Assembly (NCBI GenBank): GCA_949383255.1
Contig: CASJPF010000020.1
Location: 1-64,000, forward strand
Length of the DNA: 64,000 nucleotides
Reading direction: 5' to 3'
DNA from: Lachnospiraceae bacterium
GTDB taxonomy: Bacteria; Bacillota; Clostridia; Lachnospirales; Lachnospiraceae
Every line of letters starts with the position of its first letter. Position 1 is the stretch's first letter. The notes beneath the pieces were generated by a model. The model made no database searches. It was not told the DNA's origin and saw only the letters and a program-made list of their open reading frames with translations. Made by a program: the position numbers and the translations under genes. Shown here piece by piece: positions 1-64,000 of this stretch.

Positions 1-40
1 GCATACGCATAAATTTATAGTTACTAGATTTTCGGCTTAA

Positions 41-523
41 GTTGACGACATTGTAGAGGATAAAGGCACTAAGGCGGTAAGGATACACCACCACATTATC
101 ATAAATGGCGGTTTAAGCCGTGATGATTTGGAGTTGATGTGGAGTAAGACCCGGATTAACTGGAAAAAGGCAAAAGACCCGGAATACAGGAAAAACGTAG
201 ATTACTTGGGGTTTGTGAATTGCGACAGGCTACAGCCTAATGAGAACGGCATAGAGGGGTTAGTAAATTACATAAACAAGCGTAAAAAGGGGTGCAAGAA
301 GTGGAGTACCTCTATGAATCTGAAAAAACCAAAGGTAAGGAAAAACGACAGCAAATACAGTTACAGAAAGGTTTGCACATTGGCAAAGACCCCGGAAGAT
401 AAAGAATACTGGAGAAAGGTATATAAGGGGTATGAGCCTACAAAGATAGATTTTCAATACAACGATTATACAGGGTGGAGCGTGTATCTGAAAATGCGGA
501 AAGTGAGGGATAGGGCAAAGTGA
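41..523 (+). pseudogene. HUH-type replication initiator, 3' part only
   Basis: The open frame runs from just after a TAA at 38-40 to 523 and carries HHHIIING (codons 86-109) followed by DRLQPNE and a YINKRKKG segment, the pattern of HUH (histidine-hydrophobe-histidine) replication proteins found in Firmicute phages and plasmids. No ATG, GTG or TTG lies between the stop and the histidine motif; the first usable start, a TTG at 128, would remove the metal-binding histidines. Either the gene is broken by the TAA or a frameshift near position 40, or its 5' part is lost. It overlaps the next gene by 4 nt, which suggests it was once intact in this operon. Assignment to HUH Rep is from motif recognition. 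Confidence 0.5.
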
Positions 524-1464
524 TTATAGGATTGCATGACAGCGAAAAAGAACACTTTAAAAAGGCTAAGACGTTCCCGAACTATGCCCTTATGAAAATA
601 TCAGCTTACCATAAGGCAAAAGGGGATACGGTGGAATGGTGGGACCCTGTAAAGACCTATGACCGTGTTTATTCCTCAAAGATATTTGACTTTACAGAAG
701 AAAACAAGGATTTACCGCCGGATACCATAAAGGGCGGTACAGGGTACGACATAGAAAGCAAGCTGCCACAGGAGATAGATGATATATACCCGGATTATTC
801 CATATATCCCGATTGTGATTATGCAATAGGGTACATTACAAGGGGTTGCCCTAGAAAATGCCCGTGGTGCTATGTGCCACAGAAAGAGGGAAACATAAAG
901 CCGTACAGGAAATGGACGCAGCTAGTTAGATTCGATACGCCTAATTTAATACTTATGGATAATAACATATTGGCTTGCAGATACGGCATAGAGCAGCTAA
1001 AGGACATGATAGGCAAAGGGTGGAAGATAGACCTTAATCAAGGCATGGACGCAAGATTAGTTACAGAAGAGGTAGCGGACATATTGGCGGGGTTGGACTG
1101 GATAAAGTGGATTCGGTTTTCATACGACACGATAGGGCAGATAGAAAGCATTGACAGGGTAGCGAAACTGTTAGGCAGCAGAGGTATAAAGCCGTACAGG
1201 TTATTTATATATGTGTTGGTGCGGAAAGACCTAGACGAAGCGGACTACAGGGTACAGAGGTTGAAACGTCATAAGGGTATACACCTTTACGCACAGGCAG
1301 AAAGAAACGAGGGTTTAGGAATCAGACCGAACAAAGCACAGCTTGAATTTACCAACCGTTACATATACGGCAATCTGTACAGGAAAGAAACGTGGAAAGA
1401 GTATTTAGATAAAAGACCGTGGATAAGGCAGAGATTGGAGCGTGATACAGATTGTACGAATTAA
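520..1464 (+). CDS. Phage radical SAM protein with B12-binding-like N-terminus
   Basis: A protein of 314 aa. The cluster motif CPRKCPWC (CX3CX2C, about residues 110-117) is the radical SAM 4Fe-4S binding site. The first 100 residues (FPNYALMKISAYHKAKGD and the following YDRVYSSKIF) look like the cobalamin-binding Rossmann domain that precedes many radical SAM domains. The start is GTG in a GTGA overlap with the preceding gene. It lies among phage methyltransferases and nucleases, so a role in nucleic acid modification is possible, but the substrate cannot be read from the sequence. The fold is confident; function unknown. Confidence 0.75.
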   Translation: MIIGLHDSEKEHFKKAKTFPNYALMKISAYHKAKGDTVEWWDPVKTYDRVYSSKIFDFTEENKDLPPDTIKGGTGYDIESKLPQEIDDIYPDYSIYPDCDYAIGYITRGCPRKCPWCYVPQKEGNIKPYRKWTQLVRFDTPNLILMDNNILACRYGIEQLKDMIGKGWKIDLNQGMDARLVTEEVADILAGLDWIKWIRFSYDTIGQIESIDRVAKLLGSRGIKPYRLFIYVLVRKDLDEADYRVQRLKRHKGIHLYAQAERNEGLGIRPNKAQLEFTNRYIYGNLYRKETWKEYLDKRPWIRQRLERDTDCTN

Positions 1465-2153
1465 ACAAAATTCATAATGTGGATTGCATGGTAGGCATGA
1501 AACAGTTTCCCGACAAGTTTTTTGAATTGGCAATAGTAGATGTGCCGTATGGAATCGGGGAAGCCGGGCAGAAAAACAAATACAGGGGCGGTTTAGCAAT
1601 CCCACAGGACTATAAACCGTATGAGGGGAAAGACAAGGAAGCACCGGGGCCGGCATACTTTGAAGAACTGTTTAGAATAAGCAAGAATCAAATTATATTC
1701 GGTGCGAACCATTTTATAAGCCGGATACCGATAGATAGCAGTTGTTGGATTGTATGGGATAAGCAGAATGAGTATACAGATTTTGCAGATTGTGAATTAG
1801 CATGGACCAGTTTTGACACGGCGGTAAGGAAATTTTCTTTTCGTTGGAATGGTATGTTACAAGGGGATATGAAAAACAAAGAAATACGCATACACCCGAA
1901 CCAAAAACCCGCAAGACTGTATGAAATGATTATCAGACGTTACGCCAACATAGGGGATAAGATTATAGACACACACGCCGGAAGCGGTAGTTGTCTGATA
2001 GCAGCACACAGGACAGGACACGACTTTATAGGGTTTGAGATTGACCCGTATTATTGCGGACTGGCAGAGGAACGGCTAGAAACAGAGAAAAAGCTGACAA
2101 GCATTAAAGACAGGATAAAACAGAGAATGAGGAAAGGAGAAGTACAGGCATGA
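1452..2153 (+). CDS. DNA methyltransferase, N4/N6 amino-type
   Basis: This 233-aa protein has the catalytic motif DVPYG near residue 30 (a variant of DPPY) and the AdoMet-binding motif THAGSGSCL near residue 178, so the motif order is IV before I, typical of beta-class amino-methyltransferases such as phage orphan DNA adenine methylases. HPNQKP before the AdoMet motif is also typical. The TTG start overlaps the radical SAM gene by 13 nt. The Pro-Pro of the usual DPPY is replaced by Val-Pro, which may still be active. It probably methylates phage DNA against host restriction; the recognition site cannot be told. Confidence 0.85.
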   Translation: MYELNKIHNVDCMVGMKQFPDKFFELAIVDVPYGIGEAGQKNKYRGGLAIPQDYKPYEGKDKEAPGPAYFEELFRISKNQIIFGANHFISRIPIDSSCWIVWDKQNEYTDFADCELAWTSFDTAVRKFSFRWNGMLQGDMKNKEIRIHPNQKPARLYEMIIRRYANIGDKIIDTHAGSGSCLIAAHRTGHDFIGFEIDPYYCGLAEERLETEKKLTSIKDRIKQRMRKGEVQA

Positions 2154-2680
2154 TAGCGGTAATTGATTTTGAAACAACAGGATTAAAGGCGGGGATTGAT
2201 GAAGTACTGCAGGTATCTATCATTGATGAAAATTACAATACGCTTTTCAACACATATTGTAAACCGCTTAGGCACAAAACATGGGATACGGCACAGAAGA
2301 TAAACGGAATTGCGCCACAAATGGTTATAAGTAAACCGCCGTTTTTGCTATGTAGGGAAAAGGTAAAGGAGATATTGACGGCAGCAGATGAAGTTATAGC
2401 TTACAATGTGGATTTTGAAAACAGCTTTTTAAAGGCTTATGGAATTTACATAGACCCCGGAAAATGGGTTGACCCTATGATAATGTTTGCAAGGATATAC
2501 GGCGAATACGACAGCTTACACGATTCTTATAAATGGCAGAGCCTTACAAAATGTGCAGAATATTACGGATACAAATTTAAGGCACATGATTCTTTAGAGG
2601 ACGTAAAAGCAACCCTGTACTGCTACAAAAAGATGATAGAGGGGAGGGCAAACAATGCTGACACTTCCAACAATGGGTAA
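2150..2680 (+). CDS. DnaQ-like 3'-5' exonuclease (DEDDh)
   Basis: A stand-alone 176-aa exonuclease of the DnaQ/epsilon superfamily. DFETTG at residues 6-11 gives the first Asp and Glu, AYNVDFE near residue 84 the second Asp, and HDSLEDV near residue 149 the His and last Asp, so all four metal ligands and the His of the DEDDh group are present. ATG start in a 4-nt overlap with the methyltransferase. Probably acts in phage DNA replication or repair; single-domain versions are common in phage early operons. Confidence 0.85.
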   Translation: MIAVIDFETTGLKAGIDEVLQVSIIDENYNTLFNTYCKPLRHKTWDTAQKINGIAPQMVISKPPFLLCREKVKEILTAADEVIAYNVDFENSFLKAYGIYIDPGKWVDPMIMFARIYGEYDSLHDSYKWQSLTKCAEYYGYKFKAHDSLEDVKATLYCYKKMIEGRANNADTSNNG

Positions 2681-2972
2681 ATGGTTTTATATGATTCTGT
2701 CCGGGGAAAAGAAAGAGGAATACAGAGAGATAAAGCCGTATTATACAAGCCGTTTCAAGAAAATATTTGAGATGTACCCGTATTCTAATATACCCAGTGG
2801 GGGCGATAAAAGGGAAATCAGATTTAGGAACGGATACGGCAGCAGTAGACCGGAATTTATCGCACTATGCACACTGGATATAAAGACAGGGCGGGAAGAG
2901 TGGGGAGCAGAGCCGGGGAAAGAATACTATACATTGAAAATCCATGAGATAACGGAAAGGAGGGGTTGCTGA
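2655..2972 (+). CDS. ASCH/PUA-like domain protein
   Basis: A 105-aa protein beginning MLTLPTMGKWFYMILSGEKK and continuing EEYREIKPYY, the beta-barrel entry and charged loop (GEKxxEYR) seen in small ASCH-domain proteins of phages, which are thought to bind RNA or modified nucleotides. It overlaps the exonuclease gene by 26 nt. The family call rests on the GEKKEEYREIKPYY segment only; the biochemical role is not known. The ATG at 2655 has GAGGGGAGGGC upstream as a ribosome-binding site. Confidence 0.6.
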   Translation: MLTLPTMGKWFYMILSGEKKEEYREIKPYYTSRFKKIFEMYPYSNIPSGGDKREIRFRNGYGSSRPEFIALCTLDIKTGREEWGAEPGKEYYTLKIHEITERRGC

Positions 2973-2973
2973 T

Positions 2974-3216
2974 ATGCAGCAGTCGGCATTTATAGCACAT
3001 TCCCCTTATGAGATAGGGGATAAAGTCAATATAACATTTCATGGCGCTATCGGAATAGTTGGCGGGCCGGTTACGGCAAGGTCCGCAGAGGTAACAATAA
3101 CGGATATTTTGGCGGTACATTCGTGCAAAAGGCAGCAAGTAAATTTCATGTATGAGATTAACGAAACTAAGGTACTACAGTTAGTGGAATGGGAGGCGGT
3201 AAAGAATGAGAAATAA
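2974..3216 (+). CDS. Small phage protein, unknown
   Basis: An 80-aa protein, start ATG one base after the previous stop with AAGGAGG upstream. No family recognised. The sequence is beta-rich (VNITFHGAIGIVGGPVTARS) and contains EIGDKVNITFHG, which could be a small barrel fold of the kind seen in KOW/SH3-like domains. It sits between the ASCH protein and RecU in one transcription unit, so expression with the early genes is expected. Function cannot be assigned. Confidence 0.6.
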   Translation: MQQSAFIAHSPYEIGDKVNITFHGAIGIVGGPVTARSAEVTITDILAVHSCKRQQVNFMYEINETKVLQLVEWEAVKNEK

Positions 3217-3886
3217 CAGATTTGTGACCGATTCGGACACAGAAAGAGAGTTAAGGGCATGGCAGACGGAAAGGGAAACGCCAATAGACGAAGAGAAGCT
3301 AAGGCAGCAGTATAAAAACAGGCAGAACAACGCACAGGGGCAGCACTTTGAAAGGGAAATTTTAGCCGGGTGTAGAATGTATCAGCAGCACGGCATAGCA
3401 GCAATAGATAAAACGCCCGAACCGTTCCGAGTATCAAAGAAAAGTCAAAACGGAATATTTACAGGACGTTTTAGCACCCCGGCACAACCCGATTTTCAAG
3501 GGACCTTACACGGTGGGCGGTCAATCGTATTTGAAGCGAAAAGAACAAGTAAAGACAGGATAAATAGGAATGTGCTGACAGATACGCAAATGGACGTATT
3601 GGAAAAACACAACCGATTAGGGGCATTGTGCGGGGTATGCGTCAATATTAAAGATGATTTTTTCTTTATACCGTGGAATGTATGGCGGGATATGAAAGAA
3701 ATGTACGGCAGACAGTACCTAAAGGCAGAGGATATAGGGAAATACAAGGTAAGGTTTGACGGTGCGGTACATTTTCTTGATAAGCTGATAAAGGAAATTA
3801 TATACAGGAAAACAGCAAATATAGGCAAGTCTGATAGGATATTAGACAACATAGAGGGGGCAACATTCTATGAAAATATACATTAG
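3206..3886 (+). CDS. recU: RecU-like Holliday junction resolvase
   Basis: A 226-aa protein matching RecU resolvases: a central GQHFEREILAGCRMYQQHGI helix region, then QPDFQGTLHGG and IVFEAKRTS, giving the Asp and ExK residues of the restriction-endonuclease-like active site (about residues 95-115). RecU cuts four-way junctions during recombination and phage DNA processing. The N-terminal 40 residues are extra compared with short RecU proteins and include VTDSDT, encoded by the first dispersed 17-bp repeat. Overlaps the preceding gene by 11 nt. Confidence 0.8.
   Translation: MRNNRFVTDSDTERELRAWQTERETPIDEEKLRQQYKNRQNNAQGQHFEREILAGCRMYQQHGIAAIDKTPEPFRVSKKSQNGIFTGRFSTPAQPDFQGTLHGGRSIVFEAKRTSKDRINRNVLTDTQMDVLEKHNRLGALCGVCVNIKDDFFFIPWNVWRDMKEMYGRQYLKAEDIGKYKVRFDGAVHFLDKLIKEIIYRKTANIGKSDRILDNIEGATFYENIH
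3224..3240 (+). repeat. Dispersed 17-bp palindrome, copy 1
   Basis: Exact GTGACCGATTCGGACAC, in the 5' end of the recU gene where it reads VTDSDT. The two 8-bp halves are inverted repeats except at positions 4 and 14. One of seven same-orientation copies. Confidence 0.85.
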
Positions 3887-4169
3887 CGGAAAGATAACAG
3901 GCGATAGCGGATACATAGAAAAGTTTAAGGAAGCGGAAAAGAAAATTAGGCAGCAGTACAAAGGGTGCGAGGTAATCAATCCGGCAGTAATCTTACAGAC
4001 AATGCCGGAAAGTACGACACACGAAGAATACATGATGATAAGCCTTTGCCTACTGGATATGTGCGATTCTATATATCTGCTGCCCGATTGGAAAGAAAGC
4101 AAGGGGGCAAAGTTTGAATTTTGTTGGGCAAGCAACAGAGGGTATAAGCTAATGGGGTGCTTTTTATGA
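3870..4169 (+). CDS. DUF4406-type nucleoside deoxyribosyltransferase-like protein
   Basis: A 99-aa protein starting MKIYISGKITGD, the Rossmann-like opening of DUF4406 and related nucleoside 2-deoxyribosyltransferase folds, followed by INPA near residue 37 and by CDSIYLLPDWKESKGAKFE with the conserved D..Y.L..W..S.G...E pattern at the C-terminus. Such proteins are common in phages and may act on nucleotides or on modified bases. Overlaps recU by 17 nt and the next gene by 4 nt. Family confident; reaction not shown. Confidence 0.7.
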   Translation: MKIYISGKITGDSGYIEKFKEAEKKIRQQYKGCEVINPAVILQTMPESTTHEEYMMISLCLLDMCDSIYLLPDWKESKGAKFEFCWASNRGYKLMGCFL

Positions 4170-4456
4170 ACATAAACGGATTAGTCGGGGCAGGGATACC
4201 GTATCTAAACATGATGAAAAAGGCAATGCCAAAGGAAGAACCGAAGAAAAAGAAAGTCAAGAGCCACAGGCTGACAGAGATTGACCCGAAAACCAAAAAG
4301 CCACGCCTTAAAAAAGGCGTAAGCACGGATAGGGCGGTTGAAGTCCTGTTTATGTTTGAAAATGCGGATGTAACGCCTAATCAGATTGAGGATATGAGGC
4401 AGACTATAGAAAACCTTAGAAACAGAGTAAGGAAATTAGAAGATTGGGAGGAATAA
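4166..4456 (+). CDS. Small basic phage protein, unknown
   Basis: A protein of 96 aa starting at the ATG of an ATGA overlap; a GTG at 4157 in the same frame is an alternative start. It has a hydrophobic start, a lysine-rich middle (KEEPKKKKVKSHR) and a C-terminal helix ending RNRVRKLEDWEE that could form a coiled coil. No family recognised. Position within the early operon suggests a nucleic-acid-binding or accessory role, but nothing in the sequence proves this. Confidence 0.5.
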   Translation: MNINGLVGAGIPYLNMMKKAMPKEEPKKKKVKSHRLTEIDPKTKKPRLKKGVSTDRAVEVLFMFENADVTPNQIEDMRQTIENLRNRVRKLEDWEE

Positions 4457-4457
4457 T

Positions 4458-4802
4458 ATGCTGAAATGGTTAAAAAGAATAATTGAACGAGCGAAAGAGA
4501 AAAAGCGAGTAAAAAGAATAGCAAAATTATTCGGAATAAATACACGAAGAAAAACAGCGAAGAAAATAAAAAAAGATACGATTGAAAAATTAAAACAACC
4601 TTGTACGCGTTCTAAAAATGAACTAAGAGAAATGATACGAAACATGACAGGTTTACAGGAACAGGAAATAAAAATAGAAAACGACATTAGAGAGATAACA
4701 ATAATTACAAGCAAAGAAATAAAAGAAGAGGTAAAAGAAGAGATAGAAATAAGGATACCAATTTATAAAGAAATAAAGTATGTAGTAGCGGATAAAAAAT
4801 AA
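4458..4802 (+). CDS. Small AT-rich phage gene, unknown basic protein
   Basis: Encodes 114 aa, very rich in Lys, Arg, Ile and Glu. The first half is strongly basic (KWLKRIIERAKEKKRVKRIA) and the second half acidic and helical. Base composition is clearly more AT-rich than neighbouring genes (many AAA, ATA and AAT codons), which suggests a recent separate acquisition. GGGAGG precedes the ATG by 7 nt. No domain recognised; a DNA- or RNA-binding protein is possible. Confidence 0.5.
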   Translation: MLKWLKRIIERAKEKKRVKRIAKLFGINTRRKTAKKIKKDTIEKLKQPCTRSKNELREMIRNMTGLQEQEIKIENDIREITIITSKEIKEEVKEEIEIRIPIYKEIKYVVADKK

Positions 4803-4821
4803 GAGGAAAGGGGCGGTAATA

Positions 4822-6415
4822 TTGCAAGAATTGACACTAGGAAGCCTATTTGACGGTATCGGCGGGTTTTGCTATGCAGCATACCTTACAGGGCGTATAA
4901 AGCCGATTTGGGCCGCTGAAATAGAACAAAACTGCATAGACATAACAAGGTATCGTTTCCCGGAAGTAATGCACGTTGGAAGCGTAACAGAATTAAAGGG
5001 AGATGAAATACAACCCGTGGATATAATCACTTTTGGGAGTCCGTGTCAAGATTTGAGTATTGCCGGACAGCGGAAAGGATTAAAGGGCAACCGTTCCGAG
5101 TTGTTCATGGAAGCAATTAGAATTATTGAGGAAATGAGGTTAGCAACAAATGGTAAATATCCAACTTTCATTATTTGGGAGAATGTACCCGGTGCTTTTT
5201 CATCAGCCAACGGAGCAGATTTTAGAGCCGTGCTTGAAAAAATCACAAAAACCAGTATTCCAATGCCTACAAGTGGCGAATGGGCAACCGCAGGAATGGT
5301 TAGAGGGGCAGCAGTTGACACAGCTTGGAGAGTGCTTGACGCTCAATTTTGGGGAGTACCCCAACGTAGAAAGAGAATCTACCTTATCGGAGATTTTGGA
5401 GGACAACGTGCCGGGGAAATACTCTTTAAGTCCGAAAGCGTGCTTGGGTATACTCCGAAGAGCAAAGAACAAAAACAGGAAATTGCCGGACAATTTGCGG
5501 ATAGCGTTAGAACAGAAAATAGCAGAGCAGGGGGGGATAATCGGGTTAGACTTTGCACACGCTGACAGCGTTGTAAGGACATTTACCGATAAGGCCCCGA
5601 CACTTGTACAAAATATGGGTCGTGGTGGCGGTCAAACGCCTTGTGTAATGTATGAGGAAACAAGCAAGGCATACGGAATAAATGCAAAAAGCATTATCGT
5701 AGACGAAGAAAGCACAGGCACATTATCTACATATTGCGGAAATTCAACAAACAGGAACGTAGTAGCCATTGAAAAGAAAAACGTTATCCCTTTGCGTGAT
5801 GAAGTGACAAGGAATAAGGCAAGCAACGGTTTAGGCGTGGGGAAAGTCGGGGGACCATGCCCGACACTTACAACGGCAGACGTACACAGCGTTTTCTATG
5901 AAGCATATCAGCATAACGGATACAGGGAAAGCGAAATAAGCGGAACGCTGACAGCAGACCAAAACAGCACAATAAGAGGGGATACCCCTTTAGTGGTGCG
6001 GACGGATAGAAAGACATTTGAACTCAATCAGCATGGCGGGTACAGGGAAGCGGAAGTAAACGGCACTTTGAGGGCAGCAGGGGGGGATTACGGCGGAGGG
6101 TCGGAAACAATCGTAACAGAGAAGTACAGGACAAAGGAGAATATCCCTAGCAAGCCAAAGAGCATAAAAGACATTCTGAAAAGGGCGGTGCAGAAAGTTA
6201 CATACATCATACGCCGATTAACACCCGTTGAATGTGAACGGCTACAGGGATACCCGGATAACTGGACAAAATACGGTGCTGACGGCACGGAAATAGCCGA
6301 CACAGCACGTTATAGGGCGATAGGTAATAGTATATGCGTCTATTGCGCCGAAAGGGTGTATTTGGGGATTTTAGACGCATTGAAAGAGGAGGCAGACAAT
6401 GAACGCATGGAATAA
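4822..6415 (+). pseudogene. C5-cytosine DNA methyltransferase split by G7 frameshift
   Basis: The first frame (4822-5565, TTG start after GGAAAGGGGCGG) has motif I (FDGIGGF), motif IV with the catalytic Cys (GSPCQDLS), motif VI (WENVPG) and motif VIII (QRRKRIY). It stops soon after a run of seven G at 5530-5536. The next frame continues to 6415 with motif IX (RRLTPVECERLQGYPDNWT) and motif X (RYRAIGNSICV). Removing one G would join both halves into about 530 aa. The long target-recognition region holds repeated QHNGYRE and GTL units, and a second G7 at 6080-6086. It could be a dead gene, a phase-variable gene, or a base-call error in the homopolymer. It would methylate cytosines in phage or host DNA. 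Confidence 0.85.
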
Positions 6416-6596
6416 AAGAAAAGAACGGGAAAGGGATAGGAAATTAGATTGCATACTAAAAAATCAAATCGTGATAATGGAAGGATTGGCAAAAGCACTT
6501 TACACATATGAGCATACGGCAAGGTATGGCAGGGATTATATAGGACCATTGGAAGAGAGGGCAGAAAGGACGGCTAAACAATATGGCAGAGGATAA
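6399..6596 (+). CDS. Small phage protein, unknown
   Basis: A 65-aa charged protein (NKRKERERDRKLDCILKNQI at the start), with AGAGGAGG 7 nt before the ATG. It overlaps the 3' end of the methyltransferase by 17 nt and the next gene by 14 nt, so it belongs to the early operon. No family recognised; the middle is amphipathic (IVIMEGLAKALYTYEHTARY). Confidence 0.5.
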   Translation: MNAWNKRKERERDRKLDCILKNQIVIMEGLAKALYTYEHTARYGRDYIGPLEERAERTAKQYGRG

Positions 6597-6813
6597 AAGA
6601 AAACGCTATGAAATTATATGTCCTTATTGCGGTAAGGTGCAGTACGCCTGTAAAAGTATGCTACATGAAATGGGATACAACGAAGCGGGTCACGGTACTT
6701 GTATAGGGTGCAAAGGGTTTATGAAGCTGATATATAACCCGGAATCCGACACAATGACAGCCAAAGAGTGGGAAACGGTAAAGCCTGATAGAAAGGGTGG
6801 GTTGTTTGGTTAA
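6583..6813 (+). CDS. Small zinc-ribbon phage protein
   Basis: A 76-aa protein with CPYCGK at residues 13-18 and CIGC near residue 40, two CxxC pairs that form a zinc ribbon. HEMGY and HGTC lie between them. These proteins are common in phage early regions, often as DNA- or RNA-polymerase-associated factors, but the role here is unknown. ATG start overlapping the gene before by 14 nt. Confidence 0.6.
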   Translation: MAEDKRKRYEIICPYCGKVQYACKSMLHEMGYNEAGHGTCIGCKGFMKLIYNPESDTMTAKEWETVKPDRKGGLFG

Positions 6814-7030
6814 GTGTAGTATATGCGGAAAAGAGGGGTTAAAGGTCGTTTGTGTCTGCCCGGATTGTTTAAAAAAGGCAGCAGTTGACCCCGAACAGAT
6901 ACAGAAGCTAAGGCAGATAAATAATGTATTGAGAATCACAGAAGATACGGACGGAAACATAAAAGAATGTGTACAAAGTCTGACAGAGATATTAGAGGAC
7001 TTGGAAAGGGGCAGATATGGCAAGGAATAA
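6797..7030 (+). CDS. Small cysteine-rich phage protein
   Basis: Encodes 77 aa from a GTG at 6797; an in-frame TTG at 6806 is equally plausible. CSICGKEGLKVVCVCPDCLKK near the start carries CxxC and CxCxxC motifs, a likely zinc-binding finger, followed by a helical C-terminus (EQIQKLRQINNVL). It overlaps the preceding zinc-ribbon gene by 17 nt, so two small zinc proteins are translated in tandem. Function unknown. Confidence 0.55.
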   Translation: MGCLVKCSICGKEGLKVVCVCPDCLKKAAVDPEQIQKLRQINNVLRITEDTDGNIKECVQSLTEILEDLERGRYGKE

Positions 7031-7316
7031 AGGAAAAGTAACACCATTCAGACAGGAAACAAAGATAACCTATAACAAGTACAAGCCGAACAGGAAAGCA
7101 CGGCGGTTAGGTATCAAGCCGGAAGAACCGCCAAAGAGGGAAGAAAAGAAAGTATCAAAGGCAGCAGTATTAAGGGAAAGCATACAGAGGGCAAGGGAAA
7201 TACAAAGGCAGATTGTACCGCCGGGTATGACCTATGGGGAATACATGGAATATCTGAAAGGCAGACGGCAGCAGTTGGAAGAGAAGAAACAGGGGGTACA
7301 TAATGGCGAGGTATGA
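7017..7316 (+). CDS. Small basic phage protein, unknown
   Basis: A 99-aa protein, strongly basic (KYKPNRKARRLGIKPEEPPK) with a helical C-terminus containing TYGEYMEYLKGRRQQLEEKK. Start ATG in the sequence GGCAGATATGG, overlapping the gene before by 14 nt and the next by 14 nt. No family recognised; a nucleic-acid-binding role would fit its charge but is not shown. Confidence 0.5.
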   Translation: MARNKGKVTPFRQETKITYNKYKPNRKARRLGIKPEEPPKREEKKVSKAAVLRESIQRAREIQRQIVPPGMTYGEYMEYLKGRRQQLEEKKQGVHNGEV

Positions 7317-7473
7317 AGTTGAATATGCATTATTTAGAAAGTGCGTCATAGAAGCGGATTCTTTAGAAGAAGCAAACGACAAGGCACACACGATAGAAGA
7401 TGAAGAGATAGAAAGGACGGAAACAGAGAATACAGGGTATGTTGTTTGGAATGAGCCTACAGAAATCAAGTAA
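7303..7473 (+). CDS. 56-aa protein resembling DpnD/PcfM-type small proteins
   Basis: A short gene of 56 aa beginning MARYEVEYALFRKCVIEADS and ending NEPTEIK, with AGGGGG upstream. The pattern YEVEYAL...VIEADSLEEANDKA followed by a short acidic stretch resembles the small DpnD/PcfM-like family in phages and plasmids (beta strand, then ADSxEEA helix). It is the last gene of the first early operon; its stop lies directly in front of the operator-promoter block. Function unknown. Confidence 0.6.
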   Translation: MARYEVEYALFRKCVIEADSLEEANDKAHTIEDEEIERTETENTGYVVWNEPTEIK

Positions 7474-7574
7474 TACTTGCACAAGTATACAAACTGCACA
7501 AAAATACTATATACTTGCATAAGTATTTTTGTTAAATACTCCGGGTTGTAAATATACTTATGCAAGTATATAAT
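7472..7574 (+). promoter_or_regulatory. Rightward promoter with three palindromic operators
   Basis: Three ATACTT-N4-AAGTAT palindromes lie at 7473-7488, 7511-7526 and 7554-7569. The last sits between a -35 TTGTAA (7546-7551) and a -10 TATAAT (7569-7574) with 17-bp spacing, so a bound repressor would block RNA polymerase. The whole block is nearly repeated, inverted, at 41980-42090. It drives the gene at 7616. Confidence 0.85.
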
Positions 7575-7615
7575 AGAATCATCAAAGGAAATAAAACAAA
7601 CGGAGGTAATCAGCA

Positions 7616-7855
7616 ATGAAAAAAGAGTATACATTTGAGGAATTAGGATATTTTGCAGAAAGAGAGTGTCAAGCATTAAAGGATTGCTTGCAGGGTTTTA
7701 GTTACATGGACTTTGACATTAAATGGAGCAATTATGCGGGAAATTGTACGCTGATAGTAGCAACCGATTACGAAGCAGAGGAAAAAGAAATAAAAGACTT
7801 CTTTTTACATTGTGCGTTAAGCATGATATTTCAGATAAAGAGGGCGGTTAAATAG
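7616..7855 (+). CDS. Small phage protein under operator control, unknown
   Basis: A 79-aa protein starting MKKEYTFEELGYFAERECQA, with GGAGGTAATCAGCA before the ATG. It is the first gene behind the three-operator promoter and so is expected to be controlled by the ribbon-helix-helix-type repressor. It contains an acidic helix (EAEEKEIKDFF) and an amphipathic end (HCALSMIFQIKRAVK). No family recognised. Confidence 0.6.
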   Translation: MKKEYTFEELGYFAERECQALKDCLQGFSYMDFDIKWSNYAGNCTLIVATDYEAEEKEIKDFFLHCALSMIFQIKRAVK

Positions 7856-7866
7856 CCGAAACGGAA

Positions 7867-7990
7867 GAGGGGGCAACCCCTCAACCGTCAAGACAGGTCG
7901 GCAACCTGTTTTCTGACGAGGGCAAGCCAATAGCCGTAGCAGGGATAGAGTGAAAAAATGGTAGCGGGCACACCATGCTAGAGAGTGTGC
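7867..7990 (+). other. Structured non-coding stretch, candidate RNA or origin
   Basis: The 316 bp between 7856 and 8171 hold no convincing gene. Several strong stem-loops occur: GAGGGG-GCAA-CCCCTC at 7867-7882 (a GNRA tetraloop), GTCA..ACAGGT-5-ACCTGT..TGAC at 7887-7917, and GCACAC-11-GTGTGC at 7968-7990, plus a weaker A/T stem near 8015-8035. This may be a small RNA, a leader upstream of parA, or a replication origin. I could not match it to a known RNA family. Confidence 0.5.
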
Positions 7991-8171
7991 AGACGGTCAA
8001 CAGGTTTTTCGTAATTTTTTAATGTGAAAAATTGCAACGCCTATCACAAATGCCGGGAAAGGGTGGCGGTGTAAATGGTAAGAGGTCCGCCCCGAAAAGA
8101 TGATTGCACACTTTATAGAGCGTCCAAAGGTTGGGGGTTGTATAGAGTGTGCAAGGCAAGGAGGGTTTAGC

Positions 8172-8429
8172 GTGGTAAAAATGACACAGGAGGACAGGGA
8201 ATATTTTAAGAATGGGGTAAAGACCCTATGCGGTACAGAATTAGTATTTGCTATCAGAGTTATTGAGGATAAGGACTTTATAAAGATAGTTGACAGCAAG
8301 GATTTAGAGTTTATGAAGCATGAGTTAGGCAGACAAGCCGGGGCGATATGGGCGAAACTGCTTAGGGCATTAAAGAAGCATGATTTTAAGGAAGCTGAAA
8401 AAATATTAACAGGAGGTACAGGCGAATGA
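8172..8429 (+). CDS. Small protein upstream of parA, unknown
   Basis: Encodes 85 aa from a GTG preceded by AAGGAGGG at the right distance; the frame is open back to 8100 but the upstream ATG has no ribosome site. The sequence VKTLCGTELVFAIRVIEDKD and the helical end (ALKKHDFKEAEKILTG) show no known domain. It overlaps parA by 4 nt, so it is translated with the partition genes and may be an accessory or regulator of them. Confidence 0.55.
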   Translation: MVKMTQEDREYFKNGVKTLCGTELVFAIRVIEDKDFIKIVDSKDLEFMKHELGRQAGAIWAKLLRALKKHDFKEAEKILTGGTGE

Positions 8430-9181
8430 AAACTATTGCAATTATCAACATGAAAGGCGGTTGCGCCAAAACAACAACGGCGGTAAACATGGCGTACATA
8501 TTGGCTAAAGAGTATGACAAAAAGGTGCTGCTTATTGATAACGACAAACAGGGCAATCTTTCAAAGGCTTGCGGGGTGTGGAGTTATGAAAATCCTAGCC
8601 TTGCGGATATGCTGACAGGACAGGAAGAAATAGGCGGTGTGGTACAGGTGGTTGAGAAAATGCCTAATATGGCGGTTATTCCGGCGAATATGCACTTACT
8701 GACAGCAAACCTTGCAGTAATCAAGGACGAAGAAAGAGAACAGGCAACAATCATTTCTAAGGAACTGGAAAAGGTAAAAGAAATCTTTGACTATTGTATT
8801 ATTGATTGCCCGCCGGATATTAACGTATCTGTCATAAATGCACTTGTGGCAGCAGATGAAGTTATTATACCGATTAAAATTGACGGTTACGCCTTTGACG
8901 GCATGGACGAACTGGAAGAGCAGATAAACAACGCAAAGGCATTAAACCCGAAATTGAAATTTAGGGGTTGCCTTGTGACTATGTATTATAACCGTGATGT
9001 ATGCAGACAGGGGGAGGCGTGGTTGCAGAATCAGCGTTACCCGGTATTCAAAACACATATCAGACGGACGGAAAAGGCGGACGAAGTAACTTTTACAAAT
9101 GAAAGCCTTATGGAATATTCCCCACGTTCCGGGGCCGCTAGGGATTATAAAACATTCGTAAAAGAATACTTGGAGGGATAG
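8426..9181 (+). CDS. parA: ParA-type partition ATPase
   Basis: A 251-aa deviant Walker ATPase: MKGGCAKTT at residues 9-17 carries both the signature lysine and the P-loop lysine, IDNDKQGN near residue 36 is switch I, and IIDCPPD near residue 124 is Walker B. No N-terminal DNA-binding domain is present, as in ParA/Soj and type Ib plasmids. ParA uses ATP-driven DNA binding to position ParB-centromere complexes. The ParB gene follows 1.3 kb downstream, with four small genes between. A partition pair in a prophage points to a plasmid-like state at some stage. Confidence 0.9.
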   Translation: MKTIAIINMKGGCAKTTTAVNMAYILAKEYDKKVLLIDNDKQGNLSKACGVWSYENPSLADMLTGQEEIGGVVQVVEKMPNMAVIPANMHLLTANLAVIKDEEREQATIISKELEKVKEIFDYCIIDCPPDINVSVINALVAADEVIIPIKIDGYAFDGMDELEEQINNAKALNPKLKFRGCLVTMYYNRDVCRQGEAWLQNQRYPVFKTHIRRTEKADEVTFTNESLMEYSPRSGAARDYKTFVKEYLEG

Positions 9182-9182
9182 T

Positions 9183-9383
9183 ATGGCATACAGGAATAAC
9201 GAGGGATACCGTGACCCAACGGCAGGGGAAGCCGTGGGAGCGGTTGCCAAAGAGGAAAGGAAACGCAATGAAGCGGTAACAAGCCTTATCACAATGCTAA
9301 AGCAGATTATAAGCCTTGCGGGGTTTGAATTGGTGGGGCGTATCGTATTAAAGGACAAGGAAACAGGAAAGGAGTACAGGTAA
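9183..9383 (+). CDS. Small phage protein, unknown
   Basis: A 66-aa protein starting one base after parA (MAYRNNEGYRDPTAGEAVGA), then a basic helix (KEERKRNEAVTSLITMLKQI) and a short beta end (GRIVLKDKETGKEYR). The stop overlaps the next start by one base. No family recognised. The tight spacing in the parA-parB unit suggests co-translation; function unknown. Confidence 0.55.
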   Translation: MAYRNNEGYRDPTAGEAVGAVAKEERKRNEAVTSLITMLKQIISLAGFELVGRIVLKDKETGKEYR

Positions 9384-9790
9384 TGAAAGATGTTGTATTG
9401 AAAGCGGTTATGCAGAAACAGACGGACAACCTCAAAGAACTTTTCAAGCTGATAGAGAAACACCCGGATTTGCCGATTGTGGCAATGGTAGATAGTGATG
9501 TTGTGGCAGATGATGGCGGTTTTTGGTTGGGCGAGTGGGGCAGGTGTGAGATTGACAAGTATATAGTGCATGAGGATTACGGCGTAATCTTTTACGAACA
9601 GGGCAGACCCGACACGGTAGATATTTTTGAAAAGTATTTTGATTATGCGGAATGTGGCATAGATGAAGAATTGCCGGACGAACAGGCGTTACCGCTTATG
9701 AAAGAAAAAATTGATACTTTAAACTGGACGGAAGCAATCATTGTATACATTGTTTTGCCGGATTATGAGGAGGTGCAGCATGAGAAATAG
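9383..9790 (+). CDS. Acidic phage protein, unknown
   Basis: A 135-aa acidic protein. DLPIVAMVDSDVVADDGGFW near the middle and GRCEIDKYIVHEDYGVIFYE downstream form alternating strands. Similar short proteins occur in Firmicute phages without known function. ATG start overlapping the preceding stop; GGAGGTGCAGC inside its 3' end is the ribosome site of the next gene. Function not assigned. Confidence 0.5.
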   Translation: MKDVVLKAVMQKQTDNLKELFKLIEKHPDLPIVAMVDSDVVADDGGFWLGEWGRCEIDKYIVHEDYGVIFYEQGRPDTVDIFEKYFDYAECGIDEELPDEQALPLMKEKIDTLNWTEAIIVYIVLPDYEEVQHEK

Positions 9791-10022
9791 ACCTATTATT
9801 ATGATTGACACAACCAACGCCCCAACATACTGCAGGAGTCATTGTTGCAATGGGGATTGTAGCAAGCATATATCTAAGGGAATGGCTTATACAGGGCCTT
9901 GCAAGTTTGCATTGCTGAAAGATACAGAAGAGTGCGAGGGGTACATATCAAGACGGAAAAAGACAATGCAAGAGATAAAACAGATTGAAAAGGAAATGGA
10001 GGCAGCGGGAATTGAAAAATAA
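9780..10022 (+). CDS. Small cysteine-rich phage protein
   Basis: An 80-aa protein starting MRNRPIIMIDTTNAPTYC, chosen because GAGGAGGTGCAGC sits directly before this ATG. Cysteines at TYCRSHCCNGDCSKH and later GPC and EEC suggest a metal-binding knot, followed by a lysine-rich helix (SRRKKTMQEIKQIEKEMEA). It overlaps both neighbours. No known family; function unknown. Confidence 0.5.
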   Translation: MRNRPIIMIDTTNAPTYCRSHCCNGDCSKHISKGMAYTGPCKFALLKDTEECEGYISRRKKTMQEIKQIEKEMEAAGIEK

Positions 10023-10476
10023 TGATAATGCGGAAACGCTGAAAACAGGGGAAACAGTAGTATTAGGCGGTTGGAATCAGCCAATAAAAGCATTTCCAAC
10101 GGTGGAAATACCTTTAGACGAATACAAGGCATTTATCGAATTTAAGGTAAAGGGACCGACAACGGAAATTCCGTTGGAGCAGTATAAGGAACTGACAGAA
10201 AACAATATGCGTATGCAAGGCAAGATATGGGATTTAGAAAATCAGATTAGAGATTTGGAATATCAGTTAGAGAGGGAAAAGGAACGGCAGGGGGAAACGG
10301 ACGCACATACAGACATTGTTACAAAAATGGTAGCAGACGAAATCACAGAAAAGGTAATGAAAGATTTGTTGCAGTTATCAGAAGAGCAGAAAAAGGAACT
10401 TAGGGCGAAATGGCGAAATGTGACCGATTCGGACACGAAAACAAAGGAAAGTGAGGTAATGCGTAATGGCAGATAA
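10012..10476 (+). CDS. Coiled-coil phage protein upstream of parB
   Basis: Encodes 154 aa from a TTG preceded by GGAGG. Two short repeats (EIPLDEYKAF and EIPLEQYKEL) lead into a coiled coil (KIWDLENQIRDLEYQLEREK) and a second helical part. The 3' end holds dispersed repeat copy 2, which reads VTDSDT. It overlaps parB by 11 nt. No known function; the repeat inside the gene directly before parB would fit a centromere site near its binding protein. Confidence 0.55.
   Translation: MKNNDNAETLKTGETVVLGGWNQPIKAFPTVEIPLDEYKAFIEFKVKGPTTEIPLEQYKELTENNMRMQGKIWDLENQIRDLEYQLEREKERQGETDAHTDIVTKMVADEITEKVMKDLLQLSEEQKKELRAKWRNVTDSDTKTKESEVMRNGR
10420..10436 (+). repeat. Dispersed 17-bp palindrome, copy 2
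   Basis: Exact GTGACCGATTCGGACAC, 30 bp upstream of the parB start, inside the end of the coiled-coil gene, read as VTDSDT. Confidence 0.85.
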
Positions 10477-11935
10477 AAAGAAAGGGTTTGACCTTAACAG
10501 TTTGCTTAATACAAAATCAAAAGGGGCAGCAGTACAGGCAGAGGGACCGGCACAGGAAGAGGAAAACGCCTTTAGCGTGGTTATGCTTGATGTGGAGGAC
10601 TTAATGCCGAGTAAGGATAATTTCTATTCCACAGAAAATATTGACGAATTGGCAGCAGCTATTGAGTTATCCGGGTGTATCGAACAGAATTTAGTCGTTA
10701 AGCCGGAAGCACATGGAAAGTATGAGGTAATAGCCGGACACCGTAGACGGTTGGCAGCTTTAAAGTTGGTAGAAGAGGGCAAGGAAGAATACAGGAAAGT
10801 ACCGTGCCGTATCAAGAAAGAATCAGACGAAATAAGGGACCGTTTAAGCCTTATCTTTACCAATGCAACGGCAAGGCAGCTTACAGATTGGGAAAAGGTA
10901 AAACAGGCAGAGGAATTAAAAGAAGTGCTGACAGAGTACAAAAAGGCTTTACAGGAAGAAAACAAGGATAAGCCAAAGGAAGAACGGGAAAGAATCGGGC
11001 GTATCCGTGAAATCGTGGCACAAATGCTTAATACGTCCACTACACAGGTCGGACGCATGGAGGCGATAAGTAATAATCTGTCACAGGAATTTAAAGGGGA
11101 ACTTGAAAAAGGCAATATCAATATTTCAACCGCCCACGAACTTAGTAGGCTTGACGAAGAGGGGCAGAAAAAAGCCTATGAACAGTACGAAGAAAAGGGC
11201 GAGTTGCATATAAAAGATGTAAAGCCGGAAGAAAAGGAAGAAATCACGGACGAACAGGCAGAAAAGGCACAGGAAGCAATAAAAGACGCTATCAAGGGGG
11301 AAGTAAACCGGGCAGTATTCAAGGTAAAGGAAAATGTGGCAGCAGTCGAAAGGACGCTAAGAAAATATTTCAGCAAGTCTTTTCAAGGGAAAAAGTTTGA
11401 CGGCGGTAAATACATATATCGTTTTCAAGCGGACGGAATCACAATTATAGATACTGAAAAATGGGGAAATTTCTTGATTGACTATTCAGACCTTGCGGAA
11501 ATCGTGGTATTGATGATTGAAAATAACCAATTATCCTATGACGATACCCCGGAAGAGGTACAGGAAGAGGAAACAGGAGAAGAAATCGAAGAGGAAGCAG
11601 CCGGGGAGGTGGATGCACCACAGGAAGCAGAACCCGAAGCACAGGAAGAGGAAAACGAACCTTTACCGAGGCAGCAGGATATGAGCGATTACCCGGAATA
11701 TGTACCCGAACCACAGGAAAAGGGATTAGACTTTACAAAGTGGATAAAAGAAAAATACGGAATGGCACAATATACGCTTATCGGAAAAGAGGTTAGGGCG
11801 GTTATAGCGTCCGAACTGGAAGCGAACAAAGGAAAGCCGTTGTGTCCGGCTGAATGGGAAAACAGGATAACAAACGCCTTATCTGTATGGGTTATGAGAA
11901 AAACGGCAGAATATCAGAAGTATTTACAGGGTTAG
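10466..11935 (+). CDS. parB: ParB-type partition protein
   Basis: A 489-aa ParB-family protein. The N-terminal ParB/Srx CTPase domain contains LMPSKDNFY and the signature GHRRRLAAL (residues 91-99). A central helix-turn-helix region follows (EIVAQMLNTSTTQVGRMEAI and the STAHELSRL helix, about residues 185-235). A very acidic linker (about residues 365-420) and a C-terminal domain come after. It is longer than chromosomal ParB. It would bind a palindromic centromere; the 17-bp dispersed repeat is the best candidate. Forms a unit with parA upstream. Confidence 0.88.
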   Translation: MADKKKGFDLNSLLNTKSKGAAVQAEGPAQEEENAFSVVMLDVEDLMPSKDNFYSTENIDELAAAIELSGCIEQNLVVKPEAHGKYEVIAGHRRRLAALKLVEEGKEEYRKVPCRIKKESDEIRDRLSLIFTNATARQLTDWEKVKQAEELKEVLTEYKKALQEENKDKPKEERERIGRIREIVAQMLNTSTTQVGRMEAISNNLSQEFKGELEKGNINISTAHELSRLDEEGQKKAYEQYEEKGELHIKDVKPEEKEEITDEQAEKAQEAIKDAIKGEVNRAVFKVKENVAAVERTLRKYFSKSFQGKKFDGGKYIYRFQADGITIIDTEKWGNFLIDYSDLAEIVVLMIENNQLSYDDTPEEVQEEETGEEIEEEAAGEVDAPQEAEPEAQEEENEPLPRQQDMSDYPEYVPEPQEKGLDFTKWIKEKYGMAQYTLIGKEVRAVIASELEANKGKPLCPAEWENRITNALSVWVMRKTAEYQKYLQG

Positions 11936-11945
11936 GCGGTGCATT

Positions 11946-12221
11946 ATGGGCCAGTTTGAGTATAAGGAGGGTATTTTATTTGTAGGTGGGCAGGTGGCAG
12001 CAGATAGTACAAGGGCGGTTATAGCTGCCCTGTCTGCCTGTACTGGAATGGATATAAAAACAACGTGCGATTCATTGAATCAGCTATTGCAATCCTTTGA
12101 TATGTTAGTGGATAGCTTGCAGGACGTTTTACAGGCGTTGGGGCAAGCGTTCACAGAGGTATCACAAGATATTTGCGAACCCTGTAGGCACAGGGGGGAC
12201 CCGGCACGGCAGCAGTATTAA
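11946..12221 (+). CDS. Small phage protein, unknown
   Basis: A 91-aa protein starting 10 nt after parB (GQFEYKEGILFVGGQVAADS), with a helical middle (NQLLQSFDMLVDSLQDVLQA) and ending PCRHRGDPARQQY. GGCGGTGC precedes the ATG. No domain recognised. It lies between parB and the late regulator. Confidence 0.5.
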   Translation: MGQFEYKEGILFVGGQVAADSTRAVIAALSACTGMDIKTTCDSLNQLLQSFDMLVDSLQDVLQALGQAFTEVSQDICEPCRHRGDPARQQY

Positions 12222-12302
12222 ACAGATAACGCCAAAACAGGCAAAAGCAAATATCAAATGGCAGGAAAAATACAGACCGCCATAATAGGAGGATTGCATA
12301 CT

Positions 12303-12779
12303 ATGAAAAATTCGGAAGTGGAAGCAATATTAAAGTTTTACAAGTGGATTGACTTGGATATTAAAGTAGCGGGCGAGTGGCTAGAGCAGTACGAAGCCAG
12401 ATATAATCCGTTAGGGGCGGTTGAATATGACGGTATGCCACACGGCAACAAATTAGGCGATAGTACGGCTTTGCTTGCTATGAAATTGGCAGAAACGGAC
12501 ACAAGGGAACGTGTAGAAGCCTTAAAAAGCCGGATTGAGGAATTAAAGAAACTTAGGACACAGATTTTCAAGGAAATTTCCTCATTATCGGCACTTCACA
12601 AAGTAATCATATGCGGATTATACCTACAGGGGAAGAAATGGGACCAGATAGGGGAAGAAATAGGCTACAGTGTGCGCCACGCCAAAAATATAAGATGTGA
12701 AGCCTTAAAAGTCTTGGGCGAAAAATTAGCAAGGAATAGGATTGTATCACGAAGCAAGATTATCAAAGAGAATTTATAG
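12303..12779 (+). CDS. ArpU/RinA-like late transcription regulator
   Basis: A 158-aa protein beginning MKNSEVEAILKFYKWIDLDI; AGGAGGATTGCATACT before the ATG supports this start over an upstream one at 12258. The C-terminal part (LQGKKWDQIGEEIGYSVRHA followed by KNIRCEALKVL) is a sigma-4-like helix-turn-helix as in ArpU and RinA late activators of Gram-positive phages. It is the last gene before the packaging genes, and a paired TTGCCC site with a promoter starts 6 bp after its stop and again at 16506, the expected place for late-gene activation. Confidence 0.75.
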   Translation: MKNSEVEAILKFYKWIDLDIKVAGEWLEQYEARYNPLGAVEYDGMPHGNKLGDSTALLAMKLAETDTRERVEALKSRIEELKKLRTQIFKEISSLSALHKVIICGLYLQGKKWDQIGEEIGYSVRHAKNIRCEALKVLGEKLARNRIVSRSKIIKENL

Positions 12780-12785
12780 TAAAGA

Positions 12786-12824
12786 TTGCCCACCATTGCC
12801 CGATTTTTTATGGTATGATAGTAA
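12786..12824 (+). promoter_or_regulatory. Late promoter candidate with paired TTGCCC boxes
   Basis: TTGCCC at 12786 and 12796, ten bp apart, then a T-rich stretch and -10-like TATGAT (12814-12819) or TAGTAA (12819-12824, 17 bp after the second box). A closely matching copy occurs at 16506-16544. The direct repeat at one helical turn suggests an activator dimer, most simply the ArpU-like protein just upstream. Confidence 0.65.
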
Positions 12825-12842
12825 CGTGAAAAGGAATGAAAG

Positions 12843-12878
12843 GGCAGCAGGATTATTGATAAAATCCCGCTGCCTTTT
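12843..12878 (+). terminator. Hairpin with T run behind the late promoter
   Basis: GGCAGC..GGATT pairs with AATCC..GCTGCC and is followed by TTTT. It lies only some 25-60 bp past the promoter, so it would end a short transcript unless read through; an antitermination or small-RNA role is possible. Confidence 0.6.
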
Positions 12879-12968
12879 CGCACTGTATTTTTGAAATTCT
12901 GCAAAAATGCGGTAATTCCGGGGTAATGGAACTCCGGGAAATGGAAAAACAAACAAAGGAGGGATACC

Positions 12969-13772
12969 ATGCCACGGAAAAAGGACGAAAAGAGGGAAAA
13001 GGCAAAGCAGATATTTTTAGATTCTGACGGATTGGCAAAAAACCCCGAAATAGCGGAGGTGTTGGGCGTTGATTCGGCAAAGATAGCAAAATGGAAGTGT
13101 ATGGATAAGTGGAAAGAAGCACTTGAAAATAAGCCGAAAAAACAGGGGGCGCAGAAAGGCAACCAAAACGCCAAAGGACACGGCGCACCCCCACGCAATA
13201 AGAACGCACAGACACACGGCGCATATAGCACGGTGTATTTTGACGAACTGACAGAAGAGGAAAAGAAGCTGATAGAATCGGTTACACTTGATACAACGGA
13301 AAATATGCTAAGGGAATTGCAGACGCTTATAGCAAAGGAAAATGACCTAAAGAAACGGATAGCAGAACTTAACAGCAACGACACAGGGGAATTATTCGTT
13401 GACAGGGTTGTAGAAATGCGTACACCGAAAAAGGCGGAGGATAATGACCCATACGGCACATACACAGGGGAAAATACAGAGGGTAGCAGTAAACCGCCGT
13501 TAGATGTGGCTATGGAAACAACTATTAAATCATCAGCATTTGAAAGGGCAATGAAGCTAGAAGCAGAACTAAACAAGATACACGGACGCATAATAAAGCT
13601 ACTGGATTCTATCAAGTCGTATGAGTTAGAGCAAAGAAGAATAAGCCTAGAGGAAAGACGCTACACACTGATGAAGCAAAAGGCAAGCGGTGTGTTCAAC
13701 GTAGACCCGGACACAGGCGAGATAGACGATACATACACAGACAATGAAGAGCATGAGGACTTGGAAGAGTGA
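12969..13772 (+). CDS. PBSX-type terminase small subunit-like protein
   Basis: A 267-aa protein with an N-terminal helix-turn-helix (IAEVLGVDSAKIAKWK, about residues 25-42) and the signature GAPPRNKNAQTHGAYSTVYF (about residues 73-92) found in PBSX-family small terminases of Firmicutes. The rest is helical (LRELQTLIAKENDLKKRIAE). Small terminases bind the packaging site and recruit the large subunit. A second small-terminase-like gene (Nu1 type) follows at 13931, so one of the two may have another role. GGAGGGATACC precedes the ATG. Confidence 0.7.
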   Translation: MPRKKDEKREKAKQIFLDSDGLAKNPEIAEVLGVDSAKIAKWKCMDKWKEALENKPKKQGAQKGNQNAKGHGAPPRNKNAQTHGAYSTVYFDELTEEEKKLIESVTLDTTENMLRELQTLIAKENDLKKRIAELNSNDTGELFVDRVVEMRTPKKAEDNDPYGTYTGENTEGSSKPPLDVAMETTIKSSAFERAMKLEAELNKIHGRIIKLLDSIKSYELEQRRISLEERRYTLMKQKASGVFNVDPDTGEIDDTYTDNEEHEDLEE

Positions 13773-13790
13773 CAAAGAGAGGACGAACAC

Positions 13791-13853
13791 CACGGCATGA
13801 GGGCAGGCGGTCAAAGGTACTGTAAGCCGTCTGAACGGCTTGCGGGTGCCGTG
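13791..13853 (+). other. Nested inverted repeats, candidate cos/packaging site
   Basis: CACGGCA (13791-13797) pairs with TGCCGTG (13847-13853), enclosing AAGCCGT-CTGA-ACGGCTT (13824-13841). The element is in the 158-bp gap directly upstream of the Nu1-like gene, where lambda has its cos site. It could also be a regulatory RNA structure. Confidence 0.4.
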
Positions 13854-13930
13854 ACCCCAAAACTTGCCTAGCCTCCGGGGGAAAAATCGACTTCCAAAAT
13901 GCCGGAAATTTTTTTAAGGGGGTAGGATTT

Positions 13931-14428
13931 TTGAAACTATATGATAAAAATGCGGTTGCAAAATTTCTTGATATGACCCCTAAGAATGTTGAACGGCTGA
14001 CAAGCAAGGGGGTGTTGCAGACCGTAGGCGAAACAAAATTGTATTCGCTGACAGAAGCCAACCACGCCTATATAAGATATTTGAGGGACCGAAACCCGGA
14101 AACGGAGGAGGCGGTAGACCTAAACGAAGAGAGGGCAAAGCTGACAAAGGCAAAGCGTCTTAATGAGGAGTTGGATTTGGCGTTGAAGCGTGGGGAACTG
14201 CACAAGGCAGAGGATGTAAAAAAAATAATGTCTGCCACGCTGATAAATTTTAAGAGCCGTCTAAGCGCAATTCCGGCAGAGGAGGCAGACAAACTAGCAA
14301 CCATGACGGATAAGGCAAAGATTTTTTTATACCTCAATACAAAGATAAAAGAAGCGTTGGCAGAGTTATCTAATTTTGAGGAAATTTTTAAGGAGGAAAT
14401 ACAGGAAGATGAAGAGGGAAACGATTAA
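13931..14428 (+). CDS. Nu1-like terminase small subunit
   Basis: A 165-aa protein starting at a TTG behind AAGGGGGTAGGATTT. The N-terminal winged helix (KNAVAKFLDMTPKNVERLTS) is the MerR-like DNA-binding domain of Nu1-type small terminases, followed by a helical part (EERAKLTKAKRLNEELDLAL, KSRLSAIPAEEADKLA) typical of lambda Nu1 relatives. It pairs with the GpA-type large subunit that overlaps its end by 20 nt. It should bind the packaging site, possibly the inverted repeats just upstream. Confidence 0.82.
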   Translation: MKLYDKNAVAKFLDMTPKNVERLTSKGVLQTVGETKLYSLTEANHAYIRYLRDRNPETEEAVDLNEERAKLTKAKRLNEELDLALKRGELHKAEDVKKIMSATLINFKSRLSAIPAEEADKLATMTDKAKIFLYLNTKIKEALAELSNFEEIFKEEIQEDEEGND

Positions 14429-16256
14429 CCTTTTCAAAGATATATTCAAGGTATTAGAACCGCCCCCAGACCTTACATTATCACAATGGGCAGATAAATA
14501 CCGCCGTCTTTCCTCTGAATCGGGAAGCAAGGGAGGGCGTTGGCATACGGATAAAGCACCGTGGCAGCGGGAAATAATGGACGCTATAACCGATATATCC
14601 GTTGAAAAAGTCGTGGTAATGTCTGCTGCACAAATGGGAAAAACAGACGCTTTTTTATTAAATACAATCGGTTATTATATGCACTATGACCCCTGTACAA
14701 TGTTGTGTATGCAGCCGACATTGAGCCTTGCGGAAACCCTAAGCAAAGATAGGCTAATGCCAATGGTAAGGGATACCCCGGCATTAAAAGATAAAATCAA
14801 TGAGAAGAGCCGGACAAGCGGAAACACGATTTTTAAAAAGTCTTTTCCGGGCGGTCGTATCACAATGACAGGGGCAAACTCCCCGACAGAACTTAGAAGC
14901 CGTCCAATCCGTGTATTGTTGGCAGATGAAATAGACGCATACCCGCCAACGGCAGGGGCAGAGGGGGACCCGCTTATTTTAGCCGGAAAGCGTTTAACTA
15001 CATACTGGAATCGCAAAGAAGTAGACACAAGCACACCGACAATAAAAGGGGCAAGCCGTATAGAAATGGAGTACGAACATTCAACAATGGAAGAATGGAA
15101 CGTACCGTGTCCGAGTTGCGGAGAGCTTCAGCCGTTGGAATGGGGCAACCTTACTTACAAGGTTGACGCTGACGGGGAAGTAGAAAGCGTTACTTATGCT
15201 TGTGCAAAATGTGGGGTTATCCATTCGGAGGTAGAATGGAAAGACCATTTTAACGAGGGCAGATATATAGCGAAATACCCGAAAAGAAAAGTAAGGGGTT
15301 TTCATTTCAATTCTTTAGCGTCAACTTTTTTTGGTTGGGATAAAATCGTAAAGGGATTTATCGAAGCTGACGCAGCGGTTAAAAAAGGCAATGTTGAATT
15401 GATGAAATCATGGGTAAATACCGAGTTAGGGCAGACATGGGAAGAGGACGGCGAAAAGGCAAGTAAGGACGATTTATTAAAACGGCGTGAGAAATACCGT
15501 TGTGAAGTGCCGGACGAAGTAATAGCACTGACAGCCGGGATAGATACGCAAGATGATAGATTTGAAATTGAGGTTGTAGGTTGGGGCGTAGGGCATGAAT
15601 CCTATGGAATCGTTTACAAACGGATTTACGGCGATTTGAAACAGCCGGAAGTATGGAAACGGTTAGATGAATTTCTGCTACAGAAATTTAAAAAGGCAGA
15701 CGGTACGGAAATGAGGATACTGCGGGCCTGTATGGATACACAGGGGCATTTCTTTAATCAAGTATGTAAATTCTGTAAGGCACGGACGGCAAGGGGCGTA
15801 TACGCAATAAGGGGAGGCAATGAGGGTACTGCAAAACCGTATATACCGAAGCCGACAAAAAACAACAGAGAACAGGCGTATTTGTTTACGTTGGGCGTGG
15901 ATACAGGGAAGAGCCTGTTATTACAGAGATTGCAGATTGAAGAGGAGGGACCCGGATACTGTCATTTTCCAAAAGATGAAAACGGATACATAAGGGGGTA
16001 TGATGAAGATTATTTCAAAGGACTGACAGCGGAAAAACAGGTACTAAAGTATAAAAAAGGCAGACCGTATTTTGTATGGGAACTGACAGGCGAAACAAAG
16101 AGGAATGAGCCGTTAGACTGTAGAAATTACGCACAGGCAGCTATAGAACTGACAGGCTTGACCCTCAAAGAACCGCCAAAGAAAGAAACAGGAACACAGA
16201 CACCCCCGAAAAAGACAAGAAAACGCAGGGGAAGCAGAAGCGGAGGTATATTATAA
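14409..16256 (+). CDS. Terminase large subunit, GpA family
   Basis: A 615-aa packaging motor of the lambda gpA family. SAAQMGKTDA near residue 80 is the P-loop variant, VLLADEIDAYP near residue 170 is Walker B, a zinc ribbon (CPSCGELQPL..CAKCG) follows near residues 235-275, and GIDTQDDRFEIEV near residue 375 starts the nuclease domain. I chose ATG 14409, as the upstream in-frame TTG lies inside the Nu1-like gene with no ribosome site; AAGGAGG lies 12 nt before 14409. It cuts and pumps DNA into the head. Its stop overlaps the next start. Confidence 0.92.
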   Translation: MKRETINLFKDIFKVLEPPPDLTLSQWADKYRRLSSESGSKGGRWHTDKAPWQREIMDAITDISVEKVVVMSAAQMGKTDAFLLNTIGYYMHYDPCTMLCMQPTLSLAETLSKDRLMPMVRDTPALKDKINEKSRTSGNTIFKKSFPGGRITMTGANSPTELRSRPIRVLLADEIDAYPPTAGAEGDPLILAGKRLTTYWNRKEVDTSTPTIKGASRIEMEYEHSTMEEWNVPCPSCGELQPLEWGNLTYKVDADGEVESVTYACAKCGVIHSEVEWKDHFNEGRYIAKYPKRKVRGFHFNSLASTFFGWDKIVKGFIEADAAVKKGNVELMKSWVNTELGQTWEEDGEKASKDDLLKRREKYRCEVPDEVIALTAGIDTQDDRFEIEVVGWGVGHESYGIVYKRIYGDLKQPEVWKRLDEFLLQKFKKADGTEMRILRACMDTQGHFFNQVCKFCKARTARGVYAIRGGNEGTAKPYIPKPTKNNREQAYLFTLGVDTGKSLLLQRLQIEEEGPGYCHFPKDENGYIRGYDEDYFKGLTAEKQVLKYKKGRPYFVWELTGETKRNEPLDCRNYAQAAIELTGLTLKEPPKKETGTQTPPKKTRKRRGSRSGGIL

Positions 16257-16492
16257 TGGCAGCAATAACATTAGAAACAGCAAAAAAACACTTGGAAATG
16301 TGGCTAGAAGCCGAAAGCGAGGTTGCAATCAATCAATCCTATACGATTGGCGGTAAGTCGTTTACAAGGGCAAATTTGGGCGAAATACGCAAGCAGATAG
16401 AGTATTGGAGCAATAAGGTACAGGCATTAGAGAATATAGCCAAAAGAAAGGGCAGAAACAGGGTTTACAGGGTTGTGCCGAGGGATTTATAA
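16256..16492 (+). CDS. Small head-tail joining protein (DUF6148/gpW-like)
   Basis: A 78-aa protein between the large terminase and portal genes: an N-terminal helix (LETAKKHLEMWLEAESEVAI), then SYTIGGKSFTRANLGEIRKQ and a second helix. The GKSFTRANLxEI pattern and position match the short DUF6148/gpW-type head completion proteins that seal the portal. ATG start overlapping the terminase stop. Family call from pattern and gene order. Confidence 0.72.
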   Translation: MAAITLETAKKHLEMWLEAESEVAINQSYTIGGKSFTRANLGEIRKQIEYWSNKVQALENIAKRKGRNRVYRVVPRDL

Positions 16493-16505
16493 AATTTTTG
16501 AAAGA

Positions 16506-16544
16506 TTGCCCACCATTGCCCGCTTTTTTATGTTATTATATAAA
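16506..16544 (+). promoter_or_regulatory. Second late promoter candidate with paired TTGCCC boxes
   Basis: TTGCCC at 16506 and 16516, identical spacing to the copy at 12786, then -10-like TATTAT (16534-16539) or TATAAA (16539-16544, 17 bp after the second box). It lies before the portal gene and would boost head-gene expression. Confidence 0.65.
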
Positions 16545-16552
16545 ATAGCAGA

Positions 16553-16596
16553 AGCACCAAAGGAAATACGTTGTATTTTCCGAGGGTGCTATTTTT
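16553..16596 (+). terminator. Hairpin with T run behind the second late promoter
   Basis: AGCACC..GGAAATAC pairs with GTATTTTCC..GGTGCT and is followed by ATTTTT. As at 12843, a terminator-like hairpin sits directly behind the late promoter, before the portal gene. Confidence 0.65.
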
Positions 16597-16624
16597 ATGC
16601 AGTCGGAAAGGAGGTTAGGGCGGT

Positions 16625-18250
16625 TTGAATCCGATAGACAGGGTAATAATGGCAGTTTCCCCGGAAAAGGCATTGAAAAGGGAAGTTGCAAGGAAAAGGC
16701 TAAGCATGGTAAACAGCGGATACGGCAACTATGGGGCAAATTCGGTCAAGAAATCGGTTATAGGTTGGACGCATGGGGGCGGTAGCCACAGGGAAGATAT
16801 AGAGGACAATATAGACGCTTTACGCCAACGGTCAAGGGATTTGTACTATGGAGGGTCAAACATTGCTACAGGGGCAATAAAACGGCTTAGGACAAACACG
16901 GTAGGTACAGGGTTACGGCTGAAAAGTACAATCAATGAGGAAATATTGAACATAACGCCGGACGAAGCAAGGAAATTAGAGGAAACAATAGAAAGGGAGT
17001 TTGCACATTGGGCGAACTCTACAAATTGCGACTTGGAAAGACTGGATAATTTTTATCAGTTGCAGCAGTTGTCTTTGCTTAATGCCTTGCTTAGTGGGGA
17101 TTCGTTCGCATTGATGAAAACCACGAAGCGGAAAGGCAGCATATACGATTTAAGGGTTGAACTTATCGAAGCTGACAGGGTAAGCACCCCGGACAAAGAA
17201 ACGGTAAACCCTTTATTTTGTGAGGGCGTGGAAAAAAGCGAAGCCGGGGAAGTGGTGGCGTATCATATTTCAAAATTCCACCCCCTGTCATTTACGGACA
17301 GGAAGCCTAGAGAATGGGCAAGGGTGGAAGCATACGGAGGCAGGACAGGAAGAAAGAACATATTGCACATTATGAATCGGGAGCGTATCGGTCAAGTCCG
17401 GGGCGTTCCTTTTTTATCCCCTGTAATTGAAACGATAAAGCAGTTGGGGCGGTATACGGAAGCGGAAGTTGTGGCAGCAGTGGTAAGCGGACTTGTAACA
17501 GTTTTTATTGAGAAACAAAGTGCAAGTGATGATATGGCTTTTGGGGAAGTCGTGCCGGAAGAAATGCAAGTTGACGCAGAGGACGAAAACAGTATAGAGC
17601 TTGCACCGGGGGCGGTTTTTGATTTGGGCGAGGGGGAAAAAGCAAACATGACAACCCCCGGCAGACCCAACGCCAATTTTGACCCTTTTGTTATGGCGGT
17701 TATAAAGCAGATAGGCGCAGCGTTAGAAATTCCATACGAAATACTTATCATGGCGTTTACAAACAATTATTCAGCGTCAAGGGCCGCTATTTTGGAGTTT
17801 TTCAAAGTCATTAAGATGTACCGGGAATGGTTTATAGCTGATTTTTGCCAACCGATTTATGAGGAGTGGCTATGTGAAGCGGTGGCAAAAGGCAGGATAC
17901 AGGCACCCGGTTTTTTCAATGACCCGATTATCAAAGACGCATATTGCTCCGCTGAATGGAATGGACCGAGTGCAGGGCAGCTTGACCCGGTAAAAGAGGT
18001 TGAAGCAGCAGAATTAAGGGTACAGGGTGGTTATTCAACAAGGGAAAAAGAAGCAACGGAACTTACAGGCACAGACTTTTACAAGAATGTGAAACAGCGG
18101 AAACGAGAGGAAAAACTGCTAAAGGAGGTAACAGGAAGTGCAAAGAAAGAATTTAATGCCGGGGATACTGGAGGTAAGGAATCAGACACAGACCCCGACA
18201 AGGAAGCTGACGGACAGGACAGGGGAGAAGAGGAAAAAACCGAGGAATAA
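16625..18250 (+). CDS. Portal protein, lambda family
   Basis: A 541-aa portal of the lambda gpB family. Recognisable parts are the N-terminal region with SRDLYYGGSNIATGAIKRLR, the core with GDSFALMK and VELIEADRV, the segment IMNRERIGQVRGVPFLSPVI, and the C-terminal wing with IPYEILIMAF and NNYSASRAAILEF. It forms the ring through which DNA enters. TTG start behind AAAGGAGG. The C-terminal tail is acidic and overlaps the protease gene by 113 nt. Confidence 0.92.
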   Translation: MNPIDRVIMAVSPEKALKREVARKRLSMVNSGYGNYGANSVKKSVIGWTHGGGSHREDIEDNIDALRQRSRDLYYGGSNIATGAIKRLRTNTVGTGLRLKSTINEEILNITPDEARKLEETIEREFAHWANSTNCDLERLDNFYQLQQLSLLNALLSGDSFALMKTTKRKGSIYDLRVELIEADRVSTPDKETVNPLFCEGVEKSEAGEVVAYHISKFHPLSFTDRKPREWARVEAYGGRTGRKNILHIMNRERIGQVRGVPFLSPVIETIKQLGRYTEAEVVAAVVSGLVTVFIEKQSASDDMAFGEVVPEEMQVDAEDENSIELAPGAVFDLGEGEKANMTTPGRPNANFDPFVMAVIKQIGAALEIPYEILIMAFTNNYSASRAAILEFFKVIKMYREWFIADFCQPIYEEWLCEAVAKGRIQAPGFFNDPIIKDAYCSAEWNGPSAGQLDPVKEVEAAELRVQGGYSTREKEATELTGTDFYKNVKQRKREEKLLKEVTGSAKKEFNAGDTGGKESDTDPDKEADGQDRGEEEKTEE

Positions 18251-19358
18251 AAACGAGGTAAACAGGTTTTGGAATTTCATGGCAAACGAAGAGGAAAACA
18301 CGGCAGAACTTTTGTTGTATGGGGAAATATCGGAGTATTCATGGTATGAGGACGATATAACCCCGAAAGAGTTTAACAAAGACCTTAAAGCAATGGGCGA
18401 GGTTGAACAAATAACCGTGCGTATCAATTCGGGCGGTGGAGATGTGTTCGCAGCGGTAGCGATATATACAAGGCTGAAAGAACACAAGGCAAATATAGCC
18501 GTGAAAATAGACGGTTGGTGTGCAAGTGCTGCCACAATTATAGCAATGGCAGGGGATTCTATCGAAATATCGGTAGGCGGTATCTTTATGATACATGACC
18601 CGGCAGCGGGGATTTTGGGATATTACAAGGCAGATGAATTAAAGAAGATTGCGGACGAATTGGAAACAATCAAGCAGTCTATTGTTAATTGCTACATGAC
18701 CGTAACGGACAAGTCAGAGGACGAAATAAAAAGCCTTATGACAGATGAAACATGGTACACAGGGGAGGAAGCCGTGGAAGCCGGATTTTGTACTGCAGTC
18801 ATGCTTACAGAGGTTGAAACGGAAGTTGAGGACGCAGAAAAGATTATTGTAAATTCTGTACCAATCAATTTAAAGACATTCCATACAGTGCCAAAAGGAT
18901 TATTAGGCTATGCCAATAGCCATAATAATAAACCCAATGTAAAAAACGATAAGGAGGACGAAACAATGACATTGGAAGAGTTTAAGACTAAGCACCCGGA
19001 AGTTGCTGACGCTTACAAAAATGAGATTATGGCAACGGCAAAGACAGGGGAAACAGACCACACGGCAGCAGTAGACGCAGAGAGGGCAAGGATAAAGGCG
19101 ATTGATGAAATTACTTTGCCGGGTTATGAGGATTTGGCAGACAAGGCAAAGTATGAAAATCCTGTAAGTGCGGAGGCGTTTGCTATGCAGATGGTGGCAG
19201 CACAGAAAAAGGCGGGCAGCAAATTTTTAAATGACCGTGAAGCGGATTTGAAAGACTCCGGCGTTGATGATGTACCGCCCGTATCGAACAAAGGCGGGGC
19301 GGGGGAAGATGACCCGTTCGGAAATATCATTGATGAATTATATCCAAAGGTGAAATAA
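18138..19358 (+). CDS. ClpP-type prohead protease with scaffold C-terminus
   Basis: A 406-aa protein. The N-terminal half is an S14/ClpP fold: INSGGGDVFAAVAIY, the nucleophile Ser in DGWCASAATIIAM (about residue 137), and the His in GIFMIHDPAAG. The last 130 residues form a separate scaffold-like domain that also has its own start at 18966. This matches the lambda C/Nu3 arrangement: the protease is fused to the scaffold and cleaves head proteins during maturation. The GTG start has AAAGGAGG 9 nt upstream, inside the portal gene. Confidence 0.88.
   Translation: MQRKNLMPGILEVRNQTQTPTRKLTDRTGEKRKKPRNKNEVNRFWNFMANEEENTAELLLYGEISEYSWYEDDITPKEFNKDLKAMGEVEQITVRINSGGGDVFAAVAIYTRLKEHKANIAVKIDGWCASAATIIAMAGDSIEISVGGIFMIHDPAAGILGYYKADELKKIADELETIKQSIVNCYMTVTDKSEDEIKSLMTDETWYTGEEAVEAGFCTAVMLTEVETEVEDAEKIIVNSVPINLKTFHTVPKGLLGYANSHNNKPNVKNDKEDETMTLEEFKTKHPEVADAYKNEIMATAKTGETDHTAAVDAERARIKAIDEITLPGYEDLADKAKYENPVSAEAFAMQMVAAQKKAGSKFLNDREADLKDSGVDDVPPVSNKGGAGEDDPFGNIIDELYPKVK
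18966..19358 (+). CDS. Nested scaffold protein, internal start
   Basis: An in-frame ATG inside the protease gene preceded by AAGGAGGACGAAACA, a near-perfect ribosome site. It yields 130 aa (MTLEEFKTKHPEVADAYKNE onward) with a helical middle rich in Ala and Lys and an acidic end. By analogy with lambda Nu3, it should be the free scaffold used in head assembly. Confidence 0.7.
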   Translation: MTLEEFKTKHPEVADAYKNEIMATAKTGETDHTAAVDAERARIKAIDEITLPGYEDLADKAKYENPVSAEAFAMQMVAAQKKAGSKFLNDREADLKDSGVDDVPPVSNKGGAGEDDPFGNIIDELYPKVK

Positions 19359-19372
19359 GGAGGTAAGGAAAC

Positions 19373-19768
19373 ATGGCAGCAGGAAAAGAGTTGTCAGGAA
19401 GCTACACCCCGAAAATGATTCATGCCGGGGATTATCCCGTTGTGACCGATTCGGGCACAGTTGCAGACAATAACACGGTTTTAGAACTTATGCCCGTGAC
19501 ACTTGGAACGGACGGAAAATTATCAGCCGTAACCGCTGATACCGTAGCAAATGTATACGGACTTGCAGCAGAATCAGCGGAAGCCGGGGAAGAGGTAGTT
19601 ATCTATCTGACGGGGCAGTTTTTCGGGGAAGCGTTGGAAGTGCCGACAGGAACAACCGCAGCGGATTTTAAAGCACCGTTTAGAAAGTTGGGCATTTTCT
19701 TAGTGGATACAGAAAATGCAGTAGCAACGACAGCAAGCAAGGGCGAACAGGGCAGCGAAACAGAATAA
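19373..19768 (+). CDS. Head decoration protein, lambda D-like
   Basis: A 131-aa protein directly before the capsid gene, the place of gpD in lambda-type head modules. It is beta-rich with MIHAGDYPVVTDSGTVADNN near the start and VYGLAAESAEAGEEVVIYLT in the middle, the pattern of gpD/HDPD-like decoration proteins. The N-terminal VTDSG is encoded by degenerate copy 3 of the dispersed repeat. GGAGGTAAGGAAAC precedes the ATG. Confidence 0.75.
   Translation: MAAGKELSGSYTPKMIHAGDYPVVTDSGTVADNNTVLELMPVTLGTDGKLSAVTADTVANVYGLAAESAEAGEEVVIYLTGQFFGEALEVPTGTTAADFKAPFRKLGIFLVDTENAVATTASKGEQGSETE
19442..19458 (+). repeat. Dispersed 17-bp palindrome, copy 3 (one mismatch)
   Basis: GTGACCGATTCGGGCAC, one A-to-G change from the other copies, within the decoration gene, read as VTDSGT. 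Confidence 0.7.
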
Positions 19769-19792
19769 TAACAGAAAAGGAGAGGTTAAATC

Positions 19793-20848
19793 ATGGCTAT
19801 CAGCATTTATGACCCTAGAACAATGGGCAAGTTAGTAGAGCGTATGCCGAAAGTGCATACATTTGTACGGGATACTTTTTTCCGTAACAGGGAAACTTTT
19901 GACACGCAGAAAATAGACGTGGATTTTAAGAAAGGAAACAGGGCGTTAGCACCTTTTGTACACAAGAAAAAAGGCGGTGCGACAATCGACAACGAGGGTT
20001 TTCAGACAAATACATACGAACCGCCACTTGTAGCACCAAACAAAATTACAACAATAGATGATATTTTAAAGCGTACACCGGGGGAAAGCCTGTATAATGG
20101 GAAATCCCCGAACCAAAGGGCAGTTGAGAAAATGCAGCGTGACTTTACGGAACTGGACGAAATGATTACACGCCGGGAAGAATGGATGTGCTGCCAGTCA
20201 TTGTTTAGGGGAAAAATCCTAATTCTTGATAAGAACGGGAAAGCGATACAGGAGGAAATTGATTTTCAGTTTACAAACAAGGAAACGCTGAAAACCGCCG
20301 ACAGTTGGAAAACAAAGAAAGGCGGTAAGATTGCACAGTTAAAGGCGTGGCGTAAACAGGTGCAGAAAAAAGGTTTTGTAAACTGTAATATCTGCCTTAT
20401 GGGGTCGGACGCACTGGAGGCTTTCCTGTCTGATGAAGAGGTGCAGAAAATGCTTGACGTAAGGCGGTTTGAAGTTGCGGTTATCGCGCCGAAAGAACTC
20501 CCTAACGGTGCTACATACATTGGAACTATCCACGAAATAGGAATGGATATTTACACCTATAACGAGTGGTATCTTGATAACTGGACGAACGCAGAGAAGC
20601 CAGAAGATAAGCCGTTGTTGCCGGATAATATCGTTGCCTTGTTATCCACGGAAGCAAATTATTCCATGTACTATGGGGCGGTCGGAATCGTGGACGAAGC
20701 AGGAAAGACGATTGCGGTTGTCGAGGGGTCAAGGATACCCGAACAGTGGGTAGAAAGACGCCCGGCAAGACGTTTCTTGCAGTTATCCTCCGCCCCTATC
20801 CCTGTACCGCATGAGGTTGATTCTTGGTTTATTGCCACTGTATGCTAA
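19793..20848 (+). CDS. Major capsid protein, lambda gpE family
   Basis: A 351-aa capsid protein of the lambda gpE family: N-terminal ISIYDPRTMGKLVERMPKVH, the segment DFKKGNRALAPFVHKKKGGA, ITTIDDILKRTPGESLYNGK near residue 85, and the C-terminal GSRIPEQWVERRPARRFLQL with HEVDSWFIATV at the end. These are the conserved blocks of the E family. It forms the head shell with the decoration protein encoded upstream. GGAGAGGTTAAATC precedes the ATG. Confidence 0.93.
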   Translation: MAISIYDPRTMGKLVERMPKVHTFVRDTFFRNRETFDTQKIDVDFKKGNRALAPFVHKKKGGATIDNEGFQTNTYEPPLVAPNKITTIDDILKRTPGESLYNGKSPNQRAVEKMQRDFTELDEMITRREEWMCCQSLFRGKILILDKNGKAIQEEIDFQFTNKETLKTADSWKTKKGGKIAQLKAWRKQVQKKGFVNCNICLMGSDALEAFLSDEEVQKMLDVRRFEVAVIAPKELPNGATYIGTIHEIGMDIYTYNEWYLDNWTNAEKPEDKPLLPDNIVALLSTEANYSMYYGAVGIVDEAGKTIAVVEGSRIPEQWVERRPARRFLQLSSAPIPVPHEVDSWFIATVC

Positions 20849-20860
20849 GGTAAGCAGTCT

Positions 20861-21202
20861 ATGAAGAATTTTAAAGAAATGCTTGATAAGGACTTAGACA
20901 GCACATTTTACAACTTAGAAGAATTTGCACAGCTTAAAAGGGTTGAGTGTGACGGCATAGACAAAAAAATACCTGTCATACTTGACTCCGAAGAAACAAA
21001 GGAACGTCAGAACCTTGTTTCGGGAGATAATGCGGAGGGATTCTATGGGAAATATATTGTTGTCCGGGTAAGGCTAAGTGACATGGGCAAAGAACCCGCA
21101 AGCGGTATGAGGTTTTGGATTGACGGCAACCTCTTTATGATAACTGATGTACGGAATGAGTACAACGAACTGATTATAGGATTGGAGAGGTATGACGAAT
21201 GA
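20861..21202 (+). CDS. Head-tail connector protein
   Basis: A 113-aa protein directly after the capsid gene. The N-terminal FNNLEEF-like segment (STFYNLEEFAQLKRVECDGI) and beta-rich body (YGKYIVVRVRLSDM, RFWIDGNLFMITDVRNEYNE) match the short head-completion/stopper proteins in this position of lambda-type modules. It overlaps the next gene by 4 nt. Call mainly from order and pattern. Confidence 0.68.
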   Translation: MKNFKEMLDKDLDSTFYNLEEFAQLKRVECDGIDKKIPVILDSEETKERQNLVSGDNAEGFYGKYIVVRVRLSDMGKEPASGMRFWIDGNLFMITDVRNEYNELIIGLERYDE

Positions 21203-21795
21203 TAGAGGTATCAGAACAGACCATAGACCGGATACACACGATACTTGCAGGGGTGGAAAAAGCAGACGAAAAAGTATTGAAGCCCGCACTTGCAAGGGGG
21301 TTAGTGGCGGGGAAAACAGCAGCGGGAAAAATGGTAAGGCAGACTTATCATATATCGGCGGGGGATTTTAACAGCCGTGGTTACATGAGGTACAACAGTG
21401 TAACTAAAAACGGGGACGGAATCATAGGGAGTATTGAATATTCGGGCGGTGTGATACCGCTTATGAAATTCAAAGTTTCCCCCAGTACGCCAAAGAAAAG
21501 GACAACGCCGAGTGCAGCAGTATTAAAGGCAAGCAGCCTTGTAAAATTCAACAGGCAGAAAAATGTATTCGTGGCACAAATGAAATCGGGGCATATAGGC
21601 ATTATGGAGCGTCAGAAAGGCACGGTATCCCCGGCAACAGGAAAAGAAAAGCTGAAAGAACTGTTATCCCCGGCAGTACCGCAAATGGTAGGCAATGAAA
21701 AGGTTATGCAGAACGTGGAAGAACGGGTAAACGAGGTTATCAATCAGCGAATAGAACACGAAATAGAAAGGTTGTTAAGTAAAAACGGAGGCTGA
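21199..21795 (+). CDS. Tail completion protein, lambda Z / HK97 gp10-like
   Basis: A 198-aa protein with a helical N-terminus (LKPALARGLVAGKTAAGKMV) and the region QTYHISAGDFNSRGYM, then FVAQMKSGHIGIMERQKGTV, the pattern of minor tail Z proteins, which join the tail to the head. The C-terminal NVEERVNEVINQRIEHEIER is a helix. It overlaps the preceding gene by 4 nt. Family call from the LxxALARGLxxGKTxxxK and GIxERxxG motifs. Confidence 0.75.
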   Translation: MIEVSEQTIDRIHTILAGVEKADEKVLKPALARGLVAGKTAAGKMVRQTYHISAGDFNSRGYMRYNSVTKNGDGIIGSIEYSGGVIPLMKFKVSPSTPKKRTTPSAAVLKASSLVKFNRQKNVFVAQMKSGHIGIMERQKGTVSPATGKEKLKELLSPAVPQMVGNEKVMQNVEERVNEVINQRIEHEIERLLSKNGG

Positions 21796-21797
21796 TA

Positions 21798-22271
21798 ATG
21801 ACACCATTAGACCTATTGGAAGCCTTAAAAGCATATTGCGAGGAAATAACAAAGGATATGCGGTTGCTTACAAGAGTGCCTAAAAACGGCACACAGGCAG
21901 CAGAACGCCCTCCGGCGGTATTTGTTGGCAATCTGCTAGACAAGGAATCAGAAAAGAAAGCAGCACCCTACATACTTTTAAAGTTATTGACTGGAAAAGA
22001 TGATAACGAAGAGAGTATATGCAGGGTGCGTATTATTTGCGTGACATTTTCCGAGGATAAACAGGAAAATTACATACAATGCCTAAACTTGCTAACAAGG
22101 ATTAAGACTAAGTTACTGGAGGACGTTGTAGTAGATAGCCGTTTTTCCTGTCAGAAACCTATAGAATTTATCGTTTATGATGATGATTTGGAAGTGTATC
22201 AGATAGGCGAGATAATGACGGTTTGGGAAATGCAGCAGGTGGAAAGAGATGTAAGGAAATATTTAACATAA
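21798..22271 (+). CDS. Tail terminator-like protein
   Basis: A 157-aa protein between the Z-like gene and the sheath. Strands RVRIICVTFSEDKQENYIQC and helix LLTRIKTKLLEDVVVD follow a hydrophobic middle (AAPYILLKLLTG), as in tail terminator proteins that cap the finished tail. ATG start directly after the preceding stop with GGAGGCTGATA upstream. Role inferred from position and fold pattern. Confidence 0.6.
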   Translation: MTPLDLLEALKAYCEEITKDMRLLTRVPKNGTQAAERPPAVFVGNLLDKESEKKAAPYILLKLLTGKDDNEESICRVRIICVTFSEDKQENYIQCLNLLTRIKTKLLEDVVVDSRFSCQKPIEFIVYDDDLEVYQIGEIMTVWEMQQVERDVRKYLT

Positions 22272-22285
22272 GGAGGCATGGCAAT

Positions 22286-22696
22286 ATGGCAGCAAAGAAA
22301 GTTACAGGCGCACAGACGGCAGCAGAAAGCACCACAGAAGCCGAAAACAGCGTTAAAAAGGAACAGGCGGTAAATTCTGCACCTAAAGAGGAAAAACGGC
22401 AGGAAACGGCAAATACGGAAGCCACAGAGGGGGCAGGGAACGCCGGAGAGGAAACATTTATTTATATCGGACCGACAACCAAAGGACTAATCGAAAATAC
22501 GATTGTCAAAGGCACAAGGGAAAGCGTGGAGGAATATCTGAAAGACGTAATAGCGGAAATACCACAGGTAAAAATGCTTATCGTGCCGACAGAAAGCCTT
22601 GCGACTAACAGGGCAAAGGTAAAACAGGCGGGGACATTGATAAACAAGTATTACAATGACGTTTTAAGCCTGTCAAGAAAGGCAAAGGAGGTTTAA
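22286..22696 (+). CDS. Phage protein before tail sheath, unknown
   Basis: A 136-aa protein starting at the ATG after AAGGAGGCATGGCAAT; an in-frame ATG at 22223 lies in the preceding gene without ribosome site. The first 60 residues are low-complexity, Ala/Glu/Lys-rich (KKEQAVNSAPKEEKRQETAN), the rest is folded (YIGPTTKGLIENTIVKGTRE, LIVPTESLATNR). It resembles the short conserved protein seen before sheath genes in PBSX-type phages. Function unknown. Confidence 0.55.
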   Translation: MAAKKVTGAQTAAESTTEAENSVKKEQAVNSAPKEEKRQETANTEATEGAGNAGEETFIYIGPTTKGLIENTIVKGTRESVEEYLKDVIAEIPQVKMLIVPTESLATNRAKVKQAGTLINKYYNDVLSLSRKAKEV

Positions 22697-22699
22697 AAA

Positions 22700-24166
22700 A
22701 TGGCTTATTTTCATGGAGCAAGAGCAAGTAAGCGGGGTACGAGCATTTCAACGCCAGTAACCGCAGACAGTTGCATACACCTTATTGTAGGAACGGCCCC
22801 GGCGCACATGGTAAACGGCAAAGTAAACGAGCCTGTATATGTATCCTCATATGCGGAAGCCGTGGAAGCTATGGGATATAGTGACGATTGGAAAAAGTAT
22901 GATATTTGCGAGGAAATCTATACAAGTTTCAAACTGTATCAGAATGGGCCGATTGTAATTATCAATGTGTTAGACCCGGCAAAGCATTTGACAGGGGAAA
23001 CGGACGCAGCGGACATGAGATTATCCGGGGGCGTTTTGGATTTGCCGTTAGAAGCATTGGCAGATAAGGTAGTAGTAAAAGGGTACAGTGCGGAGGATAC
23101 GCTTACAGATGAATACAAAAGGGGCGTTGACTATGAATTGCTGTATACTGATGAAGTGTTAAGACTGGAGCGTATCGAGGGCGGGGCGATTGCGTCCGAT
23201 AATGCAACGCTTAACATTAAGTACAATGCGGTTGACCCGTCAAAAGTAACAAAAAAGGACATTATCGGGGGATACGATATTAACACAAAGAAATCAAGCG
23301 GTTTTGAATTGGTTGATTTTATTTTCCCGAAATTCCGGGTTATACCAACCGTTTTCCTTGCACCGAACTTTTCGCACGATAGCGAGGTTGCTGCAATCAT
23401 GGCAGCGAAAGCGGAAAGTATCAACGGACTTTTTAAGGGCGTGGCGATTATTGATGTTGACACGACAGAAGCAACGACATATACGGAAGCGGTGGAATGG
23501 AAAAACAAAAAGAATATCGTGCAGCCGTCCGAACTGTTAGTATGGCCCATGCTGACATTAGGGGGCAGGGTATTCCACTATTCCACGCAGTTAGCCGGAC
23601 TTATGGCAAAGACGGACGCAGACGAGGACATGGGAAAGGAAACGCCGTGTGAATCAGCAAGCAATAAAGTGTTGCAGATTGACGGCATGGTATTAGCAGA
23701 CGGAACGGAGGTACTACTTGACCTCACGAAAGCGAACTATCTTAACTCACAGGGGATTATCACAGGGTTAAACTTTATCGGTGGGTTTGTATCGTGGGGG
23801 AATGAAACAGCCTGTTATCCGTCAAATACGGACGTTACAGACTATTTCTATTGCGTGAACCGTATGTTTTCGTGGGTTGGAAATTCGGTTATCCTGTCAA
23901 TGTGGAGCAAGGTTGACAGGGGATTAAAACCACGCTTGGTAGAATCGGTTGTACAGAGCCTTAATATTTGGCTTAACGGACTGACAGCAGATGAAGTAAT
24001 TTTAGGTGGACGAATTGAGTTTTTGGAAGAGGAAAACCCGGAAACGGATTTAATGGCAGGCATTGCACATTTTCATATATACCTTACCCCGCCTAGTCCG
24101 GCAAAGGAACTTGATTTTGTCTTAGAGTATGACGTAAGTTATCTTGAAACTCTATTTGCAGCATAG
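22700..24166 (+). CDS. Tail sheath protein
   Basis: A 488-aa protein with GARASKRGTSISTPVTADSC near the start, the domain with PIVIINVLDPAKH near residue 78, and the C-terminal handshake region (NWLNGLT-like LNIWLNGLTADEVILGGRIE, then FHIYLTPPSPAKELDFVLEY). The ending FVLEYDVSYLETL is typical of contractile sheath proteins of PBSX and P2 relatives. It polymerises around the tube and contracts to inject DNA. It makes the phage a contractile-tail type. Confidence 0.9.
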   Translation: MAYFHGARASKRGTSISTPVTADSCIHLIVGTAPAHMVNGKVNEPVYVSSYAEAVEAMGYSDDWKKYDICEEIYTSFKLYQNGPIVIINVLDPAKHLTGETDAADMRLSGGVLDLPLEALADKVVVKGYSAEDTLTDEYKRGVDYELLYTDEVLRLERIEGGAIASDNATLNIKYNAVDPSKVTKKDIIGGYDINTKKSSGFELVDFIFPKFRVIPTVFLAPNFSHDSEVAAIMAAKAESINGLFKGVAIIDVDTTEATTYTEAVEWKNKKNIVQPSELLVWPMLTLGGRVFHYSTQLAGLMAKTDADEDMGKETPCESASNKVLQIDGMVLADGTEVLLDLTKANYLNSQGIITGLNFIGGFVSWGNETACYPSNTDVTDYFYCVNRMFSWVGNSVILSMWSKVDRGLKPRLVESVVQSLNIWLNGLTADEVILGGRIEFLEEENPETDLMAGIAHFHIYLTPPSPAKELDFVLEYDVSYLETLFAA

Positions 24167-24177
24167 GAGGTAGGAAA

Positions 24178-24696
24178 ATGGCAAAAGTTGATGAAACAGT
24201 AATAGGATTTGCGGTTTATGAGGACGCAACGGAGTATTACGGCATGTCAGAAGTTACATTGCCGGAAATATCGAATTTGACCGAAGAAATCAGCGGGGCC
24301 GGAATGGGTGGCAAGGTAGAAGCCGTTATATTAGGCGCTATCGAAGCAATGACAACAACACTTAATTTCAGGACGGTTACAAAGAACGCTATCAAACTGC
24401 ATGAGCCACGGGAACACAAGATTGATTTAAGGGTGGCACAGCAGAACAAAAACACAACAAAGGGCGTTACAGAGGTTGGGCGTGTAAAACATTTGCTGAC
24501 CCTCACGCCTAAGAAGCTGAACCCCGGAAAAGTTGCCACGGCAAGTGCAGCGGAGGTAAGCGGGGAATACGCAACAACATATTTTGCCACATACATAGAC
24601 GGCAAGAAAATGTTAGAGATTGACCCGTTAAATTACATTTATTTTGTAAATGGGAAAGACTGGTTGGCAGATGTAAGAAAAGCACTTGGAAAATAA
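24178..24696 (+). CDS. Major tail tube protein
   Basis: A 172-aa protein directly after the sheath. VIGFAVYEDATEYYGMSEVT at the start, ISGAGMGGKVEAVILGAIEA and REHKIDLRVAQQNKNTTKGV in the middle are typical of contractile tail tube proteins (P2 FII family). It builds the inner tube. The small hairpin at 24702 follows its stop. GGAGGTAGGAAA precedes the ATG. Confidence 0.87.
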   Translation: MAKVDETVIGFAVYEDATEYYGMSEVTLPEISNLTEEISGAGMGGKVEAVILGAIEAMTTTLNFRTVTKNAIKLHEPREHKIDLRVAQQNKNTTKGVTEVGRVKHLLTLTPKKLNPGKVATASAAEVSGEYATTYFATYIDGKKMLEIDPLNYIYFVNGKDWLADVRKALGK

Positions 24697-24701
24697 ACAG
24701 G

Positions 24702-24724
24702 CACGGGAAACCGTGTTTTTTCTT
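24702..24724 (+). terminator. Short terminator after tail tube gene
   Basis: CACGG-GAAA-CCGTG followed by TTTTTTCTTT. It would lower expression of the chaperone and tape-measure genes relative to the abundant sheath and tube. Confidence 0.75.
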
Positions 24725-24748
24725 TGCAAAAAATAGGAGGCTAAGGCA

Positions 24749-25159
24749 ATGGAAGATATTAAGAAAGAAAACAGACAGGAAGCAGCTACAGAGGAAACAA
24801 AGGCAGAAACGGCGGTTGTGACCGATTCGGACACAAAAGAAAAAGTGCCGGAGGGTGCGTATGTGATGAACCTTGCAAGACCTTACACATACGAGGATAA
24901 GACCTATAAAAAATTCGTGTTTGATTTTGAAAACCTTATAGGGGAGGATTTGGTAGACATTGAAACGGAAATGACGGCGGTAGGCGAATTTGCATTATCC
25001 CCGGAAATTTCAACCTCATTCCTGTACAGGTTGGCAGCAAAGGCAGCAGGGGTAGGAAGTGATGTTATTTTACATCTTCCAATCCGTGAGTTTGGGAAAG
25101 TCAAGAATAAGGCACAAAGTTTTTTAGTGTCAACGGGGTACGGCGAGAAAACCCTATAA
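24749..25159 (+). CDS. Tail assembly chaperone G
   Basis: A 136-aa protein between the tail tube and tape-measure genes, the place of gpG/XkdN. N-terminal part is acidic and holds dispersed repeat copy 4 (VTDSDT); the body (YEDKTYKKFVFDFENLIGED, SPEISTSFLYRLAAKAAGVG) is typical of these chaperones. A slippery T TTT TTA at 25120-25126 near its end allows a -1 frameshift into a downstream frame to make the longer G-T protein. Confidence 0.8.
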   Translation: MEDIKKENRQEAATEETKAETAVVTDSDTKEKVPEGAYVMNLARPYTYEDKTYKKFVFDFENLIGEDLVDIETEMTAVGEFALSPEISTSFLYRLAAKAAGVGSDVILHLPIREFGKVKNKAQSFLVSTGYGEKTL

Positions 25160-25314
25160 AATGGTTTAAGCGAAACTGCATATTGCTGTCAAGGGAAACT
25201 CATACAAGCATAGAGTTTTGGCTAAAGCAGACGATTAGGGGGTTGGATTCTTGGATTAAGACATACAACTTGGTAATCGAAGAGCAGAAAGGAGCGGGAA
25301 ATGGCAACGGCTAA
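24749..25314 (+). CDS. G-T fusion chaperone by -1 frameshift
   Basis: The heptamer TTTTTTA (25120-25126) is in the correct phase (X XXY YYZ). After a -1 slip the frame stays open for 62 codons to the TAA at 25312-25314, giving about 188 aa. The extension includes KWFKRNCILLSRETHTSIEF and RGLDSWIKTYNLVIEEQKGA, the S..E.F...W pattern of gpT tails. The end overlaps the tape-measure start by 14 nt. Tail assembly frameshifts of this type are well known in long-tailed phages (lambda G/GT, P2 E/E'). Confidence 0.8.
24818..24834 (+). repeat. Dispersed 17-bp palindrome, copy 4
   Basis: Exact GTGACCGATTCGGACAC in the N-terminal coding part of the chaperone gene, read as VTDSDT. Confidence 0.85.
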
Positions 25315-28300
25315 ACAGTTTGAGTTACTTTTTCAGCTAACCGCACGACTTGGGCCGAACTTTTCCCAATCCTTTAAAAATGCGTCGCAGACCATGAAAT
25401 TACTGCAAAATGATTTAAGAAGTGCGGACCAGAAATTAAAGGACGTATCAGCTTATCAGAAGCAGCAGACCGCCGTAGAAAAAAGCAGACAGAGGGTAAG
25501 CGAGTTACAGGCAGAGCATGAACGGCTGACAAGGGAAATTGAGGAGGCAGGACAGGCAACGCCGGAACTTACAAGACAGCTACAGGCAAATGAAAGGGCG
25601 TTGCAAAAAGCACAGGACGCAACGGCAAGGGAAGAGGAACGGCTAGGGGAATTGAGCAATACTCTCCGTGAAGCCGGGGTAAATACTGACAACTTAGGAC
25701 GGGATACAAACGAATTAAGGCAGCAGTATGAGAGGTTAGAACAGGCACAAAAGAAAGTACAGGAAATCACGGAAAAACAGGCAGCAAACAAACAGGCTAT
25801 TTCACAGACAAAGGCACAGTTAGGAGGCTTGGTGGGAACGGTTACGGCGGTAGGTGCTGCCATTTACGCCGGACCGGTAAAGAAAGCAGCGGAATTTCAA
25901 GAGCAGATGTCAACCGTAAAATCCATATCAAACGCAAGTGCGGAGGATATGGCGAAACTATCCCAAAAGGCTAAGGAAATGGGCGCAACAACCGCATTTA
26001 CGGCAGCGGAAGCCGGGGAAGCTATGGAATACATGGCAATGGCGGGTTGGAAAACAGGGGATATGTTAGGCGGTATAGAGGGCATTATGAATCTTGCCAG
26101 TGCGTCCGGGGAAGAATTAGGGGCGGTATCGGACATTGTAACGGACGCATTAACAGCGTTTGGGTTATCAGCGTCAGACGCAGGGCATTTTTCGGACGTA
26201 TTGGCACAAGCCTCCAGTAATGCAAATACCAATGTATCCATGATGGGGTCAACATTCCAAAAGGTGGCCCCGGTTGCGGGTGCGTTGGGGTATAGCGTGG
26301 AGGATATGTCATTAGGTATAGGCTTAATGGCGAACGCCAGTATAAAGGCAGAAGTGGCAGGAACAAGCCTAAAAACGGCATTGGCGAACATGGCGAAGCC
26401 GACAAAACAACAGGCTGCATACATGGATAAGTACGGAATCAGCCTTACAAAAACAGACGGCACAATGAAAACCTTTGGAGAGGTTGTGGAAAATTTAAGG
26501 GGCAGCTTGGGCGGTTTGTCGGAACAGGAACAAATAGCAGCAGCAAGCGCAATATTTGGGAAAGAAAGTTTTGCGGGTATGCTTGCTATTGTCAATGCCT
26601 CCGAACAGGATTATAACAAGCTGACCGAAGCGGTATATAATTGTGACGGTGCAGCTAAACGCATGGCAGAAACAAAACTTGACAACCTAAACGGCAGTAT
26701 CACGCTTGCAAAATCAGCTTTTGACGCTTTACAGGTTGAATTAGGGGAGTTACTGCTTCCTACGCTGACAGAGGGCGTAAAGAAATTTACGGACATAATA
26801 ACGGTTGTTACAACATTTGTTAGGGAAAACCCCGGAGCGGTAAAGGCGATTGCGAAAATTGTAGCCGGATTAGTCGGGTTGAAAGCCGGGGGATTGATTG
26901 CCAAACTTGGTTTTTTGGAAGTAAAAGGCGGTATCCTGTCAATACAAAAGGCTTTTACCATGATTAAAGGCTTGGGGATTACAAAATACCTAAGCAGTAT
27001 GGGCGGTGGATTTGGCGGTATCCTCACAAAGATATTGCCGTTGGTAGGCGTGATTGCAGCGGTAGGCGGTGCAATCTATTATGTGTCAACGCATTTAGAA
27101 CAGGTACGGGGATTTATTCAGAAAACCTTTGGAAACGAGGGTTTAGCCGTATTTAACAAGCTATGGAGCGTGATAACACAGGTTGGAACGGCGATAAAGG
27201 ACGCATTTTTTACAAGCGGGACCGGTGTACTGGATACGCTGAAAAGCATACTTCCAACCCTCATAAACACATTGAAAACCGGGTTACTGCCAATATTGCC
27301 AATGCTTGCGAATATGGTTATACAGATTTTGCCACTCATAGGGCAGCTTGTAACCGCAATTCTGCCAGTATTGGGCGAACTGATAGGGGCGGTAATAACG
27401 GTACTTGCAACGCTGATAGCGGAAATATTGCCAGTGATTGTACAACTCATATCGGCTTTACTGCCTTTGGTTTTACAGGTCGTACAAAGTGTACTGCCCG
27501 TGCTTATTCAGCTTATCAATGCAGTAGTGCCTTTGCTGATACAGATAGTACAGGCGGTGTTGCCTGTTATCATTCAGCTTATACAAACAATAGTGCCTTT
27601 GCTGACGCAGATTATACAGGCGGTTTTGCCTGTACTCATTCAGTTAGTAAATGCAATCGTGCCAATACTGATAGAGATTATACAATCAGTATTGCCCGTG
27701 CTTATTCAGTTGGTAAATGCGATTTTACCGATACTGACACAGATTATACAGGCGGTGTTGCCTGTTATCATTCAGCTTATACAGACGATTTTACCGTTGG
27801 TAATGCAGATAGTGGACGCAATTTTACCGATATTTATAAATCTGCTTAATACTTTGCTGCCTATATTCATGGAGATTATTCAAAGTATTCTGCCTGTCAT
27901 TATTCAGTTGATACAGACGGTGTTGCCGATTGTGCAGCAGATAATTGACACGGTACTACCAATATTTATAAGTCTGCTGAATACGCTTGTACCGATTTTT
28001 CAAAATATCATACAGGCAATTTTGCCAGTGCTTACAACGCTTTTACAGGCTTTAATACCTGTTATAGAGTTGGTGGCAAACATCTTTTCAAGCGTGTTAG
28101 GGTCGGCATTACAGAGCATAGCAGCGATTGTACAAAATGTTATGCAGATTTTTCAAGGTTTGATAGACTTTATTACTGGTGTGTTTACCAGGAATTGGTC
28201 GCAGGCATGGAACGGAATCAAGAGTATTTTCAGCGGTGCGGTTGGTGGACTTGGGGAAATCATAAAAGCGCCGTTGCGGGCGGTTGTTTCAGCCGTCAAT

Positions 28301-28756
28301 ACGGTAATTGGTGGACTTAACAAATTGAAAGTGCCGGATTGGGTGCCGGGTATCGGTGGCAAGGGCATTAACATACCGCAGATACCGGGATTTGTAAACG
28401 GTACAGTAAGAACGCCGGACACATTCATAGCAGGAGAGAACGGCCCCGAACTTATCACAGGGGCAGCAAACAGGAGCGTATTTACCGCAGCACAGACAGG
28501 GCAGATATTTAACAACATGGCACAGGCACAAGACCTTAACACGGCAAGCAACGTAAACGCCGGGGCGATTGGTGCGGGTACAATTACAATCCATGTTTCA
28601 AACAATCCGACAGTGAACGTACAGGGCGGGGAAACGGACGGAATCAAAGAACAGTTGCAGCAGTATGATGAAGAGTTTTTAGAGAAGATACGGCAGATTA
28701 TCATTACAATTTTAAGAGAGCAGAAAGAACAGGAGGGCAGGGTTGCTTATGCTTGA
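25301..28756 (+). CDS. Tail tape measure protein
   Basis: The longest phage gene here, 1151 aa. Residues 20-190 form a coiled coil (SRQRVSELQAEHERLTREIE), residues 195-480 the conserved tape-measure domain (AAEAGEAMEYMAMAGWKTGD, SMMGSTFQKVAPVAGALGYS), residues about 490-650 further hydrophobic segments, residues about 660-920 a long repeat of 11/22-residue ILPVLIQLIQA-type units, and the end a globular part (LKVPDWVPGIGGKGINIPQI). It sets tail length and may enter the cell envelope during injection. AAGGAGCGGGAA precedes the ATG. Confidence 0.93.
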   Translation: MATAKQFELLFQLTARLGPNFSQSFKNASQTMKLLQNDLRSADQKLKDVSAYQKQQTAVEKSRQRVSELQAEHERLTREIEEAGQATPELTRQLQANERALQKAQDATAREEERLGELSNTLREAGVNTDNLGRDTNELRQQYERLEQAQKKVQEITEKQAANKQAISQTKAQLGGLVGTVTAVGAAIYAGPVKKAAEFQEQMSTVKSISNASAEDMAKLSQKAKEMGATTAFTAAEAGEAMEYMAMAGWKTGDMLGGIEGIMNLASASGEELGAVSDIVTDALTAFGLSASDAGHFSDVLAQASSNANTNVSMMGSTFQKVAPVAGALGYSVEDMSLGIGLMANASIKAEVAGTSLKTALANMAKPTKQQAAYMDKYGISLTKTDGTMKTFGEVVENLRGSLGGLSEQEQIAAASAIFGKESFAGMLAIVNASEQDYNKLTEAVYNCDGAAKRMAETKLDNLNGSITLAKSAFDALQVELGELLLPTLTEGVKKFTDIITVVTTFVRENPGAVKAIAKIVAGLVGLKAGGLIAKLGFLEVKGGILSIQKAFTMIKGLGITKYLSSMGGGFGGILTKILPLVGVIAAVGGAIYYVSTHLEQVRGFIQKTFGNEGLAVFNKLWSVITQVGTAIKDAFFTSGTGVLDTLKSILPTLINTLKTGLLPILPMLANMVIQILPLIGQLVTAILPVLGELIGAVITVLATLIAEILPVIVQLISALLPLVLQVVQSVLPVLIQLINAVVPLLIQIVQAVLPVIIQLIQTIVPLLTQIIQAVLPVLIQLVNAIVPILIEIIQSVLPVLIQLVNAILPILTQIIQAVLPVIIQLIQTILPLVMQIVDAILPIFINLLNTLLPIFMEIIQSILPVIIQLIQTVLPIVQQIIDTVLPIFISLLNTLVPIFQNIIQAILPVLTTLLQALIPVIELVANIFSSVLGSALQSIAAIVQNVMQIFQGLIDFITGVFTRNWSQAWNGIKSIFSGAVGGLGEIIKAPLRAVVSAVNTVIGGLNKLKVPDWVPGIGGKGINIPQIPGFVNGTVRTPDTFIAGENGPELITGAANRSVFTAAQTGQIFNNMAQAQDLNTASNVNAGAIGAGTITIHVSNNPTVNVQGGETDGIKEQLQQYDEEFLEKIRQIIITILREQKEQEGRVAYA
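27290..28060 (+). repeat. 33/66-bp tandem repeats in tape measure gene
   Basis: About a dozen imperfect 66-bp units encode 22-residue hydrophobic repeats such as VLPVIIQLIQTIVPLLTQII. Because the period is a multiple of three, other frames are also open across it, producing a false 228-codon reading frame at 27163-27849. Confidence 0.85.
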
Positions 28757-28970
28757 CACTTATACAACCATATCCGGGGATACATGGGATATTGTGGCTT
28801 ACAAGGCATACGGAAATGAAATGTACATGGATATGCTGATTAAAGCAAACATAGAGCATAAGGATACCTACATATTTCCGGCGGGGGTCAAGCTGACCCT
28901 CCCGGAGATTGATTTAGAGGTATCGGAAACATTGCCCCCGTGGAAACAGGGGGTAACAGCAGATGAGTGA
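28743..28970 (+). CDS. Tail protein X, LysM-like
   Basis: A 75-aa protein containing ISGDTWDIVAYKAYGNEMYM and ANIEHKDTYIFPAGVKLTLP, a single LysM-like module as in gpX/XkdP proteins, which link the tape measure and the baseplate hub. Start is a TTG at 28743 close to AGGAGG, or ATG at 28749. It overlaps the tape-measure gene by 14 nt and the hub gene by 8 nt. Confidence 0.82.
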   Translation: MLMLDTYTTISGDTWDIVAYKAYGNEMYMDMLIKANIEHKDTYIFPAGVKLTLPEIDLEVSETLPPWKQGVTADE

Positions 28971-30288
28971 TAAGACGTTAGCAAGGAGAACGGCGGTAAA
29001 ACTCTATTTCAAAGGTGCGGATATATCAAAGGACCTGTCAAAATACCTGTTATCCCTGTCATTCACGGACAAGGAAGAGGACGAAACGGACGATATTAGC
29101 ATATCGCTTGATGATAGAGAGGGGAAATGGATTAAGGATTGGCTTAATACAAACAAAACGGCAGGGAAAACACAGACGGTTACAAAAAAGGGGGAGGTAA
29201 AGGTTGGCAATATCGTACAATTTAAAGGCGGACCGGTTTATATATCCTCCTCAGCAGCAGAACCCACGGTAACGAGGGGCGCAAGCAAATGTAAATGTAC
29301 GATAGCAAACAGCAACGCACACCCCTATCATTTAATTTCACAGGACGGAAAAAAGGTTTATGGTTGGGTAAATGCAGAAGATGTAGAGGGGGAAACGGTA
29401 ACAGAAAAGAAAACGGCAAGCAAGAAATCAGAAAAAAGGGCGTTCAAAGGCACGGAAATACACGCTATGGTTATACAGAAAAACCCCTACACAGACGGAA
29501 AGGACAAAGTATTAGATTGCGGGGTATTCGAGATTGACAGCGTAAATTATACGGGGCCGCCCCAAAAGCTGACAATCAAGGCTACATCAATACCATACAA
29601 GGCGAAATTAAGGCAGACGAAGTATAACAGGACATGGGAAAACACAACCCTAAAAAACATGGCACAGAAGATGGCAAAACGGAGCAGCATGAAGCTTATG
29701 TACCTGTCAAATTCCAACCCTGTATATAAACGCAGAGAGCAAAGGAACATGACGGACATAGCATTTTTAAAGCGTATGTGCAAACGTGCCGGAATCAGCC
29801 TTAAAGTCACGTCAAAAACAATCGTATTGTTTGACGCAGCGGACTTTGAGAAAAAAGCAGAGGTAAAAAAGATAAAGGCGGGCAAAGGCAATATACTTAG
29901 TTACAGTTTTTCGACAAAAACGGCTGATACCGCCTATTCATCATGCCACGTTGTATACACAGACCCGGACACAAAAAAGAAGATAGAAGCAACTTACAAG
30001 CCGGAAAATGCAAATTCTGACGGGCAGACATTGGAAATAAAACAAAAAGTGTCAAGCGTTGCGGAAGCTAAGGAACTTGCACGGAAATCATTAAGGGCAA
30101 GAAATAAAGGGGAAACAACGGCAGAATTTACGCTAATTGGAGATGTGGATTATGTGGCGGGTATCACGGTAAGGGTATACGGATTCGGGGAATTTAACGG
30201 AAAATACATAGTCGAACAGGCAACACACAATATTACAGGCGGTTATAAGGTACAGATAAAATTACGCAGTTGTTTGGAGGGGTATTGA
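28963..30288 (+). CDS. Baseplate hub protein, gpD-like, with SH3-like insert
   Basis: A 441-aa baseplate hub of the late control D / XkdQ type: N-terminal LYFKGADISKDLSKYLLSLS and EEDETDDISISLDDREGKWI, middle NMTDIAFLKRMCKRAGISLK, C-terminal RVYGFGEFNGKYIVEQATHN. Between about residues 75 and 145 an extra module (VGNIVQFKGGPVYISSSAAE with HPYHLISQDGKKVYGWV) is inserted that also occurs twice in the lysin at 39779. Such a module is probably cell-wall- or sugar-binding. It overlaps the spike gene by one base. Confidence 0.85.
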   Translation: MSDKTLARRTAVKLYFKGADISKDLSKYLLSLSFTDKEEDETDDISISLDDREGKWIKDWLNTNKTAGKTQTVTKKGEVKVGNIVQFKGGPVYISSSAAEPTVTRGASKCKCTIANSNAHPYHLISQDGKKVYGWVNAEDVEGETVTEKKTASKKSEKRAFKGTEIHAMVIQKNPYTDGKDKVLDCGVFEIDSVNYTGPPQKLTIKATSIPYKAKLRQTKYNRTWENTTLKNMAQKMAKRSSMKLMYLSNSNPVYKRREQRNMTDIAFLKRMCKRAGISLKVTSKTIVLFDAADFEKKAEVKKIKAGKGNILSYSFSTKTADTAYSSCHVVYTDPDTKKKIEATYKPENANSDGQTLEIKQKVSSVAEAKELARKSLRARNKGETTAEFTLIGDVDYVAGITVRVYGFGEFNGKYIVEQATHNITGGYKVQIKLRSCLEGY

Positions 30289-30695
30289 TGATAAAGGAAT
30301 TTGATGATAACGACATAAGGGAACTGCAGGACATAGTAAGGATTGGCATTGTAAGCAGCGTAAACAAAGAGAAAATGACGGCAAGGGTAAAGATAGAAGA
30401 ACAGGGCATTGTAACGGGGGATTTGCGGATAGTGCAGAATACACCGTTTATGGTTATGGAATGGAAAGACGCAGGGGTAAAGTGGAATTATGAAGCTGAT
30501 TACGCACAGTACGACAGGAAATTAGGCATAGGGGACCGGTACAAGGAAGAGTACCCGGATATTCTGCATACATGGAAAGGAACAGCAGACAGGGTTATAA
30601 AAGTGTATCCGTGGATACCGTATATAGGGCAATGGGTATTATGTATCTTTAAGCCGGAGGGCGAGGGGGACGGCTTTATTATCGGAGGTATCTAA
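30288..30695 (+). CDS. Baseplate assembly protein V-like (tail spike)
   Basis: A 135-aa protein starting at the ATG in TGATG after GGAGGGG. RIGIVSSVNKEKMTARVKIE forms the OB-fold start seen in gpV/gp45-type spike proteins, and the C-terminal YIGQWVLCIFKPEGEGDGFI the conserved GQxVLCxF..G...GFIIGGI end. It should be the membrane-piercing central spike or its base. Follows the hub, as in P2/PBSX tail order. Confidence 0.78.
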   Translation: MIKEFDDNDIRELQDIVRIGIVSSVNKEKMTARVKIEEQGIVTGDLRIVQNTPFMVMEWKDAGVKWNYEADYAQYDRKLGIGDRYKEEYPDILHTWKGTADRVIKVYPWIPYIGQWVLCIFKPEGEGDGFIIGGI

Positions 30696-31093
30696 TGGCA
30701 AAGATTGGAACATTAGGCGATATTGTGTTTTCTGTATCGAAGAATACAGTAAAAACCTTTGAGGGTTTGAAGATTGACAGCAAGACGAATTACGCAAAAC
30801 ACACACGCCACAATAAAAAACCGTTACTGGAGTTTCAGTACAATGATATTGACACAGCCAGTTTTACTATTTACCTGTCCGCTTTTTTAGGGGTAAATCC
30901 ACGGACAATGCAGGATAAGATAGATAAATACAGGAAAAAGGGTAAAATACTTACTTTGGTTATCGGCGGTAAGAAGTACGGCACAAAATGGGTAATAACG
31001 CAGCACTCAAAAGATTATGAAAGGTTTGACAACAAAGGCAACCTACTGATAGCAAAAAGCAGTATTTCCTTACAGGAATACCCGGAAAGGTAG
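30695..31093 (+). CDS. Tail protein U-like
   Basis: A 132-aa protein starting MAKIGTLGDIVFSVSKNTVK, followed by NYAKHTRHNKKPLLEFQYND and ASFTIYLSAFLGVNPRTMQD, matching gpU-type tail proteins of P2-like phages (short beta-rich protein with the KPxLEFxxxDxxxxxxxIxL block). Its first base overlaps the preceding stop. It probably binds the tube or baseplate hub. Confidence 0.72.
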   Translation: MAKIGTLGDIVFSVSKNTVKTFEGLKIDSKTNYAKHTRHNKKPLLEFQYNDIDTASFTIYLSAFLGVNPRTMQDKIDKYRKKGKILTLVIGGKKYGTKWVITQHSKDYERFDNKGNLLIAKSSISLQEYPER

Positions 31094-31099
31094 GGCGGT

Positions 31100-31441
31100 A
31101 TGACTTACATAGTAGACACAACAAAGGAAAATGAAATAAACCTTGCACCCGCAACGGTGTATGAAGAGGTTATACAAAACCTTTATTTCCTGTATTCCTC
31201 AACGGAATATGACATACCGCTTGACAGGGAATTAGGATTAAACCCGAAATACATAGATAAGCCGATAGAAACGGCTAAAGCATTGGCAACAACGGATATT
31301 TACGACAAAACGGAAGAGTACGAACCGAGGGCAGAAATCGTAAACATTGACTTTAAAGCCGATTATGAAAGCGGTGTATTAAAACCAATAGTGGAGGTGG
31401 TAATCAATGACGAATACGACAACGAGGAATATACCGAGTAA
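31100..31441 (+). CDS. Baseplate wedge protein, gp25/W-like
   Basis: A 113-aa protein with EVIQNLYFLYSSTEYDIPLD near the start, GLNPKYIDKP and PRAEIVNIDFKADYESGVLK towards the end, the pattern of gp25/gpW wedge proteins (short, ending with strands I...F). Such proteins connect the sheath to the baseplate. It overlaps the next gene by 35 nt. Confidence 0.75.
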   Translation: MTYIVDTTKENEINLAPATVYEEVIQNLYFLYSSTEYDIPLDRELGLNPKYIDKPIETAKALATTDIYDKTEEYEPRAEIVNIDFKADYESGVLKPIVEVVINDEYDNEEYTE

Positions 31442-32552
31442 TTTGCCGGAGGTTGAGTTTGTAGATACAGATACAGAAGCACTTGTAAATAAGCTGATAG
31501 CCGGATATGAGAGTATCACAAAAAGGAAGCTATACCCGGCTGACCCTGTAAGGGCGTTTATCCTTTGGCTTGCAGATGTGATTATACAGGAAAGAGTTTT
31601 GATAAATGAATCGGCAAAACAGAATTTACCACGGTATGCAGAGGGAAAGAACTTGGACTCCCTTAGTGAGATATTCCATAATGTACCGAGATTAGAGCCG
31701 GAAGCAGCGAAAACAACGCTTAGGTTTTATCTTACAAAGACGCTGACAGAGGATTTTATAATAACGGACACAATGGAGGTAACGGTAGACGGCACAATAA
31801 ACTTTGACACGGTAGGGCATATCATATTTAAAGCCGGGGCCGATTATGCGGACGTTCCGGCGGTATGCACGACAGCCGGGGAAATCGGGAATGGGTTTGT
31901 ACCCGGACAGGTTGACAAACTTGTATCAGATGAATTTCTGTATTTCAACGAGGTAATGAACATTACGGAAACGGCAGGGGGCAGCGAAGCGGAAAAAGAC
32001 GCAGCCTATTATAACCGCATGAGGGAAAGCGAAGAAAGCTACACAACAGCCGGGTCAAGGGGCAGTTATATATATCATGCTAAAAGCGTGTCCGCACAAA
32101 TTAGTGACGTATCGGCAGAGAGTCCGCAGCCGGGAGTAGCTGATATAAGGATTATGCTATACAATGGGGAATTGCCGGATAAGGAATTGATAGACAAAGT
32201 ACGGGATTATCTAAGCGGGGACGAAATTAGACCAATGACGGATACCGTATTAGTGGCAGCACCCGACACGGTAGAATTTGACATAAACATAAAATATTTC
32301 ATATCAAAGGAAAAGGAACTAAGCACCAACGACATTAAACAGGCGGTGGCGTTGGCGGTGGAAAATTACATATTATGGCAGACCTCAAAAATGGGGCGGG
32401 ATATTAACCCGTCCTATTTTAATGCTATGCTTATGGAATCGGGGATAAAAAGGGTTGAAATAACCGCCCCTGTATTCACACAGATACCAAAAGGGAGCGT
32501 GGCGGTGGTAAAGGAGGAAAGCGTGACCTTTGGGGGTGTGGAAGATGAATAA
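31407..32552 (+). CDS. Baseplate protein J-like
   Basis: A 381-aa protein of the gpJ/XkdT type: N-terminal LPEVEFVDTDTEALVNKLIA, then GKNLDSLSEIFHNVPRLEPE, the AAxTTLRFYLTKT segment, GGSEAEKDAAYYNRMRESEE, and SVSAQISDVSAESPQPGVAD with IRIMLYNGELPDKELIDKVR. These are the standard J-family blocks. It builds the baseplate wedge together with the gp25-like and I-like proteins. GGAGGTGGTAATCA precedes the ATG. Confidence 0.88.
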   Translation: MTNTTTRNIPSNLPEVEFVDTDTEALVNKLIAGYESITKRKLYPADPVRAFILWLADVIIQERVLINESAKQNLPRYAEGKNLDSLSEIFHNVPRLEPEAAKTTLRFYLTKTLTEDFIITDTMEVTVDGTINFDTVGHIIFKAGADYADVPAVCTTAGEIGNGFVPGQVDKLVSDEFLYFNEVMNITETAGGSEAEKDAAYYNRMRESEESYTTAGSRGSYIYHAKSVSAQISDVSAESPQPGVADIRIMLYNGELPDKELIDKVRDYLSGDEIRPMTDTVLVAAPDTVEFDINIKYFISKEKELSTNDIKQAVALAVENYILWQTSKMGRDINPSYFNAMLMESGIKRVEITAPVFTQIPKGSVAVVKEESVTFGGVEDE

Positions 32553-33852
32553 AATTAAAGACGCTGATTTTATGACAAAATTCCCCCCGGCATTGAAAAA
32601 AGATAAATCAATGCTTGCTTTAGGGCAGCTTATAGCAGAGGAATTACATATAACCGCACACGAAACAAAGAAAAATATTATATACGCCAACATAGAAGAG
32701 TTATCGGAAACATGGCTTGACGTGTTGGCGTATGACTTGCACGTTGACTGGTACGATTATGATTATCCGATAGAAGCAAAAAGGGCGATTATCCGGGATA
32801 GCATAAGGGTACATCAGAAATTAGGAACGACAGGGGCAACCGAAAGGGCGTTAGGTGGCTTGCATCCACAAAGCGAGATAGAAGAGTGGTACGACTATAA
32901 CGGACGCCCTTTTCATTTCCGTATCGTGCTTGATACAACAAATTCAAGGGTTGCGGTGGATTATGACGAAATTGTAAGCACCGTTGACATATACAAACGG
33001 CTGACCGCCCACTTGGACGGATTATATTATCAATGCTCCATGTGCATTATCATCATGCCACAGACGGAGTATTTTTTATTCCAAACGCCAATGACAGGGC
33101 AGCTAAGGGCAGGAACATACCCGCACAGGAATACAGAGGGGGTTGTATTAAATGCCGTTATTGACATAATGACACAGGCAGCGGGATATATTGCGGAATC
33201 CGTGCCGACAGGTACAAGACCTTACAGAAATATCACGTTTGCAACAAAGGATAGCGATATTGTGACCGATTCGGACACAATGGGTTATAAATATATCCAC
33301 GGTCGGACAGGGAAACAAAAGACAGGCACAGAACCTTACAGAGATACCGCAGGAGGGGCAGCGGTTGAAACGGTGGTAGCACAGGCAGCAGCGGACGCAG
33401 CAAAGTATGATTCTGATTTGACAGGAACGAAGCCGGACAGGAATATAAAGGCTGAATTTAGGGAAGTGGCAGCAGTCGGGGAAACGGATACAGAAGCCTA
33501 CACATTTGAAAACACTATTGCCGGAACAAAGCCGAAAAGAAATATTGTGCATGGAAGAGGGGATATAGAAACGGTAGCAGATACAGAGTTTGAGGAGTAC
33601 AGGTACATAACAGGCACGACAGGAAAGCAGAAAACAGGCACAGAACCTTACAGGGATACCGCAGGAGGGGCAGCAGTTGAAACGGTGGCAGCACAGGCAG
33701 CAGCGGACGCAGTAAAGTATGATTCTGATTTGACAGGAACGAAGCCGGACAGAAGCAAAAAGCAAGGAATATCTGATAAGGGAATGGCAACAACGGCAGA
33801 TACCGAAAGTTACCAATACGAGGTTAAGCGTTGCGGTAGAAATCGGTTATAG
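32545..33852 (+). CDS. Tail protein I-like with repeat-rich C-terminus
   Basis: A 435-aa protein. The first 170 residues (KIKDADFMTKFPPALKKDKS, WLDVLAYDLHVDWYDYDYPI, KLGTTGATERALGGL) are tail protein I (gpI/XkdU). The rest consists of repeated 30-40 residue units ending in GTxPxRN, including a 104-residue duplicated block. Such extensions often carry fibre attachment. Dispersed repeat copy 5 reads VTDSDT within it. I chose ATG 32545 inside the overlap with J over the GTG at 32530. Confidence 0.82.
   Translation: MNKIKDADFMTKFPPALKKDKSMLALGQLIAEELHITAHETKKNIIYANIEELSETWLDVLAYDLHVDWYDYDYPIEAKRAIIRDSIRVHQKLGTTGATERALGGLHPQSEIEEWYDYNGRPFHFRIVLDTTNSRVAVDYDEIVSTVDIYKRLTAHLDGLYYQCSMCIIIMPQTEYFLFQTPMTGQLRAGTYPHRNTEGVVLNAVIDIMTQAAGYIAESVPTGTRPYRNITFATKDSDIVTDSDTMGYKYIHGRTGKQKTGTEPYRDTAGGAAVETVVAQAAADAAKYDSDLTGTKPDRNIKAEFREVAAVGETDTEAYTFENTIAGTKPKRNIVHGRGDIETVADTEFEEYRYITGTTGKQKTGTEPYRDTAGGAAVETVAAQAAADAVKYDSDLTGTKPDRSKKQGISDKGMATTADTESYQYEVKRCGRNRL
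33262..33278 (+). repeat. Dispersed 17-bp palindrome, copy 5
   Basis: Exact GTGACCGATTCGGACAC in the repeat-rich part of the tail protein I gene, read as VTDSDT. Confidence 0.85.
33307..33753 (+). repeat. Two 135-bp direct repeats in tail protein I gene
   Basis: Segments 33307-33441 and 33619-33753 are nearly identical and 312 bp (104 codons) apart. Both encode GKQKTGTEPYRDTAGGAAVE followed by an alanine-rich helix and YDSDLTGTKPDR. Recombination between them would remove or add one unit. Confidence 0.85.
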
Positions 33853-33878
33853 CAAATAAAAAGTAAAGGAGAAAGAAA

Positions 33879-34184
33879 ATGCTGACAGAAAGAGCCTTTG
33901 AGAGTTTCAAGGAGTTTATTGAAACACACATTGCTTATGCTAAGGTCGAGTATGGGGGCGTGTTGCACAAGGCGAAAATTGAAAGCCGGGAACGTCTGAA
34001 AGACGGCAGGGTAGCACTTAGTATTTCCATAACCCCGCAAGTGTCGGGGTCCACAACGATTACAAAAATACAGTTGTATGATATTACTAATCAGTTGTGG
34101 GCAGAAAAGACCGAAGCAATCAACCTAAAAGGCGTACAACAGGGCGTGTTGTACCGCTTTAGCTTTAATTTTAAGGAGGAATAG
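33879..34184 (+). CDS. Tail-associated protein, unknown
   Basis: A 101-aa protein after the I-like gene: FESFKEFIETHIAYAKVEYG then a beta-rich part (LSISITPQVSGSTTITKIQL, FRFSFNFKEE-like end). Position and beta content fit a tail or fibre component of Firmicute myophages. GGAGAAAGAAA precedes the ATG. No family recognised with certainty. Confidence 0.55.
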   Translation: MLTERAFESFKEFIETHIAYAKVEYGGVLHKAKIESRERLKDGRVALSISITPQVSGSTTITKIQLYDITNQLWAEKTEAINLKGVQQGVLYRFSFNFKEE

Positions 34185-34188
34185 CACA

Positions 34189-34683
34189 GTGGGATTATTC
34201 AAGATTTGGAAAGACCATGTAACGCAGTTTTCTAACCGTTACAAAGAGGTAAACAATGCGGACGGAACAATTACGCATGAAGCCGTGGAGGGCGAGGTAA
34301 TACAAGAGGGTACGCCACAAAATGCGGAAAATTTCAATGATTTGGAACAAAGGGTATTTGCAAGCGGGGAAGTTGCCGGATTAGCCTTGTTAAAGGTTAA
34401 AATGGCAGAAAGCCGTATCAAGGGGTTACAGGGGGAAATCATAGAAACAACCCTAACCAACACGAAAGAATACCCGTTTAACAACTCAAAAAAGACGGTA
34501 GCACTTAAAACGCCACGGGGCAATTTGGATTATACCGTAAATGTGGAAGCAGACGCAGACGGGGCGGGTGGTGTCGGGGATATTAAGATAACCGATAAGC
34601 AGCTAAACGGATTCAAGATTGAGTACACCGGGGCCGCTAAAAGTGTATCCGTGAAATGCACAGTACAGGGAGGTTACGCATAA
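34189..34683 (+). CDS. Tail fibre-associated protein, unknown
   Basis: A 164-aa protein starting at a GTG behind AAGGAGGAATAGCACA. The N-terminus (GLFKIWKDHVTQFSNRYKEV, then TPQNAENFNDLEQRVF) resembles the virion-anchoring end of phage fibre proteins with the conserved GTPQNAENFN motif; the C-terminal part (DADGAGGVGDIKITDKQLNG) is a small beta domain. It overlaps the next gene by one base. Confidence 0.6.
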   Translation: MGLFKIWKDHVTQFSNRYKEVNNADGTITHEAVEGEVIQEGTPQNAENFNDLEQRVFASGEVAGLALLKVKMAESRIKGLQGEIIETTLTNTKEYPFNNSKKTVALKTPRGNLDYTVNVEADADGAGGVGDIKITDKQLNGFKIEYTGAAKSVSVKCTVQGGYA

Positions 34684-34859
34684 TGGCAGCAAATGTAATT
34701 ATCAAGAATGACGAAAGAAAGGCACAGACGGCAGCAGTATTAAAGGCTTATGGATTAAATGGGTCGGCAAGTGCCAATCAGAGGGAAGCAGCAGAACATA
34801 TTGCGGTACGTTCACAGGAAGCATACCGCCAGTTACAGAGAATGGGAGGTAACAGATAA
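34683..34859 (+). CDS. Small phage protein, unknown
   Basis: A 58-aa protein starting MAANVIIKNDERKAQTAAVL, with GGAGGTTACGCATA upstream; an in-frame start at 34656 lies in the preceding gene. It is helical and Ala/Arg-rich (REAAEHIAVRSQEAYRQLQR). It overlaps the next gene by one base. Function unknown; it lies between tail fibre genes and the DGR. Confidence 0.5.
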   Translation: MAANVIIKNDERKAQTAAVLKAYGLNGSASANQREAAEHIAVRSQEAYRQLQRMGGNR

Positions 34860-35209
34860 TGGCAGCAGCAAAGATTATTGTAGCAGAAAAGAACGAGGGG
34901 GAGAAAATCCCTTATGAGGTATCCGGCACAAAGATTATTTTCGGTGATGATGAACTTATGGTAAATTGCAAGAGCCGGGAGCGTGATTATGAGGTTACGC
35001 TTGATGTGTGCAAGGATACGGCAGACGGCTTGACGGTAGGCGTAAATACCGAAGCAAGGGAATATGTGGCACAGGTAACTATTCCGGCAAGGCAGTATGA
35101 AGAGGTAGACACAGGAGAAGAGGACGAGGACGGAAAACCGATTAAAGAGCGTGTGCCGTTGCCGTTCGATATGAAGAAATGCACATTGACATTATGGGCG
35201 TTGATTTAA
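34859..35209 (+). CDS. Small protein before DGR target, unknown
   Basis: A 116-aa protein, beta-rich and acidic (KIPYEVSGTKIIFGDDELMV, ARQYEEVDTGEEDEDGKPIK), ending DMKKCTLTLWALI. It directly precedes the variable protein gene and probably belongs to the tail tip. GGAGGTAACAGATA precedes the ATG. No known family. Confidence 0.5.
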   Translation: MAAAKIIVAEKNEGEKIPYEVSGTKIIFGDDELMVNCKSRERDYEVTLDVCKDTADGLTVGVNTEAREYVAQVTIPARQYEEVDTGEEDEDGKPIKERVPLPFDMKKCTLTLWALI

Positions 35210-35242
35210 GAAGCTGATTAAATTTAAGGAGGATAATACACA

Positions 35243-36289
35243 ATGGCAAATTTTGATGATTTACAGGGTGCAGTAGCACAGATGGGCGCAGGAAACAAGG
35301 TTATCTATGATGATATAGGTATGCCGTCTATTATGGTGGGCGTTCCTAAAATGACCTATGCGGATATTATCACAGGCGGTACAAGTGAGGTATTGCCGTT
35401 TTTTGTTGTGGAGGGGAATGAGAAAAACACAATTTGGGTATCAAAGTTTCAGAACATTGTAGAGAATGACCGTGCATATTCTTTAGCTATGAAGTTGCCT
35501 AAAAACTATATCACGTTTGACGCAGCATTAGCAGCTTGCAGAAAAAAGGGCAACGGTTGGCACTTGAATCAGACAGGCATTTTTGCGGTGCTTAATCTGT
35601 TATCGCAGAAAATGGGGACCGTACCGCACGGCAATACAAACTACGGCAAAGACCATTACCATACATACGAAAGGGGAATACAGCCACAGGGCGAAACACA
35701 AAGGACGCTGACAGGCAGCGGAGAGCCTACATGGTATCACAACCACGATACATCAGGCATTGCAGACCTTAACGGCAATGTATGGGAATGGACCGGCGGT
35801 TTAAGGCTTATGAATGGGGAAATACAGATTATCCCTTATGGAAACAGCATGAAAATTGATTGCGATATGTCGGCAGCAAGCACACTTTGGAAAGCAATCA
35901 TGCCAAACGGCAATTTGGTAGAGCCGGGAACGGCAGGCACTTTAAAGATTGACCGTACAAGTGCAAGTGACGCAACGCCGAAAATCAGCACGACAGTTAC
36001 AACACAGACCACGGACAGTAACGACACAAACTGCATATTTAAGAATCTTGCAGCAGCAAGCGGGGTAAGTATACCTAAACTTTTGGTAGCGTTGGGGTTG
36101 TTCCCGGATTCGGGGGCAAACTATGGCAATGACCATTTTTGGGCGAGGAACAACGGCGAAAGGTTGCCTATCCGGGGGTCGGCGTTCAGCAATACCTCTG
36201 ATTCGGGTGCGTCCGCTCTTAGCTTGGTTAACCCCCGCTCCGACTCCTACGGCCCCGTTGGTTTCCGCTCCGCTTTTTGTGAACTGTAA
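35243..36289 (+). CDS. DGR target: variable lectin-fold tail protein
   Basis: A 348-aa receptor-binding protein. GIADLNGNVWEW (about residues 172-183) is the hallmark of FGE-sulfatase/C-type-lectin-fold DGR targets, and RLPIRGSAF near residue 309 starts the variable region, which ends GFRSAFCEL at the C-terminus. About 38 C-terminal residues lie in the variable repeat, where the template's Asn codons have changed to Ser, Asp, Val, Tyr and Pro. The N-terminal 170 residues should attach it to the tail. AAGGAGGATAATACACA precedes the ATG. Together with Avd and the reverse transcriptase it lets the phage alter what it binds. Confidence 0.93.
   Translation: MANFDDLQGAVAQMGAGNKVIYDDIGMPSIMVGVPKMTYADIITGGTSEVLPFFVVEGNEKNTIWVSKFQNIVENDRAYSLAMKLPKNYITFDAALAACRKKGNGWHLNQTGIFAVLNLLSQKMGTVPHGNTNYGKDHYHTYERGIQPQGETQRTLTGSGEPTWYHNHDTSGIADLNGNVWEWTGGLRLMNGEIQIIPYGNSMKIDCDMSAASTLWKAIMPNGNLVEPGTAGTLKIDRTSASDATPKISTTVTTQTTDSNDTNCIFKNLAAASGVSIPKLLVALGLFPDSGANYGNDHFWARNNGERLPIRGSAFSNTSDSGASALSLVNPRSDSYGPVGFRSAFCEL
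36162..36274 (+). repeat. DGR variable repeat (VR)
   Basis: 113 bp at the 3' end of the target gene, aligned without gaps to the template repeat at 36828-36940. Eleven differences, all at positions where the template has A (7 to G, 2 to T, 2 to C). The last 15 bp (GGTTTCCGCTCCGCT), identical in both copies, is the likely start site for homing. Confidence 0.95.
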
Positions 36290-36308
36290 ACTGATAACTG
36301 GATAACTG

Positions 36309-36334
36309 AAAGGGTGCGCGGTAGCGCACCCTTT
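36309..36334 (+). promoter_or_regulatory. Hairpin downstream of VR (homing enhancer candidate)
   Basis: AAAGGGTGCGC-GGTA-GCGCACCCTTT, an 11-bp stem with a 4-nt loop of GRNA form, 34 bp past the VR. There is no T run longer than three, so it is unlikely to be a terminator; such hairpins after the VR raise homing in the Bordetella phage DGR. Confidence 0.7.
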
Positions 36335-36368
36335 GTAGCAAAATACTAATCAGTAGACAGGGAGAGAT

Positions 36369-36794
36369 ATGGAAGAGTTGCAGGAAGCAAAGGGCGTACA
36401 GGAGGGAAAGAAACAAAACGGAAATGACATTTTTCAGATAAAAGAAAAAATCTATGAAATGATAATGTACGGAAATCCGAAATTAAAGGATTTTCCGAAA
36501 ACTGAAAGGTATGTGTTGGCGGGGGATATAAGAAAGACAATGTATACCATGTTGGAAATGGCGGTTAGGCTTGAAAAGAAATACTATAAGAAAACAACCT
36601 TACAGGATTTAGATATTGAAGTTGATGTATTAAGAAATCTGCTAAGGCTTGCAAAGGACCCGGACTTATACCAAAAACAAAAGCCTTGTTTAGACTTCCA
36701 TTCATGGGAAGTATGGATTAGAAAGGTAGATGAAATCGGTCGTATGATTGGCGGTTATATGGCTTGGGTAAACAGCAGGGAAAAGCAGAAATAA
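36369..36794 (+). CDS. avd: DGR accessory protein Avd
   Basis: A 141-aa helical protein between the target gene and the template repeat, the standard place of Avd. Helices such as FQIKEKIYEMIMYGNPKLKD, TERYVLAGDIRKTMYTMLEM and DLDIEVDVLRNLLRLAKDPD form a four-helix bundle with basic surface. Avd forms a pentamer that binds the reverse transcriptase and the template RNA and is needed for mutagenic cDNA synthesis. The N-terminal 20 residues are an extra tail. GGGAGAGAT precedes the ATG. Confidence 0.88.
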   Translation: MEELQEAKGVQEGKKQNGNDIFQIKEKIYEMIMYGNPKLKDFPKTERYVLAGDIRKTMYTMLEMAVRLEKKYYKKTTLQDLDIEVDVLRNLLRLAKDPDLYQKQKPCLDFHSWEVWIRKVDEIGRMIGGYMAWVNSREKQK

Positions 36795-36827
36795 AAATAC
36801 ATTGGGAAATAATCACTAATTTACGGT

Positions 36828-36940
36828 GGTTGCCTATCCGGGGGTCGGCGTTCAACAATACCTCTAATTCGGGTGCGTCCGCTCTTAACTTGAATAACCC
36901 CCGCTCCAACTCCAACGACAACATTGGTTTCCGCTCCGCT
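36828..36940 (+). repeat. DGR template repeat (TR) and spacer
   Basis: The template copy, 113 bp, 33 bp past the avd stop. It contains 22 adenines, mostly in AAC/AAT codons in the frame of the target protein, of which 11 differ in the VR. Up to the reverse transcriptase start (37155) a further 214 bp carry no gene; this should be the structured spacer part of the DGR RNA that guides the enzyme. Confidence 0.95.
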
Positions 36941-37154
36941 CTACCCCTATGTCAAGAAGCCTTATGATTACGATTGTAAGGACAGTACAAACAGGGTTAA
37001 AGGGGTTATTTTCCATTCCTGTACACAGGAAAAATATTGTATTGCCGTAAAGACAGTTAGTAAGCGGTAAGCCGAAAAGAATTATATTTGTCACGTCCGA
37101 AAGGGTTAAAAACTTAGTAGGTTTGTACGGCACTTTTTTAATGAGGTATCAGAA

Positions 37155-38249
37155 ATGAAGAGCATAAAGAACATTTACGAAAAGATATACGATTTTGAAA
37201 ATTTATATAAGGCTTGGGAGGAAGCGAGGAAAGGGAAAAGATACCGTGATGATGTATTGATTTTTAACCGCAACTTTGAAGAGCATTTAATAAATATTCA
37301 GAATGAATTGATTTATGGAACGTATGCGGTAGGCAAGTACCATACGTTTTATGTTTATGAGCCTAAGAAAAGGCTTATTATGTCGTTGCCATTTAAAGAC
37401 AGGATTGTACAATGGGCGATATACCGCCAGTTGTTCCCGTTGTATGAGGATACATTTATTTTTGATTCGTATGCCTGTAGGCGTGGTAAAGGAACGCATA
37501 AGGCAGCGGACAGACTGCAGTACTGGTTACGGCAGACAGACAGGAAGCCGGAACGCTACTATTATCTGAAAATGGATATATCAAAATATTTCTACAGGGT
37601 GGACCACGATATTTTATTAAAAATCTTGGGCAGAAGAATAAAGGATACACGGTTGCTTGATTTGTTAGAGAAAATCATAAATTGTGAATCCATGAATTTT
37701 GGATTACCGCCCGGAAAAGAGCCGGACGAAGTAGAAGTAACGGACAGATTATGTAATAAGGGTATGCCGATAGGCAACCTTACATCTCAAATGTTTGCAA
37801 ATATCTATCTGAATGAGGTAGACCAGTACGCAAAGCACGAGTTAGGACTGCACTATTACATACGGTACATGGACGATATTATTATATTGCACCATGATAA
37901 GAAGTATTTAGCAGAGGTTAAGGAACTGCTAAGGGTTTTCTTAGATGATAACCTCCGCTTGGATTTGAACAGCAAAACGGCAATACGTCCATGCAGTACG
38001 GGCATTGATTTTGTGGGTTACAGGATATGGGCAACACACAGAAGATTAAAGAAGAAAACGGCGGTAAAAATCAAACGGAATCTGAAAAAGCAGATTGAAA
38101 AGGTAAGGGCGGGTGAGGAAAGCAAACAAAGGCTTGACCGTTCCGTAGCTTCCTATCGTGGGATTCTGTCACATTGCGACAGCTACGGTTTACGGCAGAG
38201 CCTTAACAAGCTATTCATAAGAAAGGAGCAGAGGGAAGATGTACATTGA
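37155..38249 (+). CDS. DGR reverse transcriptase
   Basis: A 364-aa reverse transcriptase of the DGR clade. Asp141 in KMDISKYF, GMPIGNLTSQ at residues 203-212 (the (I/L/V)GxxxSQ box in place of QGxxxSP) and YMDD at 238-241 are all present, and the fold ends with the thumb (KIKRNLKKQIEKVRAGEESK). There is no endonuclease or maturase domain. It makes cDNA from the template RNA with errors at adenines. AATGAGGTATCAGAA precedes the ATG; it overlaps the next gene by 11 nt. Confidence 0.96.
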   Translation: MKSIKNIYEKIYDFENLYKAWEEARKGKRYRDDVLIFNRNFEEHLINIQNELIYGTYAVGKYHTFYVYEPKKRLIMSLPFKDRIVQWAIYRQLFPLYEDTFIFDSYACRRGKGTHKAADRLQYWLRQTDRKPERYYYLKMDISKYFYRVDHDILLKILGRRIKDTRLLDLLEKIINCESMNFGLPPGKEPDEVEVTDRLCNKGMPIGNLTSQMFANIYLNEVDQYAKHELGLHYYIRYMDDIIILHHDKKYLAEVKELLRVFLDDNLRLDLNSKTAIRPCSTGIDFVGYRIWATHRRLKKKTAVKIKRNLKKQIEKVRAGEESKQRLDRSVASYRGILSHCDSYGLRQSLNKLFIRKEQREDVH

Positions 38250-38550
38250 TTCGGCAACAATAATTACCATTGCGGGAGTCCTAAGTGCATTAACGGCGAT
38301 AGGGGCAGCAGCTTACAGGGTTGTAAAATGGTTTCAGGCACAGGAAAAGCAGACTAAGGATATTGAAAAATTGAGAGAACAGGAAAAGAAAGACATTGAG
38401 AATATGCAGGACGAATTATGTTTACTCACTTATGCGGTTTTGGCGTGTCTGAAAGGATTAAAAGAGCAGGGTTGTAACGGACCTGTCACAGAAGCAATAG
38501 GGAAAGTGGAAAAGCACATAAATCAAAAAGCACACGGACAGGAGGAATAA
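38239..38550 (+). CDS. Membrane-anchored coiled-coil protein, lysis region
   Basis: A 103-aa protein with one N-terminal transmembrane segment (ATIITIAGVLSALTAIGAAA, about residues 6-25), then a charged coiled coil (QAQEKQTKDIEKLREQEKKD). It opens the lysis module behind the DGR. It may be a holin partner or spanin-like factor; no exact family recognised. AAGGAGCAGAGGGAAG precedes the ATG. Confidence 0.6.
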   Translation: MYIDSATIITIAGVLSALTAIGAAAYRVVKWFQAQEKQTKDIEKLREQEKKDIENMQDELCLLTYAVLACLKGLKEQGCNGPVTEAIGKVEKHINQKAHGQEE

Positions 38551-38556
38551 GCGGAA

Positions 38557-38931
38557 ATGAAATATATGTTATGTATTGTCGGGGGAATCCTTTTAGGATT
38601 CTTTATTTTTTACCTTTTATTCAGAATTGCCAATAAAAGATTGCGGTTTAACAGACAGGACGGAAAGAAAAAAGCAAAGCCTAATTTTACAAAGGCGGTA
38701 TTAGTTGCCGTCCTGTTTACCTACTTTATCGGGTTGGCTATTGGTATCAAGGTTACGCTGATAGACTTTAGCCAGTTTGGAGTATTGGCAACGTACATAG
38801 CAGCACCGACAACAACGGTTATAGCGTTGTATTGTTGGAAAGCGAAAGCGGAAAACTTGGTTAAAATCAAGCAGGGATACCCGGAGGAAACAAAGGATAT
38901 TTCCGTTGATTTAAACAATATAAACATTTAA
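38557..38931 (+). CDS. Phage membrane protein, three helices
   Basis: A 124-aa protein with transmembrane segments near residues 3-22 (MLCIVGGILLGFFIFYLLFR), 47-66 (AVLVAVLFTYFIGLAIGIKV) and 74-93 (FGVLATYIAAPTTTVIALYC). The position between the coiled-coil membrane protein and the amidase suggests a role in lysis or in the membrane during infection. Function unknown. Confidence 0.6.
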   Translation: MKYMLCIVGGILLGFFIFYLLFRIANKRLRFNRQDGKKKAKPNFTKAVLVAVLFTYFIGLAIGIKVTLIDFSQFGVLATYIAAPTTTVIALYCWKAKAENLVKIKQGYPEETKDISVDLNNINI

Positions 38932-38943
38932 GGAGGCAGCACC

Positions 38944-39768
38944 ATGAACATTAAAGAAAGCATTGTGACTAAGAATCCGTGTTACACTTGCGGGAGGACA
39001 ATCACGGTACAGGGGCTTATGCTACATTCCGTAGGTTGCCCGCAGCCGAAAGCGTCAGTATTTTTCAATAACTGGAATAAGGGCAACGCCAATGTATGCG
39101 TACACGCCGTATTACAGGCAGACGGCACGGTATTACAGCTTTTGCCGTGGAATCGCAGGGCGTGGCATTGTGGAAGCGGAAAGAACGGAAGCGGAAACAA
39201 TACGCACATTGGCGTAGAAATGACAGAGCCGGACACAATCAAGTACGCAGGGGGAGGCAGCTTTAAGGACCTTAACCCGACAGCTACAAAGGATTTTGTG
39301 AAAAAGACCTACAAAACGGCGGTAGAACTTTTTGCCTACTTGTGCAAGAAATATAACCTTAACCCGGAAAAGGACGGGGTTATTATTTCACATTCGGAGG
39401 GGCATAAAAGGGGAATTGCAAGCAATCACGGAGATGTGGAGCATATTTGGAACAAATACGGCTTTACTATGGCACAATTCCGCAAAGACGTTAAAAAAGC
39501 TATGAGCGGAAGCACGGCGGGAACGACAGAACAGGTAGGGGGAAAGAAACAGGAAGAAACGACAGGCACAAGCGGTTATTTGGTAAAGATTACCGCAGAT
39601 GTTTTGAACGTCCGAAAAGGTCCGGGTACAAATTACCCTGTATCTACACAGGTACACGCCGGGGAAGTTTATACCATTGTCGGAGAGAAAATGAACGGCA
39701 GCACAAAATGGGGCAAATTAAAAAGCGGTGCGGGGTACATCAGCTTGAGTTACACAAAAAAAGTATAG
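38944..39768 (+). CDS. N-acetylmuramoyl-L-alanine amidase with SH3 domain
   Basis: A 274-aa endolysin. The N-terminal Amidase_2 domain has LMLHSVGCPQP (zinc His near residue 28), NTHIGVEMTEP, and ISHSEGHKRGIASNHGDVEH (second zinc ligands near residue 155). After a linker, residues about 205-274 form a bacterial SH3 domain (ADVLNVRKGPGTNYPVSTQV) for wall binding. It cuts the bond between N-acetylmuramic acid and L-alanine. GGAGGCAGCACC precedes the ATG. A second wall enzyme follows directly. Confidence 0.9.
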   Translation: MNIKESIVTKNPCYTCGRTITVQGLMLHSVGCPQPKASVFFNNWNKGNANVCVHAVLQADGTVLQLLPWNRRAWHCGSGKNGSGNNTHIGVEMTEPDTIKYAGGGSFKDLNPTATKDFVKKTYKTAVELFAYLCKKYNLNPEKDGVIISHSEGHKRGIASNHGDVEHIWNKYGFTMAQFRKDVKKAMSGSTAGTTEQVGGKKQEETTGTSGYLVKITADVLNVRKGPGTNYPVSTQVHAGEVYTIVGEKMNGSTKWGKLKSGAGYISLSYTKKV

Positions 39769-39778
39769 GAGGGATACA

Positions 39779-40897
39779 ATGGCAGTAACGACAGCACAAA
39801 TAAAAAAGGTTGTCAGTGTTGCAAGCGGTATCATCTATTCACAGGAGGGCAACTATGGCAGCGTGAACAGAAACGACAACAGCCACGGCATGAGCGTAGG
39901 AAAATGCCAGTGGAACGCATACTGGGGCCGTGCGTTACCACTTTTGCAATCCATTGTAAAAAAGGATACCGAACAGGCAAAAAAGATTTTAGGCGAAAGC
40001 CTGTATAATGAGATTGCCGGAAGCAGTACGGACGCATGGAACAAACAGGAAAGGGCAGCAACCGAAGAGGAGGCGAAGACAATTTCCGAACTGCTGAAAA
40101 CGCCACAGGGGAAAGAAGCGCAGGACGATTTAGCAGAAAAGGACATAACAGCCTATGTAAAGAATGGTGTAAAATCCGGGTTGGTATCCCAAAAAGCACT
40201 TGCCTACTATGCGGATTTGGAGAATCAAGGGGGCAGCGGTGCAAGCAAAAGGATAGCCACAACCGCCGGAAATGACGCAGGGGGCGTTGAAAAGGTAGGA
40301 CTTGATAAAATACACGCCTATGCACTGAAAGATAGCGTAATGGGGCAATATGAAAGCCGTAGGGCAAAGGTGTATAAGGCGGTAAAAGAAAGCAAGCTGA
40401 CAGACGTACAGGAAGAAAAGAAACAGGATACCACACAGACAACGCAGAACGCCCCAAAATCGCTTGAAATTGGTATCAGCGTAACTTTTATAGGCGGTGG
40501 GGTTTTCGTGTCCTCTATGGCGAAATCAGCAAGCAAGACAAAGGACACAGTAAGCAGGTGCAGAGTAACGGCAGCTACTCCCGGAAGCAAGCACCCGTAC
40601 CATTTAATTTCACAGGACGGAAAAGGCGTTTACGGTTGGGTTGATATGGAATCAATCAAGGAATTAGCAACAACCGCAGACAATGACCCTAAAACGGTAT
40701 CTTGCGGGGACCGGCTGACATTTACAGGGGGACCAGTTTACAAGTCATCAACGGCAAAACAGGCAGGCACAACGAAAGACGTTGTAAGCACCTGTAAAGT
40801 AACGGCAATCAACGCAAAGGGCGCACACCCTTATCACTGTATTTCACAGGACGGAAAAGGCGTTTACGGTTGGGTTGACAAGGAAAATGTAAAATAG
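39779..40897 (+). CDS. Putative muramidase/transglycosylase with two wall-binding repeats
   Basis: A 372-aa protein. The N-terminal domain starts SGIIYSQEGNYGSVNRNDNS and continues GMSVGKCQWNAYWGRALPLL, a pattern of lysozyme-like lytic enzymes in Clostridia phages with a likely catalytic Glu in SQEGNYG. After about residue 215 come two copies of a 65-residue module ending HPYHxISQDGKGVYGWVD, shared with the baseplate hub protein. It probably breaks glycan chains next to the amidase. Substrate specificity is inferred only. Confidence 0.7.
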   Translation: MAVTTAQIKKVVSVASGIIYSQEGNYGSVNRNDNSHGMSVGKCQWNAYWGRALPLLQSIVKKDTEQAKKILGESLYNEIAGSSTDAWNKQERAATEEEAKTISELLKTPQGKEAQDDLAEKDITAYVKNGVKSGLVSQKALAYYADLENQGGSGASKRIATTAGNDAGGVEKVGLDKIHAYALKDSVMGQYESRRAKVYKAVKESKLTDVQEEKKQDTTQTTQNAPKSLEIGISVTFIGGGVFVSSMAKSASKTKDTVSRCRVTAATPGSKHPYHLISQDGKGVYGWVDMESIKELATTADNDPKTVSCGDRLTFTGGPVYKSSTAKQAGTTKDVVSTCKVTAINAKGAHPYHCISQDGKGVYGWVDKENVK

Positions 40898-40911
40898 ACC
40901 GATTCGGACAC
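40895..40911 (+). repeat. Dispersed 17-bp palindrome, copy 6 (non-coding)
   Basis: TAGACCGATTCGGACAC; the 15-bp core is exact. It starts at the stop codon of the second lysin and lies just before the ribosome site of the holin-like gene, so it is not kept for its protein sequence. Confidence 0.85.
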
Positions 40912-40931
40912 AAAAAAACGGAGGTAAAATC

Positions 40932-41240
40932 ATGCAGATTGTATCAGAATATTCAGTTGCCATTATTGGTATTTTGGGGGTATTGGCTTTTGCGGTATCA
41001 CTCATTACGGAACTGTTAAAGGATATGCCGGGAATTAAGAAAATGCCTACAAAGGCGTTTGTTATCCTTGTATCCTTAATCGTGACCGTGACAGCATTAT
41101 TGATTTACGTTGCATATGCACATATAGTTTTGCTATGGTATTATGTGGCGTTGGCGGTATTTGCAGCTTTTGTTGTGGCGTATATCGCTATGTATGGGTG
41201 GGATACATTGAAAGAGTTAAAAGACAGGTTTGTTAAATAG
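40932..41240 (+). CDS. Holin-like membrane protein
   Basis: A 102-aa protein with three predicted transmembrane stretches (residues 8-27 AIIGILGVLAFAVSLI, 42-61 TKAFVILVSLIVTVTALLIY, 65-87 HIVLLWYYVALAVFAAFVVA) and a charged C-terminus (KELKDRF). Size, topology and position after the lysins fit a phage holin that forms membrane holes at lysis. ATG behind GGAGGTAAAATC. A strong terminator follows. Confidence 0.75.
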   Translation: MQIVSEYSVAIIGILGVLAFAVSLITELLKDMPGIKKMPTKAFVILVSLIVTVTALLIYVAYAHIVLLWYYVALAVFAAFVVAYIAMYGWDTLKELKDRFVK

Positions 41241-41260
41241 GATACAGGAAGAAACGGCAG

Positions 41261-41303
41261 ACAACCCCCAACGGCTTATATCAGCTTTTGGGGGTTGTTT
41301 TTA
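41261..41303 (+). terminator. Terminator ending the late operon
   Basis: ACAACCCCCA pairs with TGGGGGTTGT (41289-41298), followed by a T-rich run. It closes the rightward late transcription unit and faces the leftward accessory genes. Confidence 0.88.
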
Positions 41304-41576
41304 TTTATATTCGGGATATGGCAGCAATTCAAGGGGTGCAATGCCACATTCTTTAAGGGTTAGCCATTTATGGGAAATAGTGCCGTTGTCTTGCCATATC
41401 ATAAACCCTTGTTTCTTTAAGTTTTCATCATGTTTGGTAAAGACACAGCCACAGCACACGAAGTTATCAGCAACATATTTTTCACATTCGGAAAATTTCT
41501 CCGCTATCCGGCGTTCGTTCTCTTTTCTGACTGCTGCCCTTGCATCCATATACTTTTCGTATTTTTCAAAATCCAT
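41301..41576 (-). CDS. Small leftward accessory protein, unknown
   Basis: A 91-aa protein read leftward with GAGGT before its ATG. The N-terminal half is charged and helical (EKYMDARAAVRKENERRIAE); a cysteine group (FVCCGCVF) and KWLTLKECGIAPLELLPYPE follow. The codon style is that of the phage. It is probably expressed with the leftward gene at 41639-41944, 62 bp upstream. Function unknown. Confidence 0.6.
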   Translation of the reverse strand: MDFEKYEKYMDARAAVRKENERRIAEKFSECEKYVADNFVCCGCVFTKHDENLKKQGFMIWQDNGTISHKWLTLKECGIAPLELLPYPEYK

Positions 41577-41604
41577 AATATTTTTACCTCACTTTTAGGA
41601 TACC

Positions 41605-41621
41605 GCCGGGGAATCCCCGGC
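41605..41621. other. GC-rich hairpin between leftward genes
   Basis: GCCGGGG-AAT-CCCCGGC. No T run follows on the minus strand, so it may slow or protect the transcript between the two leftward genes rather than end it. Confidence 0.5.
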
Positions 41622-41638
41622 AGCTTTTATATTGGTTA

Positions 41639-41944
41639 TCAGCCTATCTTTTCTACTTGGTCGGCGGTAAACAGAAAGGCTTTTGCTAAGTAATAGTGAT
41701 TGTTTTCTGTACCCTCTGTATTTTCGTCTGCCTCCTCACTTTTCTTTGCCTTATTCGTGAATTTCCAAAGGCGGGTAGTGATTCTTGCGTGTTCCCCTCT
41801 TTTAACAATGTATCCGGCGTCTTTCCATGCCTTAAATGTATGTAACGGTATCATGTGACCGCTTGCGAGGATATTTTCTATTTGTTCCTCTGTATATAAT
41901 CCGTTTGCCAATGCTTCATTGATAATAATTTCTGTATTTGTCAT
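41639..41944 (-). CDS. Leftward accessory protein with ArdC-N-like pattern
   Basis: A 101-aa protein from the ATG at 41944, with GGAGG 9 nt upstream. PLHTFKAWKDAGYIVKRGEH and the C-terminal YYLAKAFLFTADQVEKIG match the pattern F.W...G..V..GE.A followed by a ..F...QV that marks the ssDNA-binding N-terminal domain of ArdC-type antirestriction proteins. The similarity is weak. It is controlled by the operator-promoter directly upstream (41988-42016), the inverted twin of that at 7546. If an antirestriction protein, it would protect entering DNA. Confidence 0.6.
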   Translation of the reverse strand: MTNTEIIINEALANGLYTEEQIENILASGHMIPLHTFKAWKDAGYIVKRGEHARITTRLWKFTNKAKKSEEADENTEGTENNHYYLAKAFLFTADQVEKIG

Positions 41945-41987
41945 TTCCTTAGTCCTCCGTTTCTTTTTGTTTTCCTTTGATGATTCT

Positions 41988-42106
41988 ATTATATACTTGC
42001 GCAAGTATATTTTCAACCCGGAATAGCGCACAAAAATACTTATGCAAGTATATAAATAAGTTGTGCAGATTGTATACTTGCATAAGTATAAAAAGTATGA
42101 TACAAT
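41988..42106. promoter_or_regulatory. Divergent promoters with three palindromic operators
   Basis: Operators at 41993-42008 (within a perfect 20-bp palindrome), 42036-42051 and 42074-42089, same motif as at 7473-7569. Leftward promoter: -10 at 41988-41993 and -35 TTGAAA at 42011-42016 (17 bp apart, operator between). Rightward promoter for the RHH gene: TTGCAT (42078-42083) and TACAAT (42101-42106), 17 bp apart, operator over the -35. Confidence 0.85.
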
Positions 42107-42155
42107 CCCTATAAGGCATTTGTTGACATTATCAGATGATACAGGAGGTGGAAGA

Positions 42156-42350
42156 ATGGCGAATACAGAGGACAACAGGGCAAGCCGTACAAAAAGCAAA
42201 AATAAGTACAATGCGAAAGCCTATGACAGATTTTCGGTCGTTGTGCCAAAAGGGGAAATGCAGGAAATAGACAGGGCAGCGAAAGAACAGGGATATAAAA
42301 GCCGTAATGAATTTGTAATTGCAGCAATCAACGAGAAAAGGGGTGTATAG
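42156..42350 (+). CDS. Ribbon-helix-helix DNA-binding protein, likely repressor
   Basis: A 64-aa basic protein. NAKAYDRFSVVVPKGEMQEI followed by DRAAKEQGYKSRNEFVIAAI has the Arc/MetJ ribbon-helix-helix shape: a beta strand (DRFSVVV), then two helices with SRNEFVxxAI. CAGGAGGTGGAAGA precedes the ATG. Its own promoter lies among three ATACTT-N4-AAGTAT operators, so it is the best candidate for the protein that binds all seven copies, here and at 7473 and 42576. Confidence 0.75.
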   Translation: MANTEDNRASRTKSKNKYNAKAYDRFSVVVPKGEMQEIDRAAKEQGYKSRNEFVIAAINEKRGV

Positions 42351-42352
42351 AA

Positions 42353-42505
42353 ATGCTTGAATTGGCAAGGGGGATATATGATTTTCTGCTAATGTTGAGA
42401 ATCAAAATTAAAATCATGCCGGAAGCTGAATTTAATTCTTTGCTACTGGATAACTCACTAAGCACGGAACAAAGGATATATCTGCTTTATTTTAGGTATT
42501 GTTAA
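42353..42505 (+). CDS. 50-aa protein after the RHH gene, unknown
   Basis: A short reading frame beginning MLELARGIYDFLLMLRIKIK and ending YFRYC, 2 nt after the RHH stop, with AAAAGGGGTG upstream. It is hydrophobic at the start and ends with a helical LSTEQRIYLLYF. Probably co-transcribed with the RHH gene. Function unknown; it may not be expressed. Confidence 0.4.
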   Translation: MLELARGIYDFLLMLRIKIKIMPEAEFNSLLLDNSLSTEQRIYLLYFRYC

Positions 42506-42567
42506 AAACGGAGTTGACATGTAAGAAATATCGTACAATAATAATTTCAAAAAGTGTCGAAAAACTA

Positions 42568-42596
42568 TTGACAATATACTTATGCAAGTATATAAT
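42568..42596 (+). promoter_or_regulatory. Consensus promoter with central operator
   Basis: TTGACA (42568-42573) and TATAAT (42591-42596), 17 bp apart, with an ATACTT-N4-AAGTAT operator (42576-42591) filling the spacer. It drives the exported protein with the G11 tract and is the strongest promoter seen in the prophage. Confidence 0.88.
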
Positions 42597-42630
42597 ACAA
42601 TCAGAACGGCAGAAATAGACAAAATAAATA

Positions 42631-42647
42631 AAGACCGATTCGGACAC
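42631..42647 (+). repeat. Dispersed 17-bp palindrome, copy 7 (non-coding)
   Basis: AAGACCGATTCGGACAC; exact 15-bp core, in the leader between promoter and ribosome site of the exported protein gene, about 35 bp after the -10. Confidence 0.85.
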
Positions 42648-42670
42648 AAAACCAAAGGAGGCAAATTGCT

Positions 42671-43306
42671 ATGAAGAAAAAGTATCTTATCATTGGTGCG
42701 GTCGTTGTGGTGCTTTTGGGGTATGGCTTATTGGCAAACAGCAGCAAGGACGATTCACAGGAAACAGGAAAGGCAACGGAACAGGTGGCACAGAACACCG
42801 AAAACGAACAAAAGTTCGGGGGGGGGGGTACTGCTAATTTAGCAACCCCGGAAACGGAAGAAAAAGACAAAGAAACAGAACAGGCGGGAACGGAAAAACA
42901 GACCGAGGAAACAGTAGAACACAGGACAGGGGATAATATAGTAGGCATAAGCGATAAAGACATGACCGAAGTATATTCGACAAAATACGATTCTGTCAGA
43001 AATGACGTTACCGAAAAATGGAAATGCTTGGTTATTGCGGAAAACAATTTTGACATTACGGAATATGCCTTATCATGCTATAAAAATTACTTTGATTCTG
43101 ATGAAACTATTTTAGCGGTTATCAACCTCACGACAAAGACCAGTGCGAGCATTAGCAAGGTTGCCGGGAATCTGTATGTATCACAATATGAGTATGTGGA
43201 CGGAGAAGAGCATGACGCAAAGATAATGTTTAGCGGTACGCACTTGCTTGATTATATTGTATACATAGATAACGGGGATATAGAAAAAGTGACCGAAGAG
43301 GACTAA
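42671..43306 (+). CDS. Exported accessory protein with G11 tract
   Basis: A 211-aa protein. Lys-rich start plus hydrophobic segment (KYLIIGAVVVVLLGYGLLAN, residues 4-23) is a signal anchor without a lipobox cysteine; then a Thr/Glu/Gln-rich linker and a folded domain from about residue 95 (KWKCLVIAENNFDITEYALS). Residues 50-53 are glycines encoded by eleven G in a row. One G more or less gives an early stop within seven codons, so the protein may switch on and off. AAAGGAGGCAAATTGCT precedes the ATG. Probably a lysogenic-conversion (moron) gene. Confidence 0.75.
   Translation: MKKKYLIIGAVVVVLLGYGLLANSSKDDSQETGKATEQVAQNTENEQKFGGGGTANLATPETEEKDKETEQAGTEKQTEETVEHRTGDNIVGISDKDMTEVYSTKYDSVRNDVTEKWKCLVIAENNFDITEYALSCYKNYFDSDETILAVINLTTKTSASISKVAGNLYVSQYEYVDGEEHDAKIMFSGTHLLDYIVYIDNGDIEKVTEED
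42818..42828 (+). repeat. G11 homopolymer, slippage tract
   Basis: Eleven consecutive G in the exported protein gene. With ten G the frame reads VLLI then stops; with twelve it reads YC then stops. Confidence 0.85.
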
Positions 43307-43320
43307 AAGAAGCAAGGCAG

Positions 43321-43354
43321 GGCAGCAGGGCATAAAAACCTTGCTGCCTTTTTG
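43321..43354 (+). terminator. Terminator after exported protein gene
   Basis: GGCAGCA..GG pairs with CC..TGCTGCC and is followed by TTTTT. It separates the accessory gene from the transposase. Confidence 0.82.
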
Positions 43355-43369
43355 TTTGGAGGTGCGACT

Positions 43370-44407
43370 ATGAGGAAATTTAAACAAATGACACATAATG
43401 ACAGGATAAAAATGGAGGCTTTATTAAATGCCGGACATTCAAAGGCAGAAGTGGCAGAGCAATTACATTTTCACAGAAGCAACATATACAGGGAATACGA
43501 CAAGGGGAAGTATATACATAGAAATTCGGATTATACGGAAGAGGAACGGTATAGCAGCGATTTAGGGCAGAAAGCACATGATTACGCACAGGAGGGAAAG
43601 GGCCGTGCATTAAAGATAGGAAACGACAGGGAATTAGCAGAGTACATAGAAAGTAAAATAGTAGATGATAAATTTAGCCCGGAGGCAGCACTGGCAGAGG
43701 TTGAGAGGTCGGGCATTGAGTTTAAGACAACAATCAGCGTAAGGACGCTTTACAGATACATAGACAACGGCATATTTTTAAAGCTGACAAACAAGGATTT
43801 ACCTATTAAAAGCAAAAAGAAAAAACATAATAAGAAAGTAAAGGTACAGAAAAGGGCAAGTGCAGGGGAAAGTATCGAAAATAGACCAGAAGAGGTAGAG
43901 AGCCGGGAAATATTCGGACATTGGGAAATGGATACAGTAAAGGGGCAGCGTGGAGTCACAAAGTCCTGTATGCTTGTACTGACAGAGAGAAAGACCCGTG
44001 ATGAAATTGTTGTTAAGCTGAAAGACCAAACAGCAGCATCCGTTGTGGAAGCACTAGACAGACTGGAGAGAAAATGGGGCGATATGTTTTATAGTGTATT
44101 CAGAAGCATAACCGTAGATAATGGGGTAGAATTTGCAGACTATGAGGGTATGGAAAAATCTGTATTGAAAGAGGGAAAACGTACATTTGTATTTTACTGT
44201 CACCCGTACAGCAGTTGGGAACGTGGCACAAATGAAAATAATAACAGGCTTATCCGTAGGCATATACCAAAAGGGGTAGATTTTGACGATAGGACAGATG
44301 AAGAGATAGCATTTATTGAAGAATGGATAAACAATTATCCGAGGGGGATTTTTGAATACAAGACATCAGCAGAGTTGTTTGAAGAGGAAATACAGAAATT
44401 GGCATAA
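43370..44407 (+). CDS. IS30-family DDE transposase
   Basis: A 345-aa IS30-type transposase. N-terminal helix-turn-helix (IKMEALLNAGHSKAEVAEQL), then the DDE domain: HWEMDTVKG (first Asp), SITVDNGVEF (second Asp), and PYSSWERGTNENNNRLIRRH (Glu in the E of GTNENNN). GGAGGTGCGACT precedes the ATG. No inverted repeats of an insertion sequence could be found right at both sides of the gene, and it is the last gene before the host rpmE, so it may be the prophage's own recombinase rather than an IS. Codon style matches the prophage. Confidence 0.85.
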   Translation: MRKFKQMTHNDRIKMEALLNAGHSKAEVAEQLHFHRSNIYREYDKGKYIHRNSDYTEEERYSSDLGQKAHDYAQEGKGRALKIGNDRELAEYIESKIVDDKFSPEAALAEVERSGIEFKTTISVRTLYRYIDNGIFLKLTNKDLPIKSKKKKHNKKVKVQKRASAGESIENRPEEVESREIFGHWEMDTVKGQRGVTKSCMLVLTERKTRDEIVVKLKDQTAASVVEALDRLERKWGDMFYSVFRSITVDNGVEFADYEGMEKSVLKEGKRTFVFYCHPYSSWERGTNENNNRLIRRHIPKGVDFDDRTDEEIAFIEEWINNYPRGIFEYKTSAELFEEEIQKLA

Positions 44408-44423
44408 ATTTTTTTTAAAAAAG

Positions 44424-44505
44424 TTGTCGCAAAACTATTGACAAAATATACTAAAAACAATAAATGAAAAAAATGCTTGCGCTTCCTGAAAAGCTGTGAT
44501 ATACT
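44424..44505 (+). promoter_or_regulatory. Promoters upstream of rpmE
   Basis: TTGCGC (44477-44482) and TATACT (44500-44505), 17 bp apart, fit a sigma-A promoter for rpmE. An additional candidate, TTGTCG (44424-44429) and TATACT (44447-44452), 17 bp apart, lies upstream and resembles DNA at 42549-42580. Confidence 0.6.
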
Positions 44506-44567
44506 AAAAAAGCTGTTTGATGAGACAAGTATACGAAAAAATGATTTTATATAGAGAGGTGAAAACA

Positions 44568-44774
44568 ATGAGAGAAGGAATCCATCCAAACTACTATCAG
44601 GCAACTGTTACCTGTAACTGTGGAAACACGTTTGTGACAGGATCGACAAAACCTGAGATCCACGTGGAAGTTTGTTCAAAATGCCATTCATTCTACACAG
44701 GACAGCAGAAGACTGCAGCAGCTCGTGGACGTATTGATAAGTTCAATAAGAAGTACGGCGTAGAAAGCAAATAA
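44568..44774 (+). CDS. rpmE: 50S ribosomal protein L31
   Basis: A 68-aa protein starting [20 protein letters not shown]. It has the zinc-binding C..C and CSKC cysteines (C+ form of L31), and ends with FTG-like [20 protein letters not shown] and YGVESK. AGAGAGGTGAAAACA before the ATG supports this start over an upstream one. L31 is a component of the large ribosomal subunit. First host gene after the prophage; terminator follows. Confidence 0.97.
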
Positions 44775-44783
44775 GTAGCAGAA

Positions 44784-44818
44784 AAAGGTTGAGGTAAAGA
44801 ATATCTCAACCTTTCTTA
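44784..44818 (+). terminator. Terminator after rpmE
   Basis: AAAGGTTGAG pairs with CTCAACCTTT (44805-44814), followed by CTTATT. Confidence 0.82.
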
Positions 44819-44876
44819 TTATGCCACATGGGCACTCTAAGAAGTAAAGGACACGTAGCGAATAGAGGAGAAAGAT

Positions 44877-45836
44877 ATGGCAAAGAAGAGACAAACACAA
44901 TATTCTGGTATAGGCGGACAGGCTGTTCTTGAGGGTGTAATGATGAAAAATAAGTCAAAATACGCTGTGGCAGTGCGCAAGCCAGATGGAGATATTGATG
45001 TACAAGTCGAAGAATACAAAGGAATTTGTGGGGAAAAGACTTTTGCAAAACTTCCACTGATACGTGGGGTTTTTGCATTTATAGATTCTCTGATTCTTGG
45101 AATGAGGGTGACAATGCATTCAGCATCTTTTTATGAGGAAGATGAACAGGAGATGACAAAAAAAGCTTCAGAAAGCAAATCAGATGATATTATGATGGGA
45201 ATAACAGTGGTTTTTGCAGTTGTTCTTGCAGTTGCGCTTTTTATGCTGCTACCGTTTTGGGTCTCCAATTTGTTGGGAAAGTATATTCGCAATGCAAGTC
45301 TCATTGCGATATTGGAAGGATTTTTCCGCATTGTAATTTTTGTGGGATATATTGTTGCGATATCATTGATGAAAGATATTCGGCGTTTGTACATGTATCA
45401 TGGTGCAGAACATAAATGTATTAACTGTATTGAGCGGGGAAGACCATTGACTATCAAGAATGTTATGCGCAGTTCTCGTCAGCATAAGCGTTGTGGAACA
45501 AGTTTTCTGTTGTTTGTTGTGCTGGTCAGTGTCATTGTGTTCTTTTTTATCCGAGTGGATAATATGGCTTTAAAGCTTGTTTTGAGAGTATTGTTAGTTC
45601 CAGTGATTGCGGGAATCTCCTATGAAATTATCAGGCTTGCGGGAAGGAGCGACAACATGGTAGTTCGCATGATATCGGCGCCGGGCATGTGGATGCAGCG
45701 GTTGACAACCAAGGAGCCTGATGAGGAGATGGTAAAGGTTGCTATTTCTTCTGTGGAAGCAGTGTTTGATTGGAGGGAATATTTAGTAGAGACTTTTGGG
45801 TATGAAAATGAAACTTTTGAGGATGAGAATTTATGA
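44877..45836 (+). CDS. yqhQ: DUF1385 membrane protein YqhQ
   Basis: A 319-aa protein of the YqhQ/DUF1385 family: GIGGQAVLEGVMMKNKSKYA at the start, central transmembrane helices (about residues 105-185), MYHGAEHKCINCIERG and SSRQHKRCGTSFLLFVVLVS in the middle with conserved His and Cys, and DEEMVKVAISSVEAVFDWRE at the end. Typically located before prmC and prfA in Clostridia. Function unknown. Overlaps prmC by 4 nt. GGAGAAAGAT precedes the ATG. Confidence 0.92.
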   Translation: MAKKRQTQYSGIGGQAVLEGVMMKNKSKYAVAVRKPDGDIDVQVEEYKGICGEKTFAKLPLIRGVFAFIDSLILGMRVTMHSASFYEEDEQEMTKKASESKSDDIMMGITVVFAVVLAVALFMLLPFWVSNLLGKYIRNASLIAILEGFFRIVIFVGYIVAISLMKDIRRLYMYHGAEHKCINCIERGRPLTIKNVMRSSRQHKRCGTSFLLFVVLVSVIVFFFIRVDNMALKLVLRVLLVPVIAGISYEIIRLAGRSDNMVVRMISAPGMWMQRLTTKEPDEEMVKVAISSVEAVFDWREYLVETFGYENETFEDENL

Positions 45837-46693
45837 CCTACAGAGAGTTTTACGAGTATGGCAAACAAAAGCTGGTGGCGGCAGGCATTGAGGAGGCAGC
45901 ATTGGATGCACGACTTTTGTTGGAATATATTTGTCGTACAGACCGAAATGAGTTAATCATACATGCTGATCGTGAGCGAAGCAGTATAGAAGAACAATTT
46001 TATAAGACTGTGATAGAAAAAAGAGCCTCTCATATACCATTGCAGCATATTACGGGAGAACAGGAGTTTATGGGACTTTCCTTTCAGGTAAATGCACATG
46101 TGTTGATACCAAGACAGGATACAGAGATTCTTGTGGAGGAGGCAATGCGCTATCTTGGTGATGGGATGCGCATTTTGGATATGTGCACAGGTTCTGGATG
46201 CATTTTGCTAAGTTTATTGAAGTATAGCAATGAGTGTGAGGGTGTTGGCATTGATATTTCACGAGAGGCATTAAAAATAGCACAAGAAAATGCACAGAGA
46301 TTGCAGCTTGATGCGGTTTTCCTTGAGGGAGATTTATTTTTACCATTAAAAAACTTTAAATCAGAGAGGACTTTGGATACTCTTTTTGATATGATTGTGT
46401 CAAATCCACCTTATATTGAGACAAGGATCATTGATACATTGATGCCAGAGGTACGTTTGCATGAGCCGCTTGGTGCGCTAGATGGCGGAGAAGATGGGTT
46501 ATATTTTTACAGAAAGATTGTTGCAAAGGCGCCTAAATATATGCGAAAAGGTGCATATCTTTTTTTGGAGATTGGTTGTGCGCAGGCGCAGGCAGTGACA
46601 ATACTTATGCAGGCAGCGGGATTTGTTCAGATCCAAGTTTTGAAAGATTACGCTGGATTGGACAGGGTTGTGTTTGGAATGAAACCTGTGTAA
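45833..46693 (+). CDS. prmC: Peptide chain release factor N5-glutamine methyltransferase
   Basis: A 286-aa enzyme with LIPRQDTEILVEEAMRYL, the AdoMet site MCTGSGCILLSLLKY (about residues 117-131) and the NPPY motif (SNPPYIE near residue 190). It methylates the Gln of the GGQ motif in release factors, here RF1, encoded directly downstream. Overlaps yqhQ in ATGA. Confidence 0.95.
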   Translation: MTYREFYEYGKQKLVAAGIEEAALDARLLLEYICRTDRNELIIHADRERSSIEEQFYKTVIEKRASHIPLQHITGEQEFMGLSFQVNAHVLIPRQDTEILVEEAMRYLGDGMRILDMCTGSGCILLSLLKYSNECEGVGIDISREALKIAQENAQRLQLDAVFLEGDLFLPLKNFKSERTLDTLFDMIVSNPPYIETRIIDTLMPEVRLHEPLGALDGGEDGLYFYRKIVAKAPKYMRKGAYLFLEIGCAQAQAVTILMQAAGFVQIQVLKDYAGLDRVVFGMKPV

Positions 46694-46768
46694 AATTGGA
46701 GAAACAGACAAGTCAAGATAGTCAATTATTTTTCTACGATTTTATAAAGATAGGATAGGAGGATTGAA

Positions 46769-47845
46769 ATGTTTGATAAGTTAGATGATTTGCTTCATCG
46801 ATTTGAAGAAATTTTAAACGAGCTTAACGAGCCAACAGTTACTGAAGATCAGAAGCGTTTTCGCGCGTTAATGAAGGAACAGAGTGATTTGACACCACTT
46901 GTTGAGGCGTATAAGGAATATAAGAAATGTAATGAGACAGTGGAAGATTCCTTGTCATTGTTGGAATCCGAGAGTGACGAAGAAATGAAAGAGATGCTTA
47001 AGGAGGAATTAAGCGAGGCAAAAAAACGCATTGAGGAGCTTGAGACACAGATGAAAATTCTGTTGTTGCCAAAAGATCCAAATGATGACAAGAATGTTAT
47101 TGTGGAAATTCGAGCAGGTGCAGGCGGTGATGAGGCAGCGCTTTTTGCAGCGGAGATTTATCGCATGTATGTGCATTTTGCGGAGGGCAGGCGCTGGAAA
47201 GTGGAGCTTGTGGAGTGCGAAGAAATTGGCATTGGTGGAATGAAGAGTGTTACCTTTATGGTATCGGGTCAGGGAGCCTATTCTGTTATGAAGTATGAGT
47301 CTGGTGTACATCGTGTACAGCGTGTGCCAGAAACGGAATCCGGAGGCCGTATTCATACTTCCACAATTAGTGTGGCAGTGATGCCAGAAGTAGATGATGA
47401 TATTGACATTGTAATTGAGGACAAGGATATTCGTATTGACGTGATGCGCGCGTCAGGAAATGGTGGTCAGTGCGTCAATACTACTGATTCCGCGGTGCGT
47501 TTGACACACTATCCGACAGGAATTGTGGTTTATAGTCAGACAGAGAAATCGCAGTTACAAAACAAAGCGAAAGCATTTGCACTGTTGAAAGCAAAACTGT
47601 ATGATATAGAGCAACAGCAACGCCATGATGCGGAGGCAGAAATGCGTAGAAGTCAGATTGGCACAGGCGATCGTTCAGAGAAGATTCGGACGTACAATTT
47701 CCCACAGGGGCGCGTGACAGATCATCGCATTAACCTTACAATTTACAAACTTGACAAAGTGATGAATGGAGATATTCAAGAGATTATTGACGCGTGTATC
47801 GCCGCCGACCAAGCTGCGAAATTAGCGAAAATGAATCAGAATTAA
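46769..47845 (+). CDS. prfA: Peptide chain release factor 1
   Basis: A 358-aa release factor with [20 protein letters not shown], the GGQ motif in [20 protein letters not shown] (about residue 232), and the anticodon-like PET in [20 protein letters not shown], all RF1 features (RF1 reads UAA and UAG). Normal length. AGGAGGATTGAA precedes the ATG. Terminator at 47858. Confidence 0.97.
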
Positions 47846-47857
47846 TAGAAAAGGAGT

Positions 47858-47896
47858 GGCTTACATTGACATTAAGGGTTGGTGTAAGCCCTTTTT
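47858..47896 (+). terminator. Terminator after prfA
   Basis: GGCTTACA pairs with TGTAAGCC (47883-47890), followed by CTTTTT. Confidence 0.85.
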
Positions 47897-47993
47897 ATAT
47901 ATTTTTGTGTATTTTAAAGCTCTGCCAGTTATAGAACCTAAACATTTGATTAGAATTTATTCTAAAATAAAGCCAGATTTAGCGATAAATTTA

Positions 47994-48022
47994 TTGCTTA
48001 TTTATACTGATGGTAGTATGAT
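47994..48022 (+). promoter_or_regulatory. Promoter of STM4015-type cluster
   Basis: TTGCTT (47994-47999) and TATGAT (48017-48022), 17 bp apart, 63 bp before the first gene of the five-gene cluster. A reading frame at 47856-48044 over this region has no ribosome site and is not accepted as a gene. Confidence 0.6.
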
Positions 48023-48084
48023 AGAGCTATGTAGGAATCGTTGAAGGAACTTTAAAAGTCTACTAAAAGAAGGAGGATGTACAG

Positions 48085-48972
48085 TTGAGTTTGAATTTTG
48101 AATTATTGGAAGAGGACAACATTAAGGTTAGCAAAAATACGTACTATTATGATTATGACGATGGTAGTGCTGAAGACATGATTCAGGAGATTATGGAGAC
48201 AGCACAATTTTCAGACTTAAATGAGCTGACCATTGGCAGTTGGGGAGATCCCTGTGGAGAAAGCTGTCAGGCAATCATTGATGCTATTGTGGAAAACGCA
48301 GATAAGTTCTCGCATATTCAGAAATTGTTTATTGGAAATATGGATTATGAGGAATGTGAAGTGTCATGGATTATTCAGGGAGATTACAGTAAAATTTGGG
48401 CTGCAATGCCGCAGTTAAAAGAGTTGACTATCAAGGGCAGTATGGAGTTGGAATTAGGAGATAATATTTGTCATGAGGAGCTTACAGCATTGACAATTAT
48501 CTGCGGAGGATTACCAAAGGATGTTATAGAATCTATTCAGAAAGCAAAGTTTCCAAAACTTAAAAAATTGCTTCTTTTTATTGGAATTGATGAGTATGGT
48601 TTTGATGGAGATGCAGATACAATTAAAGAACTTTTGGAACACATGGATTTTCCAGAGCTTACATATCTTGGAATTGCCAATAGTGAGATACAGGATGAGT
48701 TGACGGAGGTTGTGCTAAACAGCAAGTTTATGGGGCAAATCAGTGTGTTGGATCTGTCGAGTGGTACATTGTCTGACAAAGGGGGTGCACTGCTTTTAGA
48801 AAAAATCCCAAATTATCCCAATATAAAAAAGCTGGATTTGCATCATAATTATTTTTCGGATGAGATGGTGAAGAAGTTGCAAGCACTTCCAATCGAGGTT
48901 GATGTTTCTGATCAGGAGGAAGTGGATATTTATAATGGTGAAGTATATATGTATCCCATATTGACAGAATGA
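48085..48972 (+). CDS. STM4015 family leucine-rich-repeat protein
   Basis: A 295-aa acidic LRR-like protein from a TTG behind AAGGAGGATGTACAG. Repeats such as FPKLKKLLLFIGIDEYGFDG, FPELTYLGIANSEIQDELTE and YPNIKKLDLHHNYFSDEMVK form a leucine-rich solenoid. Size, LRR form and the four following genes match the STM4015 family of Salmonella and many other bacteria. Its role is unknown; it may be a substrate-binding or scaffold protein for the downstream enzymes. Overlaps the next gene by 4 nt. Confidence 0.82.
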   Translation: MSLNFELLEEDNIKVSKNTYYYDYDDGSAEDMIQEIMETAQFSDLNELTIGSWGDPCGESCQAIIDAIVENADKFSHIQKLFIGNMDYEECEVSWIIQGDYSKIWAAMPQLKELTIKGSMELELGDNICHEELTALTIICGGLPKDVIESIQKAKFPKLKKLLLFIGIDEYGFDGDADTIKELLEHMDFPELTYLGIANSEIQDELTEVVLNSKFMGQISVLDLSSGTLSDKGGALLLEKIPNYPNIKKLDLHHNYFSDEMVKKLQALPIEVDVSDQEEVDIYNGEVYMYPILTE

Positions 48973-50027
48973 GACAAGTGGTAATATTGGGCAGTCCTGA
49001 TACGAAGAGAATGATTTATCTAAAAAAAGCAGCGGAACAGGAAGGGCTGCCTGTAACAATTGTAGAGTGGAAAAGCTGGGCAGAGCAGAATTGTCTTCCT
49101 AACGCAGAAGCACTTTTTGTAAAGATTGATCCACCTTTGTGGTCTAGCTGCTCTCTTGAGGAGTTAAACAGGCTGGCTGATACATATATACAACAGCTTC
49201 AAAATTTGGACCGCTTAGCGCGGACGCAGGAGATTATATTTTTAAATACACCTTCCGCAATTACCGAATTGCTGGACAAAAGAACATGCAAAGCTAAGTT
49301 GCAGCGGGCAGGTATATGTGTGACAGAAGCGATGCAAATACCAGTTAGCTCAGACACTGGAACATGCACAGTGGAATTGCTTTTTGAGGAAATGCGCAAA
49401 CAGCGGGTTCATCAGGTGTTTATTAAACCAGTAAAAGGCTCTGGCGCAGCAGGAGTATCTGCGTTGCGCTGGCAATTGCAGACAGGGCAGATGGCACTCT
49501 ATACATGTGCTTTATTGCAGGATGATTCTTCGTTTGTGAATACCAAGCGTCTGCGGCGTTTTTCTAAAACAGAGGAAATCATTCCTTTGCTCAATCGGAT
49601 TTTGGAGCTGGGCTGCATTGTGGAGCGGTGGTATACCAAGACAGAATATCAAGGTTATTCCTATGATTTGCGAGCAGTGGTGCAGGACGGGCAATTGGAT
49701 TTTTTGTTGGCAAGACTTTCAAAAGGTCCTATTACCAATCTTCATTTGAATAACCACCCTGTAGATGTTGCCACGCTGGGACTACCAAAACATACTTTTG
49801 AGGAAATAACGCAGTTGTGTAGGGAAAGTATGGCTCTCTATCCGGGGCTTCGGAGTGCAGGGATTGACATTTTATTGGAAAAAGGAAGTATGCGACCAAG
49901 GATTATAGAGATGAATGCACAGGGTGATTTAATTTATCAGGATATTTATCATGAAAATAAGATTTACCGTCGACAAGTACAGATGATGAAGGAATGGTTG
50001 CAAAAAATGAAAAGGGATTGTTCATAG
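48969..50027 (+). CDS. STM4014 family ATP-grasp protein
   Basis: A 352-aa protein with an ATP-grasp fold: QVFIKPVKGSGAAGVSALRW (ATP-binding Lys and glycine loop, about residues 150-169), GCIVERWYTKTEYQGYSYDL and the metal-binding end PRIIEMNAQGDLIYQDI (Glu and Asn near residue 315). It resembles the STM4014 family in size and context. ATP-grasp enzymes join a carboxylate to an amine or thiol; its substrate here is not known. Overlaps the LRR gene by 4 nt. Confidence 0.8.
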   Translation: MRQVVILGSPDTKRMIYLKKAAEQEGLPVTIVEWKSWAEQNCLPNAEALFVKIDPPLWSSCSLEELNRLADTYIQQLQNLDRLARTQEIIFLNTPSAITELLDKRTCKAKLQRAGICVTEAMQIPVSSDTGTCTVELLFEEMRKQRVHQVFIKPVKGSGAAGVSALRWQLQTGQMALYTCALLQDDSSFVNTKRLRRFSKTEEIIPLLNRILELGCIVERWYTKTEYQGYSYDLRAVVQDGQLDFLLARLSKGPITNLHLNNHPVDVATLGLPKHTFEEITQLCRESMALYPGLRSAGIDILLEKGSMRPRIIEMNAQGDLIYQDIYHENKIYRRQVQMMKEWLQKMKRDCS

Positions 50028-50043
50028 AAATGGAGAGTAGAAA

Positions 50044-50925
50044 ATGAGTGAAGACATAGTCAGATCGACGGCACAGGAAGTACCATTTCGCCTGTTTACC
50101 TCTGGTCGAAAGGAGCAAAAACCTTCGGTGGATATGACGCAGGTAGTAGGAACTTCTGACATTTTGTTTATATGTTTGGATACGCTGCGCTATGATGTGG
50201 CAGTGCAGGAGGAGGCTTCTGGCAATACACCTGTTTTGAATCAATATGGACTATGGCAGAAGCGGCAGGCACCGGGGAATTTTACCTATCCTTCGCATCA
50301 TGCGATGTTTGCTGGATTTTTACCTTGTCCATTTGAAGCGAAAAATGTGACCGACAGGGAGCTTTTATTTTTTCCAAAAGCGATTGGACTGGGAAATAAG
50401 ACGCCAAAGGGAGCCTATGGATTTTCTGGAAGTACAATTATGGAAGGGCTTGAGAAGGACGGTTATGATACATGGTGTGTAGGCGGAGTGGCATTTTTTG
50501 ATAAGCGTTCAGATTTAGGAAAGGTATTTCCATCTTATTTTCAGAAAAGCTATTGGAATCCATCTTTTGGCTGCCCGGTGAAAAACAGCACAAAAAATCA
50601 AGTGGATTTTATCTTGAAAAAAGTCGCCGAGGCAAATTCTGAACAGCATATTTTTATGTACTTGAATGTGGATGCGATTCATTATCCAAATTACTTTTAT
50701 CTTGAGGGTGCATCCGCAGACAGCCTTCAGAGCCACGCGGCGGCGCTTCGGTATGTGGATGGGGAATTGGGTAGATTATTTGCGGAATGGAAAAAACTGC
50801 GGGGTGATACATTTGTAATATGCTGTTCCGATCATGGAACTTGTTATGGGGAAGATGGCTGCCAATTTCATGGTGTGAACCATCCAGTTGTAAATACAAT
50901 TCCATATAAACATTTTTTTATTTAA
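50044..50925 (+). CDS. STM4013/SEN3800 family hydrolase
   Basis: A 293-aa enzyme of the alkaline phosphatase/sulfatase fold. ILFICLDTLRYDVAVQE near residue 40 holds the first metal Asp, YPSHHAMFAGFLP is the active site region, MYLNVDAIHYPN a second metal site, and CCSDHGTCYGEDGCQFHG near residue 260 carries the last Asp and His. It fits the STM4013 family. It may hydrolyse a phosphate or sulfate ester of the cluster's product. GGAGAGTAGAAA precedes the ATG. Confidence 0.85.
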   Translation: MSEDIVRSTAQEVPFRLFTSGRKEQKPSVDMTQVVGTSDILFICLDTLRYDVAVQEEASGNTPVLNQYGLWQKRQAPGNFTYPSHHAMFAGFLPCPFEAKNVTDRELLFFPKAIGLGNKTPKGAYGFSGSTIMEGLEKDGYDTWCVGGVAFFDKRSDLGKVFPSYFQKSYWNPSFGCPVKNSTKNQVDFILKKVAEANSEQHIFMYLNVDAIHYPNYFYLEGASADSLQSHAAALRYVDGELGRLFAEWKKLRGDTFVICCSDHGTCYGEDGCQFHGVNHPVVNTIPYKHFFI

Positions 50926-50952
50926 GTGTGTTGTGAAAGAAGGGTGGAAATA

Positions 50953-52281
50953 ATGAATCCCTATATTCAATATATGTATAGTTATCCGCACAAGACTGCT
51001 TATCGTCCCTTGACAGGTATCCACTTGAGTGATTATATTTCAGTGATGGCAGGAAAAGGGCATGGTTTATATCTTCATATTCCTTTTTGTCAGTCGAAGT
51101 GTGGCTACTGTAATTTATTTTCTGTGACAGGCATAGAACAGGACGAAGTTGATAGATATCTGGATACGATTGAGCGTCAGAGCAGACAATATCAAGAGAT
51201 TTTGGAATCGGTTCAGACAGAATTTTCTGAGTTGGTGCTTGGTGGGGGAACGCCGTTGTTTTTGACAGAGAGACAACTTGGACGAACATTTGATATTTTG
51301 GAAAAACATTTTCGTTTTTCCCCAAAAAGAGGATTGATTGTGGAGACTGCTCCAAATCAGACGACAACAGAGAAACTTGAAATTTTAAAACAAGCAGGGG
51401 TATCACGTGTCAGTATGGGGATTCAAAGTTTTTCTGACAGGGAGCTTACGGCGCTAAAAAGACAGCACACTGCCCAGAAGGCAAGAGCGGCATTGGAGCT
51501 GATAAAAGCTTATGATTTTTCCTGTGTAAATGTAGATTTTATCTATGGGATTCCGGGGCAGACTGAGACAAGTTTGTTGGATTCCTTAAAAGAAGCCCTG
51601 CGGTTTGAGCCGGAGGAAATTTTTTTGTATCCATTATATGTGAAACATGGTGTACGCATGGAGCGCGAGGGCGTAGTTTTGGAACCAGAGTCTGCTTTTG
51701 TACAGTATCGGGTGGCAAGTGATTTTTTGCGAGCAGAAGGGTATCGACAGGATTCTATGCGGCGGTTTGTGCATCAGAAAACGGCGCGCATTTTTTCTGA
51801 ATGTGGATTTGGAACATCTATTGGGTTGGGGTGTGGCGGCAGAAGTTATCTTGGAGAACTTCACTTTTGCAGTCCCTATGCCATCACTAGAAGCGCCTGT
51901 ATTGAGCACTTAAAAGAGTATGAGACCACGATGGATTTTATGGAAATTAAACATGGGATTCTGTTATCTGAGGAGGAACAAAAAAGGCGGTATATTATAC
52001 GGCATTTATTTATTCGTCCGGGACTAGAACAAAATCGATATCGAGAACTTTTTGGAAAAGATGTGCTAGAAGAGTTTCCTGTGTTGCGAGAGTGGATAGA
52101 ACAGGGATTTATAGTGCAACAGTCAGATTTGGATGCAAAAATATATTTTGCGTTGACCGATGCGGGACTCGAGCTTTCGGATTATCTTGGTCCACAGTTA
52201 ATTTCTCCGAAAATAAATCAAGCAATGTGCGAGTGGTCACAGTGTAAACTAGGATTTTGCACTGCACTGCAAAATTCGTAA
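50953..52281 (+). CDS. STM4012 family radical SAM protein (HemN-like)
   Basis: A 442-aa radical SAM protein. YLHIPFCQSKCGYCNLFS holds the CX3CX2C cluster near residue 45, VLGGGTPLFLT and RVSMGIQSFSDRELTALKRQ are HemN-like, and GFGTSIGLGCGGRSYLGELH follows. The HemN C-terminal region (YIIRHLFIRPGLEQNRYREL) is also present. It belongs to the STM4012 family, not to true coproporphyrinogen dehydrogenases. I chose ATG 50953 with GAAGGGTGGAAATA before it. Substrate unknown. Confidence 0.87.
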   Translation: MNPYIQYMYSYPHKTAYRPLTGIHLSDYISVMAGKGHGLYLHIPFCQSKCGYCNLFSVTGIEQDEVDRYLDTIERQSRQYQEILESVQTEFSELVLGGGTPLFLTERQLGRTFDILEKHFRFSPKRGLIVETAPNQTTTEKLEILKQAGVSRVSMGIQSFSDRELTALKRQHTAQKARAALELIKAYDFSCVNVDFIYGIPGQTETSLLDSLKEALRFEPEEIFLYPLYVKHGVRMEREGVVLEPESAFVQYRVASDFLRAEGYRQDSMRRFVHQKTARIFSECGFGTSIGLGCGGRSYLGELHFCSPYAITRSACIEHLKEYETTMDFMEIKHGILLSEEEQKRRYIIRHLFIRPGLEQNRYRELFGKDVLEEFPVLREWIEQGFIVQQSDLDAKIYFALTDAGLELSDYLGPQLISPKINQAMCEWSQCKLGFCTALQNS

Positions 52282-52306
52282 GAAAACACAGTAGTTGGCT
52301 TGATGC

Positions 52307-52340
52307 CAGTAACAGGAGGCCGAAGGCAGAACTGTTACTG
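52307..52340 (+). other. Hairpin between STM4012 and STM4011 genes
   Basis: CAGTAACAG (52307-52315) pairs with CTGTTACTG (52332-52340). No T run follows. It may set the ratio of the two radical SAM proteins by affecting transcript stability or translation. Confidence 0.45.
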
Positions 52341-52357
52341 TGAATGGGAGATAATAT

Positions 52358-53833
52358 ATGGACAAACATATGATTCTGTATCGCGGAAGCCTTAAAAGTT
52401 GCAATTACCATTGTTCTTATTGTCCATTTTCTAAGCATTCTATGTCAGAGCGAGAGCTTGAAAAGGATAGAATACAATGGTTTTCCTTTGTTGAAAGCGT
52501 TCAAAGGAAGGCGGAGGCGATGCATATTGGAGCACTGATGGTGGTGCCATATGGCGAGGCAATGATTCATTCTTGGTATTGGCAGGGACTAGCATATCTT
52601 AGTGCACAAGCAGAAATAGATGCAGTGGGAATACAAACCAACTTAAGTTTTTCGATACATGACTTCCTGCATTGGTTTGAAAATGCAGGAGGCGTATTGA
52701 AGAAGTTAAGGCTCTGGGCAACATTTCACCCAGAAATGACATCTGTGTCAGAATTTTCAACGAAGTGCAGAAGGCTTGTGGAAAAAGATGTTCTGCTTTG
52801 TGCAGGAAGTGTTGGCGTGCCAGAAAATCTGAATGTTTTGCGTGCCTTAAAACAAGCGCTGCATGCCTCAAAAGAAAGCAAAAGAGGTATTTATTTTTGG
52901 GTGAACAAGATGGACGGTCTGCGTCGGTGTTATACACAAGAGGAGCGTGCCGCCTTTTTGGAGATTGATTCTTATTTTGAAAGAGAACTGATGTTTATCC
53001 CTGCTAATGCAGCATTTTGTCAGAAGCGTCTATTTGTGGAGGCTGATGGAAAACTGCACACTTGTAATGTCAGTTCGACTTTAGTATCGCAGAAACGTTG
53101 GGAAGAGCTGGAGGATTTTCCGAATCCAGAGTGCAATCGAAAGTTATGTTCTTGTTATCTTGCTTATGGAGGACGGAAGGATTTTATGAATCAAATACTT
53201 TTCGGTCCCTATCCGCTGTTTCGGATTCCGCGTCACCCCAAAGCAGTTTTTCTGGACATTGAGGGAACTTTGTTTCCGGGCAAAGGGATGGCAGATATAC
53301 CAGCGGGTATTATGGCAGGACTAGAGGCACTTGCAAGAGAAAAGATACCTGTGTTTTTTGCCACGACACTGCCTTATAAAAAAGCGATGGAGCGCTGCCG
53401 CAGGATTCGTCATCTGTTTGCAGGCGGTATTTTTGCAGGAGGAGCACATGTTGTTTTATATCGGAGACAAGAATATTTTTATTTGTTAAAAGGATTATGG
53501 CTCATGGAGGCTTTTTCTTTACAGCGGAAATTTGGATTTCGGGTATTGGCTTACCGAGAACATGACACACTATATAAAGTTACGTTATTGCGTCCAAGTC
53601 ATAGAGTTTGGCAGACACAGGAGGCTGAAGATTTGATGTGCTGTATTTCCTTCGCGGACGAAAAGATACGATATTATATTGAAGAAAATTGTTTGCAGAT
53701 TGTCTCTGCTGCCGCAGACAAAGCCAACGGAGTAAAAATGCTGTGTGGTTGGCTGGGAATCTCTCCCAATGATGTAGTTTCAGCAGGTGATTCTGAAGAG
53801 GATAGGGAAATGATGAATTGTGTTACAGTGTAA
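52358..53833 (+). CDS. STM4011 family radical SAM protein fused to HAD domain
   Basis: A 491-aa protein. The first 275 residues are radical SAM: SCNYHCSYCPFSKHSMSERE (CX3CX2C near residue 14) and LWATFHPEMTSVSEFSTKCR, with cysteines later (CNVSS, CNRKLCSCYLAYGG) that may bind a second cluster. From about residue 297 a HAD hydrolase follows: FLDIEGTLFPGKGMADIPAG (nucleophile Asp), FFATTLPYKKAM (motif II), KANGVKMLC (motif III Lys) and GDSEEDREMM (motif IV). The HAD ends a few residues after motif IV, shorter than usual. It closes the five-gene cluster. Confidence 0.83.
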   Translation: MDKHMILYRGSLKSCNYHCSYCPFSKHSMSERELEKDRIQWFSFVESVQRKAEAMHIGALMVVPYGEAMIHSWYWQGLAYLSAQAEIDAVGIQTNLSFSIHDFLHWFENAGGVLKKLRLWATFHPEMTSVSEFSTKCRRLVEKDVLLCAGSVGVPENLNVLRALKQALHASKESKRGIYFWVNKMDGLRRCYTQEERAAFLEIDSYFERELMFIPANAAFCQKRLFVEADGKLHTCNVSSTLVSQKRWEELEDFPNPECNRKLCSCYLAYGGRKDFMNQILFGPYPLFRIPRHPKAVFLDIEGTLFPGKGMADIPAGIMAGLEALAREKIPVFFATTLPYKKAMERCRRIRHLFAGGIFAGGAHVVLYRRQEYFYLLKGLWLMEAFSLQRKFGFRVLAYREHDTLYKVTLLRPSHRVWQTQEAEDLMCCISFADEKIRYYIEENCLQIVSAAADKANGVKMLCGWLGISPNDVVSAGDSEEDREMMNCVTV

Positions 53834-53913
53834 TTTTGGAGTTATCGCTCTGCAACAGTTCAGCTTTCGGCTTTCTGTGTTACGATCGCCCACTAAAGTT
53901 TTCCAAAATACAG

Positions 53914-53942
53914 TTGACAAACCTAGAATGGTTCTGTATAAT
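53914..53942 (+). promoter_or_regulatory. Consensus promoter of yceD-rpmF
   Basis: TTGACA (53914-53919) and TATAAT (53937-53942), 17 bp apart, both perfect consensus. Drives yceD, rpmF and perhaps plsX. Confidence 0.88.
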
Positions 53943-53969
53943 AAATGAATGTGTGGATAGGAGTCTGCT

Positions 53970-54497
53970 ATGTTAGTGAATTTGACAGATGTATTTATAA
54001 ATGAAGGACAAGTACAAGAGTTGACTGTTTTGTATGAGGCAGATACATTTTTAAGTCCGTTGGGAGTCTTTTCCATTAAGGAAAAAAGTCCTGTTGTACT
54101 GAAGCTTTCTAATATAGGACAATCAAAAGCATTTGTGCAGGGAACAGCAAAATTAGTGTTTACACTTTCTTGTGACAGGTGTTTGAGAGATGTTGATTAT
54201 ACATTTGATTTATCCTTTGACAGCATTGCTGTGTCACCAGATTATATTGGTGATGATTTAGAAGATGAAGATTCATTGGAATTTATAGAAGGATATCACT
54301 TAAATGTGGATGAACTAATCAATAATGAATTGTTATTAAACTGGCCAATGAAGATTCTGTGCAAAGAGGATTGTAAGGGAATTTGTAAGATTTGTGGCAA
54401 GAATTTGAATGATGGAGAATGTGGATGTGATGATTTTGTCCCAGACCCCAGAATGGCAGTAATTAAGGATTTGTTTAATGCGAATAAGGAGGTGTAA
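53970..54497 (+). CDS. yceD: DUF177 protein YceD
   Basis: A 175-aa protein of the YceD/DUF177 family, with the CDRCL motif (LVFTLSCDRCLRDVDYTFDL near residue 75), IEGYHLNVDELINNELLLNW in the middle and a cysteine-rich end (CKEDCKGICKICGKNLNDGE). YceD is tied to 23S rRNA and L32 in bacteria and is almost always encoded before rpmF, as here. GATAGGAGTCTGCT precedes the ATG. Confidence 0.93.
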   Translation: MLVNLTDVFINEGQVQELTVLYEADTFLSPLGVFSIKEKSPVVLKLSNIGQSKAFVQGTAKLVFTLSCDRCLRDVDYTFDLSFDSIAVSPDYIGDDLEDEDSLEFIEGYHLNVDELINNELLLNWPMKILCKEDCKGICKICGKNLNDGECGCDDFVPDPRMAVIKDLFNANKEV

Positions 54498-54499
54498 TA

Positions 54500-54679
54500 A
54501 TGTCTATATGTCCAAAAAATAAATCTTCAAAAGCAAGAAGAGATAAGAGAAGAGCAAACTGGAAAATGAGCGTACCTACATTGGTGAAATGCAGCAAATG
54601 CGGCGCTTTAATGATGCCCCACAGAGTATGCAAGGCTTGTGGCTCTTATAATAAGAAAGAGATTATTGCAGTAGATTAA
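54500..54679 (+). CDS. rpmF: 50S ribosomal protein L32
   Basis: A 59-aa gene: MSICPKNKSSKARRDKRRAN then KCSKCG and HRVCKACGSYN, the zinc ribbon and basic tail of L32. GGAGGTGTAATA precedes the ATG, 2 nt after yceD. Terminator at 54703. Confidence 0.97.
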   Translation: MSICPKNKSSKARRDKRRANWKMSVPTLVKCSKCGALMMPHRVCKACGSYNKKEIIAVD

Positions 54680-54702
54680 TCAATTGTTTCTATATTAAAT
54701 AG

Positions 54703-54749
54703 CAAGGTGTAAAGTCCTATGAAATAAGTAGGATTTTACACCTTGTTGT
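54703..54749 (+). terminator. Terminator after rpmF
   Basis: A long stem CAAGGTGTAAAGTCCTA / TAGGATTTTACACCTTG (one mismatched pair) with a 9-nt loop, then TTG-TTTTC. Confidence 0.87.
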
Positions 54750-54818
54750 TTTCTTTGTTTTTCCTTGATTTTTGATGGCAGGTTTAGTATATTTATATAC
54801 ATATGGAGGATTATGGCA

Positions 54819-55829
54819 ATGGATGAAATAACCAGAATAGCAGTGGATGCTATGGGCGGGGATAATGCCCCTTTAGAGATTGTAAAAGGGGTCGTGGAGG
54901 CTGTCAATGAAAACAGCAAAATCAAGGTATATCTGACAGGTTTACAGGAAGTGATTAAAAAGGAACTTGTACAATATACGTATAATACGGAGCAGATTGA
55001 AGTTGTAAATGCGACGGAGGTGATTGAAACAGCAGAGCCTCCTGTGATGGCAATACGGAAAAAGAAGGATTCCTCTATTGTTGTCGCACTCAATCTGGTA
55101 AAAAACGAAGTATGTGATGCATTTGTATCGGCGGGAAGTTCTGGCGCAGTATTGGTTGGTGGACAGTTGATTGTCGGAAGAATTAAGGGGATTGAAAGAC
55201 CACCACTTGCGCCACTTATTCCAACAGAGACAGGTTGTTCTCTTTTAATTGACTGTGGGGCAAATGTAGATGCGCGTCCCTCACATTTGGTACAGTTTGC
55301 AAAGATGGGGTCTGTATATATGGAAAGTGTTGTGGGAATCTCTAATCCAAAAGTTGCAATTGTAAATATTGGTGCGGAGGAGGAGAAGGGGAATGCACTT
55401 GTAAAAGAGACGTTTCCGCTTTTAAAGAACTGTCCTGAAATCAACTTTATAGGAAGTATTGAGGCGAGAGATATTCCTACAGGTTATGCAGATGTGATTG
55501 TGTGTGAAGCGTTTGCAGGAAATATTATCCTAAAACTTTATGAGGGGGTTGGCGCTACTTTAATCAAGAAAGTGAAAGCTGGCATGATGACCTCGCTCCG
55601 AAGCAAAATCGGTGCACTGTTAGTAAAACCTGCACTTAAAGAAACACTCAAGGACTTTAGTCTCGATGAGTATGGCGGGGCACCACTGTTGGGATTGAAT
55701 GGTCTTGTAGTTAAGACGCATGGAAGTTCAAAAGCAATTGAAATTAAAAATTCGATTCTTCAATGTGTAACCTTTAAGGAGCAGAAAATTAATCAGAAGA
55801 TAAAAGAGAAAATATTTATATCCGTTTAA
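54819..55829 (+). CDS. plsX: Phosphate acyltransferase PlsX
   Basis: A 336-aa enzyme starting MDEITRIAVDAMGGDNAPLE, with AGSSGAVLVGG, IKGIERPPLAPLIPT and the C-terminal EYGGAPLLGLNGLVVKTHGS. It makes acyl-phosphate from acyl-ACP as the first step of phospholipid synthesis. ATG 54819 chosen with GGAGG 9 nt upstream; the closer ATG at 54813 is too near. ACP gene follows. Confidence 0.96.
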   Translation: MDEITRIAVDAMGGDNAPLEIVKGVVEAVNENSKIKVYLTGLQEVIKKELVQYTYNTEQIEVVNATEVIETAEPPVMAIRKKKDSSIVVALNLVKNEVCDAFVSAGSSGAVLVGGQLIVGRIKGIERPPLAPLIPTETGCSLLIDCGANVDARPSHLVQFAKMGSVYMESVVGISNPKVAIVNIGAEEEKGNALVKETFPLLKNCPEINFIGSIEARDIPTGYADVIVCEAFAGNIILKLYEGVGATLIKKVKAGMMTSLRSKIGALLVKPALKETLKDFSLDEYGGAPLLGLNGLVVKTHGSSKAIEIKNSILQCVTFKEQKINQKIKEKIFISV

Positions 55830-55889
55830 AGTAGGACAGAAATATTTGTTACAGGTTATTTTGAGATAAACAGGGAAGGATCTGGTAAA

Positions 55890-56126
55890 ATGGAATATGA
55901 AGCTTTAAAAAAAGTTATAGCAGCCGTTTTGGGCATGGATCCCGATGAGATTACAATGGAAATGACGTTTCTTACAGATTTAGGAGCGGATTCATTGGAT
56001 TTATATCAGATATTTATGGGAGTGGAGAGGGAGACAGGACTGCACATACCAACAGAAGGTTTGGACAAGATAACAACAGTGCAGGAGGCTGTCCAATGGA
56101 TTGAGAAAGCAAGAAGCCCTTTGTAA
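55890..56126 (+). CDS. acpP: Acyl carrier protein
   Basis: A 78-aa acidic protein with the phosphopantetheine site Ser in LGADSLDLYQIFMGVE (about residue 38) and TVQEAVQWIEKARSPL at the end. It carries acyl chains in fatty acid synthesis, next to plsX as usual. GGAAGGATCTGGTAAA before the ATG. Its stop lies inside the terminator stem. The DLY in place of the usual DVVEL is a variation common in Clostridia. Confidence 0.94.
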   Translation: MEYEALKKVIAAVLGMDPDEITMEMTFLTDLGADSLDLYQIFMGVERETGLHIPTEGLDKITTVQEAVQWIEKARSPL

Positions 56127-56136
56127 AGGGCTTTTT
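56115..56136 (+). terminator. Terminator after acpP
   Basis: AGCCCTTT pairs with AAAGGGCT and is followed by TTTTT. Confidence 0.87.
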
Positions 56137-56251
56137 ATGCGCAGACTTGTACAGAGGAAGTACGTCGATAAAGTGACCTATGAGTTGTGCACAAGCTAAA
56201 AAGTAATATTTCCAGATCGATTATAGTTATACAATAAAAGTAGGGGTAATA

Positions 56252-56959
56252 ATGATTATGCGTAATATGAGAGAGGCATTGCAAGAATTACAACAAAAGA
56301 TTGGGTATCAGTTTCATGAAGAAGCATTGCTCAAGCAGGCATTGACACACAGTTCTTTTGCGAATGAGCAAAAGATTAATAAACTAAGTAATTATGAAAG
56401 ATTAGAATTTCTGGGAGATGCGGTGTTAGAGCTTATATCCAGCGAATTTTTATACAAGGAAAATGTGGACATGCCGGAAGGACAATTGACAAGACTGCGG
56501 GCTTCTATGGTATGTGAACCAGCACTTGCATACTGTGCAAAGGATATCAGCTTAAACTCCTATATCTTGCTGGGAAAGGGAGAGGAGGCAACAGGAGGAA
56601 GGAAAAGAGACTCTATTATATCTGATGTTATGGAAGCTGTAATTGGGGCTATTTTTCTTGATGGTGGTATTGAGAGTGCAAAAAAGTTTATTTATCGATT
56701 TATCCTCTCTGACTTGGAAGATAAAATTTTATTCCTAGACAGCAAAACACTTTTGCAGGAGGAAATACAGAAGAAAAATACAGCACAACTGTGGTACGAG
56801 TTGGTTGGAGAAACTGGACCAGACCATGATAAGCAATTTCATGTTGAGGCATATCTTGATAATAAACTGATTGGTTGTGGGGTGGGAAGAACGAAAAAGT
56901 CAGCTGAGCAGCAGGCGGCATATGAGGCGCTGTTAAAGATTAAAGGCAGAAAGAAATGA
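56252..56959 (+). CDS. rnc: Ribonuclease III
   Basis: A 235-aa enzyme. The catalytic signature ERLEFLGDAVLELISSEFLY lies near residue 47, with the second acidic site in SDVMEAVIGAIFLDGG near residue 125. A double-stranded RNA-binding domain forms the end (KQFHVEAYLDNKLIGCGVGR, KSAEQQAAYEALLKI). It cleaves dsRNA in rRNA and mRNA processing. The order rnc-smc-ftsY is typical of Firmicutes. Confidence 0.96.
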   Translation: MIMRNMREALQELQQKIGYQFHEEALLKQALTHSSFANEQKINKLSNYERLEFLGDAVLELISSEFLYKENVDMPEGQLTRLRASMVCEPALAYCAKDISLNSYILLGKGEEATGGRKRDSIISDVMEAVIGAIFLDGGIESAKKFIYRFILSDLEDKILFLDSKTLLQEEIQKKNTAQLWYELVGETGPDHDKQFHVEAYLDNKLIGCGVGRTKKSAEQQAAYEALLKIKGRKK

Positions 56960-56980
56960 TTGTGGACAGTGGGGTAAGGA

Positions 56981-59900
56981 ATGTATTTAAAAAGTATAGA
57001 GGTGCAGGGATTTAAATCGTTTGCAAATAAGATTGTGTTCCAGTTTCACCAAGGGATTACTGGCATTGTAGGGCCAAATGGTTCTGGTAAGAGCAATGTG
57101 GCAGATGCCGTGCGATGGGTGCTTGGTGAACAGCGTATCAAGCAGTTGCGTGGAGAGTCTATGCAGGACGTTATTTTCTCAGGCACAGAACTTAGAAAGC
57201 CACTTGGTTATGCATATGTGGGAATTACATTTGACAATACCGATCACAAACTTGCAATTGATTATCAGGAAGTAACAGTGGCGAGACGTTTATATCGTTC
57301 AGGCGAAAGTGAGTATTCTATCAATGGAACTCCCTGTCGTTTGAAGGATGTAAATGAGCTTTTTTACGATACAGGTATTGGTAAAGAAGGGTATTCTATT
57401 ATTGGGCAGGGACAGATTGAAAAGATCTTAAGTGGCAAACCTGAGGAAAAACGTGAGCTTTTTGACGAGGCAGCAGGAATTGTCAAATTTAAGAAGCGAA
57501 AGTTAGCTGCACAAAAGAAACTTGAAGATGAAAAAAATAATCTAGTACGTGTGTCGGATATTTTAAGTGAGCTTGAGAAGCAGGTGGAGCCTCTCCAAAA
57601 ACAATCTGACAAGGCAAAAATTTATCTTAGAAAAAAAGAAGAACTCAAAGAGCTGGATGTGAATGTGTTTCTTGTGGAAAATAAGAAGCTGACGGAACAG
57701 CTCAATGAGGTTGAAAAAAAGCGTATAATTGCACAGGAAGATTACGACTACACTGTGCAGCAATATGATCAAATTAAAGTGGAATATGATGCGGTTCAAA
57801 CTCAGATTGAGGAGTTGGAACAACAGATTGAATGTAACAGAAATGCATTGACGCAGGCAAGCGTTACGCGCGGCAAATTAGAAGGTGAAATCAATGTGTT
57901 AAAGGAACAAATCAAGGGATTACAAGGGAATGAACAGCATTTTCAAGAGAGAATTACCGCAATACAAGAACAGATAGAAGGCAAGGGGAAAGAACATGCC
58001 AAAATTTTGGTAAACAAGACAGCACTCGATGAAAAAGTTGACAAACTTGCAAAAGAACGCGATCAGGTAAAAAGTGTGCTTCTTAAGGTGCAGATACAAA
58101 TTGAGAAGTTGGACCATCAGATTGAAGAAGGTAAAAATAAAATTATTACCATACTGAATGACAGGGCAACGATCAAGTCAAAGATGAGTAGTTTTGACAC
58201 AATGATGGAACAGATGCGAATTAGAAAGGCAGAATTAAACTCCAAGATTCTGCGTGCCAGAAGTGATGAGGCGGAGCGTGATGCTGAAATAAAACAGTTG
58301 CGCGAGGAGTTTCAGCGTATCAATGACCAGATAGTGGAAGTCAGTGCAGATTTGCGTAAGCTGGAAGAACACAACACAGCTTTTCGGGAACGATTAAGTA
58401 GTAAAGACAAAGAAATTAGTGAAAATCAAGTTGTGTATCAGCGTTGTAAATCTCAGCTTGATACAATCTCAAATCTTACAGAACGCTATGAAGGATATGG
58501 AAACAGTATTCAGAAGGTTATGGAACAGAAGGAGCAAAATAAGGGGATTGTTGGAGTTGTTGCAGATATTATAAAGGTCGATAAAGAATATGAGAATGCT
58601 ATTGAGACGGCACTTGGTGGAAGCATTCAAAATATTGTCACAGAAGACGAGGAAACAGCAAAAAAAATGATTGAATTTCTAAAGAAAAATCGTTTTGGGC
58701 GTGCCACTTTTTTGCCGCTTACAAGCATTACAAAGCCTCATGATTTTAAAATGTCAGACGCTCTAAAGGAAAACGGGGTGATTGGACTTGCTGATTCACT
58801 TGTTCGCACAGATGCGAAATATCAGAATGTGGCAAAGACAATGCTTGGAAGAATTTTGGTGATTAATCATATTGATAATGCGGTTAAAATTGCAAAAAAA
58901 TATCATTATAGCATTCGGATTGTGACACTAGAAGGTGAGCTTCTTGTGCCCGGTGGAGCGATTAGTGGCGGAGCGTTTAAAAATAATTCCAATCTTTTAG
59001 GACGGCGAAGAGAGCTAGGAGAGTTGGAGCAAAAATTGAATGCTGCGAAGGAAAAGTTAGATATAGCAATGTCTGATATTGAGAATATCAAAGCGGAGCG
59101 CAATCATGTCAGAAAAACAATTGAAGAAAAAAAGACAACGCTTCAAGAGCTATTCCTAAAACAGAATACTGCTCGAATGAATGTTGTGTCCGCTGAGGAG
59201 AGAAAAAATGAAGCTGAACAAGGATTTGGTACATTGCGGGAGGAGCAACAAGATATTGAGAGAAAAACCGCAGAGATTTATATTGATAAGGAAAAAACAC
59301 AAAATGATTTGAAAGTATCGGAGGAGGAAGAGAAAAAACTAGAAGAAGAGATTGCTATCTATCAAAAGGAGCTTGAGACGTGTCGGATAAAGGAGTCCGA
59401 GCATACAAAAAGAATTAGTGAATGGGATGTCGCATATGAAAAAGTACTTCAAAAGCGAGAGTTTGAACAAACAAATCTAAATCGCGTTGAAGGAGAGCAA
59501 ATGCACAACAAAGAAGAACTTGTTGAGGTGCAGACCAATCTTGATTGTTGTCTGGCAGATATTCAGAACAGGCAACAGAATATGGAAGAGATTAGAAAAA
59601 CAATTCTTGCGTCACATACCACACAATCTGATGTAGAAATTTCATTGAAGGAGAAGCAGAAGACAAAAGAAAAATTGTCACAGAAGCAGAAAAGTTTCTT
59701 TCAGACAAGAGAAGAAATTTCAGAAAAGAAAAATGCATTGGACAAAGAAGTGTATAGACTTCGTTCCCAACAGGAGAAGATAGAGGAGTCAATAGAAAAC
59801 CAAATGAACTATATGTGGAACGAGTATGAAATCACGCTAAATAATGCAGTATCTATGCGAAATGAAACATGGAATAATATCTCTGACATGAAAAAACAAA

Positions 59901-60577
59901 TTTCGGGAATTAAAGATGAAATTAAAAAGTTAGGTGATGTCAATGTCAATGCAATTGAGGATTATAAAGTTCTTATGGAGCGGTATACTTTTTTGAAAGA
60001 TCAACATGATGATTTAATTGAGGCGGAGAAGACATTGCAAGGGATTATTCAGGAGCTTGACTCTGCAATGCGCAGACAGTTTGCTGAGAAATTTGAAGAG
60101 ATCAAACGAGAATTCGACAAAGTGTTCAAGGAACTTTTTGGAGGTGGAAAGGGAACATTGGAGTTGATTGAGGAAGAGGATATTTTGGAGGCAGGGATTC
60201 GCATTATTGCGCAGCCACCAGGAAAGAAGCTGCAAAATATGATGCAGCTTTCGGGAGGCGAGAAATCTTTTACCGCAATTGCATTGCTTTTCGCGATACA
60301 GAATTTAAAACCATCACCATTTTGCTTGTTGGATGAGATTGAAGCGGCACTTGATGAGGGGAATGTGAACAGGTTTGCAAAGTATCTGAATAAACTTACA
60401 AAGAGTACACAATTTATTGTTATCACACATAGACGTGGTACAATGGAGCAGGCTGACAGGCTCTATGGAATTACCATGCAGGAAAAAGGGGTGTCAACTC
60501 TTGTGAGCGTCAATCTTGTTGACAGCGAGGTTGATACTTGGAGTCAGGACGAAAAAGAGAGAAAGAATGGGGGCTAA
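56981..60577 (+). CDS. smc: Chromosome segregation protein SMC
   Basis: A full-length 1198-aa SMC: Walker A GPNGSGKSN (residues 32-40), QRIKQLRGESMQDVIFSG, long coiled coils, a hinge around residues 520-660 (VVADIIKVDKEYENAIETAL), the signature LSGGEKSFTAIALLF and Walker B FCLLDEIEAALDEGN near residue 1115. It loads with ScpA/ScpB near the origin and organises the chromosome. Stops inside the run-up to ftsY. Confidence 0.97.
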   Translation: MYLKSIEVQGFKSFANKIVFQFHQGITGIVGPNGSGKSNVADAVRWVLGEQRIKQLRGESMQDVIFSGTELRKPLGYAYVGITFDNTDHKLAIDYQEVTVARRLYRSGESEYSINGTPCRLKDVNELFYDTGIGKEGYSIIGQGQIEKILSGKPEEKRELFDEAAGIVKFKKRKLAAQKKLEDEKNNLVRVSDILSELEKQVEPLQKQSDKAKIYLRKKEELKELDVNVFLVENKKLTEQLNEVEKKRIIAQEDYDYTVQQYDQIKVEYDAVQTQIEELEQQIECNRNALTQASVTRGKLEGEINVLKEQIKGLQGNEQHFQERITAIQEQIEGKGKEHAKILVNKTALDEKVDKLAKERDQVKSVLLKVQIQIEKLDHQIEEGKNKIITILNDRATIKSKMSSFDTMMEQMRIRKAELNSKILRARSDEAERDAEIKQLREEFQRINDQIVEVSADLRKLEEHNTAFRERLSSKDKEISENQVVYQRCKSQLDTISNLTERYEGYGNSIQKVMEQKEQNKGIVGVVADIIKVDKEYENAIETALGGSIQNIVTEDEETAKKMIEFLKKNRFGRATFLPLTSITKPHDFKMSDALKENGVIGLADSLVRTDAKYQNVAKTMLGRILVINHIDNAVKIAKKYHYSIRIVTLEGELLVPGGAISGGAFKNNSNLLGRRRELGELEQKLNAAKEKLDIAMSDIENIKAERNHVRKTIEEKKTTLQELFLKQNTARMNVVSAEERKNEAEQGFGTLREEQQDIERKTAEIYIDKEKTQNDLKVSEEEEKKLEEEIAIYQKELETCRIKESEHTKRISEWDVAYEKVLQKREFEQTNLNRVEGEQMHNKEELVEVQTNLDCCLADIQNRQQNMEEIRKTILASHTTQSDVEISLKEKQKTKEKLSQKQKSFFQTREEISEKKNALDKEVYRLRSQQEKIEESIENQMNYMWNEYEITLNNAVSMRNETWNNISDMKKQISGIKDEIKKLGDVNVNAIEDYKVLMERYTFLKDQHDDLIEAEKTLQGIIQELDSAMRRQFAEKFEEIKREFDKVFKELFGGGKGTLELIEEEDILEAGIRIIAQPPGKKLQNMMQLSGGEKSFTAIALLFAIQNLKPSPFCLLDEIEAALDEGNVNRFAKYLNKLTKSTQFIVITHRRGTMEQADRLYGITMQEKGVSTLVSVNLVDSEVDTWSQDEKERKNGG

Positions 60578-60582
60578 GAAAT

Positions 60583-61749
60583 ATGGCAGAGGAGAAAAAA
60601 GGATTTTTCAGCCGTCTAAAAGCAGGGTTAAGTAAGACAAGGGACAATATTGTTGCAGGCATTGACGCCGTTTTCTATGGGGCGTCGGAGATTGATGACG
60701 ATTTTTATGAGGAGTTAGAGGAAATTCTAATTATGGGTGATATCGGCGTCAATGCGACAAATGATATTATTGAGCGCATGAAAGAAGAAGTGAAAAAGAA
60801 ACATTTGCGTCATCCTTCGGAGTGTAAGGAATTGCTTGTCGAGAGCATAAAGGAACAGATGCGTGTAGGAGAGACCGCATATGATTTTGAAAATGAACAA
60901 TCTATTATTTTTATAATTGGTGTCAATGGTGTTGGCAAGACAACATCGGTTGGCAAACTTGCAGGAATTTTGAAGAGACAGGGCAAAAAAGTTTTGATTG
61001 CTGCGGCGGATACCTTTAGAGCCGCCGCGGGAGATCAACTTGCGGAGTGGGCACATCGCGCAGGGGTTGATATGATTGGCGGTGCAGATGGTGCAGATCC
61101 AGCTTCTGTAATTTATGATGCTGTAAGCGCTGCAAAAGCGAGAAAAGTTGATGTATTAATCTGTGATACCGCGGGACGTCTTCACAATAAAAAGAACTTG
61201 ATGGAAGAGCTAAAGAAAATGAATCGTATTATCGATAGAGAATTTCCTGATGCACATAGGGAAAACCTGATTGTTTTGGATGGGACAACCGGGCAGAATG
61301 CACTTGCGCAGGCAAAGGAGTTTGGAGAAGTAGCAGAGCTTACAGGGGTGATTCTAACTAAAATGGATGGAACTGCAAAAGGTGGTATTGCAGTAGCAAT
61401 CCAATCAGAGCTAAATGTTCCGGTAAAATATATTGGTGTTGGTGAGACAATTGAGGATTTGCAGAAGTTTAACGCAGATGAATTTGTAAACGCGCTGTTT
61501 GATGTTGAGACAAAGGAGGCAGAAACAAATGAAAGTGCAGAGGATTGTGTGTTAGAGTCAAATACCTCTGTGGAAAACAAAGTACAAAATGACAGTGGTG
61601 TTATAAATGAGGGCAGTTTGGAGACAGAGGATTCTGCGGAACAAGTTTTGAGTGAAAATGTTGTAAGTCAAGAGGGTTCTAATACGGAGAAGTCTGAAGA
61701 GGATAATGAAGAGAAACCTAAGAAGAAAAAATGGTTTTTTTGGAAATAG
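60583..61749 (+). CDS. ftsY: Signal recognition particle receptor FtsY
   Basis: A 388-aa SRP GTPase with GVNGVGKTTSVGKLAGILKR (G1, about residues 110-129), DTFRAAAGDQL, VLICDTAGRLHNKK (G3), ILTKMDGTAKGG (G4) and IGVGETIEDLQKF (end). Binds the SRP at the membrane. Unlike most FtsY proteins, which carry an acidic region before the NG domain, this one has a short N-terminus (AEEKKGFFSRLKAGLSK) and about 85 residues after the NG domain: acidic and Ser/Glu-rich, ending PKKKKWFFWK, a possible membrane anchor. Confidence 0.95.
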   Translation: MAEEKKGFFSRLKAGLSKTRDNIVAGIDAVFYGASEIDDDFYEELEEILIMGDIGVNATNDIIERMKEEVKKKHLRHPSECKELLVESIKEQMRVGETAYDFENEQSIIFIIGVNGVGKTTSVGKLAGILKRQGKKVLIAAADTFRAAAGDQLAEWAHRAGVDMIGGADGADPASVIYDAVSAAKARKVDVLICDTAGRLHNKKNLMEELKKMNRIIDREFPDAHRENLIVLDGTTGQNALAQAKEFGEVAELTGVILTKMDGTAKGGIAVAIQSELNVPVKYIGVGETIEDLQKFNADEFVNALFDVETKEAETNESAEDCVLESNTSVENKVQNDSGVINEGSLETEDSAEQVLSENVVSQEGSNTEKSEEDNEEKPKKKKWFFWK

Positions 61750-61827
61750 GGAACTATAAAGAAATCCTGTGATAATATTGCACGGTTATATGGAACAGAG
61801 TAAAAAGATACCAAGAGGAGGTAAATT

Positions 61828-63048
61828 ATGTCAGATATGCTTACACTAGAAAAGTTTGAGGAGGCATCGGAAATTGTAAAAAAGGTTACTTCGGAGACAA
61901 AGCTAATTTATAGCGAGTATCTAAGTATACAGACAGGAAATAAAGTTTATTTAAAACCGGAAAATATGCAGCTTACCGGAGCATATAAACTGAGGGGCGC
62001 ATATTATAAGATAAGCACACTTTCGCCAGAAGAGCGCGAGAAGGGTTTAATTACAGCTTCGGCAGGCAATCATGCACAGGGAGTTGCCTATGCAGCAAAG
62101 AAATATGGTGTGAAATCAGTGATTGTAATGCCCACTTCCACACCACTCATGAAAGTAAATCGCACAAAAGGATATGGCGCGGAGGTCATTCTGGAAGGAG
62201 ATGTCTATGACGAAGCCTGTGAGTATGCTTATCGGCTTGCAGAGGAAAAAGGATATACCTTTATTCATCCATTTGATGATTTGGCAGTCGCAACTGGTCA
62301 AGGAACAATTGCAATGGAAATTTTTAAGGAATTACCACTTGTGGACATTATCTTGGTTCCAATTGGAGGCGGTGGACTTGCGACGGGGGTGTCAACCCTT
62401 GCAAAGCTGTTAAATCCTAAAATTAAGGTGATTGGTGTGGAGCCAGCAGGCGCAAATTGTATGCAGGAATCATTGAAGGCTGGCGAGGTCGTGACACTCC
62501 CAGGAGTCAATACAATAGCGGATGGCACCGCGGTTAAGACGCCAGGAAAGAATATTTTTCCGTATATTAGGGATAATATAGATGAGATTGTCACAGTGCC
62601 AGATGAGGACCTTGTCGTTTCTTTCCTTGATATTGTGGAAAACCACAAGATGATTGTTGAAAATTCTGGGCTTCTTACTGTGGCGGCACTGCGTCACCTA
62701 GATGTAAAAAATAAGCGGATTGTCTCTATATTAAGCGGAGGAAATATGGATATTATAACCATGTCCTCTGTAGTGCAGCAGGGATTAATTTTTAGAGACC
62801 GGATTTTTACGGTATCTGTTCTGTTACCTGATAAGCCAGGAGAACTGACAAAAGTGTCAGAAGTGATTGCATCACTTCATGGAAATGTTATTAAATTAGA
62901 GCATAATCAATTTGTTTCCATCAATAGAAATGCGGCAGTAGAGCTTCGGATTACACTTGAGACGTTTGGCACAGAACATAAGAATCAGATTATAAAAGCA
63001 TTGGAAGAGAAAGGCTATCAACCAAAGCAGGTAAGAACGAATATTTAG
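61828..63048 (+). CDS. ilvA: Threonine ammonia-lyase
   Basis: A 406-aa PLP enzyme: TGAYKLRGAYYKISTL holds the PLP Lys (about residue 59), SAGNHAQGVAYAAKKYGVKS binds the cofactor phosphate side, and GGGGLATGVSTLAK follows. The last 80 residues (FTVSVLLPDKPGELTKVSEV and on) form an ACT-like domain, as in TdcB-like biosynthetic/catabolic enzymes of Clostridia. It turns threonine into 2-oxobutanoate and ammonia. GAGGAGGTAAATT precedes the ATG. Confidence 0.92.
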   Translation: MSDMLTLEKFEEASEIVKKVTSETKLIYSEYLSIQTGNKVYLKPENMQLTGAYKLRGAYYKISTLSPEEREKGLITASAGNHAQGVAYAAKKYGVKSVIVMPTSTPLMKVNRTKGYGAEVILEGDVYDEACEYAYRLAEEKGYTFIHPFDDLAVATGQGTIAMEIFKELPLVDIILVPIGGGGLATGVSTLAKLLNPKIKVIGVEPAGANCMQESLKAGEVVTLPGVNTIADGTAVKTPGKNIFPYIRDNIDEIVTVPDEDLVVSFLDIVENHKMIVENSGLLTVAALRHLDVKNKRIVSILSGGNMDIITMSSVVQQGLIFRDRIFTVSVLLPDKPGELTKVSEVIASLHGNVIKLEHNQFVSINRNAAVELRITLETFGTEHKNQIIKALEEKGYQPKQVRTNI

Positions 63049-63049
63049 T

Positions 63050-63964
63050 GTGGCAAATCTTTTGCAATCATTTAGAGGTGTTATGGAAGCAGTAGTAAAA
63101 CAGACCAAAAATGCAGCAAAGAAAATAAAAAGTTATGGGATACTGACTGTGGCGACAGTGATTTATGCCGCTGCAATCAGTTTGTTTTTAGACCCAAATA
63201 ATATTGCGCCCGGCGGGGTGACAGGTATTTCTATCTTAGTAAACCGTTTTTTGAAAATTCCAACGGGAACATTAAATATGCTTTTTAATGTTCCAATTGT
63301 ATTGTTGGGGTTGTGGAAATTTGGGTGGCGTTTTATCTGTTCTACAATGTATGCACTGATATTGATTACAATTTTTATCAACTCTTTTGCTGCCTATGGT
63401 GCTATGACAGAGGATTTGTTAATTGCGGCTGTGATTGGTGGTGCAATGATTGGTGTTGCACTTGCACTTGTCTTTAAAGCGGGCGCGACAACAGGCGGTG
63501 TTGATATTATTATAAAAGTAGTTCGGACAAAGCGCAAACATATTAAAACGAGTATTTTGTTTTTGATTTTTGATAGTATGGTAATCCTTGCATCATGGAT
63601 TGTTTTTCAGGATTTGACAGTGGCTTTTTATGCTGGTATTGCTGTAATTACAGATTCTATTGTGATGGATAAAATATTGTATGGTTCAGATGAGGCAAAA
63701 CTTACCTATATTGTCAGCAGCAAACCAGAGCAAGTGAAACAGCGTATTTGTAAGGAGTTAGATATTACAGCGACAGTTATTACAGCAAAAGGCGCTTATA
63801 CAAATGCGCCGAAAGAATTGTTGATGATTGTTACCAGAAAACAGGTATATCCCCGCCTTGAGGAAATTGTAAAAGATGAGGATTCCTCTGCGTTTATGAT
63901 TGTGTCTTCCGCAAGTGAGATTTTTGGGGAAGGGTATAAGGATATAACAAGAGATAAAATATAA
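63050..63964 (+). CDS. yitT: YitT family membrane protein
   Basis: A 304-aa protein with five predicted helices in the first 200 residues (GILTVATVIYAAAISLFLDP, then PGGVTGISILVNRFLKIPTG with the conserved GGxTGI, TTGGVDIIIKVVRT near residue 140, and VAFYAGIAVITDSIVMDKIL) and a soluble DUF2179 domain at the end (KDEDSSAFMIVSSASEIFGE). Function unknown. The GTG start follows the ilvA stop directly; ATG 63083 is an alternative start. Confidence 0.85.
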   Translation: MANLLQSFRGVMEAVVKQTKNAAKKIKSYGILTVATVIYAAAISLFLDPNNIAPGGVTGISILVNRFLKIPTGTLNMLFNVPIVLLGLWKFGWRFICSTMYALILITIFINSFAAYGAMTEDLLIAAVIGGAMIGVALALVFKAGATTGGVDIIIKVVRTKRKHIKTSILFLIFDSMVILASWIVFQDLTVAFYAGIAVITDSIVMDKILYGSDEAKLTYIVSSKPEQVKQRICKELDITATVITAKGAYTNAPKELLMIVTRKQVYPRLEEIVKDEDSSAFMIVSSASEIFGEGYKDITRDKI

Positions 63965-64000
63965 GTGCCCGGCAATCCTTTTTGGATTGGCTGGGCGCTT
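63965..64000 (+). terminator. Terminator after yitT, cut by window end
   Basis: GCCC..CAATCC pairs with GGATTG..GGGC (63967-63996), followed by GCTT at the window edge. Confidence 0.75.

Follow-up and report, generated by a model that had tools for sequence, protein, structure and literature searches.

A diversity-generating retroelement with signs of recent activity and a lectin-fold target gene in a Lachnospiraceae prophage

INTRODUCTION

Does a prophage in this Lachnospiraceae DNA carry a complete diversity-generating retroelement (DGR), has the element worked recently, and what would it vary? A sequence-only reading of the window, by which we mean the whole 64 000-nt stretch analysed, had proposed a complete DGR at 36162–38249 aimed at a tail-tip protein. 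From the sequence comparisons below we consider it very probable that this is a complete, recently active phage DGR in a contractile-tailed prophage, varying a lectin-fold target gene. Its host is probably a gut bacterium of Lachnospiraceae type. DGRs of this kind are already known, and the present one is an ordinary but clean example. All features below lie on the + strand.

PARTS OF THE CASSETTE

Repeats. The variable repeat (VR, 36162–36274) and template repeat (TR, 36828–36940) align over 113 bases with 11 mismatches (seven A>G, two A>T and two A>C). Every mismatch is at a TR adenine, and 11 of the 22 TR adenines are altered (the hypergeometric probability that all 11 would hit A is p = 1.2e-9); on realignment the length, the differences and the share of altered adenines proved to be exactly those first reported. 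Nine Asn codons contain 18 of the 22 adenines, and the codon outcomes from TR to VR (N>S, N>D, N>S, N>V, N>D, N>Y, N>P, D>G and I>V) agree with the claim that Asn codons become Ser, Asp, Val, Tyr and Pro. A third VR or second target was ruled out for the window, where an ungapped scan of both strands found no third copy (the next-best site had 46 of 91 non-A matches), and for the genome it comes from (169 contigs, completeness 86.4%, contamination 6.85%), where only the VR and TR copies appeared at E ≤ 0.001.

Target gene. The proposed span, which runs to the end of the reverse transcriptase (RT) gene, starts 919 bp inside the target gene (35243–36289), which encodes a 348-aa variable protein with a predicted FGE-type C-type-lectin fold and carries VR at its 3′ end, the stop codon lying 12 nt past the end of VR. 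The protein matches PHROG 2889 (3.1e-124), a family with no assigned function, and matches a tail protein weakly (3.9e-7). The nearest solved target is TaqVP (PDB 5vf4), from a Thermus aquaticus prophage DGR, with ~38% identity (phmmer 5.5e-58). The lectin fold of the earlier reading is upheld by an AlphaFold model (pLDDT 94.4, pTM 0.92) that Foldseek matches to TaqVP with TM 0.92 and to Mtd of BPP-1 weakly (1yu1; E 2.9e-5 with TM 0.30), so that the predicted protein is TaqVP-like and resembles the BPP-1 target only weakly. The T. aquaticus DGR is described as prophage-borne, with avd, in excerpts of PMC6328139.

The target gene closes the tail module: it lies 3′ of a baseplate wedge gene (31407–32552) and tail protein I (32530–33852), and an amidase gene (38944–39768) stands 3′ of the cassette. 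From gene order and fold we infer that the protein sits at the tail tip, and that VR variation, by analogy with BPP-1, may change host receptor or host range. The target is probably a part gripping host cells.

Avd and RT. The avd gene (accessory variability determinant, 141 aa, 36369–36794) is recognized by PF22296 (3.1e-25) and NF033474 (8.9e-27), both over cut-off, and by PHROG 3206. The DGR RT (364 aa, 37155–38249) matches RVT_1 (2.5e-25) and PHROG 1423 (2.3e-148), and the motifs GNLTSQ (37773–37790) and YMDD (37866–37877), both noted earlier, were found intact in its translated ORF. The SQ of the xGxxxSQ motif is a mark of DGR RTs. The closest PDB relative is 8ub7_A (7.4e-52, molecule ‘Reverse transcriptase’), which we take to be the BPP-1 enzyme. 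One section of PMC3521204 has the SQ motif in its heading. Identification as a defence enzyme was rejected, the best PADLOC match being a generic RT model (6.2e-48) with DRT types weaker (best 25 of 61 families, E ≤ 0.001), as was a group II or DRT enzyme, NCBIfam matches to which fell far under cut-off. Target, Avd, TR and RT were thus all found, in keeping with the complete DGR first proposed, plus two elements that the earlier parts list left unnamed, a hairpin and a spacer RNA.

Target-site hairpin. Identity between VR and TR ends at 36274 and 36940, respectively. The 3′ end of VR (36258–36274) is the same as TR past the last altered adenine and, by analogy with BPP-1 as presented in excerpts of PMC3240598, would have an IMH-like role. 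A hairpin with an 11-bp perfect stem and a GGTA loop fitting the GRNA consensus (36309–36334; DNA fold -14.4 kcal/mol, z -5.5) begins 34 nt past VR, just beyond the target stop codon. Target-site hairpins in the same excerpts have 7–10 bp stems and GRNA loops and lie 4–34 bp from VR (PMC3240598), so the window stem is one pair over the published range. Hairpins were found in 80 of 102 distinct VR/TR pairs, 74 with a 4-nt loop and 66 of these GRNA, where 2040 mononucleotide shuffles gave 62 and 7; in the other 22 pairs there was none of at least 7 bp within 120 nt. A terminator scan listed two sites elsewhere (3.2 expected) and did not list the hairpin, and since its loop and position also fit a GRNA target hairpin, we rejected the view that it is a terminator only. 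Promoter-like matches in the region were at chance level (12 versus 8.0 expected, sd 3.1).

Spacer RNA. The covariance model of Rfam RT-14 (RF02921), reportedly named by Weinberg et al. 2017, matches 36939–37091 with 51.1 bits (gathering 48.1), which marks the DGR spacer RNA (Sp). Of 37 relatives scanned, 16 have a match over the gathering score where TR ends, and all 16 matches start -1 to +4 nt from the TR 3′ end. RNAalifold on 27 sequences gave helix P1 (36936–37004), in which 36936–36948 (the last bases of TR and the first of Sp) pairs with 36993–37004, helix P2 inside it (36960–36981) and helix P3 on its 3′ side (37016–37031). The helices covary: 18 of 23 pairs are changed on both sides and 96.3% of cells are paired, with 0 of 500 shuffles as high, while single-sequence folds of TR end plus Sp are modestly stable (z -2.1 in the window and -1.2 in BPP-1, from mononucleotide shuffles). 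A37000 is invariant in 27/27, unpaired and opposite the TR/Sp junction; by analogy it is a candidate priming adenine for cDNA. The BPP-1 priming adenine is A56. Printed excerpts give it as ‘an internal adenine’.

The tool's description of RF02921 reads ‘RT-14 RNA’ with no mention of DGR, whereas here RT-14 sits at TR 3′ ends. No DGR literature mentioning RT-14, and no Rfam link, was found among the matches listed, which leaves absence in print unproven. Seen as a DGR spacer with a helix joining the TR 3′ end to Sp, RT-14 offers a testable cDNA priming site outside BPP-1.

RELATED LOCI AND RECENT ACTIVITY

Survey. An accepted VR/TR pair had at least six changes at A, making up at least 65% of all changes; such adenine-biased pairs were found in 111 of 123 related loci. 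Pooled over these 111 loci and the window, changes at A, C, G and T number 1377, 14, 14 and 33 at 2757, 3869, 3226 and 2841 sites. Under a stricter test by mutable base on the 123 loci, A passes in 108, C in 0, G in 3 and T in 1. Ten of the 12 loci without an accepted pair have <1 kb before RT; the remaining two are L109, a degenerate pair with 7 of 19 differences at A, and L125, where no VR/TR pair was found. Querying with the target protein gave seven loci, mostly in the set already and left out of the counts, and querying with FP_Brigit RT gave two loci only; Bacteroides phage Versailles is likewise outside the counts.

Near-identical prophages. Comparison of VRs across related prophages had been named beforehand as the point at which the DGR reading could fail. 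Among near-identical prophages, ~1–3.5% apart outside VR, there are four different VRs (window, L003, L004 = L086, and L087), with divergence of 10.6–15.9% in VR, 2.3–3.5% elsewhere in the target gene and 0–1.8% in TR. Differences between VR and TR fall at adenines in 11/11 cases in the window, 12/12 in L003, 9/9 in L004 = L086 and 9/10 in L087, a total of 41/42; the sole exception is a T>G in L087. Because four distinct VRs occur and 41/42 differences are at adenines, function, at least recent, is strongly supported, which favours the functional DGR first proposed.

The TR of L004/L086 has two non-adenine positions unlike the other three, and the same two bases appear in the L004/L086 VR. In 15 of 15 close-family members the own TR is the best or tied-best fit to the non-adenine positions of VR. 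Both comparisons argue for sequence transfer from TR to VR. Near-identical prophages that vary at one gene as known chemistry predicts also form a naturally occurring series for testing binding by the variants.

Proposed mechanism. With the order of biochemical steps taken from BPP-1, a TR–Sp RNA would be produced, its spacer folding onto the TR 3′ end and bound by an RT–Avd complex. Synthesis of cDNA would begin near the TR/Sp junction, perhaps primed from a spacer adenine as in BPP-1 (candidate A37000), and template adenines would be misread. The mutated cDNA would then take the place of VR in the 3′ end of the gene for the lectin-fold target; the IMH end that VR shares with TR and the hairpin past the stop codon would act as guides. 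Target surface residues would be varied with frame and scaffold preserved, most likely varying virion binding.

ALTERNATIVE EXPLANATIONS

Two 113-bp copies on one strand and in one orientation could also come from an ordinary partial gene duplication whose copies drifted apart. We regard this as refuted and its probability as negligible, because 11/11 differences are at A (p = 1.2e-9), because background substitutions are mainly transitions (34/44 between the window and L086, 34190–36161), and because A bias appears in 108 of 123 loci, compared with none for C, three for G and one for T. The cassette might instead be a fossil, active in an ancestor and silent now, with inherited VR differences; decay does happen among relatives, since L109 is degenerate. 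Yet all three ORFs are open, the RT motifs are intact, prophages ~1–3.5% apart elsewhere have unrelated VRs, and the non-adenine positions of VR still follow their own TR, all of which makes a fossil improbable.

There is rather more room, though still not much, for a real DGR whose target is not the tail receptor-binding protein and is some other virion surface protein or one displayed or released by the lysogen. The lack of an assigned function for PHROG 2889 leans that way, as does TaqVP, a single-domain monomer for which excerpts of PMC6328139 name no ligand. Against this stand the position of the gene at the tail-module end, past baseplate wedge and tail protein I and ahead of the amidase, the weak tail-protein match, and the mostly tail-protein annotation of phage-clade DGR targets in excerpts of PMC8144416.

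COMPARISON WITH KNOWN SYSTEMS

The window cassette and BPP-1 (mtd-avd-TR-brt) have in common the gene order, a CLec-fold target with VR in the 3′ end of its gene, Avd, a spacer between TR and RT, an IMH and a GRNA-loop hairpin past VR (excerpts of PMC3240598). They differ in hairpin distance from VR (34 nt in the window, 4 nt in BPP-1) and in stem (11 bp and 8 bp), and their RTs are 36% identical. Identity of the window RT is 49% to that of FP_Lagaffe, a Faecalibacterium phage, 54% to that of Bacillus phage BalMu-1, and 55.6% to the best RT among the matches listed from a phage collection. By DNA, no record of that collection covers 80% of the cassette, and five have short matches. DGRs of gut-bacterial phages (clades 1, 4 and 6) are, like the window DGR, phage-borne with tail-type targets, according to excerpts of PMC8144416.

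ERROR SPECTRUM

Non-adenine changes. Over 149 distinct VR/TR pairs from two distant DGR clades, 41 of the 74 internal non-adenine changes are T>G, which is the commonest type in both (18/41 in the window family, 23/33 in the BPP-1 clade), whereas substitutions in the target-gene background are chiefly transitions. Window-family context and T>G counts use 98 of the 102 pairs, L015, L107, L126 and L127 being dropped as non-standard or noisy. Adjacency of T>G to mutated adenines (8/21) holds for the window family and not for the BPP-1 clade. Tentatively, and with rather more doubt than belief, we suggest that DGR RTs may make a second, weaker error (template U to G in VR) and follow a clade-specific context rule for adenine errors. 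Counter to the U to G error, G>T exceeds T>G in the crAss-query set (21/49 versus 14/49) and the Pseudomonas-query set (7/16 versus 4/16). VR–VR pairs do not seem to account for the G>T excess: keeping one pair per locus still leaves 21 G>T, spread over 18 of 110 loci, as well as 14 T>G in 12 loci. No T>G signature in DGR literature was found among the matches listed, absence in print being unproven.

Adenine context. Reconstituted BPP-1 has a strong A>C signature where C follows, according to excerpts of PMC12875486. In the window family A>C accounts for 41/408 changes before C versus 178/785 in other contexts; in the BPP-1 clade the counts are 66/293 and 72/419, a weak trend (Fisher p 0.08). 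The rule thus fails in the window family and is no more than a weak trend for the BPP-1 clade; if the context rule is clade-specific, as the tentative reading above has it, the BPP-1 signature would not be general. In this way pooled natural VRs allow published rules on error context to be examined for a further clade. Codon selection is a possible cause of the A>C context departure.

Parts of the cassette

The element is a complete, recently active phage DGR. Its completeness, claimed in the sequence-only reading, is borne out: target gene (35243–36289), avd (36369–36794), TR (36828–36940) and RT (37155–38249) are all in place, together with two parts absent from that reading, a target-site hairpin (36309–36334) and a spacer RNA of the RT-14 type (Sp, 36939–37091). 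The system is of a known kind, to which this cassette adds one more example. The target matches PHROG 2889 and TaqVP, the variable protein of the Thermus aquaticus DGR. Its AlphaFold model, built from 59 sequences hand-chosen among 91 full-length targets (36–96% identical to the window's), has a pLDDT of 94.4 and a pTM of 0.92 and closely resembles TaqVP (TM 0.92), while its likeness to Mtd, the target protein of the Bordetella phage BPP-1 DGR, is weak (E 2.9e-5, TM 0.30). Avd exceeds the cut-offs of its curated models, and the RT passes RVT_1.

The VR (36162–36274) and TR align over 113 bp with 11 mismatches, every one at a template adenine, of which there are 22, just as had been read from the sequence; the chance of all 11 falling on A is p = 1.2e-9. 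Nine TR Asn codons contain 18 of the 22 adenines, and the VR residues at those nine are Ser, Asn, Asp, Ser, Val, Asn, Asp, Tyr and Pro. No third copy of the repeat was found within the window, nor, at E ≤ 0.001, in the organism's own genome, a 169-contig assembly with 86.4% completeness and 6.85% contamination.

Divergence among near-identical prophages

Four distinct prophages, those of the window and of the relative loci L003, L086 and L087, are nearly identical (96.6–99.9% to the window in long aligned pieces); a fifth locus, L004, has a cassette identical to that of L086. Pairwise divergence among the four is 10.6–15.9% in the VR, 2.3–3.5% in the constant part of the target and 0–1.8% in the TR. 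Differences between each VR and its own TR fall at adenines in 11/11 cases for the window, 12/12 for L003, 9/9 for L004/L086 and 9/10 for L087. Two non-adenine positions set the L004/L086 TR apart from the other three, and the L004/L086 VR has matching bases at both; more distant members also carry them in the TR. VR and TR in L004/L086 have thus moved together, whichever side changed. At non-adenine VR positions the own TR was best or tied best in all 15 members of the close family, with 0–3 mismatches to it versus means of 7.4–10.9 to other TRs. VRs identical among related prophages, or differing away from template adenines, had been named in advance as contrary to the reading; divergent VRs in near-identical prophages, changed at adenines and tracking their own TRs, are instead what was found.

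Adenine bias and hairpins across relatives

RT relatives comprised 80 of 118 viral contigs, which were kept, and 43 loci from species genomes. Of 98 genomes searched for the RT with a threshold of E ≤ 1e-60 (the organism's own and 97 relatives), 3 had it: its own, one of 37 others in the genus (47% identical) and one in the order (35%), so the DGR is not a fixed genus feature. A de novo repeat search near the RT yielded accepted adenine-biased pairs in 111 of the 123 loci; adding the window's pair, found separately, gives 112 pairs, 102 of them distinct. Ten of the 12 loci lacking an accepted pair have less than 1 kb before the RT. When the bar was raised to at least four changes, with 80% of them at the mutable base, 108 of the 123 loci passed with A as that base, none with C, three with G and one with T. 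Pooled changes per TR base were 1377/2757 for A, 14/3869 for C, 14/3226 for G and 33/2841 for T. Among individual loci, no VR/TR pair was seen in L125; L109:346–1076 holds a degenerate pair with 7 of 19 differences at A, possibly a decaying DGR; and L107:6042–7987, which may be a duplicated cassette, has an A-biased pair and an ordinary 226-bp repeat close to the RT.

The window's hairpin starts 34 nt after the VR and has an 11-bp stem with a GGTA loop; target hairpins described for phage DGRs have 7–10 bp stems and GRNA loops, 4–34 bp from the VR (PMC3240598). A perfect hairpin with 7 bp or more, no further than 120 nt from the VR, was found for 80 of the 102 distinct pairs and not for the other 22; the loop is 4 nt long in 74 of the 80, 66 of these being GRNA. 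Mononucleotide shuffles gave any hairpin in 62/2040 trials and one with a 4-nt loop in 7/2040.

Spacer RNA and a proposed priming site

The interval between TR and RT in the window scores as Rfam RT-14. The gathering score was attained in 16 of 37 relatives scanned (8/20 and 8/17), these being the shorter ones among 101 with a distinct pair, and all 16 hits start from 1 nt before to 4 nt after the TR 3′ end. Three helices appear in the consensus structure of 27 spacers (the window, 15 of the 16 positives and 11 close relatives), with both-side changes in 18 of 23 helix pairs. This structure pairs 96.3% of cells, a measure that favours it as it was derived from the same 27 sequences; 0 of 500 shuffles reached this, and shifting the partners by one column lowers pairing to 55–62%. 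Folded alone, the window's TR end and Sp are of modest stability (z -2.1; BPP-1, z -1.2). Helix P1 joins 36936–36948, the TR 3′ end and first spacer bases, with 36993–37004; its TR half is invariant, so covariation backs the spacer half alone. A37000, which lies 60 nt inside the spacer, is unpaired, invariant in 27/27 spacers and faces the TR/Sp junction; the BPP-1 priming adenine is number 56. Initiation of BPP-1 cDNA from a spacer adenine is described in PMC12875486, and A37000 is the proposed priming site of the window's element.

Error spectra of natural VRs

Within the 98 pairs of the window family, A>C makes up 41/408 changes before C versus 178/785 in other contexts, and in the BPP-1 clade (51 distinct pairs, from 54 of 67 loci) 66/293 versus 72/419; the clades differ from each other (p 1e-5). 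For BPP-1 reconstituted in E. coli, PMC12875486 gives this error as 26.8% before C and 2.4% before A. The window family is unlike that rule, A>C being rare at template adenines that precede a C. Because selection filters natural VRs, these differences in adenine-error context are suggestive.

Among internal non-adenine changes T>G was the commonest in both clades (18/41 in the window family, 23/33 in the BPP-1 clade), while in a single background comparison, the window with L086 over 34190–36161, transitions were 34 of 44 differences. For five of the six close-family T>G cases the TR column is T in 15/15, and in the sixth 12 T and 3 C, indicating that the change arose in the VR; the L087 VR at 7077 provides an example. 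Two further sets were less clean, with T>G at 14/49 and 4/16 but G>T larger at 21 and 7.

Prophage setting and ends

Ahead of the target come genes for tail sheath (22700), tape measure (25301), baseplate wedge (31407) and tail protein I (32530); beyond the RT are two short ORFs and then an amidase gene (38944–39768). The target likely sits at the tail tip and acts in host range. A DDE transposase gene (rve, PHROG 4646; 43352–44407) adjoins the right end at about 44450, where sequence common to five relatives ceases. All five stop at the same motif, each with different flanks, and the phage may therefore insert by transposition at many sites. At the other end the window is homologous to these five from base 54–71 onward. 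Window bases 1–53 are unlike these relatives, which resemble one another further left; since the window begins its contig, the mismatch may stem from the contig edge. Of the genome records, the closest two are those titled Bacterium D16-51 and Lachnospiraceae bacterium A65_57.ET.DSS.

Besides the transposase, this prophage has partition genes, ParA-like at 8426–9181 and ParB-like at 10466–11935. At 4822–6415 two ORFs overlap in different frames, the second matching only the C-terminal part of the C-5 methylase model, possibly a disrupted methylase.
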